A DNA stretch of 64,000 nucleotides from Microvirga aerophila (GTDB lineage Bacteria > Pseudomonadota > Alphaproteobacteria > Rhizobiales > Beijerinckiaceae), in contig NZ_QOIO01000022.1 in assembly GCF_003332305.1 (NCBI RefSeq), forward strand, positions 1-64,000, written 5' to 3'. Below the pieces are notes generated by a model, which was not told where the DNA came from, did no database searches, and worked only from the letters and a program-made list of their open reading frames with translations. Of this stretch, positions 1 to 64,000 are shown piece by piece (position 1 is the stretch's first letter; every line of letters begins with the position of its first letter). The position numbers and the translations under genes were made by a program.

Positions 1-241
1 TGTCGCCTCGCACCAGCACGCAGCGGCGCCCTGCCGCCTCGACATGACGGGCCGTCTCGCGAGCGTCCTCATCCTCCTGCTCGTTCAGGTAGCTGATCAG
101 GATGTCGGCACCCTCACGGGCGTAGGCAATGGCCACAGCCCGGCCGATCCCGCTGTCCCCGCCGGTGATCACAGCCACCCGTCCGATAAGCTTGTCGCTG
201 CCGCGGTAGCTTGTCTCGCCGTGGTCGGCCTGCGGCGTCAT
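1..241 (-). CDS. SDR family oxidoreductase (N-terminal part, runs off the window)
   Basis: This is the amino-terminal 80 residues of a short-chain dehydrogenase/reductase, an NAD(P)-dependent oxidoreductase. The Rossmann motif GGDSGIGRA is seen after a short leader (DHGETSYRGSDKL), and a later YLNEQEDEDA stretch follows, as in the general-stress SDR group (YdaD/YhdF-like). The ATG at 241 has no clear Shine-Dalgarno. A strong one (AAGGAG) instead precedes an ATG at 291, which opens a 17-codon frame ending at a TGA that overlaps the ATG at 241. Proteins of this group usually carry an N-terminal extension, so the gene may really start at 291 and be interrupted by a one-base shift near 241. The substrate cannot be told from this fragment. 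Confidence 0.85.
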   Translation of the reverse strand, partial: MTPQADHGETSYRGSDKLIGRVAVITGGDSGIGRAVAIAYAREGADILISYLNEQEDEDARETARHVEAAGRRCVLVRGD

Positions 242-291
242 CTCCGCTTCGTTGCCGGCGGGTCGATATGGTCCTGGTCGGATTGGCTCAT

Positions 292-744
292 GCGGGTGCT
301 CCTTCTCGGGTGAACCTGTCAGTCGTCCGGTCCTCGGGAAGTCCCCGCTAGTCAATTGAACAGGTCGTATTCGGAGGTTCAAGCTGAGGCGGCCTCAATT
401 ACTTGGTTCGTGGGGCTGGTTGAGCGGCTTCTACCAGCGCCCATTTGTACGGAACACTCGGTAATGGGCTACCCTTGCGGGGCGCCCGAGCGAGACGTTG
501 AGTCGTGCAGCTCGAACGCCAGGAGCCGCTCCGCCGCGGAGTGTCTCCCAGGGTCAGAAGGCAAAGTTCCCTGCCCTTCTTGAAGTTCCGCTTACCTCGC
601 GCTGTCCAACCGAAGCGCAAGGTCCAAGAACTGCCGACAGGGGCTGTTCCTTATTGGTAGTGGACTGCGAGCTTCAAGCTACCTGCCTCAAGATGCGGTT
701 GCAGAACTGCTTTCCAAGACTCCTCGCGCAACACCGGCGCCCGC
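292..744. other. Intergenic stretch without a recognisable gene
   Basis: About 450 bp lie between the SDR start and the penicillin acylase stop. Open frames here have no Shine-Dalgarno and no family resemblance that I can see. No tRNA, terminator with a U-tract, or clear repeat was found. Confidence 0.5.
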
Positions 745-3165
745 TCAGGGTGGCTGGAACACCAGGCGCCACTTGGGCGCGCCCGGCAGGAACGGGGTCG
801 CTCGGCCTCTCACCCAATCTTCATGTCCAACGTTATAATAAGGAGATAGGGGATGACCTGACTGGCTGGTGGGCATGTGGAAGATCCCCGTTGCCTCACG
901 CCCTGGGGCGACGACAAACCGCTCCGAGGCTCCGCTTGAAGGGGCAGCGACCCGAGGCTGGTAGAGATCACCGGGCTGCGGTTCATTCGGTGGGTCGAGA
1001 AAGAACGATAATCCGGGTACGACCCGAGTCAAAGGATGTCGGATCTCGGCCCGGTTGGCCGCGCCCCAGGTGAAGGCCTCGAGCCTGCCACCAGCCTGCG
1101 CGGCAATGGCCGCCAGGGTCTTTGCGATTGCGGCGTCCACAAGCGCATCCCAGTCTCGGTAGGCAAGGGGCACGAGATGCGCCGGACGCTCCGTCAGCAG
1201 TCGCCAAACCGGCTCATCCGCCTGCTTTGGTGCAACAGGCTGGGAGGAACGTTGATCTGATCCTGCCGCCTCTCCGGCCCGCATCGGCGCCGAATACGCG
1301 CCATAGACTGCGCGGATCAGTTCAGTCCGAAACGTTCGGACAAGGCGATACCCAACGGAGTCCGGGACAGCCCGGCCGCCCCAGTTCTCTACTTCCGGCA
1401 CCAGGGAGGCGTACTGGGGATTTCCGGCACCAACCCGCAGGCGGTGAAGCATCAAAGCCTGCCACCGCTCCAGCAACACCCCACGGTCGTCGAGTTGGAT
1501 CATCAGCATGTCGTGCTCATCGAAGCGGTCTTTGGCAAACAGGCTGTCCCTGATCTGACGGGCCCGGGATCCATGGGCATAGGCGCCAATGCCGAGCCTC
1601 GCCAACGCCTCGCCACCGACCACCCGGTTGTTGGCGGTCCAGATCCGGTGATGCTCGGGGTTGTAGATCACCGGCACTTCCTGTGGCGCCAGATAGCCGC
1701 TCCATCCCTTTGTCCCGTCCGCCCATGACATTGGCTCACGCCCGTCGAACCCGAAGCGCCGCGGCAGCACGGAGGTAACCGTCCAGCCGATGTTTCCCTG
1801 AGCGTCGCCCACGACAAGGTTCTGATGCGGAATGCCCAGCCGGTGACCGATCTCCAGCGCCGCGTTTGCCGTTTCGGCACGCTCGAGCTCCAGCATGCCG
1901 CGCAGGTTGACCGCAGCGGGATCATGGGCAATCCAGCGGTAGGCCAGCTTGCGGCCTTGATGGTTGGTGCCGATGATGGGCCCCCAGAGACTCTCCTCAA
2001 CCGGCAGGATTTCGCAGGCGCCCTCTCCCGAGCAGAGGCGCTCCTCCACGCGAATGAGAGGCTGGGGACCTGTAGGCGTCTGATAAAGGTTGGGGTCTTC
2101 TGCAGGTTCGAGGATCACCACGTCACTGGTATCGACAAAGCTGTTGGTAAAGCCCCACGCGATTTTGCCGTTGCTGCCGGCCACAATGTTAGGGGCACCA
2201 GGAAGCGTGACGCCTGTGATGGTCAGGGTGCGGCCCGGGTTCTTGTCGTCAAGCACGAGCCGGGCTCGGTACCAGATGTTGGGAACCCGCAGGCCGAGGT
2301 GCATGTCGTTGGCAACAATGGCAGCCCCGCGGCTGCTGAGAGTTCCGCCCACTGCCCAGTTGTTGCTCCCGAAGCTTGCTGTCTCTACGGCCCACTCTCC
2401 GTCGGCCCTGATCGGCGCGTCCGCTCTATTGGCCGCGTGACGGTCCGGCATTGCCAGCGCCGAGAGCTCGGACCCATCCAGTGAAGCGTCCCAGGATGTT
2501 CCCTCGGGAAAGAGAAAGGTGGCTAGAGGCTGTCCGAGTGCTTCCTTGGCCCGACCTCGTCGGCGCTCGGTGGCTCCATCCTGTTCCTGCAGGTCTAGGT
2601 ACATCGCGTACACGGTCAGCACGGTGTCGACCGCCGTCCACGGTGCTGGCGTCGATCGTAGGACCGTGTACTCAAAAGGCGCGGCCCTCAAGTCGCCCAA
2701 GCCGCGGTTCACCCCGGCGACGTAGGCGTCCAGGACCCGGCGTTCGTCATGGGTCATCGCGGCCAGCACCGCCGCCGCGCGGCTGCGGAAGCGGTGCATG
2801 CGAACCTCTCGGTCCAGGCTTAGGGCGGCCGCTCCCGCCAATTCCGCAACTTGACCGGCGGCAAGGCGGCGCTGGCCATCCATTTGGAAGAAGCGCTCCT
2901 GCGCATGGAGATAACCCAGGGCCCAGGCAAGATCATCACGGCTGCGCCCCACCAGCGTCGGCACGCCCTGCGCATCACGCACCACCTCGACGGGCGCAGT
3001 CAGTTCTGGAGCCGCAATGGTGCCTTCCAGAACCGGAAGGCTGGATCTCAACAGCATGAACGCTCCAGTACCAAGGACCATGGCAATGACCACCAATCCT
3101 GCGACAATGCTCAGACCCCGACGGATCCAGCTTTGCTTTGGCGCGAGAGGTTCGAACAGCCTCAT
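745..3165 (-). CDS. Penicillin acylase family protein
   Basis: An N-terminal nucleophile hydrolase of the penicillin/acyl-homoserine-lactone acylase family that hydrolyses amide bonds. As normal for the family, it would be made as a precursor that cuts itself into alpha and beta chains. The catalytic serine is in the motif GSNNWAVGG (Ser at about residue 267 of 806), which would become the first residue of the beta chain. A membrane segment at residues 17-40 suggests export to, or anchoring on, the periplasmic side. The frame stays open 38 codons upstream, but the leader is cysteine-rich and unlike the family, so I chose the ATG at 3165, followed by MRLFEPLAPK. The substrate (beta-lactam, acyl-homoserine lactone or other amide) cannot be told. 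Confidence 0.9.
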   Translation of the reverse strand: MRLFEPLAPKQSWIRRGLSIVAGLVVIAMVLGTGAFMLLRSSLPVLEGTIAAPELTAPVEVVRDAQGVPTLVGRSRDDLAWALGYLHAQERFFQMDGQRRLAAGQVAELAGAAALSLDREVRMHRFRSRAAAVLAAMTHDERRVLDAYVAGVNRGLGDLRAAPFEYTVLRSTPAPWTAVDTVLTVYAMYLDLQEQDGATERRRGRAKEALGQPLATFLFPEGTSWDASLDGSELSALAMPDRHAANRADAPIRADGEWAVETASFGSNNWAVGGTLSSRGAAIVANDMHLGLRVPNIWYRARLVLDDKNPGRTLTITGVTLPGAPNIVAGSNGKIAWGFTNSFVDTSDVVILEPAEDPNLYQTPTGPQPLIRVEERLCSGEGACEILPVEESLWGPIIGTNHQGRKLAYRWIAHDPAAVNLRGMLELERAETANAALEIGHRLGIPHQNLVVGDAQGNIGWTVTSVLPRRFGFDGREPMSWADGTKGWSGYLAPQEVPVIYNPEHHRIWTANNRVVGGEALARLGIGAYAHGSRARQIRDSLFAKDRFDEHDMLMIQLDDRGVLLERWQALMLHRLRVGAGNPQYASLVPEVENWGGRAVPDSVGYRLVRTFRTELIRAVYGAYSAPMRAGEAAGSDQRSSQPVAPKQADEPVWRLLTERPAHLVPLAYRDWDALVDAAIAKTLAAIAAQAGGRLEAFTWGAANRAEIRHPLTRVVPGLSFFLDPPNEPQPGDLYQPRVAAPSSGASERFVVAPGREATGIFHMPTSQSGHPLSPYYNVGHEDWVRGRATPFLPGAPKWRLVFQPP

Positions 3166-3269
3166 GAGACCACACCCGCAGCAGACCAGACAGTCCACAC
3201 ATGGCTCAAAGCTAAGCGTCGAAATCAGGCGAATTCCCGTTGGTTTGGGTGTTTCGCGTGGCGGCCGAT

Positions 3270-3479
3270 AAGGTGGCAACCTGTGCAGTTGCTCGCCAGC
3301 TTCACCCTGGAGGACCCCACGCTCGCCGCAACGGCTCTAGACCTGGTGGCGGGGGCATGGACATCGCGGATGCGCTCCATCTCGCAAAGGTGGAAGGCAA
3401 TGTCGCCTTTGTAAGCTCCAGCCGCCAGCTCGCGAAGGTCGCACGGAGGCTCAGTAAAGTTGAGGTTCGCCAACCCTAG
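3270..3479 (+). pseudogene. VapC-type PIN toxin, C-terminal relic with frameshift
   Basis: Two frames together read as the C-terminal half of a PIN-domain toxin. One frame gives FTLEDPTLAATALDLVAG, and the next frame continues GMDIADALHLAKVEG and AFVSSSRQLAKVARRLS, which matches the usual DFADALHLA and late FDRxLxxxA blocks of VapC proteins. The switch falls at a run of five G at 3351-3355, where one extra G would join the frames exactly. The N-terminal half of the PIN domain is absent, since the sequence runs straight into the start of the penicillin acylase gene. So this is a dead remnant beside the intact vapBC pair downstream. Confidence 0.6.
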
Positions 3480-3577
3480 GTGCTTTCAAAGCGTCGACAA
3501 TAATTGGTGTTTGGCCCATGGGGGTGGAGCATGGCATACGGATTGGCGCCAGCGGCTTGAAAGGCATGCGGCTCTAT

Positions 3578-3599
3578 GTATATACTTTCTCGTATATAC
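3578..3599. promoter_or_regulatory. Double palindromic operator ahead of vapB
   Basis: The 8-bp palindrome GTATATAC occurs twice (3578-3585 and 3592-3599), separated by 6 bp, and ends 10 bp before the vapB start codon. Paired palindromes just ahead of a toxin-antitoxin operon are the expected binding site of the VapB dimer or VapBC complex, which represses its own promoter. The AT-rich repeats may also overlap the -10 element. The function is inferred from position and symmetry. Confidence 0.65.
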
Positions 3600-3609
3600 G
3601 GAGGCTCTG

Positions 3610-3828
3610 ATGGCCAAGGCCAAGGTTTTCCAGTCCGGTAACAGCCAAGCAGTCCGACTGCCAAAACAGTTTCGCTTGAACAGCGATGAGGTTGAGATCT
3701 TCCGCCGTGGGGATGAGATTGTCCTGCGTGAGACGATGAAGGACCTCACCCGCGCCTTTGAACTTCTCTGCGACCTGCCCGGGTTCGATCGTGAGGACGC
3801 GCCTCCGCAGGAGCGTGAGGGCCTGTGA
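3610..3828 (+). CDS. vapB: VapB-type antitoxin (AbrB/MazE fold)
   Basis: A 72-residue antitoxin. The N-terminal part, AKVFQSGNSQAVRLPKQFR, is the swapped-hairpin AbrB/SpoVT DNA-binding domain of VapB antitoxins. The C-terminal tail (about residues 40-72, acidic and Pro-rich) would wrap and inhibit the toxin. The ATG at 3610 is preceded by CGGAGG at good spacing. The stop overlaps the start of vapC (TGATG), which implies translational coupling. It would bind the double palindrome immediately upstream and repress the operon. Confidence 0.92.
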   Translation: MAKAKVFQSGNSQAVRLPKQFRLNSDEVEIFRRGDEIVLRETMKDLTRAFELLCDLPGFDREDAPPQEREGL

Positions 3829-4241
3829 TGGTCGAACCCCGCTATCTCTTGGACACGAACATCTGCATCTACATTCGCCGCGAACGCCCCAAATCGGTCC
3901 TGGAGCGCTTTCAAGTGCTTGCTCCTGGCGCAACGGCTATTTCTGTTGTGACCTATGGCGAACTCATCTACGCGGTTCGCAAGAGCTCTGATCCCGAGAA
4001 AGGCACGTTGGTCCTGCAGGAATTGATTGCCTTGGTCCCCGTTTTGCCAATGGCAGTCAACGTGGCGGAAACCTATGGATCGATCCGCAGCGCTCTTGCG
4101 GTCCAGGGGGATCTCATCGGCAACAATGATCTTTGGATCGCAGCCCATGCCAAAAGCCTCGGGTTGACCTTGGTCACCAACAACGAGAGCGAGTTCCAGC
4201 GCGTGGACGGTCTCATCATCGAAAAGTGGGTGAAGAGGTAA
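3828..4241 (+). CDS. vapC: VapC-type PIN-domain ribonuclease toxin
   Basis: A 137-residue PIN-domain endoribonuclease, the toxin partner of the VapB just upstream. The acidic metal-binding residues are visible: Asp9 in LLDTNI, Glu45 in YGELIY and Asp101 in NNDLWIAAHA. The fold ends with LVTNNESEFQRVDGL, as in VapC toxins that cleave tRNA or rRNA. Length is normal. The ATG at 3828 overlaps the vapB stop by one base; a GTG at 3825 is an alternative start. All catalytic positions are present, so the toxin is probably active. The RNA target cannot be predicted from sequence. Confidence 0.93.
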   Translation: MVEPRYLLDTNICIYIRRERPKSVLERFQVLAPGATAISVVTYGELIYAVRKSSDPEKGTLVLQELIALVPVLPMAVNVAETYGSIRSALAVQGDLIGNNDLWIAAHAKSLGLTLVTNNESEFQRVDGLIIEKWVKR

Positions 4242-4397
4242 GCCCAAACCCGGACTGCGCCAGCCCTCGATCCAAGCCCCGCCAGGGAACGGGGCTCGGA
4301 CCGTTTGGTCTCGCCCGAGCGAGGTCAGGCCACGGCGTTCATAGCGCTTCGATAGCGGGCAAAGCTTACCCGAACCGTAACCGTCCTGATCTGCCTC

Positions 4398-4676
4398 TCA
4401 GTGGGCCCTTAATAGCGACGGGTCCACCAACCGCAGAAGGTTCTCTTGCGTCATACTGTTGAGGAACGGCTCGAAACGTTGACGCTTCTGCTCTTCAAGC
4501 ATCCCGTTCTGACAGCTTGCCGCAATCTCATAGAAGACATCCAGACACGCCTTTCGGATCGCGATTTGCGCGAGGCTGTCCTCACTGACCGCCATCGTCA
4601 CGGTCCTCCCCTCGGCTTCCTCCAACAGCGCCTTGACTATGTTTATGACTTCGAGAAGCTCTTGGAGCTTGGTCAC
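4398..4676 (-). CDS. Hypothetical protein (92 aa)
   Basis: A small soluble protein that I do not recognise. It is rich in Leu and Glu at the N-terminus (KLQELLEVINIVKALLEEAE), consistent with an amphipathic helix or short coiled coil, and carries two cysteines. It starts with GTG at 4676 after a modest AGGGTGA sequence. A perfect 12-bp inverted repeat (4685-4716) lies only 8 bp upstream of the start and overlaps the probable promoter, so the gene is probably regulated by a dimeric DNA-binding protein. It has no partner on its own strand nearby. Confidence 0.6.
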   Translation of the reverse strand: MTKLQELLEVINIVKALLEEAEGRTVTMAVSEDSLAQIAIRKACLDVFYEIAASCQNGMLEEQKRQRFEPFLNSMTQENLLRLVDPSLLRAH

Positions 4677-4684
4677 AAATCACC

Positions 4685-4716
4685 CTGATGTGTGTATCAC
4701 AAGGTACACACATCAG
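4685..4716. promoter_or_regulatory. Perfect 12-bp inverted repeat, likely operator
   Basis: The arms CTGATGTGTGTA and TACACACATCAG are exact reverse complements with an 8-nt spacer (TCACAAGG). The repeat sits directly ahead of the minus-strand gene that starts at 4676. The TGTGT/ACACA symmetry with this spacing looks like the binding site of a homodimeric repressor. It has no U-tract and is not at a gene end, so a terminator is unlikely. Confidence 0.55.
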
Positions 4717-4892
4717 CAGACTGTGCTGTAGCTCGCGTGTTATACCTTTGGTATTCTCAATGGGGCTGTCGGGCAATCCTCACGCCATGCCAGGACCGCA
4801 TCAAACCATTCGTTGGATCCCGACTCTTCATCCGCACGTAGTGCGCGGACCGGCTGACGCGATCGGTCGGACGCCTCAATCACCTTTGGTTC

Positions 4893-5066
4893 CTAAGCTC
4901 GGCCCTTTGGCTCAGCCCCCTCGAGCCAAGTCTCGTCTTCCACCGTCACCAGCTCACGCAGCATACGAATGATGTCGGCCGCCTCCAGGAGGAGAGCCGA
5001 GAGCTCCTCCGGCACCTCGTCAGCAGCCCGGCCCAATCGCTCGGTGATGTCGTCGGAATTGCTCAC
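4893..5066 (-). CDS. Hypothetical protein (57 aa)
   Basis: A short acidic protein that I do not recognise. It is largely predicted helix (DEVPEELSALLLEAADIIRM) with an acidic end. I chose the GTG at 5066 because AGGAGG lies at ideal spacing before it; the frame extends upstream to an ATG at 5117 with no such signal. Its function is unknown, and nothing in its neighbours suggests one. Confidence 0.6.
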   Translation of the reverse strand: MSNSDDITERLGRAADEVPEELSALLLEAADIIRMLRELVTVEDETWLEGAEPKGRA

Positions 5067-5339
5067 CCCGAACCTCCTCCCAAAAACATAATGCTGACAC
5101 GCAGCCGGGGCAAACACCGTCGCGAGACGACGGGTGACTTTCCCCTGCGGGGGCTCATAAGCCCTTGTTGATCGGTCAACTTCAGACAGAACCCAAACCG
5201 CGTTCGAACAAGGTGCCCCGTCACTGCGCTCAGCCCTGATGTCACCCCCCTGTCTTCACCATGATCCCATCGCTCCGCGCATCAGGAGATCGGCCGTGCC
5301 CTACCCTTAGCCAAGGTGCCAGGATTCCGTCAGCTGTCA

Positions 5340-5530
5340 AAGGAGCGAGGCTCGTGTGCTCAGCCTTATTTAATTGATCTTCTCCTGCAGCCTTCGCGAG
5401 CGCCTTAACAGCATATTTAGGGCATTCTGGTTGCACTTTGGCGTGCCTTGACTCTGTCGCACCGCCATGCATGCGGCAGCGCCGCTTGTTCAATCGCGCC
5501 CACTGCGGCCTCCGGACCCAAGCAACCTCG
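5340..5530 (-). pseudogene. Possible relic of an HGGxSTG-type small protein
   Basis: In the roughly 760-bp gap before the histidine kinase, the minus strand reads ARLNKRRCRMHGGATE followed by a degenerate KYAVKALAKAAGE. This resembles the Cys/His core (RCRMHGG) and the following Lys/Ala helix of short HGGxSTG-domain proteins often found near mobile DNA in alphaproteobacteria. The first CGAKTRxGxPC block is missing, so at best it is a remnant. The rest of 5067-5826 shows no gene that I can support. Confidence 0.3.
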
Positions 5531-5826
5531 GGAGAGACTAGCACAGTTCCCGCCGAGCCCAGACCTAAGGATACTGTGTATGGAGTTGAATTCTCGAATT
5601 CGATAGAAACCCTCTCGTGCCGCGCCAAAGGCAGGGACGGGGAACCAGCGTCTGGCAACAGGCGAATGTGATTCCGGCGGTGGGCACGTCTTGCCATCCG
5701 ACCTAATCCAAAGTGTATGCTGCGACCGAACGCCTTGACCAAACGCAGGCAACAACTAGCTGATGAGGAGAGTACTGGTTTTGCCCGAGCATCATATGAT
5801 CCGGCCAGTTCAAAACAGGCGAGCAT

Positions 5827-8159
5827 ATGCACGGTAGGGCAGTTCCGGACTTCATCTCCAGCACCACCGAGACAGGCAGCCTCCTCGGGGATCTCGACTG
5901 GTCGGGCTCGTCCCTAGGGCATCCGGAAACCTGGTCCCAGGGCTTCCGCTCGATCATCCGCGTGCTGCTGGCCTCGAAGTTCCCCATGTTCGTAGTCTGG
6001 GGACCGGGCCTCACCTTCCTGTACAACGACGATTACGCGCCCATCCTCGGGGGCAAGCACCCGGCCGCCATGGGCAAGAGCCTGGCGGATGTGTGGCCGG
6101 AGATCTGGGACGAGATCAGCCCGCTCGTGGGCCACGCTTTCTCGGGGAATCCGCCGCTTACGAGAACATGCCGCTCACCGTCACGCGCAACGGCTTCGAG
6201 GAGCAGACCTGGCTCACCTTCTCGTACACGCCGATCCGCAACGAAGCCGGAGAGGTGGCGGGTCTCTTCTGCGCCTGCCGGGAGACCACCGACAAGGTCC
6301 TGGCGGATCGGCGGCTGGCGTTTCAGATGGAGTTCAGCGACCGGCTGCGCACCCTGTCGGATCCGCACGTGGTCCAGGTGGCGGCGGCGGAAACCATCGG
6401 GCGGCACCTTCAGGTCGCTCGCGCCGGCTACGGCGAGATCGACGCGTCGGAGGAAGTCGTCACCGTCTATCGCGACTGGACCGACGGCACGGTTGCGAGC
6501 CTTGGGGGCGAGGCCCGGCTTCTCGACGGTTTCGGCCCGGCGGTGATTGCGGAACTGCGGGCGGGACATACCCTGCGCGTCGACGGCTGCCTGACCGATC
6601 CGCGATCCATGGGCGAGACCTACGCAGCCACCTGGGCCAGCATCGGCACCCGGTCCCTCGTGGCCGTTCCACTCATCAAGGACGGGCGCTTCAGGGCCAT
6701 TCTCTACCTGCACGAGCCTGCCCCGCGCCGTTGGACTTCCACCGAGATCGCGCTTGCGGAAGATGCTGCACAGAGAACCTGGGAGGCTGTCGAGCGGGCC
6801 CGCATCGAGGAAAGGCTGCGCGACAGCGAGGCGCGGCTTCGCTTGGCCATCGATGCCGGGCGCATGGCCGTATGGGAGTGGGACGCCGCCACCAACTCCA
6901 TTCAAGGCTCGCCCGAACTCAACAGGATTCTCGGCTTCCCGCCCGGGCACGTGCCCAAGCGAGAGGAGACGCAGGCGCGCTATTACCCCGGCGAGCATGC
7001 GCGGCTGCAGGCCGCCGGACAGGCGGCCCTCGCCCGCGGCGAGCGCTACTTCGAGGTGGAATTCCGATACGGCTGGCCAGGGCCGCCGCGCTGGCTCCTG
7101 CTGCGGGCCGAGTTCATTCTCGACGGAGGCGGTGCGCCCTCCGGGGTCGTCGGCGTCCTTCTCGACATGACCGACCGCAGGAACGCCGAGGAGGCGCTGC
7201 AGCAGCGCGAGCGTGAACTGAAAGCGGCCTTGGGAGCAGCCTCCCTCGGAACCTATGTCTACGATCATGTGACAGGCGAGCTGAAATCATCCGGCCTGAA
7301 CGTGATCTACGGTTACCCTGAGGATCACGAGCTGACCCTTGCCGATCTGCGAGCCCGCTATCATCCGGATGACCTTGAGAGGCTGGGCAGGATCTTCGGG
7401 GAGGCGCTCGATCCGAGCGTCAGTCAGTTCGAGATGGAATTCCGGCTGCGGTTTCCCGACGGCACAGTGCGATGGGTCTACGGCAAGGGCGAATACGTGC
7501 GTGACGCCGACGGCCTGAGATCATCCCGCGGTGTCGTCATGGACGTGAGCGACCGCAAGAAATGGGAAGAGCACCAGCAGCTTCTCATCAACGAGCTGAA
7601 CCACCGGGTGAAGAACACCCTCGCGACCGTGCAGTCCATCGTTTCGCAGACTCTCAGAAACGCCACAACGGCCCATGATGCGAAGGACGCGCTTGAGAGC
7701 AGGCTCTTCGCCCTGTCCCGTGCGCATGACGTGCTGACCCGGGAGAACTGGGAAGGCGCAAGCCTCTACGAGATCGTCGCCCAGGCGGTGGAGCCCTACA
7801 GCAGCCGCGGGGAAGACCGGCTCCATCTGAGCGGACCGGATGTTCGCCTGTCTCCGCGTATGGCGCTGGCGCTGGCCATGGCGCTTCAGGAGCTTGCCAC
7901 CAACGCGGTCAAGTACGGGGCGCTCTCGAACGGCGGCGGGGAAATCCTGATCACTTGGGCGGTCGACCGTGCCCGCGCTCGGCCTCGCCTGCCACTCTGC
8001 TGGGAAGAGAGAGGCGGGCCGCCGGTCGAACCTCCCAAGCGCCGGGGCTTCGGGTCGCGGCTGATCGAACGGACCCTTGCGCAGGATCTCGACGGAGAGG
8101 TGCGGATCGATTTCGCCGCCACCGGAGTCGTCTGCAGGGTGGATGCGCCTACTGAATAG
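5827..8159 (+). pseudogene. HWE-family sensor histidine kinase with PAS and GAF domains, one-base frameshift
   Basis: Read as one gene, this gives about 777 residues. The order is an N-terminal PAS-like domain (about 1-150, MFVVWGPGLTFLYNDDYAPILG), a GAF-like domain (about 165-330), two PAS domains (about 340-590) and an HWE-type kinase core at the C-terminus. The phospho-acceptor block is ELNHRVKNTLATVQSIV (about residue 590), the N-box is ALQELATNAVKYGALS and the diagnostic Trp-Glu is in LCWEERGGP. The frame breaks at GGGG (6144-6147); one extra G restores HAFSGESAAYENMPL. Without it, translation from 5827 ends at 6546. No response regulator lies beside it. The lesion may be real or a homopolymer error. 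Confidence 0.85.
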
Positions 8160-8204
8160 GCAGAGGCGCATCGCAGTTCATCGTGCTTGCGATCTCGTTC
8201 GAGA

Positions 8205-9059
8205 TCACTCCGTGCCCATCACGAGGCCTTCGATGTCATGCTTCTGCGTGACCGGAATGAGCTTGTCGACGACGCGGCACACCAAGTGGTCGCGCACGGA
8301 TTGAGGCAGCGCGTCGTAGTAATCCTGCGTCACCATCAGATCGTGCAAGGCCGCATGTCCCGCGCCGGGAGCATCGACGCCGAGCACCATGACCGGACGG
8401 GCGATCGGAGACGGGTGCATCGTGCCGCGGTGGATCGTGAGGGCGGAACGGCATGAGATGTCGCCCATCTGCGGATATTTGCGCACGCCGCGCTCTGCAA
8501 AGCGGGGCCAGATGTCCTGCGGCGGGAACATCTCGTATTTCCATTCCCGTCCATCGTCCCATTGCGTGCCGGGCGCAACTTCGAAGGGGCCCATATCCTG
8601 TGTCACGTCGACACCGGTGAGGTTGAACGCCAACGACGTGATGCGCCGTTGCTCGTAGGATTCGGGGGGCGATGGGAAATCGCGGTGCCAGGGCTGGTTC
8701 TTCGCGCCCTGGAACGGGGTGTCGAAACCAACCTCGACGATTTCATATTTCGGACCCAGCACGGTTTCACAGATGGCCGTGACCCACGGATGCGTGACCA
8801 GATCCACGAAGCCCCGGAAATCCTGCGGATGGATTTCCACGTACCAGCGCCGCGGCCCCCGTCCGACCGCTCCGCCCGGCCGCTGAATGGCCTCCCAGAA
8901 CGCGGTCATCATGTCTTCGCGCATCTGCTCCGCCCACTCGCGGGAGAACGCGCCTTTCAGGCCTACGATGCCGTCGCGGTAGAGCGTCTCGACGCTCTCC
9001 GTAACGTCATAGGATTGGCCGGATACGCTGTGCGTGGCTTGGGGCTGGGCGGCTGTCAT
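8205..9059 (-). CDS. Phytanoyl-CoA dioxygenase family protein
   Basis: A 284-residue protein of the Fe(II)/2-oxoglutarate-dependent PhyH family. The iron ligands are the WHRD motif (His and Asp) and the distal His in TIHRGTMHPSP, with the following Arg likely to bind 2-oxoglutarate. It is cytoplasmic, with no signal peptide. The ATG at 9059 has AGGAG upstream. It is transcribed away from the sugar ABC operon, with about 350 bp between them. The hydroxylated substrate is unknown; such enzymes act on small lipids, osmolytes or secondary metabolites. Confidence 0.88.
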   Translation of the reverse strand: MTAAQPQATHSVSGQSYDVTESVETLYRDGIVGLKGAFSREWAEQMREDMMTAFWEAIQRPGGAVGRGPRRWYVEIHPQDFRGFVDLVTHPWVTAICETVLGPKYEIVEVGFDTPFQGAKNQPWHRDFPSPPESYEQRRITSLAFNLTGVDVTQDMGPFEVAPGTQWDDGREWKYEMFPPQDIWPRFAERGVRKYPQMGDISCRSALTIHRGTMHPSPIARPVMVLGVDAPGAGHAALHDLMVTQDYYDALPQSVRDHLVCRVVDKLIPVTQKHDIEGLVMGTE

Positions 9060-9412
9060 TGAGGAGCTCCTGGCGTTTTATAGTCATTGGAGTGAGCGTA
9101 ACAAACACTTCAAACGACGTGAAGTATCCGATTTTCCGTCCCGGGCGAGTGCTTGTCGGGTTCACCGATCTCCCGTGTATTTAGGCAAGCGGCTTCGAAA
9201 CGAGTAGTCTACGATGTCATGTAAAAGCAGTTCTCCATGGCCAAGCTTGAGGTCATGACCTGTGCCTCCAAGTCCTCCACCACTATTCCGTATGGGCATT
9301 TCATGAGAGCGCGGAAATGGGGGAAGATCTTGGCTTGACTAGAATTTTCAGCAAGCGTTCAATGTTGTTACGGGGTGACATAGAAGCGCCCCCACCGCAT
9401 CCGGAGGAAATG
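9060..9412. promoter_or_regulatory. Divergent promoter region with inverted repeat
   Basis: About 350 bp lie between the divergently transcribed dioxygenase gene and the sugar-binding protein gene, with no coding frame that I can support. At 9107-9125 the arms ACTTCA and TGAAGT flank a 7-nt spacer, about 48 bp upstream of the dioxygenase start. This is a plausible operator, but the regulator is not in view. Confidence 0.4.
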
Positions 9413-10390
9413 ATGCTCAGAAGAACTTTTCTTGCTCTCGCGGCCGGCGTCGCGACGATTGGACTCGCCGCAGGCGCCGCTTCGGCGCAGGAGCTGCCGA
9501 AGCTCAAGCAGAAAGACAAGTACAAGGTTGGCTTCGCTCAAACCGAATCGAACAACCCCTGGCGTATCGCGCAAACGGAGAGCATGAAGGCCGAGGCTGC
9601 GAAGCTTGGTCATCAGCTTGTCTATACGGATGCGGCCGGATCCGCCGCCAAGCAGGTCGCCGACGTGAATTCCATGATCGCGCAGGGCGTCGATCTGATC
9701 TTCCTCGCACCCCGCGAGGAAAAGCCCCTGATTCCCGCCGTGATGGCCGCGAAAAAGGCTGGCATCCCGGTGGTTCTGCTCGACCGTAACGTGGACCAGA
9801 GCTTGGCCAAGGCCGGCAAGGACTACGTGACGTTCATCGGCTCGGACTTCGTCGACGAAGGACGCAGGGCGGCTGAGGCCCTCGACAAGGCCACCAACGG
9901 CACCGCCAAGATCATCCAGCTCGAAGGCACCACCGGGTCGTCTCCGGCCAACGACCGGCGCAAAGGCTTTGAGGACTACATCAAGAACAAGCCCGGCATG
10001 AAGATCATCGCGTCGCAATCCGGCGACTTCGCCCGCGACAAGGGCCGGCAGGTTGCCGAGACCCTGCTCCAGGCGCATCCGGACGCCACGGCAATCTACG
10101 CCCACAACGACGAGATGGCGATCGGCGCGATCTCGGCCCTCGAGGCCGCCGGAAAGAAGCCGGGCAAGGATGTGCAGATCGTCTCGATCGACGGCACCCG
10201 CGACGCGCTTCAGGCGATCATCGACGGCAAGATGCTGGCGACGGTGGAGTGCAATCCGAAGTTCGGCCCCAAGGCTTTCGAGACCCTGGCGCGCTATGCC
10301 AAGGGCGAGCAGATCCAGCCGTGGGTGGTCAACACCGACCGGTTCTTCGACAAGTCGAACGCGGCTCAGCTCATCTCCGACGCATACTAA
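9413..10390 (+). CDS. ytfQ: Sugar ABC transporter substrate-binding protein (YtfQ-like)
   Basis: A periplasmic binding protein of the type 1 (ribose/galactofuranose) fold with a signal peptide (MLRRTFLALAAGVATIGLAA, cut after AASAQ). Conserved blocks NNPWRIAQTESMK, LLDRNVD, QLEGTTGSSPANDR and YAHNDEMAIGAI follow the YtfQ pattern. GGAGG precedes two tandem ATGs at 9410 and 9413; I chose 9413 for its spacing. It is the first gene of an operon with an ATPase, two permeases and ribokinase in the same order as ytfQ-ytfR-ytfT-yjfF. The sugar is probably a furanose or pentose, but that is inference. Confidence 0.88.
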   Translation: MLRRTFLALAAGVATIGLAAGAASAQELPKLKQKDKYKVGFAQTESNNPWRIAQTESMKAEAAKLGHQLVYTDAAGSAAKQVADVNSMIAQGVDLIFLAPREEKPLIPAVMAAKKAGIPVVLLDRNVDQSLAKAGKDYVTFIGSDFVDEGRRAAEALDKATNGTAKIIQLEGTTGSSPANDRRKGFEDYIKNKPGMKIIASQSGDFARDKGRQVAETLLQAHPDATAIYAHNDEMAIGAISALEAAGKKPGKDVQIVSIDGTRDALQAIIDGKMLATVECNPKFGPKAFETLARYAKGEQIQPWVVNTDRFFDKSNAAQLISDAY

Positions 10391-10397
10391 GACGAAC

Positions 10398-10431
10398 GAA
10401 GGGCGCTTTCCATCAAGGGACTGCGCCCTTC
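10398..10431 (+). terminator. Intercistronic hairpin after the binding-protein gene
   Basis: A 9-bp perfect stem (GAAGGGCGC with GCGCCCTTC) encloses a 16-nt loop, 8 nt after the ytfQ stop. No run of T follows, so complete termination is unlikely. Such hairpins commonly protect the abundant binding-protein mRNA from 3' exonucleases and lower expression of the following transporter genes. Confidence 0.5.
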
Positions 10432-10479
10432 CTCTTACGCGAACCCTCTCGGCATGTCCGATGACGGAATAGGCCTCTG

Positions 10480-12006
10480 ATGCCGCTGCTTCTTACCATG
10501 CAAAGGATCGACAAACGCTTTGCCGGCGTCCCGGCTCTGCGCTCGGCTTCACTCGAGGTGGAGCACGGCGAGGTTCATGCCCTCATCGGGCAGAACGGCG
10601 CCGGCAAGTCGACGATGATCAAGATTCTGACCGGCTACTACGCGAAGGATGCCGGCGAGATCGTCTTCGACGGAAAGCCCGTCGAATTCTCGTCCCCGCA
10701 GGATGCACAAAAGTCCGGCATCAGCACCATCTACCAGGAAATCAACCTGGTGCCCTACCGCTCGGTCACCGAAAACATCTGCCTCGGACGCGAGCGCCGT
10801 CGCTTCGGGCTGCTGAACTGGCCCGCGATGCATGCGGAGGCCGAAGAGCTGCTGGCCCGCTTCAACATCCGGATCGATGTCCGCCAGCCCCTGATGACCT
10901 ACCCGACCGCCGTCCAGCAGATGGTCGCCATCGCCCGGGCCATCGGCTTCGACGCCAAGCTCGTCATCATGGACGAACCCACTTCCTCCCTGGACGACAA
11001 GGAGGTGGAGGTTCTGTTCGGCGTCATTCGTCAGCTGAAGGCCGCGGGCGTTTCGATCATCTTCGTCAGCCACAAGCTCGACGAACTCTACGCCGTCTGC
11101 GACCGCGTCACGATCATGCGTGACGGGCGAACCATTCGGGTGTCGCGCATGGACGACATTTCCAAGCTCGACCTGGTCACCGCCATGCTCGGCCGGGAGC
11201 TGAGCCGCGTGTTGCATGAAGACGGCGACAGCCAGCGCGCTTCAGGGCCGCGCGATCCTCTGCTGACCGTGGAGCACCTCGCCGTAGGCCGTAAGGTGCA
11301 CGACGTCACGTTCGACGTTCGCGAAGGCGAGATCGTCGGATTGGCGGGCCTTCTCGGCTCCGGCCGTACGGAATCCGCCCGCGTCGTCTTCGGCGCCGAT
11401 CGTCCCGAGGGAGGCAAGATTCAGTTCCACAATGTCCCCAAGCCCGCCGCCGAGCCGGCCGAGGCCATCCTGGCCGGTATGGGATTCCTCTCGGAGGACC
11501 GCAAGCTGGAAGGCATCATTCCCGACATGTCGGTGCGGGAGAACCTGACACTCGCGATCATGCCGCAACTGGCGAAGAACGGGGTGGTGGACGAGGCCCG
11601 CAGCCGCGAGATCGTGGACCGGTTCATCGAGCGGCTCGGCATCCGCTGCGCAAGCCCGGAGCAGCGCATCCGCGAGTTGTCCGGCGGCAACCAGCAGAAG
11701 GTTCTGCTTGCCCGCTGGCTCTGCATGAACCCGCGGCTGCTGATCCTCGACGAGCCGACCCGCGGCATCGATGTGGGCGCCAAGGCCGAGATCCTCAGTC
11801 TCGTGCGCGAACTTGCCGGTCAGGGGCTCGGCGTTCTCATCATCTCGTCGGAACTTGAAGAGGTCGTCGAGGCGGCCAGCAGGATCTTCGTGCTGCGGGA
11901 CGGCAACACCGTCGCGCAACTTTCGGGCGACGCCGTGAACGAACAGGACGTGATGGCCGCCATGGCTCATGGGCACAACGAGCTTCGGGAGACGGTCCAT
12001 GACTGA
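10480..12006 (+). CDS. ytfR: Sugar ABC transporter ATP-binding protein (two NBDs, YtfR-like)
   Basis: A 508-residue tandem ATPase of the carbohydrate CUT2 class. The first domain has Walker [10 protein letters not shown] (about residue 36) and the Walker B region [12 protein letters not shown]. The second has a degenerate Walker A (GLLGSGRTE), a clear signature motif [15 protein letters not shown] and [12 protein letters not shown]. Such an asymmetric pair is normal for the RbsA/MglA/YtfR group. It energises import through the two permeases downstream. Its end overlaps the next gene by 8 bases, implying coupled translation. Confidence 0.95.
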
Positions 12007-13000
12007 GTCCGTCACGACCTTGCCTCCGACCAGGAGCACTTCGGGCTTCGACATCAAGTCCTTCCTGACGCGCCACGGCGCATGGGTGGCACTGGCCCTG
12101 CTCATCTTGTTCAACCTGGCTTTCACGCCGAACTTCGCTACGTGGCAAACCCTCAACGTCAACCTGACCCAGGTCTGCGCCATCGTGATTGTCGGCGTCG
12201 GCATGACCCTCGTGATCGCAACGGGCGGCATCGATCTGTCAGTGGGCTCGCTCATGGCAATCGCCGGCTCGCTTGCCCCGCTGATCTTCCTTGGGAAGCT
12301 CTTTCCCCTGCCCCACCCGGCGGTGGGCATCGCCCTGGCGTTCGTCGTGCCTGTCCTGGTGGCCGGCGCGTTCGGTTGGTTCAATGGCTGGCTGATCACA
12401 CGCCTGCGCATCCAGCCGATCATCGCGACCCTTGTCCTGTTCATCGCCGGCCGCGGCATCGCCCAGGTGATGACCAACGGCAACCTGCAAGTTTTCAAGG
12501 TTCCGGAATTCCAGTATATCGGCCTTGGACGCCTCTTCGGAATCCCGTTCCAGGCGGTGCTGATGGTCGTGATCGTGGTTGCGGCTGGGTGGATGCTGCG
12601 TCGCACCGTGTTCGGCCGTCAGATCCTGGCGGTCGGCGGCAATGAGCGCGCGGCGCGGCTTGCCGGCATCCCGGTGGTATCCGTCAAGCGCAAGGTCTAC
12701 TGGATCAGCGGACTGCTCTCAGGGATAGCGGGACTGATCGTGATCGCCCGCAACTCCGCGGCGGACGCCAATCTGGTCGGTCTCGGCATGGAGCTCGACG
12801 CCATCGCGGCCGTTGCCGTTGGAGGCACTCTTCTCACGGGCGGACGGGCCACGGTCGTCGGCACCCTTGTGGGCGCGCTCATCATTCAGCTCGTCCGCTA
12901 CACGCTTCTGGCCAACGGCGTGCCGGATGCGGCAGCCCTCGTGGCCAAGGCAGGCATCATCGTGCTCGCCGTTTGGCTGCAGCGCCAGAACCAGAGCTGA
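11999..13000 (+). CDS. ytfT: Sugar ABC transporter permease (YtfT-like)
   Basis: A 333-residue inner-membrane permease of the CUT2 (RbsC/YtfT) family. It has about 8-10 hydrophobic segments and the hallmark TGGIDLSVGSLMAIAG. The later block AVGGNERAARLAGIPV is the cytoplasmic loop that contacts the ATPase. The ATG at 11999 lies inside the last codons of the ATPase gene. It should form a heterodimeric channel with the following permease, whose gene carries an in-frame stop. Confidence 0.93.
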   Translation: MTESVTTLPPTRSTSGFDIKSFLTRHGAWVALALLILFNLAFTPNFATWQTLNVNLTQVCAIVIVGVGMTLVIATGGIDLSVGSLMAIAGSLAPLIFLGKLFPLPHPAVGIALAFVVPVLVAGAFGWFNGWLITRLRIQPIIATLVLFIAGRGIAQVMTNGNLQVFKVPEFQYIGLGRLFGIPFQAVLMVVIVVAAGWMLRRTVFGRQILAVGGNERAARLAGIPVVSVKRKVYWISGLLSGIAGLIVIARNSAADANLVGLGMELDAIAAVAVGGTLLTGGRATVVGTLVGALIIQLVRYTLLANGVPDAAALVAKAGIIVLAVWLQRQNQS

Positions 13001-13004
13001 ACCC

Positions 13005-13985
13005 ATGCCCCATCTCAATACCCTGCAGTTGTTTCGTGGCGTCGGCCGCTATGGGGTGCTCCTGGCGCTCCTGGCGCTGATCGTCTTCGGTTGGCTGCGA
13101 TACGAGAACTTTCTCGGCAGCTTCAACGTGCTGTCGGTGCTGCGCTACAACAGCATGTTCGCTTTGGTGGCGCTGGGGATGTGCTTCGTGATCATCACCG
13201 GAGGGATCGATCTCTCGGTGGGATCGGTTGCGGCCTTAGGCAGCGTCGTGGCGGCCCTGCTGTCGCCCTACGGGATCATCCCCGGGTTGATCGGCGGCTT
13301 GGCGGCGGGTCTGGCGGTTGGCCTGATCAACGCCTTCGTGATCATCCGCCTGAACATTCTGCCGTTCATCGCCACCCTCGCGACAATGCTCGCGGCCAGC
13401 GGCTGCGCGCTGCTCCTGGCAGGCAACCAATCCGTGTCGGTGTCGTACGAGTCCGGCTTCACCGAACTGGGCCAGGGAGATTTTCTGGGCTTCCCAATTC
13501 CCGCCTAGATCGCTCTTGCGGCCTATCTGGCCGGATCGCTCATGCTGAACCTGACGGCTTTCGGCCGAACCGTCCTGGCGGTGGGCGGCAATGAGGATGC
13601 AACGCGCCTGATGGGACTGCCCACCACCCGGGTGAAGGCCGCCGTCTACATCATGAGCGGCGGCCTGGCGGGGCTTGCAGGCGTTATCCTCGCGGCGCAG
13701 TTCGGCGCGGGCCAGCCCATCGAAGGCGTGGGCTGGGAGCTTTTCGCCATCGCATCCGTCGTGGTCGGCGGCACGCTTCTGACCGGCGGCGTCGGCTCCG
13801 TGGGCTCGACCCTCGCCGGCGTGCTGCTTCTCGGGTTGATCTTCAACATCCTGAATTTCGAGAACGGGCTCGGCTGGATCAGTCTGTCGGCCTATTGGCA
13901 ATCCGTGATCCGCGGCGCCCTCCTCCTCGTCGTCGTCGCCATCCAGGCGCGCCTCATGGCGCGCACGGACGACGCGCACGCATGA
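13005..13985 (+). pseudogene. yjfF: Sugar ABC transporter permease (YjfF-like) with in-frame TAG
   Basis: The reading frame is open for 326 sense codons except for one TAG at 13506-13508. Both halves are in the same frame and belong to one CUT2 permease. The first has ITGGIDLSVGSVAALGS, and the second has LAVGGNEDATRLMGLP and VVVGGTLLTGGVGS. The residues around the stop are GFPIPA-stop-IALAAYLAG, where a Trp is expected, so TGG to TAG is the simplest change. The gene starts 4 nt after ytfT. If the stop is real and not suppressed, the protein ends at 167 residues and the heterodimeric transporter would fail. Confidence 0.88.
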
Positions 13986-14019
13986 CGCGGCTCCCACCGC
14001 CCCTCGCTATGAGCTTCGG

Positions 14020-14949
<930 letters not shown>

Positions 14950-15038
14950 CCCGCGGGGCAGCGCTCCAGATCAACCCTTAGCTTCGAATACGGGATTGTC
15001 GGCCGTGCGCTCGCGCCCCCAAGGCCCGAGGGGAGAAT

Positions 15039-15506
15039 TCAGAGCTTCCCTACGGGCTTGATGTCGCTCGCGCTCGCACCCCGGTCGGTGGCCAGGAGGT
15101 CTCTGATCTCGGACAGGAGCTTCACGTCAGCGGGAATTTCCGGAGCCTGAGGCACATCGGCCTTTGCGTCCTCCTGCCGCTTCAGGCGGTTCATCGCCTT
15201 GATGACGAAAAACAGCACCCAGGCGACGATGAGAAAGTTCAACGCGACAGTCAGAAACTTCCCGTAACCGATCACCGCTCCCTGCTTCTTCGCGTCGTCG
15301 TAGGACGCTCCCTCCTGCACGGTCGATGACAGGGGCAGGTAGTAGTTCGAGAAATCCAAGCCTCCGGTAACCGCGCCCACGATCGGCATGATGATATCTT
15401 CGACAATGGACGTCACGATGGCGCCGAACGCGACGCCGATGATCACGCCGACCGCAAGGTCGACGACATTGCCGCGCATGGCGAACTTTTTGAACTCGTC
15501 GAGCAT
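15039..15506 (-). CDS. mscL: Large-conductance mechanosensitive channel
   Basis: A 155-residue MscL, an inner-membrane pentamer that opens under membrane tension and releases solutes on hypo-osmotic shock. It has the N-terminal amphipathic helix ([20 protein letters not shown]), TM1 with the pore constriction glycines ([13 protein letters not shown]), a periplasmic loop, TM2 ([16 protein letters not shown]) and a charged cytoplasmic helix ([12 protein letters not shown]). Length is slightly longer than average through the loop and tail. It is convergent with ribokinase and forms its own transcription unit. Confidence 0.97.
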
Positions 15507-15802
15507 CAGGTTGCCTCCAAGGCCGGCCCCGCCACTGTCGGTCTGCCATCTCCCGAGACTGCAGACCTGATTCAGTCATATACATCCAGCTTGAGGGGCG
15601 GCTAATCGTCTGAACGAATTTCCCTCCTGAGTACTTCCGAATGGCCCAAGTGGCAGAGAACGCCACAACGCGCGGAGCTCGTCTGCAGGTGCGGCCGGTC
15701 TCCCGACCCCCATACGCAGCATCGTTGCCTATCTTAAGATATATCGACCTGAAAGGAACCCGCTAACCTTGGCTTCGTTGCTCCCGAAAGGGGAGACGGG
15801 TC

Positions 15803-16411
15803 ATGCCAGATTTCGTGCTGAAGCTCGTGACACTGGTGAAGCCTTGCGTCCTGACCTTATTGCTCGCCGTTCCATTCGCGGCTGGCGCGATGCCTGCGCG
15901 CGCGCAGGACATTTTCAGCTTCTTCAGGGCCCTCTCCCGCCCGGCTCAACCGGCTCCCACGTTCCAGCCCTTCGATTACACCCCTGCTCCGGCCATTGAA
16001 CAGCCCAGGCGCAAGCCGCGGCCCCGTTCGAAGCCTGTCGTTGCCGAGCAACCCGCGATCAAGTTGCCGGTTACGCCGAAAGCTCCCGGTGACATCGAGA
16101 ACCCTGTGCCGGCCCTTTTGGCCGACAGCACCTTGCGTCCCGGCGACATGGTGATGTTCCCAGACGGCCTGCGGGTTTTCAGCGGAAAAACCGGAGGTCC
16201 GCATAAGCTGGCGGACTTCAAGCTCCTGTCGCAAGCTGGCAAGGCCGTTCCGCAGGCGACGCGAAAGCTCGTCGCGAAACTGCGTCCTGGCGAGAACCTT
16301 GCATGGAGCTCGGACGGCCTCAGGTCAGAGGGCAAGCTCGCGGCCAACACCAAGGATGTGACGACCACCGGAAGTGTGCGGCGGACGGGAAGCCGGCAGG
16401 GCTCGCGCTGA
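15803..16411 (+). CDS. Secreted hypothetical protein (202 aa)
   Basis: An exported protein with a signal peptide (a basic start, then VLTLLLAVPFAAGAMPARAQ). A Pro/Lys/Arg-rich linker (about residues 50-90) precedes a small C-terminal domain (about 105-185, LRPGDMVMFPDGLRVFSGK and KLVAKLRPGENLAWSS). I do not recognise the family. GGGAGACGG lies before the ATG. The gene stands alone, with mscL divergent upstream. A perfect 12-bp palindrome (TATCTTAAGATA, 15730-15741) lies in its upstream region. Confidence 0.75.
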   Translation: MPDFVLKLVTLVKPCVLTLLLAVPFAAGAMPARAQDIFSFFRALSRPAQPAPTFQPFDYTPAPAIEQPRRKPRPRSKPVVAEQPAIKLPVTPKAPGDIENPVPALLADSTLRPGDMVMFPDGLRVFSGKTGGPHKLADFKLLSQAGKAVPQATRKLVAKLRPGENLAWSSDGLRSEGKLAANTKDVTTTGSVRRTGSRQGSR

Positions 16412-16874
16412 CAGCGGTTGAGAAGCTTCTCGATCTAGAACCTGTTCCGGGCTTCATCACCAATCCCGAACCGGAATGGGAACGGCTATTTGCGAGCGAC
16501 GAGCATTTCGTCGGCTGCAGGTGCGGACTTTCTCGCATGCCCTCGTCGCTAAAGTCTGGCTTCTCCCTCGCGTCTCATCCTGAGGAGCGGCCGAGGCCGC
16601 GTCTCGAAGGAGGATCCAACAATTTCCGGAAACGCTCCGCTCTTCAACACGAGGGCTGTAGCAGTGACGTTCTATCGTAACCCGTGACCATGTTGAGGAG
16701 CGTGCTGAGCCGATCAGATTGATGCATGACGTCGGTGTGCTCGGAGGCAGCCTGTCGGGCTTGTTTCGTGGGGCGGCTCCTGTGTTGAAACCACAAAGGG
16801 CGTGCCGGATTTGACAGTCGCCATGGCGCTTGGCAGTGACTGGCTATCCTGATTTCCCATTACGTCAGACTTCA
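16412..16874. other. Intergenic region holding a REP-like element
   Basis: About 460 bp with no gene that I can support. It contains the palindromic CTCATCCTGAGGAG / CGTCTCGAAGGA element described separately. The promoter of the diguanylate cyclase gene presumably lies in its second half. Confidence 0.4.
16572..16616. repeat. REP-like intergenic element of Hyphomicrobiales
   Basis: The block TCTCATCCTGAGGAGCGG, then CCGAGGCCGC and GTCTCGAAGGAGGA, matches from memory a dispersed intergenic repeat common in Bradyrhizobium, Methylobacterium and relatives (CTCATCCTGAGGAGC...GCGTCTCGAAGGATGA). It contains the nested palindrome GCGGCCGAGGCCGC, so it can fold. Only one copy is visible here; the family assignment rests on recall, not on copies within the window. 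Confidence 0.5.
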
Positions 16875-17813
16875 ATGACCTTATTTCCATTTGATCCTGA
16901 TGACACAGCTCTCCGTTGCCTTGTGGAGGCCCTCACGGAAAGTGGGCAGGCTGTGTCCATCTTCGACAGCGAGGACAACCTTCGGTACGCGAACAAAACC
17001 TACCAAGGCATGTTCCTCGGCGACTACGATGGTCCATTCACCTTCACGGACATCACCCGCCACGCGCACAGGAACGGGCTCGGCGTACGGATCGACGACG
17101 GGGATGTCGAGGCCTTCATTGCCAGAACCCTTTTCCGGCGACGGAGCGTGCCGCGCAAGTCCTTCGAAACCGATCTGGTTGATGGCCGCTGGTTCTGGAT
17201 CGAGCACACGGTGCTCTCGAACGGGTGGGTGCTGTCGGTCGGCGCTGACATCACGGCCTTGAAGCACAATGAGAAGTCTCTGCGCCAAGCCCATGACGCG
17301 GCGCTCACGGCATCACGGACCGATCAGCTCACAGGGCTGTCCAACCGCCGCCATATCCTGGGACTGCTCGATGAGAAGCTTGCCGCCAACGAGAGCACAG
17401 GATCCGGCTTGTGCGTTGCCGTGCTCGACATCGACCACTTCAAGGCCATCAACGATGCGCATGGGCACGAGGCAGGCGACGTCGTCCTGGAACATTTCGC
17501 GCGGGCCTGCCGGGAGAGGGTGCGGACACAGGATCATCTGGGCCGGACCGGCGGGGAGGAGTTTCTGCTTCTGCTCCCCGAAACTCGGCTCGACGACGGC
17601 GTGCGCATCATCGATCGAATCCGGGACGGCTTCCCTCCGGCGCTCCTGGCGCACAGCAAGCTCGAGTTGCCTTGCACCTTCAGCGCCGGCGTGACCGAGG
17701 CCCTGCCGGACGATGACCGCAGCTCTATCCTCCGCCGGGCGGACCGCGCTCTTTACGCCGCCAAGGCAGAAGGACGGAACCGCACCAGGGTCGGTCTTGA
17801 AGGGAAACATTGA
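16875..17813 (+). CDS. PAS-GGDEF diguanylate cyclase
   Basis: A 312-residue soluble enzyme that makes cyclic di-GMP from two GTP. An N-terminal PAS-like sensor domain (about 1-130, AVSIFDSEDNLRYANKTYQ) is followed by a GGDEF domain (about 145-305). The active-site motif is GGEEF, an accepted active variant, and the allosteric I-site RxxD (RTQD) lies five residues before it, so product inhibition is likely. The frame continues upstream to possible GTG/TTG starts near 16830; I chose the ATG at 16875, but no good Shine-Dalgarno is seen. It has no membrane segments. Confidence 0.9.
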   Translation: MTLFPFDPDDTALRCLVEALTESGQAVSIFDSEDNLRYANKTYQGMFLGDYDGPFTFTDITRHAHRNGLGVRIDDGDVEAFIARTLFRRRSVPRKSFETDLVDGRWFWIEHTVLSNGWVLSVGADITALKHNEKSLRQAHDAALTASRTDQLTGLSNRRHILGLLDEKLAANESTGSGLCVAVLDIDHFKAINDAHGHEAGDVVLEHFARACRERVRTQDHLGRTGGEEFLLLLPETRLDDGVRIIDRIRDGFPPALLAHSKLELPCTFSAGVTEALPDDDRSSILRRADRALYAAKAEGRNRTRVGLEGKH

Positions 17814-17932
17814 GGGCACCAGCCACTTCATGGCTTGAATTGGATCAGTGCCGGCAATGAAGGCGCTGTCGCCCGCTATCGCAAGGGTGGCACCCATTTG
17901 ATCCTCGCCCGTCCTGTCCTAGTCTTCCTGCC

Positions 17933-19222
17933 ATGACAGTCCTCGTCCACCGCCTCCGCTTCGCAACAGCGGCTCTTCTAACATTCGTCGCCTGCGCCAT
18001 GCCCCTGGTGGGATCTTCACGGACGCACGCACAGGCGCTGGACGCACCCGTCGCCACCGAAGCGCAGTTCCGAGACTGGCTCTTACGGACCGTCTGGCCT
18101 GATGCGGAAAGACAGGGCGTCTCCAGGGACACGTTCGAGCGCAGCTTCGCCAAGGTCACGCTCGATTGGGATCTCCCGGAGCTTCAGCCGCCCGGCCGGG
18201 CGACTCCCCCAGACAGCCAACGGCAAGCAGAGTTCCAGAGCCCGGGTCGCTACTTTGCCGAAGCCCAGCTCACCTCCCTCGCAAAGCGTGGCAATGAACT
18301 CCTCCGCCAGTGGGCCGCCACTCTTGACGACATCGAGCGGCGTTTCGGCGTGCCACGGGAGATCGTCGTCGCGATCTGGGGACGGGAGTCGAATTTCGGC
18401 CGTGTCACGGCACGGCATCAAGCCGTGAGAGTGCTCGCCACTCAGGCTTTCATGGGGCGGCGGCGCACGCTGTACTATCCGGAGCTCCTGTCGGCTCTGG
18501 TGATCCTCGAAGAGGATCATCTGTCCGGCGAGGCCCTGCTGTCGTCATGGGCCGGAGCCATGGGACAACCGCAGTTCCTCCCTTCGAAATTCCTGCGCTA
18601 CGCCGTTGACGGGGATGGGGACGGGCGACGGGATATCTGGCAGTCAGCGCCTGACAGTCTTGCGTCCATTGCGAGTTTTCTGCGCGAGCACGGCTGGAGA
18701 CCGGAGCAGCGCTGGGGCATCGAGGTTCGCGTGCCTCAGACGGTGACCTGCGCTCTCGAAGGACCGGGCCAAGGCAGAACGATGCAGGAGTGGCTGCGGC
18801 TTGGATTGGCTCCCATCGGCGATGCTTCCTTGCCGGAGTGGAGCAGCAACCCAACCGCCTTCCTGCTGATGCCCGCAGGTCGACTGGGACCATCCTTCCT
18901 GGTTTCCAAGAACTTCTACGTCCTCAAGCAGTATAACGAGTCCGACCTGTACGCGCTGTTCATCGGCCACCTCGCTGATCGTATGAGGGGCGCCTCGGCT
19001 TTCGCCGGGGAGTGGAGACCAATCGATTCCATGAGGCGTAGCGACATTCACGCGATGCAGGAGCGCCTGAAGAGCGATGGCTACGATGTGGGCAGGGTGG
19101 ATGGCCTGATAGGGTTCGCAACCCGCACAGCAATCGGTCAATGGCAGGCGAAAAGTCGACGCGATGAGACCTGCTACCCGGATGCCGGCCTGATACAAGC
19201 CATTCGCGGAGCCCGTCCGTGA
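17933..19222 (+). CDS. Lytic murein transglycosylase (MltB family)
   Basis: A 429-residue periplasmic enzyme that cleaves the glycan strand of peptidoglycan to form 1,6-anhydromuropeptides. A signal peptide (about 1-35, ending THAQA) precedes an SLT_2/MltB catalytic domain, with the catalytic Glu in IWGRESNFGR (about residue 152) and the conserved GAMGQPQFLPS. A C-terminal peptidoglycan-binding domain (about 365-425, IHAMQERLKSDGYDVGRVDG) completes it. There is no lipobox, so this is the soluble form. The insertion sequence follows 88 bp after its stop. Confidence 0.93.
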   Translation: MTVLVHRLRFATAALLTFVACAMPLVGSSRTHAQALDAPVATEAQFRDWLLRTVWPDAERQGVSRDTFERSFAKVTLDWDLPELQPPGRATPPDSQRQAEFQSPGRYFAEAQLTSLAKRGNELLRQWAATLDDIERRFGVPREIVVAIWGRESNFGRVTARHQAVRVLATQAFMGRRRTLYYPELLSALVILEEDHLSGEALLSSWAGAMGQPQFLPSKFLRYAVDGDGDGRRDIWQSAPDSLASIASFLREHGWRPEQRWGIEVRVPQTVTCALEGPGQGRTMQEWLRLGLAPIGDASLPEWSSNPTAFLLMPAGRLGPSFLVSKNFYVLKQYNESDLYALFIGHLADRMRGASAFAGEWRPIDSMRRSDIHAMQERLKSDGYDVGRVDGLIGFATRTAIGQWQAKSRRDETCYPDAGLIQAIRGARP

Positions 19223-19309
19223 TGGACCGGACGAATTTTCACGGTTGCTCGCCCGTCACCTCACTGGACTCTCAGCACGACCTTCGAACCGGGCCTTTTG
19301 ACCCAATGT

Positions 19310-19324
19310 ATGGACCGGCCGTGC
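19310..19324. repeat. Subterminal inverted repeat, transposase 3' side
   Basis: ATGGACCGGCCGTGC is an exact reverse complement of 20669-20683. It marks the right end relative to the transposase. Confidence 0.75.
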
Positions 19325-19568
19325 GTCGCAAGAGGCTTTGGAAATGGTGAGATTGGTCTTGCGCTAATGTATCCGACCCTTACGGAGCAGTGCTCCTGGC
19401 CATCATGGATATCCGCGCACATTGGTTCTCATTAGCTGATCGGCCCTTTATGGCCCTTTGGGTCACCAGAGCCCCAATGTGACGGCGCGACCGTTCTCCA
19501 TCTCCTCATCCTCTCGCAGACCTCGGCGAGCTCAAAGTGACGACTGATGCGGACAGAGGCTTTCAGCC
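19325..19568 (-). ncRNA. Candidate guide RNA (seekRNA/bridge RNA) of the insertion sequence
   Basis: This non-coding stretch between the transposase stop and the inverted repeat is densely structured. An 8-bp stem (19418-19425 with 19474-19481), extended by CGCG pairing (19414-19417 with 19486-19489), closes an internal loop capped by a short GGCC/GGCC hairpin (19442-19455). On one side of the loop, 19427-19438 matches 20683-20694 outside the far inverted repeat at 11 of 12 positions. On the other, 19458-19465 is the exact reverse complement of 19299-19306 outside the near repeat. A 7-bp stem (19327-19333 with 19357-19363) and a GGAGC/GCTCC hairpin (19384-19396) also occur. IS1111-type elements are known to encode a guide RNA at this place; transcription here is inferred. 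Confidence 0.6.
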
Positions 19569-20620
19569 TCAGCCTGCCATAGCCGCTGCTCGTGGTTCAT
19601 AGACGCGGTTCTGGCTCAGCACACTCCAGGCGATGCGAGCCAGCTTGTTGGCCAGAGCTGCCGCCAAGACATTGTGGTGCAGGCGCATTGAGGCAGCGGT
19701 GAGCCATGCCCCGAAACTGTGCTGGCGCCATTTTGCCGGCCAGAGCAGCAGCACGCGAGCGGCCTGGATCAGCAGGGATCGCAGGTAGCTGTTGCCGCGC
19801 TTCGACAGGCGGCCCAGCACGGTTCTATCCCCAGTGGAGATCTGGCGCGGCACCAACCCGAGCCAGGCGCCGAAATCGCGTCCACGCTGGAAGGCCGCGC
19901 CGTTGCCGATAGCGGCCACCATGGCACTGGCGATGATCGGCCCTACCCCTGGCACACTCATCAGACGCTGGCAGGCCTCGTCAGCCGCCACGAGAGCTTC
20001 GATCTCCTCGGTGACTGCCTCAATCCGGCCGTCGAGATGATGCCAGTCCTGCACCAGGCCTTCGATCAAGTGTACCATCCGCAGGGTGAGAACATCGGTG
20101 CGTTTGGCCAGGATGTCGGGCAGCGCCTGCCGCAGGGATCGCAGCCCCTGTCGGACAGCGATGCCACGCTCGAGCAGAAAGGTGCGGATCTGGTTGACCA
20201 CTGCTGTGCGCTGGCTCACCAGCCGTGAACGCACGCGGTGCAGGGCTTGCAGGTCGAGCTGCTCAACCGTCTTGGTGGGCACGAAACGCATGGTGGGGCG
20301 GAGCACTGCCTCGGCAGTGGCCTCGGCGTCGCGGAAGTCGTTCTTGTGGCTTTTGCGGAAGGGCTTCACGAACTGAGCGGGATCAGCTTCACGTCGTGGC
20401 CGAGGGCCAGCAACTGGCGGCTGAGATGGTGGGCTCCCACACACGCCTCCATCCCGATCAGACAGGTGGGCATGTTGACGAGGCGCTGCTCGACTTGGCC
20501 ACGCGAGAGCTTCTGGCGCAGGACAATGGCGCCGCGGGCATCCAGGCCGATCAGGTGGAAGCTGTTCTTGCCGATGTCGATGCCAAGGGTGGCAACAGGT
20601 TGAAGCGGAGCATTAGGCAT
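19569..20620 (-). pseudogene. IS110 family transposase, frameshifted
   Basis: A DEDD recombinase of the IS110/IS1111 family split over two frames. The first 84 codons give the RuvC-like start (TLGIDIGKNSFHLIGLD, IGMEACVGAHHLSRQLLALG). The rest (QFVKPFRKSHKNDFRDAEA, then the C-terminal domain with SVPGVGPIIASAMVAAIG and AWLGLVPRQISTGDRTVLG) lies in the next frame. The break is at 20376-20381: adding one G to the CCGCTCAG stretch (as read on the minus strand) gives LIPAQFVKPF, the family consensus. So the enzyme is probably dead, although a one-base sequencing error would look the same. The C-terminal serine-containing domain is otherwise intact. Confidence 0.9.
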
Positions 20621-20668
20621 GGCTCAGATCCTCGTGCTGGGCGCCCCTCCTGAAGGGTGCGCCGGTAA

Positions 20669-20683
20669 GCACGGCCGGTCCAT
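20669..20683. repeat. Subterminal inverted repeat, transposase 5' side
   Basis: GCACGGCCGGTCCAT, the exact partner of 19310-19324, lies 49 nt upstream of the transposase start codon. Confidence 0.75.
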
Positions 20684-20740
20684 CCCATTAGCTGTCTTTT
20701 CGACTTCGAATATGAACGGCCACTCAATCGCATGAGCTTG

Positions 20741-20768
20741 TCTGGTCGCCGCAGTGATGCGGCGACCA
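20741..20768 (-). terminator. Strong hairpin downstream of the 20837-21514 gene
   Basis: A perfect 11-bp stem (CTGGTCGCCGC with GCGGCGACCAG) has a 6-nt loop, 69 nt beyond the stop of the minus-strand gene. There is no U-tract on either side, so it may act as an mRNA 3' end structure rather than a true intrinsic terminator. It lies outside the insertion sequence. Confidence 0.4.
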
Positions 20769-20836
20769 GAGGGAGAGAGCCCCTGGTGAAGCTAGACCAT
20801 AAAACCCGCAACCCGACCCATCATCTCTGTGGCGGA

Positions 20837-21514
20837 TCAGAGGTCGCAAGACGTTAAGGTATAGGAAAGGCGGTAGAGCGAAGTGGCGGTTGACGACAGG
20901 GCGCCGGCTTGTTCCAAGGACGTCGCACCAAGCTCTGCCGCCACTACTTCCTTGAGTGCCTTGGGATCGTACCCTGACACGAGGATGATCCAATCTGCGA
21001 CGGCGTCACCGCCGCGGATCTTCTGCTCCGCGGTTGCGGGCGCGTTCGGCGTCTCGGTTCGCAGAAGGTGGCCCCCGGTTATTCCCGGCAACGACGGCAA
21101 CCGCGCCAGCAGCGGTCTCAGACTTCGGTGCACAGCCTCAGCTTGGCCAACAGCGGGAGAGAAGCGCAGCGTCAGCATGAACTGGGCGACTCCACCGCCG
21201 TTGGTTTCGAGGATCTGGCACTGACTGCGCACCATGTTGCGATGGTGCGGCATCATCTTCGTGGACCAGGGCGTCGGATCGTTCAGGCGCGCCAGGTAAT
21301 GGGGCGAGGTCAAGGTCCTATACGTCTCCAGCTCGTACAGGACGAAGAAGCCTTCACCCCCATCCTCACTTGCCCATCGCGATCCCCGTCGAAAACCGGG
21401 GATGCTCATCCGCTCGGGAAAGTGCTCGTGCGAATGCCAGTCCTCGAATTCGGATCGCAGAGCTGGGGCTATATCCCACCACATGGCGACGGCGGCAGCG
21501 CCAAGGAGCGACAT
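20837..21514 (-). CDS. Hypothetical protein with ferredoxin-like (Dabb/EthD-type) repeats
   Basis: A 225-residue soluble protein. The N-terminal block DIAPALRSEFEDWHSHEHFPER with IPGFRRGSRW and a later second block resemble the dimeric alpha/beta barrel (EthD/Dabb-like) fold seen in small proteins of aromatic or sugar catabolism clusters. No catalytic residue can be assigned. The start is 6 nt after the stop of the TRAP binding-protein gene, so the two are probably co-transcribed. An internal ATG ten codons in (MWWDIAP) is an alternative start. The exact function is unknown. Confidence 0.7.
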   Translation of the reverse strand: MSLLGAAAVAMWWDIAPALRSEFEDWHSHEHFPERMSIPGFRRGSRWASEDGGEGFFVLYELETYRTLTSPHYLARLNDPTPWSTKMMPHHRNMVRSQCQILETNGGGVAQFMLTLRFSPAVGQAEAVHRSLRPLLARLPSLPGITGGHLLRTETPNAPATAEQKIRGGDAVADWIILVSGYDPKALKEVVAAELGATSLEQAGALSSTATSLYRLSYTLTSCDL

Positions 21515-21520
21515 GGATAT

Positions 21521-22546
21521 TCACCGGCTGCCGCGAAGGCGCGCAAGTTCGCTATTGACCTCTTTTGCCAATGGCTCTCCCACCTCACCGATGAACTTCT
21601 CGACAACCGGCTGGACCTTCTCACGCATCCTATCGAGTTCCGGAGCCTCAAGTTCGTTGACTTGCATAACCTTTTGGAGGCGTTCGATTGATTCCGACTC
21701 TTGCGCCTGTAGGAGTTTGCGCTCTTCTGCCTTCGCCTCGTCCGCCGCCTCACGAATGACGGTCTGTTCAGTCGGAGACATGGAATCCCACGTCTTCTTG
21801 CTCATCAGCAATGGCATACCGGTATAGAAGTGACGCGTGATAGACAGGTACTTTTGTACTTCCGCGAACTTGGCAGACTCGATAACTCCAACAGGGTTGT
21901 CCTGCCCATCGATGGTCCTGCTTTCAAGGGCAACATAAACCTCTCCGAATGTCATAGGGACCGGATTGGCGCCGAGCGCCTGGAATGTCTCGATGTAGAT
22001 GGGCGAGGCGATCACTCGCACTTTCAGTCCTTGGACGTCTTCAGGCTTTGCAATTGGACGCCGGCTGTTGGTGATATGCCGGAAGCCGAGGTCCCATATT
22101 CCAAGACCGATAATGCCCTGATCAGCAAGTTTGCCGAGCAGCCTTGTTCCAACCGGACCATCGCTTATTGCGTATGCCTCGCGAAAGTCTTTGAATTGGA
22201 ACGGGAAGTCGAAAATCATGAATTCCTTGTTCAGACCTGCAAGGAGACCAGTTGCCATCGTGGTGAAATCAAGCGTTCCGCCGCGCACCGCCGAAAGGTT
22301 TTGAGGATCGCCGCCCAGGACAGCGCCTGGGAAGAGGTTGATCTTAATCTTCCCACCACTTTTCTGGGACACCAAGTCGGCGAACCTCTGCGCGCCGATA
22401 CCCATTGGATGGTCCTTCGCGAGGCTGAAAGCGAATTTCAGGTTACGGTCTTTGATCTCTTGGGCTTGCGAGCCCAGGGACATAGCGAGCATCGCGATAC
22501 TAGCGAGGCAGCCCAGCGCACTGCGACGAATCATGGTGTGTCTCAT
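21521..22546 (-). CDS. TRAP transporter substrate-binding protein (DctP family)
   Basis: A 341-residue periplasmic binding protein of a TRAP (tripartite ATP-independent) transporter. After a signal peptide (MIRRSALGCLASIAMLAMS, cut near SQAQE) come the DctP blocks: LKVRVIASPIYIETFQALGANPVPMTFGEVY with the carboxylate-binding Arg in VRV, and DGQDNPVGVIES. I chose the ATG at 22546 because GGGAGGG stands before it; upstream in-frame codons are not DctP-like. No dctQ or dctM gene is nearby, so it must work with membrane subunits encoded elsewhere, or is an orphan. It is divergent from an IclR regulator. Confidence 0.92.
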   Translation of the reverse strand: MRHTMIRRSALGCLASIAMLAMSLGSQAQEIKDRNLKFAFSLAKDHPMGIGAQRFADLVSQKSGGKIKINLFPGAVLGGDPQNLSAVRGGTLDFTTMATGLLAGLNKEFMIFDFPFQFKDFREAYAISDGPVGTRLLGKLADQGIIGLGIWDLGFRHITNSRRPIAKPEDVQGLKVRVIASPIYIETFQALGANPVPMTFGEVYVALESRTIDGQDNPVGVIESAKFAEVQKYLSITRHFYTGMPLLMSKKTWDSMSPTEQTVIREAADEAKAEERKLLQAQESESIERLQKVMQVNELEAPELDRMREKVQPVVEKFIGEVGEPLAKEVNSELARLRGSR

Positions 22547-22616
22547 GGTTCCCTCCCGGCTAAGTGGAACGCTCGACTCGGCGCTCCTTCCCGGCATACC
22601 TACCCTTTCCTGATGG

Positions 22617-22633
22617 CATTCAGAAATTGAATG
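22617..22633. promoter_or_regulatory. Palindrome between TRAP binding protein and IclR genes
   Basis: CATTCA and TGAATG flank a 5-nt spacer, in the middle of the 142-bp divergent intergenic region, 56 bp ahead of the IclR start. An IclR dimer commonly binds such a site to control both itself and the divergent gene. The assignment is by position only. Confidence 0.45.
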
Positions 22634-22688
22634 GTTTTCAAAAAACGGATAGGCGTTGGACGTTCCGAGGCTTTCTAACAGGTGCCGA

Positions 22689-23498
22689 ATGAGCGGATCT
22701 CTCGAAAAATCCCTGGCGATCCTCGAGTATCTAGCCGGTCGTCCAAATGGCGCACCGCTCGTGGCGATTGCCACCGAGCTGAACCAGCTTCGCAGTAGCT
22801 GCCACCGCACTCTTCATGAGCTGGTTCGATACGGATATGTCCGGACGCTGCCACAACGCGGAGATTATGCCCTCACGACCAAACTGGCTTCACTGGGTCT
22901 CAGCTTTCTCAGCAAGTCGGGGGTGGTAGATATCGCTCAGCCGGTCATTGATCGGCTCGCCGAGGCGACCGAGGAGTTGGTTCGACTCGCCATCGTTGAC
23001 GATCAGCGGCTTACTCTGGTGGCAAAGGCGCAAGGGGCGAGATCCGGACTGCGCTATGATCCTGACATGGGTATTGAGTTACAGCTCTCGTGCAGTGCGG
23101 CCGGGCACGCTTGGTTGATGACCCTGCCGGAGGAAATGGCTCTTGAAGCCGTCACGCGCCAGGGGTTTGGTCAGCGGACGCATTTCGGCCCTAACGCGCC
23201 AACAACCTTCAAGGCGTTGCTTGAGATGCTGCAGGAAAGCCGTACGCGAGGCTTCAGCCTGCTGTGCGACGTCTATGCCCCGGGGATGAGCGCGATGGCA
23301 GCTCCTGTCCAGCGCCGCGGAGAACAGGCAACCGGCGTCGTGGTGATCGCGGGCCCATCGATGCGTCTTACCGAAAAGCGCATGCTCGAGTTTGGCCCCG
23401 AGCTACTGCGCGCTTCCGCTGAACTCGCTCACGCCAGCGGCGCCTCGCCCTTACTCCAATCCGCCAATCTGGGGACCTGGGGAAACCGTCTTGATTGA
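22689..23498 (+). CDS. IclR family transcriptional regulator
   Basis: A 269-residue regulator. The N-terminal winged helix-turn-helix (about 1-60, SGSLEKSLAILEYLAG, then HRTLHELVRYGYVRTL) is followed by the IclR effector-binding domain (about 80-250, GRRTHFGP-like QRTHFGPNAPTTFKALLEML, GFSLLCDVYAPGMSAMAAPV). The ATG at 22689 is chosen because the domain begins directly there. It is divergent from the first TRAP binding protein and probably senses the transported acid or its product. Confidence 0.92.
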   Translation: MSGSLEKSLAILEYLAGRPNGAPLVAIATELNQLRSSCHRTLHELVRYGYVRTLPQRGDYALTTKLASLGLSFLSKSGVVDIAQPVIDRLAEATEELVRLAIVDDQRLTLVAKAQGARSGLRYDPDMGIELQLSCSAAGHAWLMTLPEEMALEAVTRQGFGQRTHFGPNAPTTFKALLEMLQESRTRGFSLLCDVYAPGMSAMAAPVQRRGEQATGVVVIAGPSMRLTEKRMLEFGPELLRASAELAHASGASPLLQSANLGTWGNRLD

Positions 23499-24008
23499 TC
23501 CGGAAGCATTGGCTTCGGGAGAGTTCAGGACAACCGCTCCTGGCACTTCGCGGAAGTAAGCCGAACGTCTCCCCATACAGGAACACCGGACGTCGTTCTT
23601 TGCCACCTCCTCTCCGGATCCCAAGGATAAAGGAGACGGAATGAGCAAAGACGCCGCTACGTCGAATTTCAGTCAGCTTGACTGTCATTGCGTAAGCTTT
23701 CGCCCTTGGAGCTGCTCACGCCACGTCGAACGGCTCGGGCGCAAAAACCATAGGCGCGCGCAAAACATTGCCCCGAGGCGCGCACCGTGCAACAAAAAGG
23801 TAATCTGCGACTTCCATCGCGAACAGCGATCCTGAAAGCATCCGCGGTGCAATGAGACATCATTTAGGGCGATCTCACGAGTGCTTCTCATGAGGTTTCA
23901 GCGAGCTCGCAACGCCGTACCGCCCGACAGGCTGGGTCATGCCCGAGCTTCGCAGCCGAGCGGACGATCTGCCAGAACTGCACACAAGATCCAAAGGAGG
24001 AAACAAAG
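23499..24008. other. Intergenic region between IclR and second TRAP binding-protein genes
   Basis: About 510 bp. The only coding signal is the weakly supported short frame at 23641-23835. The rest should hold the promoter of the second TRAP gene, but I see no clear operator or terminator. Confidence 0.4.
23641..23835 (+). CDS. Possible small ORF (64 aa), doubtful
   Basis: The ATG at 23641 has a strong Shine-Dalgarno (AAAGGAGACGGA). The first dozen residues (MSKDAATSNFSQL) look like a normal protein start, but the rest is Cys/His/Arg-rich and unlike any family I know. It may be the 5' remnant of a deleted gene; the missing dctQ/dctM genes would be expected around here, but nothing in the sequence proves it. 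Confidence 0.22.
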   Translation: MSKDAATSNFSQLDCHCVSFRPWSCSRHVERLGRKNHRRAQNIAPRRAPCNKKVICDFHREQRS

Positions 24009-24998
24009 ATGACACTGAAATGGTCAGCACTTGTAACGGCCGCGCTAGGCATCGCGATCACAGGAGGGGCGGCTCAGGCCCAAACGAAGCTGAAATGGGC
24101 GCACGTCTACGAAACGTCGGAGCCGTTCCACACGCAATCCGTCTGGGCCGCGCAGGAACTCGCGAAACGCACGAACAACCGCTACCAGGCTGATGTCTAT
24201 CCGGCGTCCCAGCTGGGCAAGGAAACCGACCTCAATCAAGGCCTGTCCCTCGGATCCGTGGACATCATCGTCTCAGGCTCCAGCTTCGCAGCGCGCAGCT
24301 CTCCGCCTATTGGCATCACCTACTACCCATACGTTTTCCGTGACGCGAACCACCTCCTGGCCTACACCAAGAGCGACGTGTTCAAGGAGCTCGCCAAGGG
24401 TTACTCGGACAAGACCGGGCACCAGATCCTCGCAGTGACCTACTATGGAGCGCGTCACACATCGTCGAACAAGCCCATCAAGGCCTGCGCCGACATGAAG
24501 GGCTTGAAGATCCGTGTCCCAGACGTGCCCGCCTATTTGGCGATGCCCCGTGCTTGTGGCGCGAACACGAGTCCCATCGCCTTTGCGGAGGTATATCTTG
24601 CGCTCCAGAACGGAACCGTCGAGGCTCAGGAGAACCCCCTCACGACGATTGAGGCCAAGAAGTTCTATGAGGTGCAGAAACACATAGCCCTGACCGGGCA
24701 CATCGTGGATCACCTGAACACCGTGGTGTCCTCCATTCTTTGGAAGAAGCTCTCCGACGAAGACAAGAAGATCTTCTCGGAAGTCGCCCAAGAGGCTGCC
24801 GCACGGGCGAGCGCTGAAATCATCGCCAAGGAAAAGGAACTGGTCGGCTTCTTCAAGGACAAGGGACTGACGGTTACCGAGGTCGACAAGGAGGACTTCA
24901 AGCAGAATGTCCTGAAGAGCGTCACGTTCGAGTCCTTCGGGTACCGCAAGTCGGATTACGATAAAATCCAGGCGATCAAAAGCGAACCTGCTTTGTAA
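24009..24998 (+). CDS. TRAP transporter substrate-binding protein (second DctP)
   Basis: A 329-residue periplasmic binding protein with a signal peptide (MTLKWSALVTAALGIAITGG, cut after AAQAQ). DctP features include LKIRVPDVPAYLAMPRACGANTSP with the ligand-binding Arg, IAFAEVYLALQNGTVEAQENP and an acidic helical tail. An excellent AAAGGAGG precedes the ATG. It differs clearly from the first DctP, so the two probably bind different ligands. It is followed by a polyol/sugar-acid dehydrogenase gene, which suggests a sugar-acid ligand such as a gluconate or idonate type. No dctQM genes are present. Confidence 0.93.
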   Translation: MTLKWSALVTAALGIAITGGAAQAQTKLKWAHVYETSEPFHTQSVWAAQELAKRTNNRYQADVYPASQLGKETDLNQGLSLGSVDIIVSGSSFAARSSPPIGITYYPYVFRDANHLLAYTKSDVFKELAKGYSDKTGHQILAVTYYGARHTSSNKPIKACADMKGLKIRVPDVPAYLAMPRACGANTSPIAFAEVYLALQNGTVEAQENPLTTIEAKKFYEVQKHIALTGHIVDHLNTVVSSILWKKLSDEDKKIFSEVAQEAAARASAEIIAKEKELVGFFKDKGLTVTEVDKEDFKQNVLKSVTFESFGYRKSDYDKIQAIKSEPAL

Positions 24999-25007
24999 AC
25001 ATACCGC

Positions 25008-25042
25008 TGCCCTGCCAGAGGCTCGTTTCTCCTGGCAGGGCA
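25008..25042 (+). terminator. Hairpin after the second TRAP binding-protein gene
   Basis: A perfect 11-bp stem (TGCCCTGCCAG with CTGGCAGGGCA) and 13-nt loop start 10 nt after the stop codon. No T-run follows, so it probably stabilises the binding-protein mRNA and attenuates the downstream dehydrogenase. Confidence 0.5.
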
Positions 25043-25165
25043 ACGACCGATAGACGTCGGCTGGCTCCACCATTCCGCAACAAGTCCGGAGGGTTGGCCG
25101 ACAGCGAGACCATGGAACATTCCGGGATTGTTGTTCTGACTGCTGCAATCGATGGGAGTAGCGAA

Positions 25166-26215
25166 GTGACCACAACTGCTCTTTCTGCAACGTTGTTTGG
25201 AGCGCAAGATCTTCGCATGGTGGAGGAACCTCTCAAGCCGCTGCCACCTGGAATGGTGCGCGTGCGTTTTCGAGCAGGCGGGATCTGTGGGTCCGATATG
25301 CACTACTTCAGGCATGGCCGAACCGGCGACTTTGTCGTGGAGACGCCTTTGGTTCTCGGCCATGAGATCGCGGGCGAGATCGTCGAGATCTCCGGCGATG
25401 CTTCCAGCTTGGCGGTCGGTGATCGAGTTGCGGTCAATCCTTCGCGGTGGTGCGGCAAGTGTCCGCGTTGCCTGGAGGGCCGCCCGAACTTGTGCGAAAA
25501 CATCTACTTCATGGGATCGGCATCAAAGAAGCCCCATATGCAAGGCGGGTTCGCGACTTACTTCGACGCTGTTCCGGCGCAGTGCATCAAGGTCTCAGGC
25601 AACACACCGATCGCTGCTGCGGCCCTCGCGGAGCCACTAGCGGTCTGCCTTCACGCGGTGAAGCGAGCAAGCGTGGTGGAAGGAAAGCGAGGCATCATCT
25701 TTGGCGCCGGGCCGATTGGCCTTCTGACACTGCTGGTAGCCCGGCAGGCTGGAATGTCGGAGATCGCAGTTGTTGACCTCATGAGCGCTCCCCTTGCTTT
25801 CGCAAAGCGTCTTGGCGCTGATCACATCATCGATATCTCGGCTGGTGAGAATGACCTCAAGGCCCTTGCGGCCGAACGGCCGTTTGATGTTGCTTTCGAG
25901 ATTTCTGGAACGGCTGCCGGGCTCACATCAGCGATTTCAAACGTTCGTCGCGGTGGCACGGTCGTTCAAATCGGCAACTTGCCCGGAGGGGCGATTCCGG
26001 TGCCGGCCAACATGATTATGGCCAAGGAAATCGATCTGATGGGATCATTCCGGTTCGGGGAGGAGTTCGAACACGCCGTTCGCCTCATCGATGATGGAAA
26101 GATCGACGTTCTCTCGATCGTCACGTCCCAGCGCCCATTGTCAGAAGCGTTGGAAGGATTCCACTTGGCTCTCGATCGGTCCCAAAGCGTGAAGGTTGTG
26201 CTGACCGCCTCCTGA
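25166..26215 (+). CDS. L-idonate 5-dehydrogenase-like zinc alcohol dehydrogenase
   Basis: A 349-residue medium-chain dehydrogenase. Catalytic zinc ligands are in GGICGSDMHY and LGHEIAGEI. The structural zinc site has four cysteines in WCGKCPRCLEGRPNLC, and the Rossmann motif is GAGPIGLL. The overall pattern is that of L-idonate/sorbitol/threonine dehydrogenases, which oxidise a secondary alcohol of a sugar acid or polyol with NAD(P). The GTG at 25166 follows GGGAG; an extended frame upstream lacks family resemblance. It lies 167 nt after a TRAP binding protein, so substrate import and oxidation may be linked. Confidence 0.88.
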   Translation: MTTTALSATLFGAQDLRMVEEPLKPLPPGMVRVRFRAGGICGSDMHYFRHGRTGDFVVETPLVLGHEIAGEIVEISGDASSLAVGDRVAVNPSRWCGKCPRCLEGRPNLCENIYFMGSASKKPHMQGGFATYFDAVPAQCIKVSGNTPIAAAALAEPLAVCLHAVKRASVVEGKRGIIFGAGPIGLLTLLVARQAGMSEIAVVDLMSAPLAFAKRLGADHIIDISAGENDLKALAAERPFDVAFEISGTAAGLTSAISNVRRGGTVVQIGNLPGGAIPVPANMIMAKEIDLMGSFRFGEEFEHAVRLIDDGKIDVLSIVTSQRPLSEALEGFHLALDRSQSVKVVLTAS

Positions 26216-26248
26216 ATGGGTCTGCATCCACGCGTGGGTTTATAGGAA

Positions 26249-26482
26249 TTACTTGCTCCGGCTGAACAGATTGCAGACGGCTGAAGCGGCAGCGAACAAG
26301 GCCGCGCCACCCATGGCAAAGGCCGCCCATTCGCTGAGAACATGCGCGAGGATGTTCTCGGGGATCTGTTGCGTGAGGGCGTGATAAACCTGGTGCAGGG
26401 GGACGACGACCATTCCAAACAGCGCCCCGTTCTGGGCGTTGTATCCATTGTCACAGCATTGAGCAGACTTGCATTTTTTCAT
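26249..26482 (-). CDS. Hypothetical membrane protein (77 aa)
   Basis: A small protein with Cys at positions 4, 9 and 10 near the start (MKKCKSAQCCDN) and a hydrophobic C-terminal helix (about 52-70, WAAFAMGGAALFAAASAVC). I do not recognise it. There is no clear Shine-Dalgarno before the ATG at 26482. It is convergent with the dehydrogenase gene. It is listed because the frame has a protein-like composition. Confidence 0.45.
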   Translation of the reverse strand: MKKCKSAQCCDNGYNAQNGALFGMVVVPLHQVYHALTQQIPENILAHVLSEWAAFAMGGAALFAAASAVCNLFSRSK

Positions 26483-26588
26483 ATTCGTCGGTTTACTCGA
26501 TTTCTACGGCTTGGCGATAGGGTCACCACTGGCGGCAGTCCCATTGCCTCCGGCGGTCTTAGCCAAAAAGCAGCGTGGCTAAACATTG

Positions 26589-26843
26589 ATGACGCCCTCC
26601 CCTTACTCCCATGCGACCTACAGGATCTCCCTCATCGGGAGTGTCTGGATGGTGTTTTGCGACGACCATTTCAAGGCAGGCTTTTCAACACGATCGTTAG
26701 CAGAATTGCTTGTGTTGCAGATGATCGAGGCTCGGTGCGCAGAGGAGAAGGCGTCTCAAGTCCTGATCGAGGACGGACTCGTGTGCGAAAAGCACCTGTG
26801 TCGCTGCTTTGAGGGGCCGCCGCCCGGAACGTCCCTGGCTTAG
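26589..26843 (+). CDS. Hypothetical protein (84 aa)
   Basis: A short frame with a protein-like stretch (YRISLIGSVWMVFCDD, then RSLAELLVLQMIEARCAEEK and QVLIEDGLV). It reads like a small globular stress or regulatory protein, but I do not recognise a family. A TTG directly before the ATG could also serve as the start. No Shine-Dalgarno is visible, so support is weak. Confidence 0.35.
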   Translation: MTPSPYSHATYRISLIGSVWMVFCDDHFKAGFSTRSLAELLVLQMIEARCAEEKASQVLIEDGLVCEKHLCRCFEGPPPGTSLA

Positions 26844-26891
26844 GTAGAGGTCACTCCATCAAGGCGCTCATCGGACATATCAGGCTCGCAG

Positions 26892-27155
26892 TCAGGTGTT
26901 CGCGCCTTTCGAAAGCCTCCGGCGAGAGCGCGAGCGCACATAGCCGATGATCGTAAAGATCAGCCACGCGGCTTGAGTAATGAATGACGGCAGATTGAAG
27001 TCAAAGATCAGCGAATAGAGAATGGCAATGGCGCCGATCCCGTTGAGCAATGCATAGCGGTCATCCTCGACCTTCAGTATGCCCAGTTGCAGCAGGCCAT
27101 AGGCTGACAGATAGGCCGCGACACCAATCAGCCCGATAAAATCAGCTATGCTCAT
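26892..27155 (-). CDS. Small CBU_0592-like membrane protein (87 aa)
   Basis: An integral membrane protein with three hydrophobic helices (about 4-25, 36-52 and 55-72). The sequence GVAAYLSAYGLLQLG, then LLNGIGAIAILYSLIFDFNLPSF, fits the small PQ-loop-like CBU_0592 membrane protein family. It has an Arg-rich cytoplasmic tail. Its function is unknown. It is a single gene transcribed opposite to its neighbours. Confidence 0.75.
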   Translation of the reverse strand: MSIADFIGLIGVAAYLSAYGLLQLGILKVEDDRYALLNGIGAIAILYSLIFDFNLPSFITQAAWLIFTIIGYVRSRSRRRLSKGANT

Positions 27156-27489
27156 GAACGTCCCCGTTTGATCTGCGGAAGACCATACTTCGTTGTGGCC
27201 CGTTTCATAAAGGACGACGCGAAGCCTAAGCTCGCACGGCCGAAATTCTGTACAGGCTGCCGGTGTGCCTGTGGGCCTTGCCGAGGATCATGCCTGCAAC
27301 CTGCCGATCACGCAGTCTGCGTTTGCAATGCGCTTGGCGTCTCGACGGTTCACGCCAACAGCTCCGCGAGCCCGCATGATGGGCTGTTAACGGATTGCTC
27401 ACCATGCTGCGCGGAAGGCGCTTTCGGCCGTGAACACTCCGTTCGAGTTCGAGGTTAACCAAGCGAACTCCCGAAGGAAGGGCCCCCGC

Positions 27490-27921
27490 ATGATCCCGAT
27501 CGCATCTCTGTGGAGTCGAGCCGCTCAGCATGAGTGCCCGCTCCATGAACCAGGCCGCAGCCGTGTTCTCGTCGTTGAGGACGACCTGATGATTGGCGCT
27601 TTAGCAGCCGAGGCCTTGGACGAGGCTGGGTTTGCGGTCCTGACCGCCGCCAGTGCCGAGGAGGCCGAAGTCATCCTTGCTCAAGAGGCGATTGACGTCC
27701 TGTTCACCGATATCGACCTGGGCGGTCGGGATGGGTGTGACCTCGCCCAGCGGGCCCTCAGGGCACAGCCCGGACTTTCGGTCGTTTTTGCGTCGGGCCG
27801 CTCGCGAAGGTGCCATGGAGATCGCATTCCCGCAGGGGCGGCGTTTCTTGCCAAGCCCTACCGGTTGCCGCACCTGATCCAGGAACTCCACCGTGCGGCG
27901 CAAGGAAGGTCATTCTCGTAG
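27490..27921 (+). CDS. Response regulator receiver-domain protein
   Basis: A 143-residue stand-alone CheY-like receiver. The acidic pocket is in VLVVEDDLMIG, the phospho-acceptor Asp in VLFTDIDLGG and the conserved Lys in FLAKPYRLPHL. No output domain follows. Ser/Ala-rich SGRS replaces the usual Thr region. I chose the ATG at 27490 with AAGGAAGG upstream; a GTG start at 27430 is possible. Single-domain receivers next to no kinase are common in this order and often serve HWE/HisKA2 kinases elsewhere. Confidence 0.85.
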   Translation: MIPIASLWSRAAQHECPLHEPGRSRVLVVEDDLMIGALAAEALDEAGFAVLTAASAEEAEVILAQEAIDVLFTDIDLGGRDGCDLAQRALRAQPGLSVVFASGRSRRCHGDRIPAGAAFLAKPYRLPHLIQELHRAAQGRSFS

Positions 27922-27982
27922 CAGCCAGCATCGGACCCGCTGTGGCAGGGGCCGTCGCATTGTCACTCGAAGGGAGAAAGTT

Positions 27983-28306
27983 ATGCGCTTTGTACTCGCC
28001 GTTCTTGGATGTACATTCTTGATGACCTCCTCGGCCCTTGCTCAGGTGCCTGCCGAGGTCGAAGCGTGTCGCCTCTCCGGATTGACAGCCCTCAAGGAGC
28101 GGTCGCCGTCAATCGAACACCTGACGTTCGACATGGAGTCCCTCGCCATCTCCAAGGCGAACACGAGGGTCGAGGATACGCCGATCCGTATGGTGATCAT
28201 GGGCGAGGCCTATCTCCAGCGCGAAAAGAGCGACAAGCCGAACCGCTTCGTCTGCCTTGTCAGCGACAAGGGCAAGGTCGTGCTGACCTTCTTCACCGAG
28301 CAGTAG
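27983..28306 (+). CDS. Secreted hypothetical protein (107 aa)
   Basis: A small exported protein with a signal peptide (MRFVLAVLGCTFLMTSSALA). The mature part has two cysteines that could form a disulphide (EACRLSG and RFVCLVSDKGKV), with a beta-rich end. A good GGGAG precedes the ATG. I do not recognise the family. It lies 61 nt after the receiver gene. Confidence 0.75.
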   Translation: MRFVLAVLGCTFLMTSSALAQVPAEVEACRLSGLTALKERSPSIEHLTFDMESLAISKANTRVEDTPIRMVIMGEAYLQREKSDKPNRFVCLVSDKGKVVLTFFTEQ

Positions 28307-28448
28307 GCGCGCCTCTCCGGCTGTGCCATGGGACCGTATGAAGAACCCGGCCGATGCGATTGCTCGGAGGAAATGAGTGGCGACGATTGCCATGATGCGC
28401 AAGGCGCGAGAGGGGAAATATAAGGATTGCCTTCAGGACCTTGGCGAA

Positions 28449-28524
28449 TGGTGGGCCCGCCCGGACTCGAACCGGGAACCAGACCGTTATGAGCGGCCGG
28501 CTCTAACCATTGAGCTACAGGCCC
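28449..28524 (-). tRNA. tRNA-Ile(CAU), lysidine-type
   Basis: The minus strand folds as a cloverleaf: acceptor GGGCCTG with CGGGCCC, D-arm AGCTCAATGGTTAGAGC, anticodon loop CTCATAA (anticodon CAU), T-arm with GGTTCGAGTCC, and encoded CCA. The first acceptor pair is G-C, so it is not initiator tRNA. The body resembles alphaproteobacterial tRNA-Ile2, whose C34 is changed to lysidine by TilS to read AUA, more than elongator tRNA-Met. Confidence 0.88.
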
Positions 28525-28735
28525 TTCCAAGGAAGGCGAGGATTTGGGTCTCGCGGCAAAGGGGTGTTTGTCCCCTTCCATGACGGTTTGCTTCGAGCCG
28601 CCTCTGTTCTTGTGGCACATAAGAGCATCCGTCAAGCCGCTTTTGCCCAGGACCAGCCCCTGGGAAAGCCAGCGACGGTCACCCCGACTGGCCGGAACAC
28701 CCAGCGAGCGCCGGGTGAACCCTGACCCTCCCGGA

Positions 28736-29983
28736 TCAGGGCCTGAAGATCTCGATCTTGTCCTCGAAGCCTTCGACCGCATGAAGCCCCAGGGGCGTCG
28801 GATCGCCCCAAAGATGCTCGACGAAGGACTTCGACATCAGGAGAGGCTCGCCCAGGCGCTTGTTCAGGTCCGCGATGCGGCTGGCCAGATTGACGTCGCG
28901 CCCGATCACCGTGAAATCCAGGCGCTGGCCCGATCCCACATTGCCATAGGCCGCATCCCCATGATGCAGCGCGATGCCGATGCTGATCGGCACGGGGAAG
29001 CGTCCCTCGTTGTTGGCCGCCTGGATGCGGCGCAAAGCCTTGTTGGCGGCCGACAGGGCGGCTTGGGGCGCGCCGCCCGTATCGTCGCCCCGGTCCCGAA
29101 CGATGGCCAGCAGGCCGTCGCCCAGGTATTTCAGCACCTCCCCGCCTTCATCCTCGATGGGCGGCACGAGGCAGTCGAAGTAGTCGTTCAGGAGTTCGAC
29201 GGCGCTTTCCGGGCTCAGGGTCGAGGAGATGCGCGTATATTCACGCATATCCGCGAACAGGATGGCCGAACGGATGCGCGTGACCTGCCCGCGCTGGATC
29301 GCGCCCGACAGGATGGCCCGGTGCGGCTCGTCTCCCACGTAGATGCGCAGCACCTCGTCGAGCCGGCTGCTCGTGGCGCGCAGCTCCGTTACGAGCGCAA
29401 AGGACGGCATGACGAGACGCAGGATGGTCAGCGCCCGGTCGTCGAATCCTTTCGCCGACCTGGTCGCGAAGGAGATGCCGTTCTCGGCTCCATTGATGAA
29501 ATGGATCGGGACCACGAGGTAGTGGCGAAAGCCGGCCGACTTGAGCTCCGGAAGGATCGGGAAGAGATCATCCGGCGTCTCATTCAGATCGAGAAAGAGC
29601 CATTCCCCGGTCTTGCTTACATACGCGAAGGGACTTGCCTGGTAGACGGCCTCGCGCCGCTCGCCATGGGGCAGGTAACGCACCACCGTCCCCTCCCCGG
29701 GGGTCCAGAACCGGCCGATCCCGGCATATTCGGAGTGAAGGGCCTCGATGGCCGATGCGGCCCGATCGATGGGAAGGCCAAGCTCGATCAGCCTCTCGAT
29801 GAACCCGGTCATGACCGCATTCGGGTCGTCCATCCGGGAGCCGGTCGTGGTCAGCCAGTCCCGAAGGGCAATGACGCGCGAAAGGGTTTCCTGGTCGAGG
29901 CTCCGGGCGAGGCCGAGCATGTCGAGCGAAGGGGTCCGGGAGTCGGGGGATGGCTGCATAAGGCCAAGGTGGGTGGTGTCCAT
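28736..29983 (-). CDS. Class III adenylate/guanylate cyclase domain protein
   Basis: A 415-residue soluble protein. The N-terminal region (about 1-215) is an uncharacterised sensor. The C-terminal class III cyclase domain (about 235-400) has the metal-binding FADMREYTRISSTL and the second Asp in KYLGDGLLAIV, with the later GIALHHGDAAYGNVGS and LASRIADLNKRL. The substrate-specifying positions cannot be assigned safely, though bacterial homologues usually make cAMP. The ATG at 29983 has no obvious Shine-Dalgarno. Confidence 0.9.
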   Translation of the reverse strand: MDTTHLGLMQPSPDSRTPSLDMLGLARSLDQETLSRVIALRDWLTTTGSRMDDPNAVMTGFIERLIELGLPIDRAASAIEALHSEYAGIGRFWTPGEGTVVRYLPHGERREAVYQASPFAYVSKTGEWLFLDLNETPDDLFPILPELKSAGFRHYLVVPIHFINGAENGISFATRSAKGFDDRALTILRLVMPSFALVTELRATSSRLDEVLRIYVGDEPHRAILSGAIQRGQVTRIRSAILFADMREYTRISSTLSPESAVELLNDYFDCLVPPIEDEGGEVLKYLGDGLLAIVRDRGDDTGGAPQAALSAANKALRRIQAANNEGRFPVPISIGIALHHGDAAYGNVGSGQRLDFTVIGRDVNLASRIADLNKRLGEPLLMSKSFVEHLWGDPTPLGLHAVEGFEDKIEIFRP

Positions 29984-30041
29984 TGCTGCTGCAAGCCGCT
30001 TGAAACGATGGGCCCGGAAAAACCCGGCAGGTGGTCATGCT

Positions 30042-30087
30042 CGCATTTTCAGGCGGAAAGTTGGTTTTCACCTTGCCTGAAAATGCG
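30042..30087. promoter_or_regulatory. Perfect 13-bp inverted repeat ahead of the TIGR02466 gene
   Basis: CGCATTTTCAGGC at 30042-30054 and its exact reverse complement at 30075-30087 are separated by 20 nt. The second arm ends 13 bp before the start codon of the oxygenase gene, in the 117-bp region divergent with the cyclase gene. Position and symmetry favour an operator for a dimeric regulator, or a 5' leader hairpin. Confidence 0.5.
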
Positions 30088-30100
30088 CTAGATCCCAGCC

Positions 30101-30721
30101 ATGGCACAAATTGATACTCTTTTCGTCACCAAGATCTACCGCGCGGAACTCGCCGGCGACAGGGCCGAGCGCCTCAATGCCGAGCTTGAGGCGGCCTGCC
30201 TGTCCATTGCCGAGGACGACGAGGCCGGCCAGCGCTGGTGCGCGAAGAACAGCTATCCGGGCTACACCTCCTACGCGTCGCTCAACGACCTGCCCTGGCG
30301 GGTGCCGGTGTTCGGCGAGTTGCTGAAGGCCCTCAACGCCCATGTGACGGCCTACGCCAAGGAGCTCGAATTCGACCTCAAGGGCCGCAAGCTCGTCATC
30401 GACAGCCTCTGGATCAACATTCTACCACCAGGCGGCGTCCACACCTCGCACATCCACCCACATTCGGTGGTGAGCGGCACCTACTACGTGACGGTTCCGG
30501 AGGGGGCGAGCGCCCTCAAGCTCGAGGATCCGCGTCTCGGCTTCATGATGGCGGCCCCGCCCCGCAAGGCGAAGGCCAAGCCCGAGAACCGGCAATTCGC
30601 CTATATGAAGCCCAATCCCGGCACCGTGCTGTTGTGGGAAAGCTGGCTGCGCCACGAAGTTCCGGTGAACGAGGCGGAGAGCGAGCGCATCAGCATCAGC
30701 TTCAATTACAACTGGCAGTAA
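30101..30721 (+). CDS. TIGR02466 family protein, putative 2OG-Fe(II) oxygenase
   Basis: A 206-residue soluble protein. The double-stranded beta-helix core shows HTSHIHPHSVVSGTYYV (iron-binding His residues) and a later RHEVPVNEAESERISISFNY with the second His and a 2-oxoglutarate-binding Arg. This is the layout of TIGR02466 proteins, putative oxygenases of unknown substrate common in alphaproteobacteria and marine viruses. The gene stands alone under a palindromic upstream region. Confidence 0.9.
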   Translation: MAQIDTLFVTKIYRAELAGDRAERLNAELEAACLSIAEDDEAGQRWCAKNSYPGYTSYASLNDLPWRVPVFGELLKALNAHVTAYAKELEFDLKGRKLVIDSLWINILPPGGVHTSHIHPHSVVSGTYYVTVPEGASALKLEDPRLGFMMAAPPRKAKAKPENRQFAYMKPNPGTVLLWESWLRHEVPVNEAESERISISFNYNWQ

Positions 30722-30763
30722 CCGAAGCGTTCCGCCCATCGCCGAAAGGCCGCTCAGAACGCC

Positions 30764-31987
30764 TCAGCCCTCGCGGCCCTTCGGCTTCTCGTGCGGCAGG
30801 AAGTAGGTCAGCAGGCCGATGGCCGGGAGGAAGGAGCAGACGTGATAGACGGTCTCGATACTGGTCTTGTCGGCCAGCTCGCCCAACAGCGCGGCTCCGA
30901 GCCCTCCCATGCCGAACGAGAGGCCGAAGAACAGGCCCGAGATCACGCCCACCCGGCCGGGCACGAGTTCCGTCGCATAGACCAGGATGGCTGAGAACGC
31001 CGAGGACAGGATCAGGCCGATCACGATGCTCAGCACCCCGGTCCAGAACAGGTTGGCGTAGGGCAGAGCCAGGGTGAACGGCAACACGCCGAGGATCGAG
31101 ATCCAGATCACGTATTTGCGCCCGATCCTGTCGCCGATCGGCCCGCCCAGAACCGTGCCGGCCGCGATGGCGCCCAGGAACACGAAGAGGTAGACCTGCG
31201 CATCCTGAACCGTGAGCTGAAACTTCGCCATGAGATAGAACGTGAAGTAGCTCGTGATGCTGGCCGTGTAGAAGTTCTTCGAGAAGACGAGCAGCATGAG
31301 GATCGTGATCGCCCAGGCGATGCGTTTCCGCGAATGCACAGGCTTGACAGCCTCCGGCCGCGACTTGTCCTTCAGGGCGACGAGCTTCGCCTGATACCAG
31401 CGCCCCACGTTGAACAGGATGATCATCGCCAGCAGGGCGACGATCGAGAACCACGCGATGCTGGGCTGCCCCATGGGAACGACGATGAAAGCCGCCAGCA
31501 GCGGCCCGATGGCCGTGCCGGCATTGCCGCCGACCTGGAAGACTGATTGCGCCATCCCATGCTGGCCTCCGGACGCCATCCGGGCGACGCGCGACGATTC
31601 CGGATGGAACACGGACGAGCCCAGGCCCACCAGAGCCGCGCCCAGAAGCAGCATCGGAAAGGTATGGGCCTGCGAGAGGATCAGCAGGCCCACCAGGGAG
31701 AACCCCATGCCCACCACCAGGGAGAACGGGCGCGGCCTCCTGTCGGTGTAGTAACCGACGACGGGCTGGAGGAGCGACGCGGTGATCTGGAACGTCAGGG
31801 TCAGAAGCCCGATCTGCCCGAAATCGAGCCGGAACGACTCCTTCAGGATCGGATAGATCGCCGGAAGCAGCGACTGGATCAGGTCGTTCAGGAGATGCGA
31901 AACGCTTACGGCGGCCAGGACCGGAACGGCAACCCTCTCGGCCACGTTCTGCGGGGCGGCGGTCAGGGCAGGCGATCTGGTGTCCAT
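30764..31987 (-). CDS. MFS transporter, fosmidomycin-resistance (Fsr) type
   Basis: A 407-residue inner-membrane transporter with 12 predicted helices in two halves. The blocks SHLLNDLIQSLLPAIYP and VVGYYTDRRPRPFSLV (MFS motif A region) and GLGSSVFHPESSRVARMASG are characteristic of the Fsr efflux subfamily. It would export drugs or small metabolites by proton antiport. It is convergent with the oxygenase gene and has no adjacent regulator. Confidence 0.92.
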   Translation of the reverse strand: MDTRSPALTAAPQNVAERVAVPVLAAVSVSHLLNDLIQSLLPAIYPILKESFRLDFGQIGLLTLTFQITASLLQPVVGYYTDRRPRPFSLVVGMGFSLVGLLILSQAHTFPMLLLGAALVGLGSSVFHPESSRVARMASGGQHGMAQSVFQVGGNAGTAIGPLLAAFIVVPMGQPSIAWFSIVALLAMIILFNVGRWYQAKLVALKDKSRPEAVKPVHSRKRIAWAITILMLLVFSKNFYTASITSYFTFYLMAKFQLTVQDAQVYLFVFLGAIAAGTVLGGPIGDRIGRKYVIWISILGVLPFTLALPYANLFWTGVLSIVIGLILSSAFSAILVYATELVPGRVGVISGLFFGLSFGMGGLGAALLGELADKTSIETVYHVCSFLPAIGLLTYFLPHEKPKGREG

Positions 31988-32146
31988 TGGCGTCTTTTCC
32001 GGCAGCCGGTCTTGATGCCGGCAAACTAAGCACTTGCTGGTTGTCTATAGACCAGAACTGCTGCTCGATCTCCACCTCGTGCTGCAAAGCTGGGTTGTGA
32101 GGCGGACATCCCGCCGGATCGGAACAGAACGGGCGACCGCAGGCCT

Positions 32147-32623
32147 TTAGCGCTCCTTCTCGTCCCATTCGTAGACGCGCTCGGGCCCGTCCGCGTAATC
32201 GGCCGTCTCCTCCTCAACCTCGTGGAACGTGATCTTGATCTGGGGCACGACGCTCTCGTCGCCCTGCTGGATGCGCTCGAAGCGCATGAGGTCGTAATAG
32301 GCGCAGCGCGAGCGGTTGGGATAGGACCGGCAGACCGTAGGCCTCGCATGATAGACGGTGCAGCCGCGGGTCTTCTGGTCGAGGAACTCGCAGGTCTTCT
32401 CGAAGATGACGTCCTTCACCTTCTTCAGGACGCGCTCGCCCTCGTAGTCGGCCGTGTAGCGTTGCGTCGCCTCCTCGGGCGAGACGCCGAAATGCTTTGC
32501 CAGCCTGTTGATGTCACGCTTGTTGACGCCGACGCGCTCGTAAACGGAGCAGCAGAAAGCCGGGCACTTGTTGCAGTCGAAATAGACGCGAGGCTGATCG
32601 TCCTTGATGACTTTTTCGGCCAT
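32147..32623 (-). CDS. YkgJ family cysteine cluster protein
   Basis: A 158-residue protein with the YkgJ/CxxC cluster signature: FDCNKCPAFCCSVYE near the start and GCTVYHARPTVCRSYPNRSRC in the middle, giving eight cysteines likely to bind zinc or iron. The ATG at 32623 has GGAAGGGA at good spacing; a GTG two codons earlier is possible. The molecular role of the family is not established. Confidence 0.92.
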   Translation of the reverse strand: MAEKVIKDDQPRVYFDCNKCPAFCCSVYERVGVNKRDINRLAKHFGVSPEEATQRYTADYEGERVLKKVKDVIFEKTCEFLDQKTRGCTVYHARPTVCRSYPNRSRCAYYDLMRFERIQQGDESVVPQIKITFHEVEEETADYADGPERVYEWDEKER

Positions 32624-32875
32624 GCGCACTCCCTTCCGACCCGATCAGGGTATCATGGGGGCCTGACACACTCTTTCAAGAGACCGAGCCTGACGAACCT
32701 CTCTGCGACCGGCGGTTTCAACAGCTTCCCGCCTGCGCCGGAATGTCGGCGTCGGGCGGCAGCCTGACGACGGTTGTTGTGAAGCCGCGCTCATCCGTCA
32801 CAATCCCGTGCGGTGCATTGCCGTTCCGTCGATCCTTACCATCTCGGTGAAGTTCGAACGGAATCGCCCAACTGC

Positions 32876-33961
32876 ATGAATTCGATCCTTCGCTTCGCCC
32901 GCCAGACCGTCGGCGTCCTGCTCGTCGCCATGCATGGATCGGCCTTCGGGGCCATGGCGGCCCCGCTGCCGGGAGTTCAGGCGCACGCTGCCTCCCAGCC
33001 TGACATGGCGTTGATCGACAAGGCGGTCGAGCAGGCGAGAACCCTTGAAAACCTTCATGCGTTGATCGTGTCCCACAATGGGAGCGTCGTGACCGAACAG
33101 GTCTTTCGCGGGCCCGCGCTCGACCGGGCCGTGAACATCAAGTCCGCGTCAAAGACCATCATGTCGGCCCTTGTCGGGATCGCCATCGAGAGGAAAATCC
33201 TGAACGGGGTCGATCAGCCCATCGGCAGCGTTCTGCAAGCGAGCATTCCCAAGGAAGCCGACGAGCGGGTCGGCGCGATCACCGTCGGCAACCTGCTCTC
33301 CATGCAGGCCGGGCTGGAGCGGACTTCGGGCCGAAACTACGGCTCCTGGATCAGCAGCGGCAACTGGGTGCGCGATGCGCTGTCGCGGCCGTTCGTCGAC
33401 GAGCCTGGCGGGCGGATGCTCTACTCCACCGGCAGCACGCATCTGTTGTCCGCGATCCTGACTCGGGCGTCGAAGCGCAGCACTCTCGAGCTTGCCCGCG
33501 ACTGGCTCGGCGAACCTCTCGACATCACGGTTCCGCCCTGGACCCGCGATCCGCAGGGCATCTTCCTCGGCGGCAACGAAATGGCCCTCTCGCCACGCGC
33601 GCTCCTGCGCTTCGGGGAGATGTATCGCCTTGGCGGAACGATCGACGGCAAGCGGGTCGTGCCGGAAAGCTGGATCAAGGAATCCTGGACACCGCGCACG
33701 GCTTCGCCCTTCACCGGCGATGCTTACGGCTACGGCTGGTTCATCAAGGACGTGCGCGGGCATCCGGTCTATTACGCCTGGGGCTATGGCGGGCAGATGC
33801 TCTATGTGGCGCCGAGCCTTGGCCTCACGGTCGTCATGACGTCAAATTCGACGCAGCCGTCGCGACAGGGCGGCTACAGGGACCAGCTTCACGCTCTCCT
33901 GACGGATGCCATCATTCCGGCAGTTGCAGGCCTGAACGCCGCGTCCACGAACGTGAACTAG
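32876..33961 (+). CDS. Serine hydrolase of the beta-lactamase (class C/CubicO) family
   Basis: A 361-residue exported enzyme with a signal peptide (about 1-38). The nucleophile motif SxxK is SASK in IKSASKTIMSA, the second motif is YST (MLYSTGSTH) and the third region is near YGGQMLYVAP. The fold is that of penicillin-binding proteins, class C beta-lactamases and EstB esterases; a non-beta-lactam ester or peptide substrate is likely. Its stop codon overlaps that of the convergent lrgB-like gene in the tetramer CTAG. Confidence 0.88.
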   Translation: MNSILRFARQTVGVLLVAMHGSAFGAMAAPLPGVQAHAASQPDMALIDKAVEQARTLENLHALIVSHNGSVVTEQVFRGPALDRAVNIKSASKTIMSALVGIAIERKILNGVDQPIGSVLQASIPKEADERVGAITVGNLLSMQAGLERTSGRNYGSWISSGNWVRDALSRPFVDEPGGRMLYSTGSTHLLSAILTRASKRSTLELARDWLGEPLDITVPPWTRDPQGIFLGGNEMALSPRALLRFGEMYRLGGTIDGKRVVPESWIKESWTPRTASPFTGDAYGYGWFIKDVRGHPVYYAWGYGGQMLYVAPSLGLTVVMTSNSTQPSRQGGYRDQLHALLTDAIIPAVAGLNAASTNVN

Positions 33962-34683
33962 TCAGCTGTCAAAAGCCGCAGCACGAAGGGCAGCAGGAGC
34001 GCGGTGACGAGCGCATTGAGCCCCATGGCGATGCCCGCGAAGGTTCCCGCAAGGGAGTTGACCTGGAACGCTCTGGCGGTGCCGATCCCGTGCGACGCCA
34101 GTCCCACCGCAAAGCCGCGGGCCCGCCAGTCCTTCATGCGCAACGCGTTCATGAGCGGCGTGACCATGATGGAGCCGATGACGCCGGTGAGCATGATCAG
34201 GATCGCCGTGAGGGCCGGATCGCCGCCCAGCGTCTCGGTGATGCCCATGCCGACTGGAGCGGTGACCGATTTGGGCGCGAGCGATATGAGGATGGTCTCG
34301 GGCATGCCGAAAAGCTCGGCAACCCAGACGGCTGAAACAATCGCCGTCACGGACCCGAAGACGAGCGCCACCATCATGGGCAGGATGGCGCGCAGCACCA
34401 CGCGCCGGTTCTCATACAGCGGAATGGCAAGCGCGACGGTGGCGGGGCCGAGCAGGAAATGCACGAACTTCGCGCCTTCGAAATAGACCGGATAGGACGT
34501 GCCCGTCGCCCAGAGCACAAGCGCAACCGTTACAACGGACATCAGGACGGGATTGCACAAGGGGTGCCGACGAAACGTCATCGAGATGCGATCAGCAATC
34601 ACATAGGCCGCAAGCGTGACCGTGAGCCAGAGCAGCGGGCTTTGCGAAAGATAGACCCAGAGCGAGAAGGACGGATCAGTCAT
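33958..34683 (-). CDS. LrgB family membrane protein
   Basis: A 241-residue polytopic membrane protein of the LrgB/CidB family, with about 7 helices and the hallmark APKSVTAPVGMGITETLGG. In other bacteria, LrgAB-type pairs act in murein hydrolase control, programmed lysis or export of small acids such as pyruvate or glycolate. The ATG at 34683 overlaps the end of the LrgA-type gene by 8 nt (ATGACTGA), so the pair is translationally coupled. It ends in a CTAG shared with the opposite gene. Confidence 0.93.
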   Translation of the reverse strand: MTDPSFSLWVYLSQSPLLWLTVTLAAYVIADRISMTFRRHPLCNPVLMSVVTVALVLWATGTSYPVYFEGAKFVHFLLGPATVALAIPLYENRRVVLRAILPMMVALVFGSVTAIVSAVWVAELFGMPETILISLAPKSVTAPVGMGITETLGGDPALTAILIMLTGVIGSIMVTPLMNALRMKDWRARGFAVGLASHGIGTARAFQVNSLAGTFAGIAMGLNALVTALLLPFVLRLLTAD

Positions 34684-35077
34684 GGGTCGCGCCCTGCCGT
34701 TCAGTCTCGATGGATGAACCACTGAGCCGCGACACGACCACGAAGGTCACCACTGTCACGACAAGGGTGACGAAGGTCGAAACCACGAGGGCAACCACGA
34801 GACCAAGCCCGTACTGCGCCACCACGTCGAGCCTTTGAACGACGCCGACGCTGGCCGGAATGAACAGGAGCGACAGGTGCGCGAGCAATCCCTTGCCGGT
34901 GGAATCCAGCGTCTTACCGAATTCCGGAAGCTTCGCCCTGATGCGGTCGCGCAGGCCCAGGAAAATCAGCAGGAACACCATCCCGAGCACGGGCCCGGGC
35001 ACAAGCCAGCCGAGACCGCGTGTAACGGCCTCGCCGAGAAGCTGGCAGAGCAGGATGATGGTCAGGCTTGGGATCAT
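34676..35077 (-). CDS. LrgA/CidA family holin-like protein
   Basis: A 133-residue membrane protein with four helices. The opening block LTIILLCQLLGEAVTRGL and PGPVLGMVFLLIFLGL match the LrgA/CidA family, as does LLFIPASVGVV. It pairs with the overlapping LrgB gene. Its own start overlaps the stop of the preceding small zinc-ribbon gene (ATGA), so the three genes form one tightly coupled unit. Confidence 0.92.
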   Translation of the reverse strand: MIPSLTIILLCQLLGEAVTRGLGWLVPGPVLGMVFLLIFLGLRDRIRAKLPEFGKTLDSTGKGLLAHLSLLFIPASVGVVQRLDVVAQYGLGLVVALVVSTFVTLVVTVVTFVVVSRLSGSSIETERQGATHD

Positions 35078-35382
35078 GCAGGTACGACTTCAGGGTTGCT
35101 GCCGCAGTTGGGACATGAAGTTGTTCGCCGCGGGAAATAGCGAACCTTACATGTTGGACAGCTCTCGACGACATCCACGTGGGCATGGAAATTGTCCCAG
35201 TCCATCATCGCTTCATGAATCTCTACAGCGGTCTCAAGGGACTCGGACTGGATCCGATGGAGAAAGACGGGCTCTTTCAACCAGCCTCCGATTGCTCGCA
35301 ACCGCGTGACTTCGCTCAGAGATGTGAGAGCAATGCTATGATCAGCCCCGTCATACCACGCTTCAAAGGTTTCCTTGTCCAA
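35074..35382 (-). CDS. Small zinc-ribbon hypothetical protein (102 aa)
   Basis: A soluble protein with a C-terminal zinc ribbon (CPTCKVRYF, then CPNCGSNP) and an N-terminal helical part (FEAWYDGADHSIALTSLSE). I do not recognise the family. The best start is an unusual TTG at 35382 (then GAC AAG), with GAGG 8-10 nt upstream. Its stop overlaps the start of the LrgA-type gene by four bases, suggesting that it regulates or assists the LrgAB pair. Confidence 0.75.
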   Translation of the reverse strand: MDKETFEAWYDGADHSIALTSLSEVTRLRAIGGWLKEPVFLHRIQSESLETAVEIHEAMMDWDNFHAHVDVVESCPTCKVRYFPRRTTSCPNCGSNPEVVPA

Positions 35383-35414
35383 GCGTCTGCCTCGGAAAGT
35401 TTAGCTGCTCCTAA

Positions 35415-35439
35415 GAAAAAGGCGACCCGGAGGCCGCCT
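35415..35439 (-). terminator. Rho-independent terminator of rpoD
   Basis: On the minus strand, GGCGGC pairs with GTCGCC (one G-U pair) around a short loop and is followed by five T, 11 nt after the rpoD stop. This is a canonical intrinsic terminator. Confidence 0.85.
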
Positions 35440-35449
35440 TTCAATTCTC

Positions 35450-37447
<1,998 letters not shown>

Positions 37448-37639
37448 GCTGTTGCTCTACTCCGGCGCCCCACCGGACCTCTCGCGAAGACCGATAATGC
37501 GCGAATGGGCGGCAAAGCTGATCGCTCCGGCCACCCGAATCTCGTTCCCAAACATAAAACAGTGAGTCGCTTGACTAACCGTTAACCATCCCCTGCTCAA
37601 ACCGCAGCGCTCCACCCTTGCCGCGCCCCTGCCCGAAGG

Positions 37640-39532
37640 TCAGTGGTCGCGGTGGACAACGGAGTTGTCCAGGTCGGCCTCGGCACCCTCGACGGAGGAC
37701 AGCTGGTTTTGGACCTCTCGCAGCCAGGCGAGATTGGCCTCATTGTCCTCTTCGGCGAGCGCGCGTTCAGCAGCCCGAAGCTCGCTATGTAACGTGCGGG
37801 CGCGGCGATGCAAGGTGATGGCTTGTCTCAATGCGTCCTCAAGCCGCAACGAATCCGCGTGCGGATCGAGCATCCACCGATCCCCGGGCCGCACCAGAGC
37901 CATCAGCCGCTCGGCGGGCTGGGCCAGGCCGGCCCGCTCGAGGCGGGCCTGCATGACGCCAGGATCGGCAGGCTCACCGCTTGCCGCCCCGTCGAGGAGC
38001 ATCCTGCGCAGGACTTGGGAGGTCTTGCCCTCAAATTCAAGCTCCACAAGGGTTTCCGCGTGCTGATTCAGCAATTCCGGGTGCACCAGGAACGCGCACA
38101 GGATCACCGCCTCCCGGGGACTTTCCAGGGAACTGCCGGTAAAAAGCGGGCTGCGGGCCAGGAGCGGGCTCACGCTGAGACGGGAGCTTGGCAGAGTCGG
38201 CGCGGGGCCCCGGCGGTCCCGCCTCTGCCCGCCGGCCTGGCGGTTGAAGCGCCCGCCCCGGGCATCGGGATTAAGGGCCGCGATGCGGGTTTCCATCTCC
38301 TCCCGGTAGTACCGTTTCAGGGTGTCGTCGCGAATCAGCCCCAGTGATTCGCGCAGCCGCTGCTCCAATCCGGCCCGGCGTTCCGGCGTATCGAGGGGAC
38401 CCGCCTCCATCTCCCGGCTCCACAGGATGTCCACCAGGGGCCGCGCGCTGCCGATCACCCGCTCGATAGCGGCCGGGCCTCCGGAGCGGGCGAGATCGTC
38501 CGGGTCCTGTCCCTCGGGCAGGATGGCGAAGCGCAAGGACTTTCCGGAGGTGAGGTTCGGCAAGGCCACGTCGAGGGCCCGGTAGGCCGCCCGCCGCCCG
38601 GCCTTGTCCCCGTCGAAGCACAGGATCGGCTCCTCGGCGATGCGCCAGAGCAGCCCGAGCTGGTCCTCCGTCAGCGCCGTGCCCAGGGGCGCGACCGCGT
38701 TGGGAAAGCCCGCGACCGAGAGGGAGATCACGTCCACATAGCCCTCGACGGCGATCACCGTCCCTCGGTCGTGGGCGGGCTGGCGGGCCAGGTGATAGTT
38801 GTAGAGGAGCCGCCCCTTGTTGAAGAGCGGCGTATCCGGCGAGTTGAGATACTTGGCCGACACGTCCGCGCTCATGGCCCGCCCGCCGAAGGCGATGACC
38901 CGGCCGCGCATGTCGCAGATCGGGAACATGACCCGGTCGCGGAACCGGTCGTAGGGCACCTTCACGTCCTCGCCCGAATAGAGCAGCCCCGCCTCCACCA
39001 TCATGTCGATGGACACGTCCTTCCCGGCGAGGAAATCGCGCAGGGCGAAGCGCTCAGGCGGCGCGTAGCCGATGCGAAAGCGAACTTGAGTGTCCCGGCT
39101 TAAGGCGCGCCCGGCGAGATAATCCCGCGCCTTGGCGCCGAACCGGCCCTGAAGCGAGGCCTCGAAGAACTCCGCCGCCAGCTCCATCACGTCGTAGAGG
39201 CTCTTGCGCTTGACCTCCTCGGCCCGGTCCTCCCGGGAGAGTTTCGGCAGCGGCACCCCCGCTTCGCCGGCCAGCCGCTCCACGGCCTCGGGGAAGGACA
39301 GCCCCTCGGTCTCCATCAGGAACGTGAAGATGTCCCCGTGCTTGCCGGACGAGAAGCAGTGATAGAACTGCTTCTGGTCGTTCACGTAGAAGGACGGGGT
39401 CTTCTCGGCGTTGAAGGGCGACAGCCCCTTCCATTCCCGCCCGGCTTTTTTCAGACGCACGCGCTTTCCCACCACGGCCGAAACCGGCAGCCGGGTGCGG
39501 ATCTCTTCCAGGACTTGCGGCGGGTAGCGCAC
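37640..39532 (-). CDS. dnaG: DNA primase
   Basis: The replication primase, about 630 residues. I chose the GTG at 39532 (start VRYPPQVLEEIR) because dnaG of this order begins MR(F/Y)PP; an ATG nine codons earlier has no signal. The N-terminal zinc-ribbon region keeps the fold (GLSPFNAEKTPSFYVNDQKQFYHCFSSG, cited in part) but has lost three of the four metal ligands: Ser38, Asn41 and Ser62 replace Cys, His and Cys. The TOPRIM domain (AVEGYVDVISL, LCFDGDKAGRRAA) is intact. The C-terminal DnaB-binding domain follows. Confidence 0.96.
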   Translation of the reverse strand: MRYPPQVLEEIRTRLPVSAVVGKRVRLKKAGREWKGLSPFNAEKTPSFYVNDQKQFYHCFSSGKHGDIFTFLMETEGLSFPEAVERLAGEAGVPLPKLSREDRAEEVKRKSLYDVMELAAEFFEASLQGRFGAKARDYLAGRALSRDTQVRFRIGYAPPERFALRDFLAGKDVSIDMMVEAGLLYSGEDVKVPYDRFRDRVMFPICDMRGRVIAFGGRAMSADVSAKYLNSPDTPLFNKGRLLYNYHLARQPAHDRGTVIAVEGYVDVISLSVAGFPNAVAPLGTALTEDQLGLLWRIAEEPILCFDGDKAGRRAAYRALDVALPNLTSGKSLRFAILPEGQDPDDLARSGGPAAIERVIGSARPLVDILWSREMEAGPLDTPERRAGLEQRLRESLGLIRDDTLKRYYREEMETRIAALNPDARGGRFNRQAGGQRRDRRGPAPTLPSSRLSVSPLLARSPLFTGSSLESPREAVILCAFLVHPELLNQHAETLVELEFEGKTSQVLRRMLLDGAASGEPADPGVMQARLERAGLAQPAERLMALVRPGDRWMLDPHADSLRLEDALRQAITLHRRARTLHSELRAAERALAEEDNEANLAWLREVQNQLSSVEGAEADLDNSVVHRDH

Positions 39533-39748
39533 GAGGCGGTGTCTCCAAACCTGCTGCATAAACTAGCGCGGGACCGATGAAGAAATAATACGAACGGCAA
39601 AGCTTTCCTGTGCCCGCAATCCACAGGCCCGCCGCATCGCCCCCGGCCCGGAACGGAATGCCGGCGCAGCCGGAACCTTAGCCGTTCTCGGCGGTCATCT
39701 TTGTGCGGTCCATTTTCATGCGCTAAAACAATCCGGGGAGGACAGCCG

Positions 39749-40324
39749 ATGAGGGGATGGAATGCGTTCGCGGCGGCCGCGCTTGCGGCGCTGGTCCTGA
39801 CGTCTCAGGCGAGCGCCGCCGAGATCGCCATCGTGGTGGACAAGACCAAACAGCGAATGACCGTGTCCGTGGACGGGCAGGAGCGCTACGTGTGGCCCGT
39901 CTCCACCGGCATGGGCGACTACGCCACGCCCACCGGCGCCTTTGCGCCGTCCCGCCTGGCGAAAGTGCATTTTTCCCGGGAATGGGACAACGCCCCCATG
40001 CCGCATTCCATCTTCTTCACCGATGCGGGCCACGCCATCCACGGCAGCCGCGCCACGGGCCGGCTCGGCATGCCGGCCTCCCATGGCTGCGTGCGGCTGG
40101 CCCCCATGAACGCCAGCATCCTGTTCAACCTCGTGGCGGAAGCCGGAACCGCCAGCACCAAGATCGAGATCGTCGGCGTGGAGCCCATCGGATCGGGCTT
40201 TGCGGGCGCAGACGGCCCACGGGGCGACTACAGCCGCCTGACCAGCTTCGACCCCCTCACCTCCGGCATCATGGCAGGCGGCGACACCCCTCGCCTGCGC
40301 TCCGAAGCCCGCCCCAAACCCTGA
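39749..40324 (+). CDS. L,D-transpeptidase
   Basis: A 191-residue periplasmic YkuD-fold enzyme that makes 3-3 cross-links in peptidoglycan or attaches proteins to it. A signal peptide (MRGWNAFAAAALAALVLTSQ, cut near ASAAE) is followed by the catalytic domain with AIHGS and the active-site SHGCVRL (Cys nucleophile, His and Arg). GGGGAGG precedes the ATG at 39749. It is divergent from dnaG. Confidence 0.93.
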   Translation: MRGWNAFAAAALAALVLTSQASAAEIAIVVDKTKQRMTVSVDGQERYVWPVSTGMGDYATPTGAFAPSRLAKVHFSREWDNAPMPHSIFFTDAGHAIHGSRATGRLGMPASHGCVRLAPMNASILFNLVAEAGTASTKIEIVGVEPIGSGFAGADGPRGDYSRLTSFDPLTSGIMAGGDTPRLRSEARPKP

Positions 40325-40487
40325 CGCCGCAGGAGCAGCCTTGATGAACGGGATGCTGGCGGGCCGGACGACCAGAGAAAGCCCGGTCCAGCCACTTATG
40401 GCATCAAGCTTGCCCTGTCCTGGCTCAAGGCAGCGCCGACCGGAGATTTAAGGCTGCTCTGCTATGCAAGATCGCGCGACCTGAACT

Positions 40488-42320
40488 TCAGATCAGGTAC
40501 CCTCCTAAATTGTCGCCAAGATGCACGCCGCGCAGAACAACGGTAGCCTCACCGAATGTGATCACCGTATGGCCATTGTGAATGGCCGCTTCAGGTCGGC
40601 CATCGCCCTCGAATTGCAACTTGTCGGCGTCCGTTTCGAAATCGGTGATCGTGGCGCGGGTTCGCTCTCCATGAAATCGGAAAGTGTCCGCCCCTTCATG
40701 CCCGATGAGCGTCTGTCTGCCCGCCGCCGCCACCAAGGTGTCGTCCTTCGCGCCGCCCTCCAGCGTGTTAGTGCCGGCGGTGCCGATCACGAGTTGCGGT
40801 GCATTGGGATGCTCGGCCACCTCGCCCGGCTCAAGTGTGGTGCGCCGCGCCGCGAACATGAAGGCATCGTCCTGCAGGTCTGGAGTCTTCGTATTGCGCT
40901 CGATGATGTCGCTTAAGGTTGTGCCCCTGACCATGTCGGCCGCCGTTGGACGGAGAGCATTCTCGAAATAGAAACGGTCGCCGTCGCGCAGACGTTCAAG
41001 CTGGTCGGCGATGATGAGTCCAAACGTTTCTCCGACCATGGCCCCGGGCGCGTGCTTCTCCGCAAGGCCGCCTGTCCACAGGTCGATCTCCTGGACGGAC
41101 GCGAATGCCACCTTCATGGCCGCGACGGTTCCTGCGTCATCGGTAATCTGCTCGAAGGTTTCATAAGGCGTGAGACCAAGCGACTCGCGGGTCTGGTTGA
41201 GGGTGCCGAGCCCAAGGTCGCGCCCGCGCTGGATGTTGATCGAGGCGAGATCCAAGGCGACAGGCGGGTCGAACAGAAAGTTGCGCAGATCCTCGACGAT
41301 GCGGACGTCCATCGCCTGCGACGCGTCCGAGAGAAGGTGGCGGAGGAAACCATCCGCTCCGGTATGGGCTGAAAAGGCCTCGGGCGGCATGAAGAACGTA
41401 TTGCGCAGGGCTGAATCCTCGCCCACCAACGCACCGTTATTGTCGATGCGCTCGGTCTCCGCCGACACCAGGGAATGGCCGAAGCGATACGCCGCCCCGG
41501 CGAATTCGGCGGAAATGCGCGGATCGACCCGGGGATCGTAACCGCGATAAGCATCGAGGGCGTCGTCCCCGAGAAGTTTTGGCAGGAACTCCCGGTAGGT
41601 GATGTTCGCCAGTTCCGCGATGACGATGGCGCGAGCCTCCTGGTAGAGACGCTCGCCGCTCCAACGCGGGTGCTCCACCTCGAGGCGATCCACCTGATAA
41701 TTGTGCTCGCGGACGAACAGAACCTGCAAGGCCGTGAGCGACGGATTCTCGGCGGCGCGGGCATCGCCAGCCACATACTGGCCGTTCACGATGGGCAGGT
41801 TATCGCCCTCGGATATCTTCATATGCCCGTCTGGTAGCCGCAAGGAGGCAGCCACCGCCTTTGTGGAGCCATAGACCTGCGAGCCGTCGAGCCAGCCGGT
41901 TACCGCGTTGATGGCGATTGCCGGGTTGTCGATTGCGGTCCCGCTTCGCGGGTCAATGATCACACGGGTCATCGGGATGACTGAGCCATCCGGAAACACC
42001 GCGTCCCCGTCCGGCACAGGCACATCGATCCGGGTTACCCCGTCGAGATCAGTGAGATCGAGATCGTGGTCGAGAAACTGGCCCCAGGCATACATCATGC
42101 CGGAAAAGCCCTGTGTGTTGGCCACGGCCGCATCGCCTTCCCCGACCACGATGTTGCTGATTGCACGCGGATTCGGACCATCGACTAGCTGCAAGATGCC
42201 GTCCGCAAAATGCGCGTCGCCGACGCGCATAAGCGCCGTTCCCTGGGCATTTAAGCCGGAACTCTCACGATTGTTACCCGAACCATCAATGGATCGAAAT
42301 CCCTGCGCGTTGTCAGTCAT
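40488..42320 (-). CDS. Secreted animal-type haem peroxidase with RTX-like C-terminus
   Basis: A 610-residue protein. The main domain is a haem peroxidase of the animal (peroxinectin/myeloperoxidase) superfamily: distal His in WGQFLDHDLDLTD, the ALQVLFVREHNY block and proximal His in AYRFGHSLVSAE. The C-terminus (about 525-600) has degenerate RTX calcium-binding repeats (LEGGAKDDTL, GHEGADTFRF) and the ITDF...DKLQF ending of type I secretion substrates. There is no N-terminal signal peptide. GAGGA precedes the ATG at 42320. It probably produces halide or phenol oxidants outside the cell. No type I secretion genes are nearby. Confidence 0.92.
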   Translation of the reverse strand: MTDNAQGFRSIDGSGNNRESSGLNAQGTALMRVGDAHFADGILQLVDGPNPRAISNIVVGEGDAAVANTQGFSGMMYAWGQFLDHDLDLTDLDGVTRIDVPVPDGDAVFPDGSVIPMTRVIIDPRSGTAIDNPAIAINAVTGWLDGSQVYGSTKAVAASLRLPDGHMKISEGDNLPIVNGQYVAGDARAAENPSLTALQVLFVREHNYQVDRLEVEHPRWSGERLYQEARAIVIAELANITYREFLPKLLGDDALDAYRGYDPRVDPRISAEFAGAAYRFGHSLVSAETERIDNNGALVGEDSALRNTFFMPPEAFSAHTGADGFLRHLLSDASQAMDVRIVEDLRNFLFDPPVALDLASINIQRGRDLGLGTLNQTRESLGLTPYETFEQITDDAGTVAAMKVAFASVQEIDLWTGGLAEKHAPGAMVGETFGLIIADQLERLRDGDRFYFENALRPTAADMVRGTTLSDIIERNTKTPDLQDDAFMFAARRTTLEPGEVAEHPNAPQLVIGTAGTNTLEGGAKDDTLVAAAGRQTLIGHEGADTFRFHGERTRATITDFETDADKLQFEGDGRPEAAIHNGHTVITFGEATVVLRGVHLGDNLGGYLI

Positions 42321-43364
42321 CGCTAAGTCCTCAGATTGAGACCGGAGATCGCTGCCGAGGCGCCTGAGATCACTGCCCGATTGTGGGAACAATCTGCGCG
42401 TGAAGTGTCAGAAATGGGATTGTATTTGTCAAAGTATTTATTTATATATTATAAGTATATTGTTAATAACATAGGTTAAAAAACACATTTTCTGAAGTAA
42501 CATATTCTTAGTACTAAGAATGCGCGCTCTCAACGCGGCAATAGTTTAATATTACTAAATGATGGAATTTGGCTCATTTGCACATTCGCGAAGATCTGTC
42601 TCAAGGCGTCACTTAAACCGCTGCAGATTATTTCGGTCGAACGTAAAACCGAATGCAAAATATGCCTTTCTCGTCTGCTTTCGCGGCATCCATTTCCAAG
42701 TCGCCCACCGATACGCGTATGGGGCGTGGAGAGATCATGCTTTCCCATGCTTTCATCCGACCCGCCAAGCTTTCCGAGCGGGCGTATGCATTATTTGACT
42801 TAAGAACTCGACCATGCGCCGAAGCTTTCGATCAAGGCGCTGGTGGACAAGGTCAACCTCTTTTCAATTCTGCTCAGCCATGCGCTTGTTTCTAAATAAC
42901 TATCCTTGCGCTTCTACTTCTCAAACTAAATGTTCCCTTTTTGTTCTTGACAACATTCCCAAGCTTGGCTATGGGTGAGGTGTCTGATCCACTGAGGGGC
43001 GCGCTCGCGAGGCGTCGCGGCTGTGGGATCGGGCACGGTCCCGCAGGCTGGCTCACGCAGGTCGGTCTGGCGGGAGGCCCAGGCACAAGCCGTGGGATCG
43101 GGGTTGGTCCGGGACCCGTCCGCACCTAAGCTGCGGCGTCCGTCCCGGGCAGCGCCTGAACCATCGCCGCCTGCTCGCCTCAAAAAGCCGTGCGCGAGGC
43201 GCCTGTCCGGCTCATCGCTTCTCACCACCATCATCGAGCCGGACCGCGCGTCGCGCCACCCTCGATTGCTCTTCAAGGCTCGGGCCGTTTCGGCCCGGAG
43301 CCCGAAGACGCCTGCCTGATTTTTTCAAACCGTTCCTTTCATCCAAGCCATTGCCGAGACATTC
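42321..43364. other. Gene-poor region with an AT-rich island
   Basis: About 1 kb without a gene that I can support. The part at about 42410-42560 is strikingly AT-rich in an otherwise GC-rich window. A short remnant-like frame near 42810-42895 reads HAPKLSIKALVDKVN but is cut by a stop, and I cannot name it. At 43020-43041 and 43089-43110 there is an imperfect 22-bp direct repeat. Confidence 0.45.
42504..42521. promoter_or_regulatory. Perfect 18-bp palindrome in the AT-rich island
   Basis: ATTCTTAGT and ACTAAGAAT meet with no spacer, giving a perfect 18-bp palindrome about 185 bp upstream of the haem peroxidase start. A dimeric regulator site is the likeliest reading. AT-rich promoter islands of this kind are often targets of H-NS-like (MucR/Ros) silencing in alphaproteobacteria, but that is inference. 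Confidence 0.5.
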
Positions 43365-43652
43365 ATGACCCACCCATCCATGATCCGCACCCCCAGCCGC
43401 ACCGAACGCGTTCTCTTCAAGCTGCCCGATTGCGACGACACCTTGCGGCGTCTGGCCGACGTGCTGCGGGTGCCGCCCGAATGCCGCCGTCGCGCCTGCC
43501 GCCGGGAGGGGAGCTGCCAGGGCGGCTATGGGCCGCCGTGCTTTTTCGAGAAGCGCGAGTTCTTCGCCGATGCGCTGCGCGATAACATGCACGATTACCG
43601 CCAGCTCTGGACCGAGCAGCGGGCGATGCTGCGCGCGTCCCTGCGCCGCTAG
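43365..43652 (+). CDS. Hypothetical Cys/Arg-rich protein (95 aa)
   Basis: A small soluble protein. Its middle part (CRRRACRREGSCQGGYGPPC) has four cysteines in a pattern that could bind a metal, followed by a helical tail (REFFADALRDNMHDYRQLW). A second ATG lies five codons in. I recall such short CRRRxCRRxxxCxGG proteins as common but unstudied in Methylobacteriaceae. It has no operon partner. Confidence 0.65.
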   Translation: MTHPSMIRTPSRTERVLFKLPDCDDTLRRLADVLRVPPECRRRACRREGSCQGGYGPPCFFEKREFFADALRDNMHDYRQLWTEQRAMLRASLRR

Positions 43653-43769
43653 CGCGCCGGGCCTGAAGGCCTCCGGGGCACGGAGGCGGGATCGGGGGGC
43701 GCGTCAGGAACGAGGCCCGACCGAGCCCGTTGAATCCCGTGTTCCCTGAAAAAATACGCGAGGAAGCCT

Positions 43770-44048
43770 ATGACCAAGGTTGGGCGTTTATCGATCGTGC
43801 TTGCCGGATGCCTTCTGGCCGGCTCTCTTGCCGGCGGCGCTTCCGCGCAGCCCCGGATGGATCGGGATTGGGACGGCGGCCGCGACTGGCGTGACGGGGA
43901 TCGCGGCTGGGATCGGGGTCGGGACCGGGACTGGGATCGCGGCCCCCGTTGGCGCGGCCGCGACCAGGACTGTTATTACGAGCGCCGCCGTGAGGTGAAC
44001 CGCTTCGGCGACGTGGTCATCCGACGCTACCGGGTGTGCGAAGACTAG
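43770..44048 (+). CDS. Secreted Asp/Arg/Trp-rich protein (92 aa)
   Basis: An exported protein with a signal peptide (about 1-26, ending GGASA). The mature half is a low-complexity stretch of DW/RD/DRG repeats (WDRGRDRDWDRG), and the end is a small domain with two Cys (CYYERRREVNRFGDVVIRR, then CED). Its function is unknown. It is convergent with another exported Asp/Arg-rich protein, with a strong hairpin between them. Confidence 0.75.
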   Translation: MTKVGRLSIVLAGCLLAGSLAGGASAQPRMDRDWDGGRDWRDGDRGWDRGRDRDWDRGPRWRGRDQDCYYERRREVNRFGDVVIRRYRVCED

Positions 44049-44055
44049 ACGAACC

Positions 44056-44085
44056 GGGTGGCGGACGAGACACGTCCCGCCACCC
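44056..44085. terminator. Bidirectional hairpin between convergent genes
   Basis: A perfect 9-bp stem (GGGTGGCGG with CCGCCACCC) and 12-nt loop sit in the 45-bp gap between the two convergent secreted-protein genes. No T-run follows on the plus strand, so termination may be only partial. Confidence 0.55.
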
Positions 44086-44093
44086 TTGCGTCG

Positions 44094-44504
44094 TTATTGG
44101 GGCGACGGCGGCGTGGCCGGCGCGGGAGACGGCGACGTGGGCGAGCCCGTGGTGCGGGACTGGGACTGCACCCGGTCGAACATGCTCAGGGCGGCGTCCA
44201 CGCAGGCCCGGGTGGATTCCTCGTCGCCGCAGACCACGCGAAGCTGGGTGTCGCCGCTGCGCAGGAAAAAGCGCGCTCCGCGTCCCGAACGATCATTGTC
44301 GTCGTCGTCGTCATCGCGCATGACGCGGCCGTGCCGCCCGCCCCGGTCGTGGTCCCGGTCGCCGTCCCGGTCTCGGTCCCACCGTCCGGCACCGTCGTGC
44401 CAGCGCCCGCGAGGCTCGTCGTCCCGGTCGCGGGATGAGGTCTGGCTCCAGGCCGACGTGCCGATGAGGGCCAGTCCGACTGCTAGGATCAGGGTTTTCC
44501 GCAT
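44094..44504 (-). CDS. Secreted Asp/Arg-rich protein (136 aa)
   Basis: An exported protein with a signal peptide (MRKTLILAVGLALIGTSAWS). It has a charged low-complexity stretch (RDRDGDRDHDRGG, then DDDDDDND), then a small folded part with two Cys (LRVVCGDEESTRACVDAAL) and a Ser/Thr/Pro-rich tail. The ATG at 44504 has GGAG upstream. A run of seven acidic residues suggests calcium or cation binding, but nothing is proven. Confidence 0.72.
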   Translation of the reverse strand: MRKTLILAVGLALIGTSAWSQTSSRDRDDEPRGRWHDGAGRWDRDRDGDRDHDRGGRHGRVMRDDDDDDNDRSGRGARFFLRSGDTQLRVVCGDEESTRACVDAALSMFDRVQSQSRTTGSPTSPSPAPATPPSPQ

Positions 44505-44643
44505 TCGGATCTCCGTTCTTGCGACGTCACGGGAATGCCCGGGAGCATCCCTTCGAAGCGGCGTCTGGGGTTGTGGAAGAAGGCACTGGGTGAACCGGAC
44601 GCCGGGGTTTAGGTTCCAAAGGAGCCGGCAGGGCAAGGTCCAA

Positions 44644-44668
44644 GAAAAAGGCGGGCTGAATGCCCGCC
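44644..44668 (-). terminator. Rho-independent terminator of the GatB/YqeY gene
   Basis: On the minus strand, GGCGGGC and GCCCGCC form a perfect 7-bp stem with a 5-nt loop followed by five T, 26 nt after the stop codon. Confidence 0.88.
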
Positions 44669-44694
44669 TCCGCGTGATCGAGCCTTCGGGGAGC

Positions 44695-45150
44695 CTACCC
44701 CTTGGGCAGCATCTCCTTCACGAGGCCGCTGGCTTTCCCGAAGTCCATCCGGCCCGCATACTTGCCCCGCAGCGCGGCCACCACCTTGCCCATGTCCTTC
44801 ATGGAGGCGGCTCCCGTCTCGGCAATCGCAGCTTGAATAGCGGCATTCACCTCGGCGTCGTCCATCTGCTTCGGCAGGAAGGTGGAGATGACCTCGGCCT
44901 CCTCCCGCTCCTGCTGGGCAAGCTCGGGGCGGCCGCCCTGATCGTACATGGTGATCGATTCCTGGCGCTGCTTGATCATCTTCTGCAGCAGGGCGAGGAT
45001 CTCCTCGTCGGTGGCCTGGCCCTTGCCGGCGCCGCGGGCCTCGATGTCCTTGTCCTTCAAGGCGGCCTGAATCAGCCGGATCGTGCCGAGCCTGCGCTTG
45101 TCGCCGGCCTTCATGGCCTCTTTCATCTCCGTGGTGAAACGTTCGCGCAT
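44695..45150 (-). CDS. GatB/YqeY domain-containing protein
   Basis: A 151-residue protein of the YqeY family, homologous to the tail domain of the GatB amidotransferase subunit that contacts tRNA. The blocks LGTIRLIQAALKDKDIEARG, KMIKQRQESITMYDQGGR and FLPKQMDDAEV are diagnostic. The ATG at 45150 is chosen because family members start MRERF. It is divergent from carA. The in vivo function of the stand-alone form is not settled. Confidence 0.94.
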   Translation of the reverse strand: MRERFTTEMKEAMKAGDKRRLGTIRLIQAALKDKDIEARGAGKGQATDEEILALLQKMIKQRQESITMYDQGGRPELAQQEREEAEVISTFLPKQMDDAEVNAAIQAAIAETGAASMKDMGKVVAALRGKYAGRMDFGKASGLVKEMLPKG

Positions 45151-45286
45151 GGCGCATCTCCTTTGCTTTGCAGGCGCTTGAGCGTTGACGGACGGCCACC
45201 GGCCCCTTAAGTCACAGGACACAGTTCAAGGGTGGCCCAAGGCTGCCCGCTCAAGCGCGCCCGTTGGCCCCGGACTTAAAGAGATC

Positions 45287-46495
45287 ATGACGATGCTGCA
45301 AGACAAAGACACAGCGGGAGGCTGGACGGAGCCGCGCGCAACCGCCGTTCTCGTGCTCCAGGACGGCACGGTGGTGGAGGGCTTCGGCATCGGGGCGATC
45401 GGCGAAGCCACCGGCGAAGTCTGCTTCAACACGGCCATGACCGGCTACCAGGAAATCCTGACCGACCCGTCCTATGCGGGCCAGATCATCACCTTCACGT
45501 TCCCGCATATCGGCAACGTGGGCACGAACGACGAGGACACGGAGAGCGTCAACGCCGCCTCCTCGTCCGGTGTGCGCGGAGCCATTCTGGCGGCGGCCGT
45601 CACCGACCCGTCCAACTGGCGCGCCTCCCGGCATCTCGACGCCTGGCTTAAAAGCCGCGATATCATCGCGCTGACCGGCATCGACACCCGGGCGCTCACG
45701 GCGCTGATCCGCGACAAGGGCATGCCCAACGCGGTCATCGCCCACGACCCGAACGGCGCATTCGACCTCGAGGCCCTCAAGGCCCGCGCCGCCGCCCTGC
45801 CGTCCATGGACGGCCTCGACCTCGTGCCCATGGTGACGAGCGGCCAGCGCTTCGACTGGGACGAGACCACCTGGAACCTCGGCGAGGGCTACGGCAAGCA
45901 GGGGGAGGCCAAGCACCACGTGGTCGCCATCGACTACGGGGTGAAGCGCAACATCCTGCGGCTGCTCGCCCGCGCCGGCTGCAAGGTCACGGTTCTGCCG
46001 GCCACCGCCACGGCCGAGGACGTCTTGGCTCTCAAGCCGGACGGGGTTTTCCTGTCCAACGGTCCCGGAGACCCGGCGGCCACCGGCGAATACGCCGTTC
46101 CGGTCATCCGCAAGGTGCTGGAGGAGCAGATCCCGACCTTCGGCATCTGCCTCGGCCACCAGATGCTGAGCCTGGCCGTGGGAGCCAAGACCACGAAGAT
46201 GCACCAGGGCCATCACGGGGCCAATCATCCGGTAAAGGATCAGACCACCGGCAAGGTCGAGATCACCTCCATGAATCACGGCTTCGCGGTCGATCCGGAG
46301 ACCCTGCCCGCGAACGCGGTGGAAACCCACGTGTCGCTCTTCGACGGCTCGAATTGCGGCATCGCGCTCACCGACCGCCCGGCCTTCTCGGTGCAATACC
46401 ACCCGGAGGCCTCGCCGGGCCCGCAGGACAGCCACTACCTCTTCGACCGCTTCGTGAAGCTGATCGAGGAGCAGAAGGCCAAGCGCCAGGCGTGA
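45287..46495 (+). CDS. carA: Carbamoyl-phosphate synthase small subunit
   Basis: A 402-residue glutamine amidotransferase subunit that releases ammonia from glutamine for carbamoyl phosphate (pyrimidine and arginine synthesis). The N-terminal CPSase domain begins TAVLVLQDGTVVEGFG. The class I GATase domain has the nucleophile Cys in GICLGHQML (about residue 288) and the His/Glu pair in VQYHPEASPG. The ATG at 45287 is chosen; a second ATG two codons later is possible. Its partner carB lies 3.9 kb downstream on the same strand, separated by five genes. Confidence 0.97.
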   Translation: MTMLQDKDTAGGWTEPRATAVLVLQDGTVVEGFGIGAIGEATGEVCFNTAMTGYQEILTDPSYAGQIITFTFPHIGNVGTNDEDTESVNAASSSGVRGAILAAAVTDPSNWRASRHLDAWLKSRDIIALTGIDTRALTALIRDKGMPNAVIAHDPNGAFDLEALKARAAALPSMDGLDLVPMVTSGQRFDWDETTWNLGEGYGKQGEAKHHVVAIDYGVKRNILRLLARAGCKVTVLPATATAEDVLALKPDGVFLSNGPGDPAATGEYAVPVIRKVLEEQIPTFGICLGHQMLSLAVGAKTTKMHQGHHGANHPVKDQTTGKVEITSMNHGFAVDPETLPANAVETHVSLFDGSNCGIALTDRPAFSVQYHPEASPGPQDSHYLFDRFVKLIEEQKAKRQA

Positions 46496-46679
46496 GAATA
46501 ACCGGCTCCGGCGGGGCGGCTATGCCTGGCCGGACCTGAACTCCACGTTAGCCACAGCTTACTGAACAATATTTCACAATCCGCGACAAACAGGACATTG
46601 CCCATCCGGGCCAAATCACGGTAACCCTTCATTAACTACAAAAAATCACGATCAAGCCTTGGTTCTTGGGGGTTTCTCA

Positions 46680-47054
46680 ATGACGATTGATGACGATTCC
46701 GGCGAATTCAGCCGCCTGCACAACCTTTTCACCTTTCATCTCGGCATCGCCGTCGGCGTGTCTTGGCTGACCTCGCTCTATGCCGCCTTCTATGCTCCCT
46801 GGGTCCGCAACATCCGCCCGCTCATCGACCCGTCCTACATGGGACAGGTGGAAAGCACCTGGTCGTTCCTGTTCGTCCTGCCCGTGGTTTTGACGATGGC
46901 GTGGCTGCTGACGGTCTTCGGCCACAACACCCTGCGCCGGTTCCAGGTTCTCAAGAACCAGGCCGTCGAGTTCGGCATCGCCGGGGCCGTTGCCTTCGTG
47001 GTGTTCTATCTCTCCATCGACCGCGCCGTCGCGGCGATGCTGATCGGCCAGTAA
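46680..47054 (+). CDS. Hypothetical membrane protein (124 aa)
   Basis: A small inner-membrane protein with three predicted helices (about 18-40, 60-85 and 98-120), conserved-looking charged edges and no recognisable domain. The ATG at 46680 follows CTTGGGGGTTTCTCA. I do not recognise a family. Nothing around it suggests a role. Confidence 0.7.
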   Translation: MTIDDDSGEFSRLHNLFTFHLGIAVGVSWLTSLYAAFYAPWVRNIRPLIDPSYMGQVESTWSFLFVLPVVLTMAWLLTVFGHNTLRRFQVLKNQAVEFGIAGAVAFVVFYLSIDRAVAAMLIGQ

Positions 47055-47129
47055 GCTCCGGATTCTGGCCGCTGAGGTCGATCTTTCCGTAGCGCGATGC
47101 GTTCTTCCGCCAGCCGGATGGAGGAACGC

Positions 47130-47681
47130 ATGGTACGACCCACGGGAGCTGGCGCTGGCGCCTTTCAGTCCTCACACGGGATTGAGACCTATGTCTTTCG
47201 GGACAACGGTTTCATTCCCAATAACACCCTTCCGCTGATCGTCCGAAGACGCGCCATCACCCCGTCTCCGGAAGACCCCGCCAAAAGCTTCGAGGTCCTG
47301 TTCCGGAATAACGGCTGGAGCAACTCCTGGCGCAACGGCATCCACGACTATCACCACTACCATCCGAACGCCCACGAGGTGCTCGGCATCGCCTCGGGCT
47401 CCGGCAGCGTGCGCTTCGGCGGGGAGGACGGCGAACTCGTCGCGATCACCACCGGCGACGTAGTGGTGATCCCGGCCGGCGTCGGTCACGCGCTTATCAA
47501 CGGTAGCAACGACCTTCTGGTGGTTGGGGCCTATCCAGGCGGCCAGGACTGGGACACGCTTCGCGACGATCCGAACGTGATAGCCGAATCCCGCGGGCGC
47601 GTCGCCCGGGTCCCCCTGCCCGACTCCGACCCGGTCGATGGGCCCGATGGGCCCTTGGTGAAACTCTGGGGCCGGGAGTGA
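47130..47681 (+). CDS. Cupin domain-containing protein
   Basis: A 183-residue single-cupin protein. The first metal motif is in DYHHYHPNAHEVLGIASGSGSV (cited in part; His residues and Glu), and the second is DVVVIPAGVGHALI. Such YjlB-type cupins lack a known reaction. GAGGAACGC stands before the ATG at 47130. It is followed 36 nt later by a methyltransferase gene on the same strand. Confidence 0.88.
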   Translation: MVRPTGAGAGAFQSSHGIETYVFRDNGFIPNNTLPLIVRRRAITPSPEDPAKSFEVLFRNNGWSNSWRNGIHDYHHYHPNAHEVLGIASGSGSVRFGGEDGELVAITTGDVVVIPAGVGHALINGSNDLLVVGAYPGGQDWDTLRDDPNVIAESRGRVARVPLPDSDPVDGPDGPLVKLWGRE

Positions 47682-47717
47682 TGACGGGGCAGTGACCTTC
47701 GGCTAAGAGGTCTCGTC

Positions 47718-48407
47718 ATGAACTGGCGAGATTACTGGAACCAAGACACGCCGATTTATGCGGGCGAGCGGCACAAGCTCCTGCATTACCGGCTTGTTGC
47801 CAACGACATCATCCGCTTCATCCCGTCTCGCGGGGCGGCCGTGCTCGATTACGGCTGCGGCGAGGCCCTGTTCGCCGATCGGGTGGCGGCCCAATCCGGG
47901 CACCTCTTCCTGTGTGATGCCGCGCCTGTGGTGCGCGAACGTCTCCACGGGCGGTTCGCCGGCAACGAGCGGATCACCGTCCTAGCTCCGGACGGGGTAT
48001 CGGCCCTGGCGGATGCCTCCCTCGACCTGATCGTCGTGAACTCTCTCCTGCAATATCTCTCGCTGGAGGAACTGCGCAGCCTCCTGAAGCTCTGGCGCGC
48101 CAAGCTGAAGGCAGACGGCAGGCTTGTCATCGCGGACGTGATCCCACCGGACGTAAGCCCACTCACGGACGCGAGGGCCCTGCTGTCGCTCGCCTGGAAA
48201 GGCGGCTTCCTGAAGTCCGCGATGCTCGGCCTCGCGCGAACGGCCTTTTCAGAATACCGCAAGATCCGCGAGGAGATCGGGCTGTCTCAGTACAGCGACG
48301 ACGAGATCGTCGACATCCTGGATGATGCCGGCTTCGCGGCCGAACGGGCGGAGCGCAACATGGGGCACAATCCGGCCCGCATGACGTTCGTGGCGCGGCC
48401 GGTCTAG
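47718..48407 (+). CDS. Class I SAM-dependent methyltransferase
   Basis: A 229-residue methyltransferase of the Rossmann fold. Motif I is AVLDYGCGEALFADRVA, with the SAM-binding Asp in LFLCDAAPVV. A later SLDLIVVNSLLQYLS and LVIADVIPPD fit UbiE/methyltransferase-type enzymes. The acceptor is unknown. Its TAG stop overlaps the stop of the convergent MFS gene in a shared CTAG. Confidence 0.9.
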   Translation: MNWRDYWNQDTPIYAGERHKLLHYRLVANDIIRFIPSRGAAVLDYGCGEALFADRVAAQSGHLFLCDAAPVVRERLHGRFAGNERITVLAPDGVSALADASLDLIVVNSLLQYLSLEELRSLLKLWRAKLKADGRLVIADVIPPDVSPLTDARALLSLAWKGGFLKSAMLGLARTAFSEYRKIREEIGLSQYSDDEIVDILDDAGFAAERAERNMGHNPARMTFVARPV

Positions 48408-49648
48408 CCGTTGGAAACGGCGAGCCGCAGGCGACGCTGGTCGCTCGCCACCGACAGGCCCAGGACCACGAGGCCGCCCACCGCGAGAAGCGCTCCGACC
48501 CAACCCGTCGACGCGAAGCCGTAGCCGGATGCGATCGCAAGTCCGCCGAGCCAGGCGCCCAAGGCGTTGGCGATATTGAACGCGGAGTGGTTCAAGGCCG
48601 CCGCCAGGGTCTGGGCATCCGCGGCAACGTCCATGAGGCGTGTCTGAAGGGCTGGCCCGATGGCGACGCTACAGCCTACCAGAAATACGCAGGCCGAGAG
48701 CATGTAAGGGTTCTCGGCGGTGAGCGAGAGTACCGACATGACGACGATGCTGCCAACCAGCGTTCCGGCGATGGTGGCGATCAACGCCTTGTCGGCAAAC
48801 CATGCACCGACGAGATTGCCGACGATCATTCCCGATCCGAACAGGGCCATCATGACCGGGACAATGCTCTCGGGTATGTGGGCTACTTGGGTTGCGGTCG
48901 AGGCGATGTAGGAGAAAACCGAGAACAGGCCGCCGAAGCCCACGGCCCCGATACCAAGGGTGAACCAGACCTGCTTTCGCTTGAAGGCGCCCAGCTCGCG
49001 CAGAGGAGTTGCTCCCTCCTGCACCCGGTCCTTCGGCAGGAACAGCCAGATCAGCGCAACCGTGAGCGCCCCCATGACGCCTACGGCCGCAAAGGCGATC
49101 CGCCAGCTCATAGCTTGGCCGAACCAAGTGGCGACAGGAGTGCCGATGAGAGTTGCGACCGTGAGGCCCAACATCACCCGGGCAACGGCCTGGGTGCGCT
49201 TGTTTGGGGGAACCAGCGAGGCTGCGACCAGCGCTGCCACGCCGAAATAGGCCCCGTGCGGCAACCCGGTCAGGAATCGCACCAGCACAAAGGATTCGAA
49301 GCTCGGTGCAATGGCGCTGACCACATTTCCGACGGCGAAGACAGCCATCAGGATCAACAGAAGGGTCTGCCGTGCGAGCTTTGCCGCAAGGACCGCGATG
49401 ATGGGAGCGCCGACCACCACGCCAAGCGCATAGGCGCTGATGGCATACCCGGCCTCGGGAGTGGTCACGCCGAATTCCTGCGCCAGGTTCGGCAACAGGC
49501 CCATGATGGCGAACTCGCCGGTACCGATTCCAAAACTGCCGACAGCCAGTGCCAGCTCGATCAAGGCCACCGCAAGGCGCGAGCGTGGAACGGCGGTCTT
49601 CCCGACCCGAACCGCACCATCGACCTCTGCCATCGTCATGTCCGACAT
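48404..49648 (-). CDS. MFS transporter, AraJ/DHA1 type
   Basis: A 414-residue inner-membrane exporter with 12 predicted helices. The opening LALAVGSFGIGTGEFAIMGL with LPNLAQEFGVTTPEAGY, and HGAYFGVAALVAASLVPP, are typical of the AraJ/YdhP sugar- and drug-efflux group. The ATG at 49648 (MSDMTMAEVD) is chosen over an upstream extension without family resemblance. It is convergent with the methyltransferase gene. Confidence 0.93.
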   Translation of the reverse strand: MSDMTMAEVDGAVRVGKTAVPRSRLAVALIELALAVGSFGIGTGEFAIMGLLPNLAQEFGVTTPEAGYAISAYALGVVVGAPIIAVLAAKLARQTLLLILMAVFAVGNVVSAIAPSFESFVLVRFLTGLPHGAYFGVAALVAASLVPPNKRTQAVARVMLGLTVATLIGTPVATWFGQAMSWRIAFAAVGVMGALTVALIWLFLPKDRVQEGATPLRELGAFKRKQVWFTLGIGAVGFGGLFSVFSYIASTATQVAHIPESIVPVMMALFGSGMIVGNLVGAWFADKALIATIAGTLVGSIVVMSVLSLTAENPYMLSACVFLVGCSVAIGPALQTRLMDVAADAQTLAAALNHSAFNIANALGAWLGGLAIASGYGFASTGWVGALLAVGGLVVLGLSVASDQRRLRLAVSNG

Positions 49649-49808
49649 GGAGCCCCCAAATTCACTTTGCCCGGCAATTTCGCTTGGGCGTCTCGGGCCC
49701 TCGGTTATATTGCACTGCAAAAAGACTTGAGGGACCCGACGAAACGCAGGTCTGGCCTGCAATGAAAGCCTGGAACGAACCTATGTGCCGTCTGGGCAAG
49801 CGGAGGTT

Positions 49809-50240
49809 CTAGGCAAATGTCCAGGCCTTGTGCGCCAGGAAGCTCCACAGCATCACGATTCCGGTCGTCACCAGCTGAGCCGGGAGATAGGGCGCAGCAA
49901 GCCAGACAACGAAGGCATGCATGAAAAGCCACGTCAGCAGAAAACCCACCAGAGCCACGAGGGCGAAACGCCAGGTGGCCTCTCGGTGGGGGCGGCTGCT
50001 CCGATAGGTGTGCGTGCGGTTGAGGGCATACGACACCAGCCCGCCGGCGATGTAGCCGGCAAGGGTCGCCGGGACGGGCGAGGCCAAGTTGCCTTCGACA
50101 AGACCGATCAGAATCCCGTAATGGGCCACGGCCGCCGCAAGGCCCACCCCCGAGAAGGCGGCGAACTGACGGGAGAGACGGTGTAGGGCATGAGTGGTCA
50201 CGTGCCCTCGATAGCGGTTTGAAGCGGCGCGGTCACCCAT
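49809..50240 (-). CDS. GtrA family protein
   Basis: A membrane protein of about 143 residues with four helices. RQFAAFSGVGLAAAVAHYG, YIAGGLVSYALNRTHTY and FVVWLAAPYLPAQLVTTG are the GtrA/DPMS signature blocks. GtrA proteins are thought to flip polyprenyl-linked sugars for surface polysaccharide modification. I chose the ATG at 50240; a GTG at 50201 with GAGGG nearby is an alternative. It is divergent from carB. Confidence 0.88.
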   Translation of the reverse strand: MGDRAASNRYRGHVTTHALHRLSRQFAAFSGVGLAAAVAHYGILIGLVEGNLASPVPATLAGYIAGGLVSYALNRTHTYRSSRPHREATWRFALVALVGFLLTWLFMHAFVVWLAAPYLPAQLVTTGIVMLWSFLAHKAWTFA

Positions 50241-50388
50241 TTCATCGTGGAGCAGCGTCGCCTTGGCACTTTCTTTCGGCGTACAGGGCGTGTAAGAGCC
50301 TCCCTCAACCTTCAATCCGATCACACGCCAGCTGCGCTCGAAGCGCCGCATCATGCGGCCGCGCGGCTGGACACGCCTGGGTGGCCAT

Positions 50389-53300
50389 ATGCCGAAGCGG
50401 ACAGACATTTCCTCCATCCTCATCGTCGGGGCCGGTCCGATCATCATCGGGCAGGCCTGCGAGTTCGACTATTCGGGCACGCAGGCCGTCAAGGCGCTCA
50501 AGGAAGAGGGATACCGGATCGTCCTGGTGAACTCGAACCCGGCGACGATCATGACCGATCCGGATCTCGCCGATGCCACTTACGTGGAGCCGATCACCCC
50601 GGAGATCGTCGCCAAAATCATCGAGAAGGAGCGCCCCGATGCGCTTCTGCCCACCATGGGCGGCCAGACGGCGCTGAACTGCGCCCTGTCGCTCAAGAAG
50701 ATGGGCGTTCTCGAGAAGTACGGCGTCGAGATGATCGGCGCGACCGCGGAGGCCATCGACAAGGCCGAGGACCGTCAGCTCTTCCGCGAAGCCATGACCA
50801 AGATCGGCCTCGACACGCCGAAATCGCGGCTTGCCAACGCCTCGGCCCTGAAGAAGGCCGACCGGGACGCCTATCTGGCCGAGCTCGCCCGCATGGAGGC
50901 GCTCGACATCCACCCGGGCGACAAGAAGCGGATGATCGCCGCCTACGAGATCAAGTGGAACGCGGGCGAGAACGATCGCCGCAAGCGTTATCAGGAGCAC
51001 GCTCTCGGCGAAGCCTTGCTGGCGCTCGCCGCCGTGGGCTTGCCGGCCATCATTCGTCCGTCCTTCACCATGGGCGGCACGGGCGGCGGCATCGCCTACA
51101 ACCGGGACGAATTCCTGGATATCGTCGAGCGCGGCCTTGATGCGTCGCCCACCAACGAGGTGCTGATCGAGGAAAGCGTGCTCGGCTGGAAGGAGTACGA
51201 GATGGAGGTCGTCCGCGACAAGGCGGATAACTGCATCATCGTCTGCTCCATCGAGAACATCGACCCCATGGGCGTCCACACGGGCGATTCCATCACGGTC
51301 GCGCCCGCCCTGACGTTGACCGACAAGGAATACCAGATCATGCGCGACGCCTCCCTGGCGGTTCTGCGCGAGATCGGTGTTGAGACCGGCGGCTCGAACG
51401 TGCAGTTCGCGGTCAATCCCGAAAACGGACGCATGATCGTGATCGAGATGAATCCGCGCGTGTCCCGCTCCTCGGCGCTCGCCTCCAAGGCCACGGGCTT
51501 TCCCATCGCCAAGGTCGCGGCCAAGCTCGCCGTGGGCTACACCCTCGACGAGATCGCCAACGACATCACCGGCGGCGCGACGCCCGCCTCCTTCGAGCCG
51601 ACCATCGACTACGTGGTCACCAAGATCCCGCGCTTCGCCTTTGAGAAGTTCCCCGGCTCCGAACCGACCCTCACCACGGCCATGAAGTCGGTGGGCGAGG
51701 CCATGGCCATCGGCCGCACCCTGCCGGAATCCCTTCAGAAGGCGCTGCGCTCGTTGGAGACCGGCCTTACGGGCCTCGACGAGATCGAGATCGAGGGCCT
51801 CGGCAAGGGCGACGACAAAAACGCCATCAAGGCGGCGCTGGGCACGCCCACCCCGGACCGGCTGCTCAAGGTGGCTCAGGCGCTGCGCCTCGGCATCAGC
51901 CACGACGAGGTCTATGAGAGCTGCAAGATCGACCGCTGGTTCCTGGAGCAGCTCCAGGCCATCGTCGATCTGGAAGCGAAGGTGAAGGCCTATGGCCTGC
52001 CCCAGACGCCGGGCGCGTTCCGCCACCTCAAGGCCATGGGCTTCTCCGATGCGCGCCTCGCGGTGCTCACGGCCAAGGCGGAGGCCGAGGTGCGTACGCT
52101 TCGCCGCTCCCTGGACGTGCGCCCGGTCTTCAAGCGCATCGACACCTGCGCGGCCGAGTTCGCCTCGCCCACGGCCTACATGTACTCGACCTACGCGGCG
52201 CCGTTTGCCGGCAAGGCTGCGGACGAGGCAGCTCCCTCCGAGGCCAAGAAGGTCATCATCCTGGGCGGCGGCCCGAACCGGATTGGTCAGGGCATCGAGT
52301 TCGACTATTGCTGCTGTCACGCCTGCTTCGCTCTCAAGGATGCAGGCTACGAGACCATCATGGTCAACTGCAACCCGGAGACGGTCTCTACCGACTACGA
52401 CACCTCCGACCGGCTCTATTTCGAGCCGCTGACGCAGGAAGACGTGCTTGAAATCATCGAGACCGAGCGCTCCAGGGGCACGCTCCACGGCGTCATCGTC
52501 CAGTTTGGCGGCCAGACCCCGCTCAAGCTCGCCCGTGCCTTGGAAGAGGCGGATGTGCGCATCCTCGGCACCTCGCCGGACGCCATCGACCTCGCTGAGG
52601 ATCGGGACCGGTTCAAGCGCCTGCTCGACAAGCTGCACCTGAAGCAGCCCAAGAATGGCATCGCCTATTCGGTGGAGCAGAGCCGCCTGATCGCGGCCGA
52701 TCTCGGCCTGCCTTTCGTGGTGCGCCCCTCCTACGTGCTGGGCGGCCGCGCCATGGCGATCATCCGCGACGAGGCGCAGTTCGAGGATTACCTGCTCGGC
52801 ACCCTGCCGAGCCTGATCCCGTCCGACGTGAAATCCCGCTACCCCAATGACAAGACCGGCCAGATCAACACGGTGCTTGGCCAGAACCCGCTGCTCTTCG
52901 ACCGCTACCTGTCGGACGCGATCGAGGTGGACGTGGACTGCCTCTCCGACGGCAAGGACGTGTTCATCGCGGGGATCATGGAGCACATTGAGGAGGCGGG
53001 CATCCATTCGGGCGACTCCGCTTGTTCGTTGCCGCCCCGCTCACTCGCGCCGGAAATCCTTGCCGAACTTGAGCGTCAGACCAAGGCGCTGGCGCTCGCC
53101 CTTGACGTGGGCGGCCTGATGAACGTCCAGTACGCCATCAAGAACGGTGACATCTACGTGCTCGAGGTCAATCCCCGGGCCTCGCGGACCGTGCCGTTCG
53201 TGGCCAAGGTCATCGGCGAGCCGGTGGCCAAGATTGCCGCCAGGATCATGGCCGGCGAGAATCTGGCTCAGTTCGGCCTGACCCCGAAGGAATTGCCGCA

Positions 53301-53859
53301 TATCGGCGTGAAGGAGGCCGTGTTCCCGTTCGCGCGCTTCCCCGGCGTCGATGTGCTGCTCGGGCCGGAAATGCGCTCCACCGGGGAGGTGATCGGCCTC
53401 GACAAGAGCTTCGGCGTTGCTTTCGCCAAGAGCCAGCTCGGCTCGGGCACCCAAGTCCCAAAGACCGGAACCCTGTTCGTTTCGGTGCGCGACTCGGACA
53501 AGTCACGCATACTGCCAACCGTCCAGATGCTGGAAGGGCTTGGCTTCCAGATCGTCGCGACGGGGGGTACTCAAAAGTTTCTTGAGGAGAACGGCGTCAA
53601 GGCTTCGCGGATCAACAAGGTGCTCGAGGGCCGTCCGCACGTGGTGGACGCGATCAAAAACGGCGATATCCAGCTCGTTTTCAACACCACCGAGGGCGCT
53701 GGAGCGCTGTCGGACTCCCGCAGCCTTCGTCAGGCCGCCCTCTTGCATAAGGTGCCTTACTACACCACTCTTGCAGGTGCGATTGCCGCAGCCGAAGGCA
53801 TCAAGGCCTATCTGGGCGGGGATCTCGAGGTTCGGGCGCTTCAGGATTATTTTGCCTGA
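50389..53859 (+). CDS. carB: Carbamoyl-phosphate synthase large subunit
   Basis: About 1156 residues: the ammonia-using synthetase subunit. It has two homologous ATP-grasp halves, with the start [18 protein letters not shown] and the second half beginning near [21 protein letters not shown]-binding blocks are [16 protein letters not shown] and [15 protein letters not shown]-terminal MGS-like allosteric domain ([13 protein letters not shown]) follows. The ATG at 50389 is chosen from homology. It is followed by greA, 101 nt downstream, a common alphaproteobacterial order. Confidence 0.98.
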
Positions 53860-53960
53860 CGCGCAGGCCTCAATCGGAACTGCGAAGCTTCACAGAAGTT
53901 TTCGTTGACATGCGAGGGCGTCGGAAACGGCGGCCTCGTACCTCTTTTTGAACGAGACGA

Positions 53961-54440
53961 ATGATGGACAAGGTCCCTCTGACGATCAAGGGTTTCGCGG
54001 CGCTTGAGGAAGAACTCAAGCATCGTCAACAGGTTGAGCGCCCTCGGATCATCCAGGCGATCGCAGAAGCGCGCGCGCTTGGCGACCTGTCGGAAAACGC
54101 CGAGTATCATGCCGCTAAGGAAGCCCAATCCCTCAACGAGGGCCGCATCCTTGAGCTGGAAAGCCTTATTTCCCGCGCCGAGATCATCGACATCACGAAG
54201 CTCTCTGGTGACCGGATCAAGTTCGGCGCAACCGTGAAACTCGTGGACGAGGACACGGAAGAGGAAAAGACCTACCAGATCGTGGGCGAGCCGGAGGCGG
54301 ACGTGCACTCGGGCCGAGTGTCGGTCTCCTCCCCCATCGCCCGTGCCCTCATGGGCAAGACCATCGGCGACACGGTCGAGGTCGTCACCCCCGGTGGCGG
54401 CAAGTCCTATGAAGTCGTGGGCGTTCAGTTCGGCGCGTAA
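53961..54440 (+). CDS. greA: Transcription elongation factor GreA
   Basis: A 159-residue factor that rescues backtracked RNA polymerase by stimulating transcript cleavage. The N-terminal coiled coil carries the acidic tip ([16 protein letters not shown], with the Asp and Glu essential for cleavage). The C-terminal FKBP-like domain ([28 protein letters not shown]) binds polymerase. Tandem ATGs at 53961 and 53964 are both possible starts. An intrinsic terminator follows. Confidence 0.98.
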
Positions 54441-54468
54441 CGAGCAATCTTGTCAGAGAGCAGTGTGT

Positions 54469-54499
54469 GGGGATCGCATGTGGCGGTCCCCGCTTTTTT
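54469..54499 (+). terminator. Rho-independent terminator of greA
   Basis: GGGGATCGC pairs with GCGGTCCCC (9 bp, one G-U) around ATGTG, followed by GC and six T. It ends the greA (probably carB-greA) transcript, 28 nt after the stop. Confidence 0.92.
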
Positions 54500-54613
54500 A
54501 GCGCTGCTTTTGCGCGGTCCGGGACGTGTATAACGACCTGAAATGACCTCGCCCGTTGACGTCGATCAGCCAAGCCCAACTTCTTTAAGGTGAGACGAAA
54601 CGGGAGAACTGGA

Positions 54614-55108
54614 ATGCCCTTCAGCCGCCGCCATTTCCTGACCGCAGCCGCTGTAGGGCTGACAACCCCTGCCCTCGCGCAGTTCGGCGCCGCCCCTGCG
54701 TTCCCCCAGGCCTTCTCGTCCTTCGCGGTCGATGTGGAGATGCTGAGGGCGAAAGGACATGGGCCTTACGCCGACATCGTCGGCGTGGCTGCCCTTGAGG
54801 AGCTACAGCGCTCCTTTGCCGACCGGACGGACCCACGCGGACCGCGCTTCGTGCTGCGCGTGACGAGCCTTGTCCTGACGTCCAACCCGGACAGGGGTGG
54901 CGGCGACCGGTGGCGGGGTGGAGGCGGGAGCGGAACCGATGCCCTCGAGGGCGAGGCCCTAGCCGTGGGTCCGAGAGGCGTGGTCCTGGCCCGTCATCCG
55001 CAGCTCGCGGTGCTGGACGTGAGCAGGAGCATCGTCGACCCGGACGAGCCCGGCCGCACGGCGGCGGTCGCCCGGCACTACGTCCGCTGGCTCCGGCGTC
55101 GGCTTTAA
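54614..55108 (+). CDS. Tat-exported hypothetical protein (164 aa)
   Basis: A protein with a twin-arginine signal (SRRHFLTAAAVGL), so it is probably exported folded. The mature part is about 140 residues with a glycine-rich insertion (DRGGGDRWRGGGGSG) and a hydrophobic end (VLARHPQLAVLDVSR). No cofactor motif is seen. Its end lies 4 nt before the stop of the convergent Lrp gene. Confidence 0.72.
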   Translation: MPFSRRHFLTAAAVGLTTPALAQFGAAPAFPQAFSSFAVDVEMLRAKGHGPYADIVGVAALEELQRSFADRTDPRGPRFVLRVTSLVLTSNPDRGGGDRWRGGGGSGTDALEGEALAVGPRGVVLARHPQLAVLDVSRSIVDPDEPGRTAAVARHYVRWLRRRL

Positions 55109-55112
55109 ATCG

Positions 55113-55598
55113 TCAGACCGCCGCCTCGGGCACATCCTCGATTGGCACCAGGGGTTCGTCCTTGATGAGATCGAGCGTCAGGGCCGTGCGGACGTTGCGG
55201 ACGTTCGGAAGGGATGTGAGTTCCGACACGAGGCCCTGGAAGGCAGCTAGGTTCGGGGCCACGCATTTCATGATGAAATCGATGTCGCCGGAGAGCGTCC
55301 AGCATTCGCGCACCATGGACCAGTCGTTGATCCGCTGCTCGAATTCCTGGAGTTCCTTCTTACCCTGGACATCGAGCTGGACCATGGCGAAGCACACGAT
55401 CTCGAAGCCCAGGCCCTTGGGGTCGAGCATGGCCCGGTAGGCCTTGATGATGCCGGCGCTCTCCAGGGCGCGCACCCGGCGAAGGCATGGGGGCGCCGAC
55501 AGGCCGACACGCCGCGCCAACTCCACGTTCGTGATGCTGCCGTCGGCCTGCAGTTCCTTGAGGATGGCCCAGTCTATGGAATCGAGGCGTCCGCGCAC
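55113..55598 (-). CDS. Lrp/AsnC family transcriptional regulator
   Basis: A 161-residue regulator with an N-terminal helix-turn-helix (DWAILKELQADGSITNVELARRVGLSAPPCLRRVRALESAG, cited in part) and a C-terminal RAM (amino-acid binding) domain ending with TALTLDLIKDE. The GTG at 55598 follows CCGGAG and fits the usual VRGRLDSIDW start. Many alphaproteobacteria keep an Lrp gene of this kind near trxB, as here; the ligand is unknown. Confidence 0.93.
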   Translation of the reverse strand: MRGRLDSIDWAILKELQADGSITNVELARRVGLSAPPCLRRVRALESAGIIKAYRAMLDPKGLGFEIVCFAMVQLDVQGKKELQEFEQRINDWSMVRECWTLSGDIDFIMKCVAPNLAAFQGLVSELTSLPNVRNVRTALTLDLIKDEPLVPIEDVPEAAV

Positions 55599-55713
55599 GT
55601 TAACTCCGGTAAAGGCTCGTCTCGGCTGAGTAGACCGTGTAGAGGGTCTGCACAAGAAGGGCGGGCAATTAAGTCGCAACGAACTTCATGCATTCCACAG
55701 GCTCGATGATCAA

Positions 55714-56724
55714 ATGTTGCGCAATCTCGGCTTAACCTCCTGGGTGCTCAGCGACGGCAAGGCCGGCGACGAACTCCAGGCGCTGAGCCTCGCGGAAGCC
55801 CTGGATCTGTCGCCGGAGATCCGCCGCGTCCGCCCGAGCGCGCCCTTCGCCTGGGCCATGCCGTGGGGCCCTGTGGATCCTCGCGAGCGGCCGGGCGCCC
55901 ATAATAGCCCCATCGCGCCGCCCTTCCCGGACATCCTGATCGCCTCCGGCCGCCGGGCCGTGCCGTATCTTCGCTTCGTGAAGAGCGCCTCCGGCGGGCG
56001 AACGTTCACGGTCTATCTCAAGGATCCCCGCACCGGGCCTGCGACCGCTGATTTCATTTGGTCGCCGTCCTACGACCGCCTGAGGGGACCAAACGTCCTG
56101 ACGACCCTCACGCCGCCCCATCGGGTTTCCCCCGAGAGTCTGGCAGCCGCCAGAGCGCATCCGGACGTGCGCTTCGCGCCCCTGCCCCATCCCCGCGTCG
56201 CGGTGCTCGTCGGCGGCGACAGCCGCCATCACCGCTTCACGGGCCAGGATATCGCCCGGTTCATGGACCACCTGACCGCCCTGTCCCGCACCGGTGCGGG
56301 GCTCATGATCACGGCGTCGCGCCGGACTCCCTCGCGTCTTCGGGAAGGCCTCGTCGAACTCGCCGCGCGCCACGGCGGCTTCTTCTGGGACGGCGCGGGT
56401 GAGAACCCCTATGTTGCGTTGCTCGCCCAGGCGGACACGGTGGTGGCGACAGCCGATTCCTTCAACATGATCGGCGAGGCCGCCGCCACGGGCGTCCCGA
56501 TCCTCGTCTTCGAGCCCACGGGTGGGCACCGGAAGCTCAAGGTCTTTCTAGAGGACCTGAAGGCTCAGGGAATTGTGCATCCTTTCGAGGGCCGTCTTGT
56601 GGGACAGCCTTATCAGCCCTTAAATGCAACGTTTGAGATTGCGCGCGCCGTAGCCGAAGGCTTGGCCCGCCACCGCCGTACGCTCGGATTGCCGGACGCG
56701 GCCTTTTCGCTGGAGAATTCTTGA
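55714..56724 (+). CDS. ELM1/GtrOC1 family putative glycosyltransferase-like protein
   Basis: A 336-residue soluble protein of the mitochondrial-fission ELM1 family (PF06258), widespread in alphaproteobacteria. The opening WVLSDGKAGDELQALSLAEAL and the later VAVLVGGDSRHHRFT and GGFFWDGAGENPYVALLAQAD are hallmark blocks. The fold resembles nucleotide-sugar glycosyltransferases, but no activity is proven. Its TGA overlaps the trxB start (TGATG), so the two are co-translated. Confidence 0.92.
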   Translation: MLRNLGLTSWVLSDGKAGDELQALSLAEALDLSPEIRRVRPSAPFAWAMPWGPVDPRERPGAHNSPIAPPFPDILIASGRRAVPYLRFVKSASGGRTFTVYLKDPRTGPATADFIWSPSYDRLRGPNVLTTLTPPHRVSPESLAAARAHPDVRFAPLPHPRVAVLVGGDSRHHRFTGQDIARFMDHLTALSRTGAGLMITASRRTPSRLREGLVELAARHGGFFWDGAGENPYVALLAQADTVVATADSFNMIGEAAATGVPILVFEPTGGHRKLKVFLEDLKAQGIVHPFEGRLVGQPYQPLNATFEIARAVAEGLARHRRTLGLPDAAFSLENS

Positions 56725-57686
56725 TGGCCCACCCCCACGCCAAGCTCATCATCATCGGCTCCGGGCCGGCCGGCTACACGGCGGCGATCTATGCCGCCCG
56801 CGCCCTGCTCGAACCGGTGATGATCTCCGGCTTCCAGCCCGGTGGTCAGCTCATGATCACGACGGACGTGGAGAACTATCCGGGCTTTGCGGACGTGATC
56901 CAGGGACCCTGGCTCATGGAGCAGATGCGGCTGCAGGCCGAGCATGTGGGCACTCACATGATCTCCGACCACATCACTAAGGTCGACCTGAAGCAGCGCC
57001 CCTTCCGCCTGGAGGGCGATTCCGGCGAGGTCTATACCTGCGATGCGCTCATCGTTGCGACCGGCGCTCAGGCCAAGTGGCTCGGCCTGCCCTCGGAGGC
57101 CCTGTTCCAGGGCTTCGGCGTTTCGGCCTGCGCCACCTGCGACGGCTTCTTCTTCCGCGGCAAGGAGGTCGTGGTGGTGGGCGGCGGCAACACGGCCGTG
57201 GAAGAGGCGCTGTACCTCGCCAACCTCGCCAAGAAGGTCACCGTGGTCCATCGGCGGGATACCTTCCGGGCCGAGCGCATCCTGCAGGACCGCCTGTTCA
57301 AGCACCCCAACGTCGAGGTGGTGTGGAATTCCGCCGTGGAGGAGATCTGCGGATCCCAAAACCCGTCCTCCGTCACCCATGTGCGGCTCAAGAACCTCGT
57401 TTCGGGACAGGCCTCTGAACTCAAGACGGACGGCGTGTTCATCGCCATCGGGCACAAGCCCTCCACCGAGCTCTTCGCAGGCCAGCTCGACATGAAGCAC
57501 GGCGGCTATCTGCTCACCAAGCCGGGCACGACCGAGACCAATATCCCGGGCGTTTTCGCCGCCGGAGACGTGGCGGACGACATATACCGCCAGGCCGTGA
57601 CGGCCGCCGGCATGGGCTGCATGGCGGCTTTGGAAACAGAGCGCTATCTCGCTGCCCTGGAGTCCGCCCAGCAGGCTGCCGAGTGA
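56724..57686 (+). CDS. trxB: Thioredoxin-disulfide reductase
   Basis: A 320-residue FAD enzyme reducing thioredoxin with NADPH. The FAD motif is IIGSGPAGYTAAIYAARA, the redox disulphide CATC at residues 136-139 lies in SACATCDGFFFRG, and the NADPH motif is VVVGGGNTAVEEALYLA, with FAAGDVADDIYRQAVTAAG at the end. The ATG at 56724 overlaps the upstream ELM1 stop. It has canonical length and all catalytic residues. Confidence 0.98.
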   Translation: MAHPHAKLIIIGSGPAGYTAAIYAARALLEPVMISGFQPGGQLMITTDVENYPGFADVIQGPWLMEQMRLQAEHVGTHMISDHITKVDLKQRPFRLEGDSGEVYTCDALIVATGAQAKWLGLPSEALFQGFGVSACATCDGFFFRGKEVVVVGGGNTAVEEALYLANLAKKVTVVHRRDTFRAERILQDRLFKHPNVEVVWNSAVEEICGSQNPSSVTHVRLKNLVSGQASELKTDGVFIAIGHKPSTELFAGQLDMKHGGYLLTKPGTTETNIPGVFAAGDVADDIYRQAVTAAGMGCMAALETERYLAALESAQQAAE

Positions 57687-57795
57687 AATTATAAACACTT
57701 GGTTGACCCTTGGGCCGAATTCCTATTGCGTTCGACCTTCGTCTCATAAGAGATAAGCTGCCCCGCTTCAGAGGGTGAGGCAGCAGGGGGTTGCT

Positions 57796-58686
57796 GTGGA
57801 CTGGGACAAGATCCGGATTTTCTATACGGTCGCGGAGGCAGGTAGCTTCACGCGGGCCGGCGATGATCTGGGCCTGAGCCAGTCGGCGGTCAGCCGCCAG
57901 ATCAGCGCCCTCGAACGGGAGCTGAAGGCCCCTCTCTTCCACCGCCATGCCAGAGGCCTGATCCTCACCGAACAGGGCGATCTCCTGTTCCGGGCCGCGC
58001 GCGACATGCGCATGCGGCTGGAGACCACCAAGGCCCGCCTGGTGGAGACGAGCGAGCGCCCCTCGGGCGAGTTGAAGGTGACCACCACCGTGGGCCTCGG
58101 GTCGATCTGGCTCGCGCAGCGCATCGCCGAGTTTCTGGACATCTACCCCGACGTGCGGGTTCAACTCCTTCTCAGCAACGAGGAACTGGATCTCGCCATG
58201 CGCGAGGCCGACGTGGCGATCCGCCTGCGCCGTCCGGCCCAGCCGGACCTGATCCAGCGGCGTCTCTTCACGGTCCACTTTCACGTCTACGCGTCGAACG
58301 ACTATCTCAAGCGCTTCGGCGAGCCGAAGACCCTGGAAGAGCTCGACGATCACCGGATCGTCTCGTTCGGCGGCGACCAGCCGTCTTATCTGATGGCGGT
58401 GCACTGGCTCTCCACGGCAGGCCGCGAGGGCCGGGAGCCGCGCCAGTACCATTATGTGGTCAACAACATCACGGCCCTGAAGATCGCGGTCGAGACCGGA
58501 GCCGGGATCGCGGTGCTGCCCGATTACGCCGTCGTAGGCAATCCGAACCTGAGCCAGATCCTGCGCGAGGTCGAGATGCCCTCCCTCGACAGTTACCTCG
58601 TCTATGCCGAGGAGATGCGCTCGGTCGCCCGCGTGCAGGCCTTCCGCGATTTTCTCATCAGCAAGGCCCAGCGCTGGACGTTCTGA
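57796..58686 (+). CDS. LysR family transcriptional regulator
   Basis: A 296-residue regulator. The N-terminal winged HTH (about 1-60, DWDKIRIFYTVAEAGSFTRA with LGLSQSAVSRQISALERELK) is followed by a periplasmic-binding-like effector domain. The GTG at 57796 is chosen, with AGGGGG upstream; a GTG seven codons earlier also exists. It follows trxB by 110 nt on the same strand. Its VDWDK start resembles the alphaproteobacterial VtlR/LsrB-type LysR group that often sits near trxB. Confidence 0.9.
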   Translation: MDWDKIRIFYTVAEAGSFTRAGDDLGLSQSAVSRQISALERELKAPLFHRHARGLILTEQGDLLFRAARDMRMRLETTKARLVETSERPSGELKVTTTVGLGSIWLAQRIAEFLDIYPDVRVQLLLSNEELDLAMREADVAIRLRRPAQPDLIQRRLFTVHFHVYASNDYLKRFGEPKTLEELDDHRIVSFGGDQPSYLMAVHWLSTAGREGREPRQYHYVVNNITALKIAVETGAGIAVLPDYAVVGNPNLSQILREVEMPSLDSYLVYAEEMRSVARVQAFRDFLISKAQRWTF

Positions 58687-58690
58687 CGCC

Positions 58691-58942
58691 GGCGCTCCGC
58701 TATCGAAGCTTTGCCGCCGCGCCGATCATGTCGGCTTTTTGACACGAGGCATGCGCTAAGCGCAGCCCTTTCATGAGGCATGTTGCGTTGCAAATGAGCT
58801 CAATGCATCCGATATGAGCCTTGGCTGATTTCAACGCGGCATCGCTTTCTTCCTCCCGGCGCTGCCGTGTCGGCCGTTCCCTCTGGAAGGTTTTGACTTT
58901 TGTCGGACCTCGACTTTGCCGGGCCTCGCGCCCGGCTTTTTT
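58691..58942 (+). ncRNA. Non-coding stretch ending in an intrinsic terminator (possible sRNA or long 3' UTR)
   Basis: About 250 bp after the LysR stop have no open frame that I can support, yet end in a textbook plus-strand terminator (58918-58942). A small RNA with its own promoter, or the long 3' UTR of the LysR message, are both possible. No known RNA family was recognised. Confidence 0.35.
58918..58942 (+). terminator. Rho-independent terminator
   Basis: GCCGGGC and GCCCGGC form a 7-bp perfect stem with a 5-nt loop and six T, then CTTTT. It acts on plus-strand transcripts and lies 232 nt beyond the LysR stop, opposite the convergent acyl-CoA ligase gene. Confidence 0.9.
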
Positions 58943-59013
58943 CTTTTCAGCGCCCGGCAAGGAACCGGCGGCGGAACAACCAGCCGCCGGCCTGATCGGT
59001 CAATCCGCGCCTG

Positions 59014-60738
59014 TCACTGAGCCTGGGTGACCTCGTCCTTCAAGGCCCGGCGCAGCACCTTCCCGACATTCGTCTTTGGCAAGGTCTCGCGGAACTCCAC
59101 CCGGCGCGGCACCTTGTAGGCCGTCAGGTTCTCGCGGCAGAACTCCCGCAGGGTGTCGGGCGTCAGGCTCGCGTCCTTGCGCACCACATAGGCGACCACG
59201 ACTTCACCCGCCGCTTGATCCGGCAAGCCGATAACGGCCACCTCCGTGACGCCCGGATGCTGGGCGATCACTTCCTCGACCTCGTTCGGATAGACGTTGA
59301 AGCCGGACACGAGGATCATGTCCTTCATTCGGTCGACGATCTTCACCTCCCCGCTCGGCTGCATCACGGCAACGTCGCCCGTGCGGAAATAGCCGTCCGG
59401 CGTCATGGCCCTCGCGGTTTCGTCCGGGCGCTGCCAGTAGCCGGCCATGATCTGGGGACCCTTGGCACACAACTCGCCCCGCTCTCCATAGGGCAGAGCA
59501 GTACCGTCGGCCCCGCGGACCGACACGTCGGTGGACGGCAGCGGATAGCCGATCGTGCCGGTGAACTCGTCGATGTCCAGGCGATTGGCGCAGATCACGG
59601 GCGAGGTTTCGGACAGGCCATAACCTTCGACGATCGGCTGGCCCGTCACTTCCTTCCATTTCTTCGCCACGACGGCCTGGGTGGCCATGCCGCCGGACAC
59701 GGAGAAGACCATCTGGGAGAAATCGACCTCCCTGATCCCGGGTGCGTTCGCCAGGGCGTTGTAGAGGGTGTTGACCCCCGACATCAGGGTGAATGGGCGG
59801 GATTTCAGGGTCTTGACGAAGCCTGCGATGTCGCGCGGATTGGCGATTAGCAACTGGCATCCGCCGATCTTCGTCATCAGCAGCGCACACACCGTGAGGC
59901 CGAAGATGTGGTAGAGCGGCAGCGCCGTCACCATCACATGGTCGTTCCGCTCGCCGAAGAACGGACGCATCCAGGCTTCGCACTGAAGAACGTTGGCCAC
60001 GACGTTGCGGTGAAGCAGGACGGCGCCTTTGGCGATGCCTGTCGTTCCGCCCGTGTATTGCAGGAACGCCATGTCGTCGGGCGAGACGGTGACAGCTCGC
60101 GGGGGCTGTTTCGAGCCTTGAGCCAATACCGATTTGAACGATATGGCGGCCGGAAGATCGTATGGCTTCACGGCCTTCTTCACGTGACGCGACACGAGAT
60201 TGACGATGGCGCCCTTGAGGCCGAGCAGATCGCCTGGCGTGACGAGGATCACCTGCTTGAGATCGAGGCCGGACAAGGCATCCTGTACGGTGGCGGCGAA
60301 GTTCTCGAGCACGAACAGGTGCCGGGCCCCGGCGTCTTGAAGCTGATGGGTGAGCTCGCGGGCCGTATAGAGCGGATTGACGTTCACGACCGTGCAACCG
60401 GCGCTCAGGATCCCGAACAGGATCGCCGGATAGGCCATCACGTTCGGCAGCATGATTGCGACGCGATCCCCTCGTTGAAGTCCTTGCGCCTGGAGCCATG
60501 ACGCTACGGCATCGGCCTTGCGGCCTAACTCGGCATAAGTTATGCGCTTGCCGAAGCTCTCGGCGGCATTGCGCCCGCCATAGGCCGCAACGCCTTCGCG
60601 GAACATATCGACGAGCGTGCCGATCTTCGCCTCGTCGATGACCTTTGGAACCTGTGGGGGGTACGCATCAAGCCAAGGGCGGGCTACAAGCTGATCCGTC
60701 GCGCCCGAAAGGGCGGCCGCCGGGGTCGTGGCGTTCAT
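59014..60738 (-). CDS. Long-chain fatty-acid-CoA ligase
   Basis: A 574-residue ANL-superfamily ligase that activates fatty acids to acyl-CoA through an acyl-AMP. The AMP-binding motif is LQYTGGTTGIAKGAV, followed by VEGYGLSETSPV and GYFRTGDVAVM. The C-terminal catalytic Lys is in LPKTNVGKVLRR. The pattern matches FadD more than acetyl- or propionyl-CoA synthetases. The ATG at 60738 has GGAGG upstream. The next gene upstream on the strand is the EF-G-like gene, with a 16-bp hairpin between them. Confidence 0.92.
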   Translation of the reverse strand: MNATTPAAALSGATDQLVARPWLDAYPPQVPKVIDEAKIGTLVDMFREGVAAYGGRNAAESFGKRITYAELGRKADAVASWLQAQGLQRGDRVAIMLPNVMAYPAILFGILSAGCTVVNVNPLYTARELTHQLQDAGARHLFVLENFAATVQDALSGLDLKQVILVTPGDLLGLKGAIVNLVSRHVKKAVKPYDLPAAISFKSVLAQGSKQPPRAVTVSPDDMAFLQYTGGTTGIAKGAVLLHRNVVANVLQCEAWMRPFFGERNDHVMVTALPLYHIFGLTVCALLMTKIGGCQLLIANPRDIAGFVKTLKSRPFTLMSGVNTLYNALANAPGIREVDFSQMVFSVSGGMATQAVVAKKWKEVTGQPIVEGYGLSETSPVICANRLDIDEFTGTIGYPLPSTDVSVRGADGTALPYGERGELCAKGPQIMAGYWQRPDETARAMTPDGYFRTGDVAVMQPSGEVKIVDRMKDMILVSGFNVYPNEVEEVIAQHPGVTEVAVIGLPDQAAGEVVVAYVVRKDASLTPDTLREFCRENLTAYKVPRRVEFRETLPKTNVGKVLRRALKDEVTQAQ

Positions 60739-60835
60739 CGTGTTCCTCCGCTTCAACGCGCGGTTACATTGGGAGATGGCGTCTCCATGTAAGAGAAATT
60801 GGCGCGGAAGGCGGCGTTTGTCGATGGGATAGTTT

Positions 60836-60873
60836 AGATCTGAACGGTCGGGCCCTGCCGACCGTTCAGATCT
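60836..60873 (-). terminator. 16-bp perfect hairpin after the EF-G-like gene
   Basis: The arms AGATCTGAACGGTCGG and CCGACCGTTCAGATCT are exact reverse complements with a 6-nt loop, 7 nt after the stop of the EF-G-like gene. No U-tract follows on the minus strand, so it is not a canonical intrinsic terminator; it could block RNA decay, or attenuate read-through into the acyl-CoA ligase gene about 100 nt beyond. Confidence 0.5.
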
Positions 60874-60880
60874 TGGGGTT

Positions 60881-62920
60881 CTAGTGAGTCTTGTGGAGGA
60901 CCTGCTCGGCAGGCCTGCCGCTCAACTCGGCCATATGGTCGAACCGGGTCGAGAAGGTCCCAACGCCCGACGTGACCGAACGGAGCTCGATGATGAGATC
61001 GCCGATCTCCGATTCCGGAATCGTGGCGCTGAGAACGTCCCAACCGTCCCAGCCGGGCCGTCCGTCATAACCGAGGATCTGCCCCCGGCGGGCGGTGACC
61101 AGGCCCGTCGCCTTGGACAGGGCGTCGGACGGGATCGCGATCTCCACGGACAGGATGGGCTCCAGCAGAACCGGCTTCGCCTTGGGCAAAGCCTCCGCCA
61201 GCGCCAGCTTGGCGGCAGCCTGGAAGGCCGCATCCGACGAGTCGACGGTGTGGTAGGACCCGTCGGTCAGCGTCACCGCGAGATCCACCACAGGGAAGCC
61301 CAAAGGGCCCGTCTTGATTGCATCCCGGGCGCCGGTCTCGACGGACGGGATGTACTGGCGCGGAACGACCCCGCCTGTGATCTTGTCCTGAAAGGCGAAT
61401 CCCTCCCCCCGCGGCAGGGGGCTGACCTCGATCATCACGTCTCCGAACTGGCCATGGCCGCCGGTCTGCTTCCGGTGCCTGCCCCGGGCCGACGCTTGAG
61501 CGCGGATCGTCTCGCGGTAGGCCACCTGGGGCTTGCCGGTCTCCACACCCACCTGGAAGCGTGACGCCAGTCGCTTCACCGCGACGCGCAGGTGCATCTC
61601 GCCCTGACCCAGGAGACGTATCTCGCCCATGTCCGGACGCGTCTCGAGCACCAGGGACGGATCCTCCTCGGTGATCTTCTGCAGGGCGCTCGAGAGGCGC
61701 ACGTCGTCCTTGCGGTCCTTGACCTTGAGGGCGACCGCATAAACGGGCTCGGGCGGCGCGATGGACAGGATCGCCTCGGGGCGGACCTTCCCGGACGAGA
61801 ACGCATCCCCCGTGCCGATTCCTTCGAGACGCCCGAACCCGACCGTATCGCCGGCTTTGGCCTCGGCAACGCGGGTGGTGCTGCTCCCGACCATGCTCAC
61901 CAGACTGCCGATGCGGGCCTCCGCGCCGCGTGACCCGAGAACGGTCTCGCCCTCATGGAATGTCCCGCGCAGGACCCGCCCGATGGAAAGCTTGCCGCCT
62001 TGCCCGAGATGAAGCGTCTTCATGATCTGGGCCACAGGGGCGCCCTCCTCCGAGAGGCCAAGGCGCGCCCGGGTCTCATCGACGGAAGGTGCTTCGTGGC
62101 GAAGCGCCTTCAGGAGCCGCGTGACCCCGTTGCCGCGATCGGCCGAACCGATGAAGGCCGGCACCACATGGCGCTCCTTCAGCTCCCGTGCGAGATCGTC
62201 GAACACCCGGTCCCGGGGCGGCTCGATCTCGGAGATCAGGTCCTCCATCAGTCCGTCGTCGTAATCGGCTAGGCGCTCGAGCATGGAGAAGCGGGCCTCA
62301 CGCTCACGCGATGCTTCGTCGGCCGGCAGATCAACCACTTCGCTCGGCGCGTGTTCGCGATAGATGAAGGCGCGCTCGAGAGCCAGATCGATGAAACCGA
62401 CCGCAATGCCGTCCTGCCACAAGGGAATCTGACGCAGGAGCAACGGCGTGCGCGAAGCACGTTGGAGCAGCGCCAGGGTCTCGCGAACCCGCTGCGTCGC
62501 GGCGTCGATTTTGTTGATGAAGAGAAAGCGCGGGATATCGGCTTCCTCCAACTCCCTCAGGATGACCTGCAGGGCGGGCACCTTGCGCTCGTCCGCCTCG
62601 CAAACCACGATGGCCGCGTCGCAGACCGGCGTGATGTTGCGCATCTCATGCAGAAATTCCGTAGAGCCGGGGCAGTCGACAAAGGTCATCCGCTCGCCGA
62701 GAAACTCCACCGTCGCCACGTTCGGCTCGATGCTCATGCCGTGGGAGCGAGCCTCCTGGCTCGCATCACCCACGGTATCGCCATTTGCGATTCGTCCCGC
62801 GCGGGCAATCGCGCCGGTTCGCTCCAGGATCGATTCGAGGAGTGTGGTCTTGCCGCTCTGAAAGGGTCCGACGATGGCGATGCATCGCGGGCCCGCCGGT
62901 CCTCTGCCGTTGGGTGCCAT
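60881..62920 (-). CDS. EF-G-like translation factor GTPase family protein
   Basis: A 679-residue paralogue of elongation factor G. The GTPase P-loop is GPFQSGKTT, G3 is DCPGSTEF (in place of DTPGHxDF), G4 is NKID, and switch blocks are altered (GMSIEPNVATVEF instead of the GITI form). Domains II-V follow, with GQGEMHLRVAVKRL and the domain IV/V end. Such divergent copies keep GTP binding but replace the His that activates water in G3 (DCPGS, not DTPGH), so ordinary GTP hydrolysis may be slow. AAGGAG precedes the ATG at 62920. A role in translocation is not certain. Confidence 0.9.
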   Translation of the reverse strand: MAPNGRGPAGPRCIAIVGPFQSGKTTLLESILERTGAIARAGRIANGDTVGDASQEARSHGMSIEPNVATVEFLGERMTFVDCPGSTEFLHEMRNITPVCDAAIVVCEADERKVPALQVILRELEEADIPRFLFINKIDAATQRVRETLALLQRASRTPLLLRQIPLWQDGIAVGFIDLALERAFIYREHAPSEVVDLPADEASREREARFSMLERLADYDDGLMEDLISEIEPPRDRVFDDLARELKERHVVPAFIGSADRGNGVTRLLKALRHEAPSVDETRARLGLSEEGAPVAQIMKTLHLGQGGKLSIGRVLRGTFHEGETVLGSRGAEARIGSLVSMVGSSTTRVAEAKAGDTVGFGRLEGIGTGDAFSSGKVRPEAILSIAPPEPVYAVALKVKDRKDDVRLSSALQKITEEDPSLVLETRPDMGEIRLLGQGEMHLRVAVKRLASRFQVGVETGKPQVAYRETIRAQASARGRHRKQTGGHGQFGDVMIEVSPLPRGEGFAFQDKITGGVVPRQYIPSVETGARDAIKTGPLGFPVVDLAVTLTDGSYHTVDSSDAAFQAAAKLALAEALPKAKPVLLEPILSVEIAIPSDALSKATGLVTARRGQILGYDGRPGWDGWDVLSATIPESEIGDLIIELRSVTSGVGTFSTRFDHMAELSGRPAEQVLHKTH

Positions 62921-63021
62921 GAGAGTCTCCTTCCCCTCTGCCCCCGTTTGGCGCGCTCTTGCCGGTCGCGTTGATGACGATGCTCTGCCTCTCAGGCTGC
63001 TTTGGCAAGAGACGAATCTGG

Positions 63022-63053
63022 GAAAGAAAAAGGCCAAGCTTTCGCTTGACCTT
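63022..63053 (-). terminator. Rho-independent terminator of the DUF992 gene
   Basis: On the minus strand, AAGGTCAAGC and GCTTGGCCTT form a 10-bp stem (one G-U) with a GAAA tetraloop, followed by TTTCTTT. It is 28 nt after the DUF992 stop. Confidence 0.88.
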
Positions 63054-63081
63054 CGAAACAACGCCTCTGTTTCTGGTTCGC

Positions 63082-63555
63082 TCAGCGCACGGCGCGCAAC
63101 TCGAAATCTCCGACCCCGAGTGCGAAGTTCAAGCCTGTCTGGCCGCTGACCGACAGGGGCTGAAGGGCGATGGAGCGGTTCGATCCGCCCACCAGAACGT
63201 TGGCCCCGAGCCCTGCGCCGACCGTGGCCTCGGCGCTCGCACCCACATAGCTGCCCGCAAGAGAGCCGGGCCGGACGCTGCCTTCCGAGAGAACCGCCCA
63301 GGACAGCACACCCCGCCGGGTCGCCCCGATATCAAGGCCGAACCGGCGGATCACGCCGACATAGTATTCGTTGGGACCACGACGCGGGTTGAAGGTGCAG
63401 GAAGTAGTTTTCTGCGACGTCACGATAAGGCCGATGCCACCCGACACATTGCAGGTCAGGACGCCGGTGCGCACCCGGCTCTGTGCCTGTGCGTCGCCTG
63501 CCCCAATAGACCCGAGAAGAACCAGAACGGCGATTGAGGCAGTGGCGCGAAGCAT
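63082..63555 (-). CDS. DUF992 domain-containing protein
   Basis: A 157-residue secreted protein with a signal peptide (MLRATASIAVLVLLGSIGAG, cut near AQAQS). The mature part is the DUF992 domain: VLTCNVSGGIGLIVTSQKTTSCTF, then YVGVIRRFGLDIGATRRGVLSW and SVGGSNRSIALQPL-like VGGSNRSIALQPLSVSGQTG (both cited in part). Two Cys in the start probably form a disulphide. The ATG at 63555 has GGGAG upstream. The family is confined largely to alphaproteobacteria and has no known function. Confidence 0.93.
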   Translation of the reverse strand: MLRATASIAVLVLLGSIGAGDAQAQSRVRTGVLTCNVSGGIGLIVTSQKTTSCTFNPRRGPNEYYVGVIRRFGLDIGATRRGVLSWAVLSEGSVRPGSLAGSYVGASAEATVGAGLGANVLVGGSNRSIALQPLSVSGQTGLNFALGVGDFELRAVR

Positions 63556-63613
63556 CGTGATCTCCCAAGCGTGGCCTTGCTGGGTGACCAACGGCGCTGG
63601 AGGACAGCAGTTC

Positions 63614-63835
63614 CTACCGGGGGATTGCCGCCGCCTCGGCATCCTGATGCTCGCCGCGACGGACCACATTCATGGCGAAGATCGTAACCGGTCCAGCCCT
63701 GAGGAGGTTGAGTGCCGAGACGATCATCTCGGCAAGACGTTCAGGCGTGACTTCGGAGCCCTCGATGTCGAAGAGGAAGTCCTTCGCCTCGATGTGCCCG
63801 CCATTGGTGAAGTCGACACGGAAGTCCGACTTCAC
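63614..63835 (-). CDS. Hypothetical protein (73 aa or longer)
   Basis: A small protein that I do not recognise (DFRVDFTNGGHIEAKDFLFDI, then EVTPERLAEMIVSALNLLRAG, both cited in part), a beta-rich start with a long helix. The GTG at 63835 gives 73 residues. A TTG at 63913 would give 99 residues and would overlap the stop of the upstream aminotransferase gene, making them translationally coupled. I cannot decide between them, but the context favours one transcript. Confidence 0.55.
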   Translation of the reverse strand: MKSDFRVDFTNGGHIEAKDFLFDIEGSEVTPERLAEMIVSALNLLRAGPVTIFAMNVVRRGEHQDAEAAAIPR

Positions 63836-63909
63836 GCGATACTCGGATCGTTGATCGATGCGATAAGGCGCTGCCTCGGGATCCGGATGGAATGTCCGAG
63901 GCAGACCGG

Positions 63910-64000
63910 TCAACGAAGTGATCCGCAGAAGCGCTGAATGCGGTTGCAGGCATCCTCCAGGGCCGCGTTGGACGTGGCGTAGGAGATGCGGAAGTTCGGG
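63910..64000 (-). CDS. Class I/II aminotransferase (C-terminal end only)
   Basis: The last 29 residues of a pyridoxal-phosphate aminotransferase, coming from beyond the window. The ending PNFRISYATSNAALEDACNR, with the substrate-carboxylate-binding Arg in FRISYATS, matches the aspartate aminotransferase-type (AatA) family end. The rest of the gene is outside the window, so specificity cannot be judged. Confidence 0.82.
   Translation of the reverse strand, partial: PNFRISYATSNAALEDACNRIQRFCGSLR

What the first reader, a model, noticed from the sequence alone, without database searches (positions are those of the whole stretch)
19299..20694. IS1111-type element whose 3' non-coding DNA carries two candidate guide segments matching its own two ends
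The sequence shows a 15-bp perfect inverted repeat (19310-19324 / 20669-20683) around a DEDD transposase. After the transposase stop, an 8-bp stem (CACATTGG with CCAATGTG, 19418-19425 / 19474-19481) closes an internal loop capped by a GGCC hairpin. The plus-strand 5' side of that loop (19427-19438, TCTCATTAGCTG) matches 20683-20694 just outside the far repeat at 11 of 12 positions; the one difference is C/T, which would be a G-U wobble. The other side (19458-19465, TTGGGTCA) is the exact reverse complement of 19299-19306, 3 nt outside the near repeat. Opposite orientation of two guides on the two sides of one loop is what the guide RNAs (seekRNA/bridge RNA) of IS110/IS1111 recombinases show. 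Relative to the element, the order of left and right guides appears reversed compared with IS110-type bridge RNA, which is worth checking. Because IS1111 elements have short tails outside the repeats, part of the 12-nt match could be the element's own end, not target.
Basis: partly seen in the sequence, partly recalled or inferred. Interest (0 to 1): 0.8.

Follow-up and report, generated by a model that had tools for sequence, protein, structure and literature searches.

The report
IS1111 element with its seekRNA guides
This is a decayed copy of a known kind of bacterial jumping element that uses a small guide RNA to choose where it lands, and related copies show the guide and the landing site changing together; it is a well-supported new member of a known family and nothing of a new kind.

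Summary
Window 19307-20690 is a 1384-bp IS1111-family insertion sequence in a Microvirga genome: 15-bp subterminal inverted repeats, a 7-bp left tail (TAATGGG), a 3-bp right tail (ACA), a DEDD-type transposase on the minus strand and a 244-nt downstream non-coding region holding a seekRNA-like hairpin. Across 79 related copies the 5' guide covaries with the right flank, and across the 46 with a left flank the 3' guide covaries with it (0 of 5000 shuffles reach either value, also within subgroups). Nine held-out copies from other genera repeat the right-flank match as a set. Corrections: only 4 of the 12 matching nt at the far end are target, 7 are the element's own tail and 1 the repeat; the mismatch is A opposite C on the RNA strand, no wobble; the transposase frame is broken here. 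Two details look less familiar: the crossover base agrees in guide, element end and target (T in most copies, G in one subgroup of three), and in about a third of copies, this one included, the right half-site sits one nucleotide closer than the guide predicts.

The parts
19307..20690 (-). whole IS1111-family element (1384 bp)
   Evidence: tails constant in close relatives while flanks vary; the joined ends form a conserved promoter-like sequence
19299..19306 (-). right flank, target half matched by the 5' guide
   Evidence: exact 8-nt complement; GGGTCA in 24 of 33 subgroup-1 copies
19307..19309 (-). right tail ACA
19310..19324 (-). right subterminal inverted repeat
19325..19568 (-). downstream non-coding region
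   Evidence: fold z-score -2.74
19326..19331 (-). -35-like TTGCGA of the circle-junction promoter
   Evidence: 17 bp from CATAAT once the ends are joined; position kept in the four subgroups
19402..19483 (-). seekRNA-like hairpin as modelled (alignment A1, model R1)
19474..19481 (-). 5' arm of the closing 8-bp stem
19458..19465 (-). 5' guide (would pair with the top strand of the right target half)
19442..19455 (-). GGCC capping hairpin
   Evidence: 97.7% of cells paired, hardly any variation
19434..19438 (-). 3' guide: CAGC matches the left flank, followed by the core base T
19427..19433 (-). continuation of the 3' guide segment that matches the element's own left tail
19418..19425 (-). 3' arm of the closing stem
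19569..20444 (-). transposase, downstream ORF (291 aa): PF02371 and the end of DEDD_Tnp_IS110
20366..20620 (-). transposase, upstream ORF (84 aa): N-terminal part
   Evidence: NF033542 positions 2-78; no Pfam match at the threshold used
20669..20683 (-). left subterminal inverted repeat
20684..20690 (-). left tail TAATGGG; its TAAT completes the -10 of the circle-junction promoter
20691..20694 (-). left flank, target half matched by the 3' guide (CAGC)

Best explanation
A decayed IS1111-family insertion sequence. An intact relative would excise as a circle; the joined ends make a promoter that drives the transposase and the downstream non-coding RNA (inferred from the sequence and from published IS1111 work). 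The hairpin 19402-19483 is the seekRNA: its 5' guide pairs with the top strand of the right target half and its 3' guide with the bottom strand of the left target half plus one core base, and so chooses the insertion site. Shown here: anatomy, ends, guide-flank covariation, stem covariation. Inferred: transcription, binding to the transposase, guidance. This copy cannot make a full transposase in one frame, and a DNA search found only partial relatives in its genome, so it is probably immobile now.
For: Pfam PF02371 and DEDD_Tnp_IS110 (downstream ORF) and NCBIfam NF033542 'IS110 family RNA-guided transposase' (both ORFs). Tails 7 and 3 bp as published for IS1111: with a query that excluded the tails, TAATGGG in 19 of 19 left ends and ACA in 25 of 27 right ends of the relatives. 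Circle junction: -35 TTGCGA in 15 of 19 subgroup-1 copies (TTGCAC in 3), 17 bp, -10 CATAAT in 18 of 19 and in 10 of 11 of subgroup 3, GATAAT in 14 of 16 of subgroup 4, CAGAAT in 2 of 2 of subgroup 2. 5' guide against right flank: mean longest match 6.95 against 4.59 shuffled, 0 of 5000, n = 79; 3' guide against left flank: 4.24 against 3.51, 0 of 5000, n = 46; within-subgroup shuffles also 0 of 5000 for both. 3' guide matches at -1 to -5 are 0.95, 0.92, 0.62, 0.89, 0.76, then 0.32 and 0.22, n = 37. Held-out: 9 of 16 model hits outside the genus had a readable right end, mean 7.22 against 5.27, 38 of 20000. Unoccupied sites: 25 of 54 matches to GTCYGC-N(0-6)-GGGTCAA in 13 genomes of the genus have a 3-nt spacer; 54 matches against 27 for the reversed pattern.
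Against: No RNA data were available. No allelic empty site of this insertion was found. In the commoner register this copy's 5' guide matches 5 of 9 flank bases; 8 of 9 match only after a 1-nt shift. Its left flank matches the 3' guide at 4 of 5 positions. The single-sequence minimum-energy fold differs inside the loop from the consensus. The unoccupied pattern for subgroup 3 is not enriched over the reversed pattern. Taken alone, the left-guide test is weaker in subgroups 1, 3 and 4 (36, 2 and 29 of 5000). One held-out copy, L294, matches poorly (4 nt). Of three Bradyrhizobium copies outside the tested set that I looked at afterwards, L047 shows a 6-nt right match (GGCGTC), L046 and L053 no convincing one. 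The copies are related, so the shuffle counts are not probabilities.
Confidence: 0.93

Rival explanations
1. The loop segments resemble the flanks only because the element carried pieces of its target along, or by shared descent; they do not guide anything.
For: Most of the 12-nt far match is the element's own tail. Copies in one genome share both loop and half-sites (VF16 copies), and shuffles treat related copies as independent.
Against: Flanks lie in different sequence contexts; loops and flanks change together within subgroups (0 of 5000) and in held-out copies with other guides (L297, L298, L299); stem pairs are kept through changes on both sides.
Confidence: 0.04
2. An IS110-type bridge RNA with separate target and donor loops, placed at the other end.
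For: Same transposase superfamily; Durrant et al. 2024 (PMC11208160, passages read) treat the IS1111 RNA as a bridge RNA in the right end.
Against: Guide order, 15-bp repeats, 7/3 tails and downstream RNA are those of IS1111. A separate donor loop was not searched for, so this differs mainly in naming.
Confidence: 0.03

Closest known systems
IS1111 family with seekRNA (ISEc11, ISPa11, ISKpn4; Siddiquee et al. 2024, PMC11187229)
   Same: subterminal inverted repeats, 7-bp left and 3-bp right tails, RNA downstream of the transposase gene, two guides in the order top-strand then bottom-strand, junction promoter, natural redirection between relatives
   Different: other guides and target; transposase broken in this copy; relatives show a variable 1-nt register at the right half-site and a core base shared by guide, element end and target, which I did not see described in the sections read
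IS110/IS621 bridge RNA (Durrant et al. 2024, PMC11208160)
   Same: DEDD recombinase, RNA pairing with both target strands, core bases shared by target and donor
   Different: RNA upstream of the gene, guide order reversed (order from PMC11187229 and recall), CT dinucleotide core, separate donor-binding loop (passages read)

Membership tests
IS1111 family | subterminal inverted repeats (usually 11-13 bp, 7-17 reported) | tested here: met
   15 bp, perfect; ranges
IS1111 family | asymmetric tails, 7 bp left and 3 bp right | tested here: met
   TAATGGG in 19 of 19 and ACA in 25 of 27 ends of relatives while flanks vary
IS1111 family | longer non-coding region downstream of the transposase gene | tested here: met
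   19325-19568, 244 nt; 48 nt upstream between ORF and repeat
IS1111 family | DEDD transposase of 330-350 aa with PF02371 and a GL-P----S(T)G motif | tested here: met
   PF02371, PF01548 (part) and the motif (GLVPRQISTG) in the downstream ORF, NF033542 in both, frame broken in this copy; intact relatives L005 and L006 350 aa. The four catalytic residues were not mapped one by one
IS1111 family | seekRNA with the top-strand match 5' of the bottom-strand match | tested here: met
   published order
IS1111 family | promoter formed at the circle junction | tested here: met
   sequence consensus only, conserved over copies; activity not tested
IS1111 family | insertion without target duplication | tested here: inconclusive
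   no allelic empty site; related unoccupied sites fit a clean insertion in many copies and one or two bases fewer in others
IS1111 family | RNA transcribed and bound by the transposase | not testable with these tools
   no RNA data
IS110 (bridge RNA) group | non-coding RNA upstream of the gene, bottom-strand match first | tested here: not met
   RNA region is downstream, top-strand match first
IS110 (bridge RNA) group | separate donor-binding loop | not tested
   the longer RNA was not searched for one

The most novel reading that the evidence does not exclude
In this lineage the 3' guide reads a single core base that agrees in the guide, in the first base of the left tail and in the first base of the right flank: outside subgroup 2 the guide base is T in 73 of 76 copies and the right-flank base T in 65 of 76; in subgroup 2 both are G in 3 of 3. 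The right half-site is accepted in two registers: 37 of 68 copies fit the guide unshifted, 23 fit with one base missing, 8 tie, while unoccupied sites of the window's kind favour the longer spacing. So the complex may tolerate, or create by losing a base at the right junction, a one-nucleotide change in the distance between the two guided half-sites.
Probability: 0.35. Interest if true: 0.45.

Novelty: new member of a known kind. Interest (0 to 1): 0.3.

Why it matters
It adds a set of elements in Microvirga, Bradyrhizobium and relatives in which guides and targets have changed together several times in nature (GGGTCA, GGGCCA/GAGCCA, TGGCAC, AATCTCTGC, T-rich sites and others). That gives a free map of which guide positions are read (about 9 on the right, 5 plus a core base on the left) and how strictly, useful for anyone reprogramming IS1111 systems.

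Tried and rejected
Allelic empty site: searched with each flank in 48 genomes of the genus, with one flank in plasmids and with the joined flanks in the own genome; none found. Rfam: only matches far below the gathering scores over the element. A known target repeat: 6 of 15 unoccupied sites with a 3-nt spacer carry GC[AGT]GAC 25-75 nt downstream, 0 of 15 upstream; suggestive of an imperfect palindrome, not pursued. Subgroup-3 unoccupied pattern GTCYGC-N(0-6)-TGGCAC: fewer matches than the reversed control in 12 of 13 genomes and equal in the other, so no fixed left half-site could be shown for it. Loss of bases at the right junction: for subgroup-4 targets just upstream of an IS3-like orfB, the pattern search lists T6 in 30 and T5 in 4 unoccupied sites and no T4, while the six occupied copies of that site have T6 in 3 and T4 in 3 (L180, with another sequence after the T run, not counted). 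Two other sites gave few unoccupied matches with varying T runs. Homopolymer slippage is an equally good reading.

Rows dropped: one search gave 166 rows; 81 without a readable loop (wrong-end matches, or right ends without the loop) were set aside, leaving 85. Six of these were dropped by hand before the tests (L171, L172, L177, L203, L230, whose 5' loop side is not homologous, and a second right end of L185), leaving 79. Dropping the first five favours the right-guide result. Copies whose ends or loop exceed the scripts' mismatch limits, among them many Bradyrhizobium loci, never entered. Of the places listed without a locus, 74 regions were fetched; some at contig edges were not. One search used 68 loops (33 in A1: 30 distinct of subgroup 1 and 3 of subgroup 2; 35 of the 42 distinct subgroup 3 and 4 loops); there subgroup 1 favours the unshifted register 20 to 8, subgroups 3 and 4 show no preference (9 to 9, 5 to 6). 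Of 16 held-out model hits, 7 had no readable right end and may include false ones. Six of the nine readable ones share the TGACCC guide with copies that were in the model.

Full report
What is there. The window's genome is placed in a genus whose member G032 has contigs of exactly the lengths of Microvirga sp. VF16, and the closest relatives of the element are in Microvirga. On the minus strand lies an IS110-superfamily transposase in two ORFs, 84 aa (20366-20620) and 291 aa (19569-20444); the larger has Pfam PF02371 and part of DEDD_Tnp_IS110, both match NCBIfam NF033542 'IS110 family RNA-guided transposase'. Relatives L005 and L006 have one ORF of 350 aa, so this copy has a frameshift; L017 has no full-length ORF either. 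Around it lie the 15-bp repeats, and downstream of it 244 nt of non-coding DNA. A DNA search of the own genome found, besides this copy, three partial matches.

Ends. With a query that left the tails out, TAATGGG precedes the left repeat in 19 of 19 relatives and ACA follows the right one in 25 of 27 (AGA in L046 and L053), while the sequence beyond differs. More distant subgroups vary: GAATGGG in 2 of 2 of subgroup 2, TAATGGC in 15 of 16 and AGA in 19 of 20 of subgroup 4. Seven and three bp are the tail lengths given for IS1111 by Siddiquee et al. 2024 (introduction read). Joining the two ends gives TTGCGA, 17 bp, CATAAT; the arrangement is kept in the four subgroups.

The RNA. Thirty-three loops align over 86 columns. 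Counted on the alignment for those two helices, 95.4% of cells pair, 41 cells have changes on both sides (14.9 shuffled), covariation 0.306 against 0.168, 0 of 500 for these three; pairs with a change on both sides 68 of 500, further pair types 20 of 500; slid controls pair 11-46%. The changes on both sides are all in the stem; the GGCC hairpin hardly varies. Thirty-five loops of two further subgroups give a similar hairpin with weaker covariation.

The guides. I sorted 79 copies into four subgroups by tail and loop (33, 3, 23, 20). The longest exact match between the 5' loop side and the right flank averages 6.95 against 4.59 when flanks are shuffled; between the 3' side and the left flank 4.24 against 3.51 (46 copies with a left flank). 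No shuffle of 5000 reaches either, nor when shuffled within subgroups; subgroups 1, 3 and 4 alone give 0 of 5000 each on the right and 36, 2 and 29 of 5000 on the left. Examples: GCAGAGATT and AATCTCTGC (L061); TGGCTC and GAGCCA (L078); ACTAC and ACTAC (L220, left); GAAGTC and GAAGTC (L160, left). At fixed register the 3' guide reads five flank bases, 0.95, 0.92, 0.62, 0.89, 0.76, falling to 0.32 and 0.22 beyond (37 copies). Related copies are not independent, so these shuffle counts are not probabilities.

Held-out test. A covariance model of the 33 loops was run on 347 genomes of the order; 15 had a match, the own genome included, giving 16 matches elsewhere. Nine had a readable right end; their guides match their flanks with mean 7.22 against 5.27 shuffled, 38 of 20000. 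Six of the nine share the TGACCC guide of model members; three, L297, L298 and L299, carry other guides. One, L294, does not match well (4 nt). Left flanks were readable in four of the nine; read by eye, the 3' guide matches at 4 of 5 positions in L293, L295 and L296 and at 3 of 5 in L292, without a shuffle test. Outside this test, of three Bradyrhizobium copies with diverged ends, L047 shows a 6-nt right match and L046 and L053 none that convinces.

Target. Unoccupied sites of the form GTCYGC-N(0-6)-GGGTCAA were sought in 13 genomes: 54 matches against 27 of the reversed pattern, 25 of them with a spacer of exactly three, other spacers 2 to 9 each. Some lie in what looks like a dispersed repeat. 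Several subgroup-4 copies sit in a T run just upstream of an IS3-like orfB (the family name is recalled).

Core base and register. The base after the right tail is T in 65 of 76 copies outside subgroup 2 and G in 3 of 3 in subgroup 2; the guide base is T in 73 of 76 and G in 3 of 3; the first base of the left tail is T in 45 of 46 outside subgroup 2 and G in 2 of 2 (Fisher test on right-flank G, P = 5e-5, but the three copies are related). The right half-site fits the guide unshifted in 37 of 68 copies, with one base missing in 23, tie in 8; subgroup 1 favours the unshifted register (20 to 8), subgroups 3 and 4 do not (9 to 9, 5 to 6). Occupied subgroup-1 sites have a spacer of 3 in 15, 2 in 8, 1 in 1 and no exact GGGTCA at such a distance in 9 of 33. 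This copy is in the shifted class. Whether such copies used shorter sites or lost a base is open.

Comparison with what is known. Durrant et al. 2024 (PMC11208160; passages read) predict such RNAs in 93.0% of IS1111 elements, apparently in the right end. Searches for 'seekRNA' (9 papers), 'bridge RNA' with 'IS110' (19), 'IS1111' with 'guide RNA' from 2023 (6), 'IS1111' with 'subterminal inverted repeats' (27, 15 listed) and 'Microvirga' with 'IS1111' (0) showed no title about these elements; only the two papers above were opened.

Verdict. Real, correctly read in the main, and a new member of a known kind. The transposase of this copy is broken and guidance itself was not tested.

Noticed in passing
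L308:402-420 and 33 further unoccupied sites: Some subgroup-4 relatives insert in a T run just upstream of an IS3-like orfB; unoccupied sites have T6 (30) or T5 (4), the six occupied copies of that site T6 (3) or T4 (3).
   Followed up: partly
L092, L100, L243, L248, L268 around 1501: Unoccupied GTC[ACT]GC-NNN-GGGTCA sites look like part of a dispersed, partly palindromic repeat with GC[AG]GAC about 50 nt downstream.
   Followed up: partly
L031:1874-4123 and L072:1183-3237: Relatives of the element are themselves interrupted by about 0.9 kb and 1.5 kb of other DNA.
   Followed up: no
L185: This copy carries a second right end in tandem just before its right flank.
   Followed up: no
window 19221-19233: A 13-nt stretch at the stop of the neighbouring ORF 17933-19222 resembles the element's inverted repeat and next base (12 of 13); probably chance.
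   Followed up: no
window 20741-20770: Perfect 13-bp inverted repeat with a 4-nt loop between the element and the next ORF, terminator-like.
   Followed up: no
L002 (G000:C165): A remnant of a related element, 76% identical over 485 bp, in the same genome.
   Followed up: no
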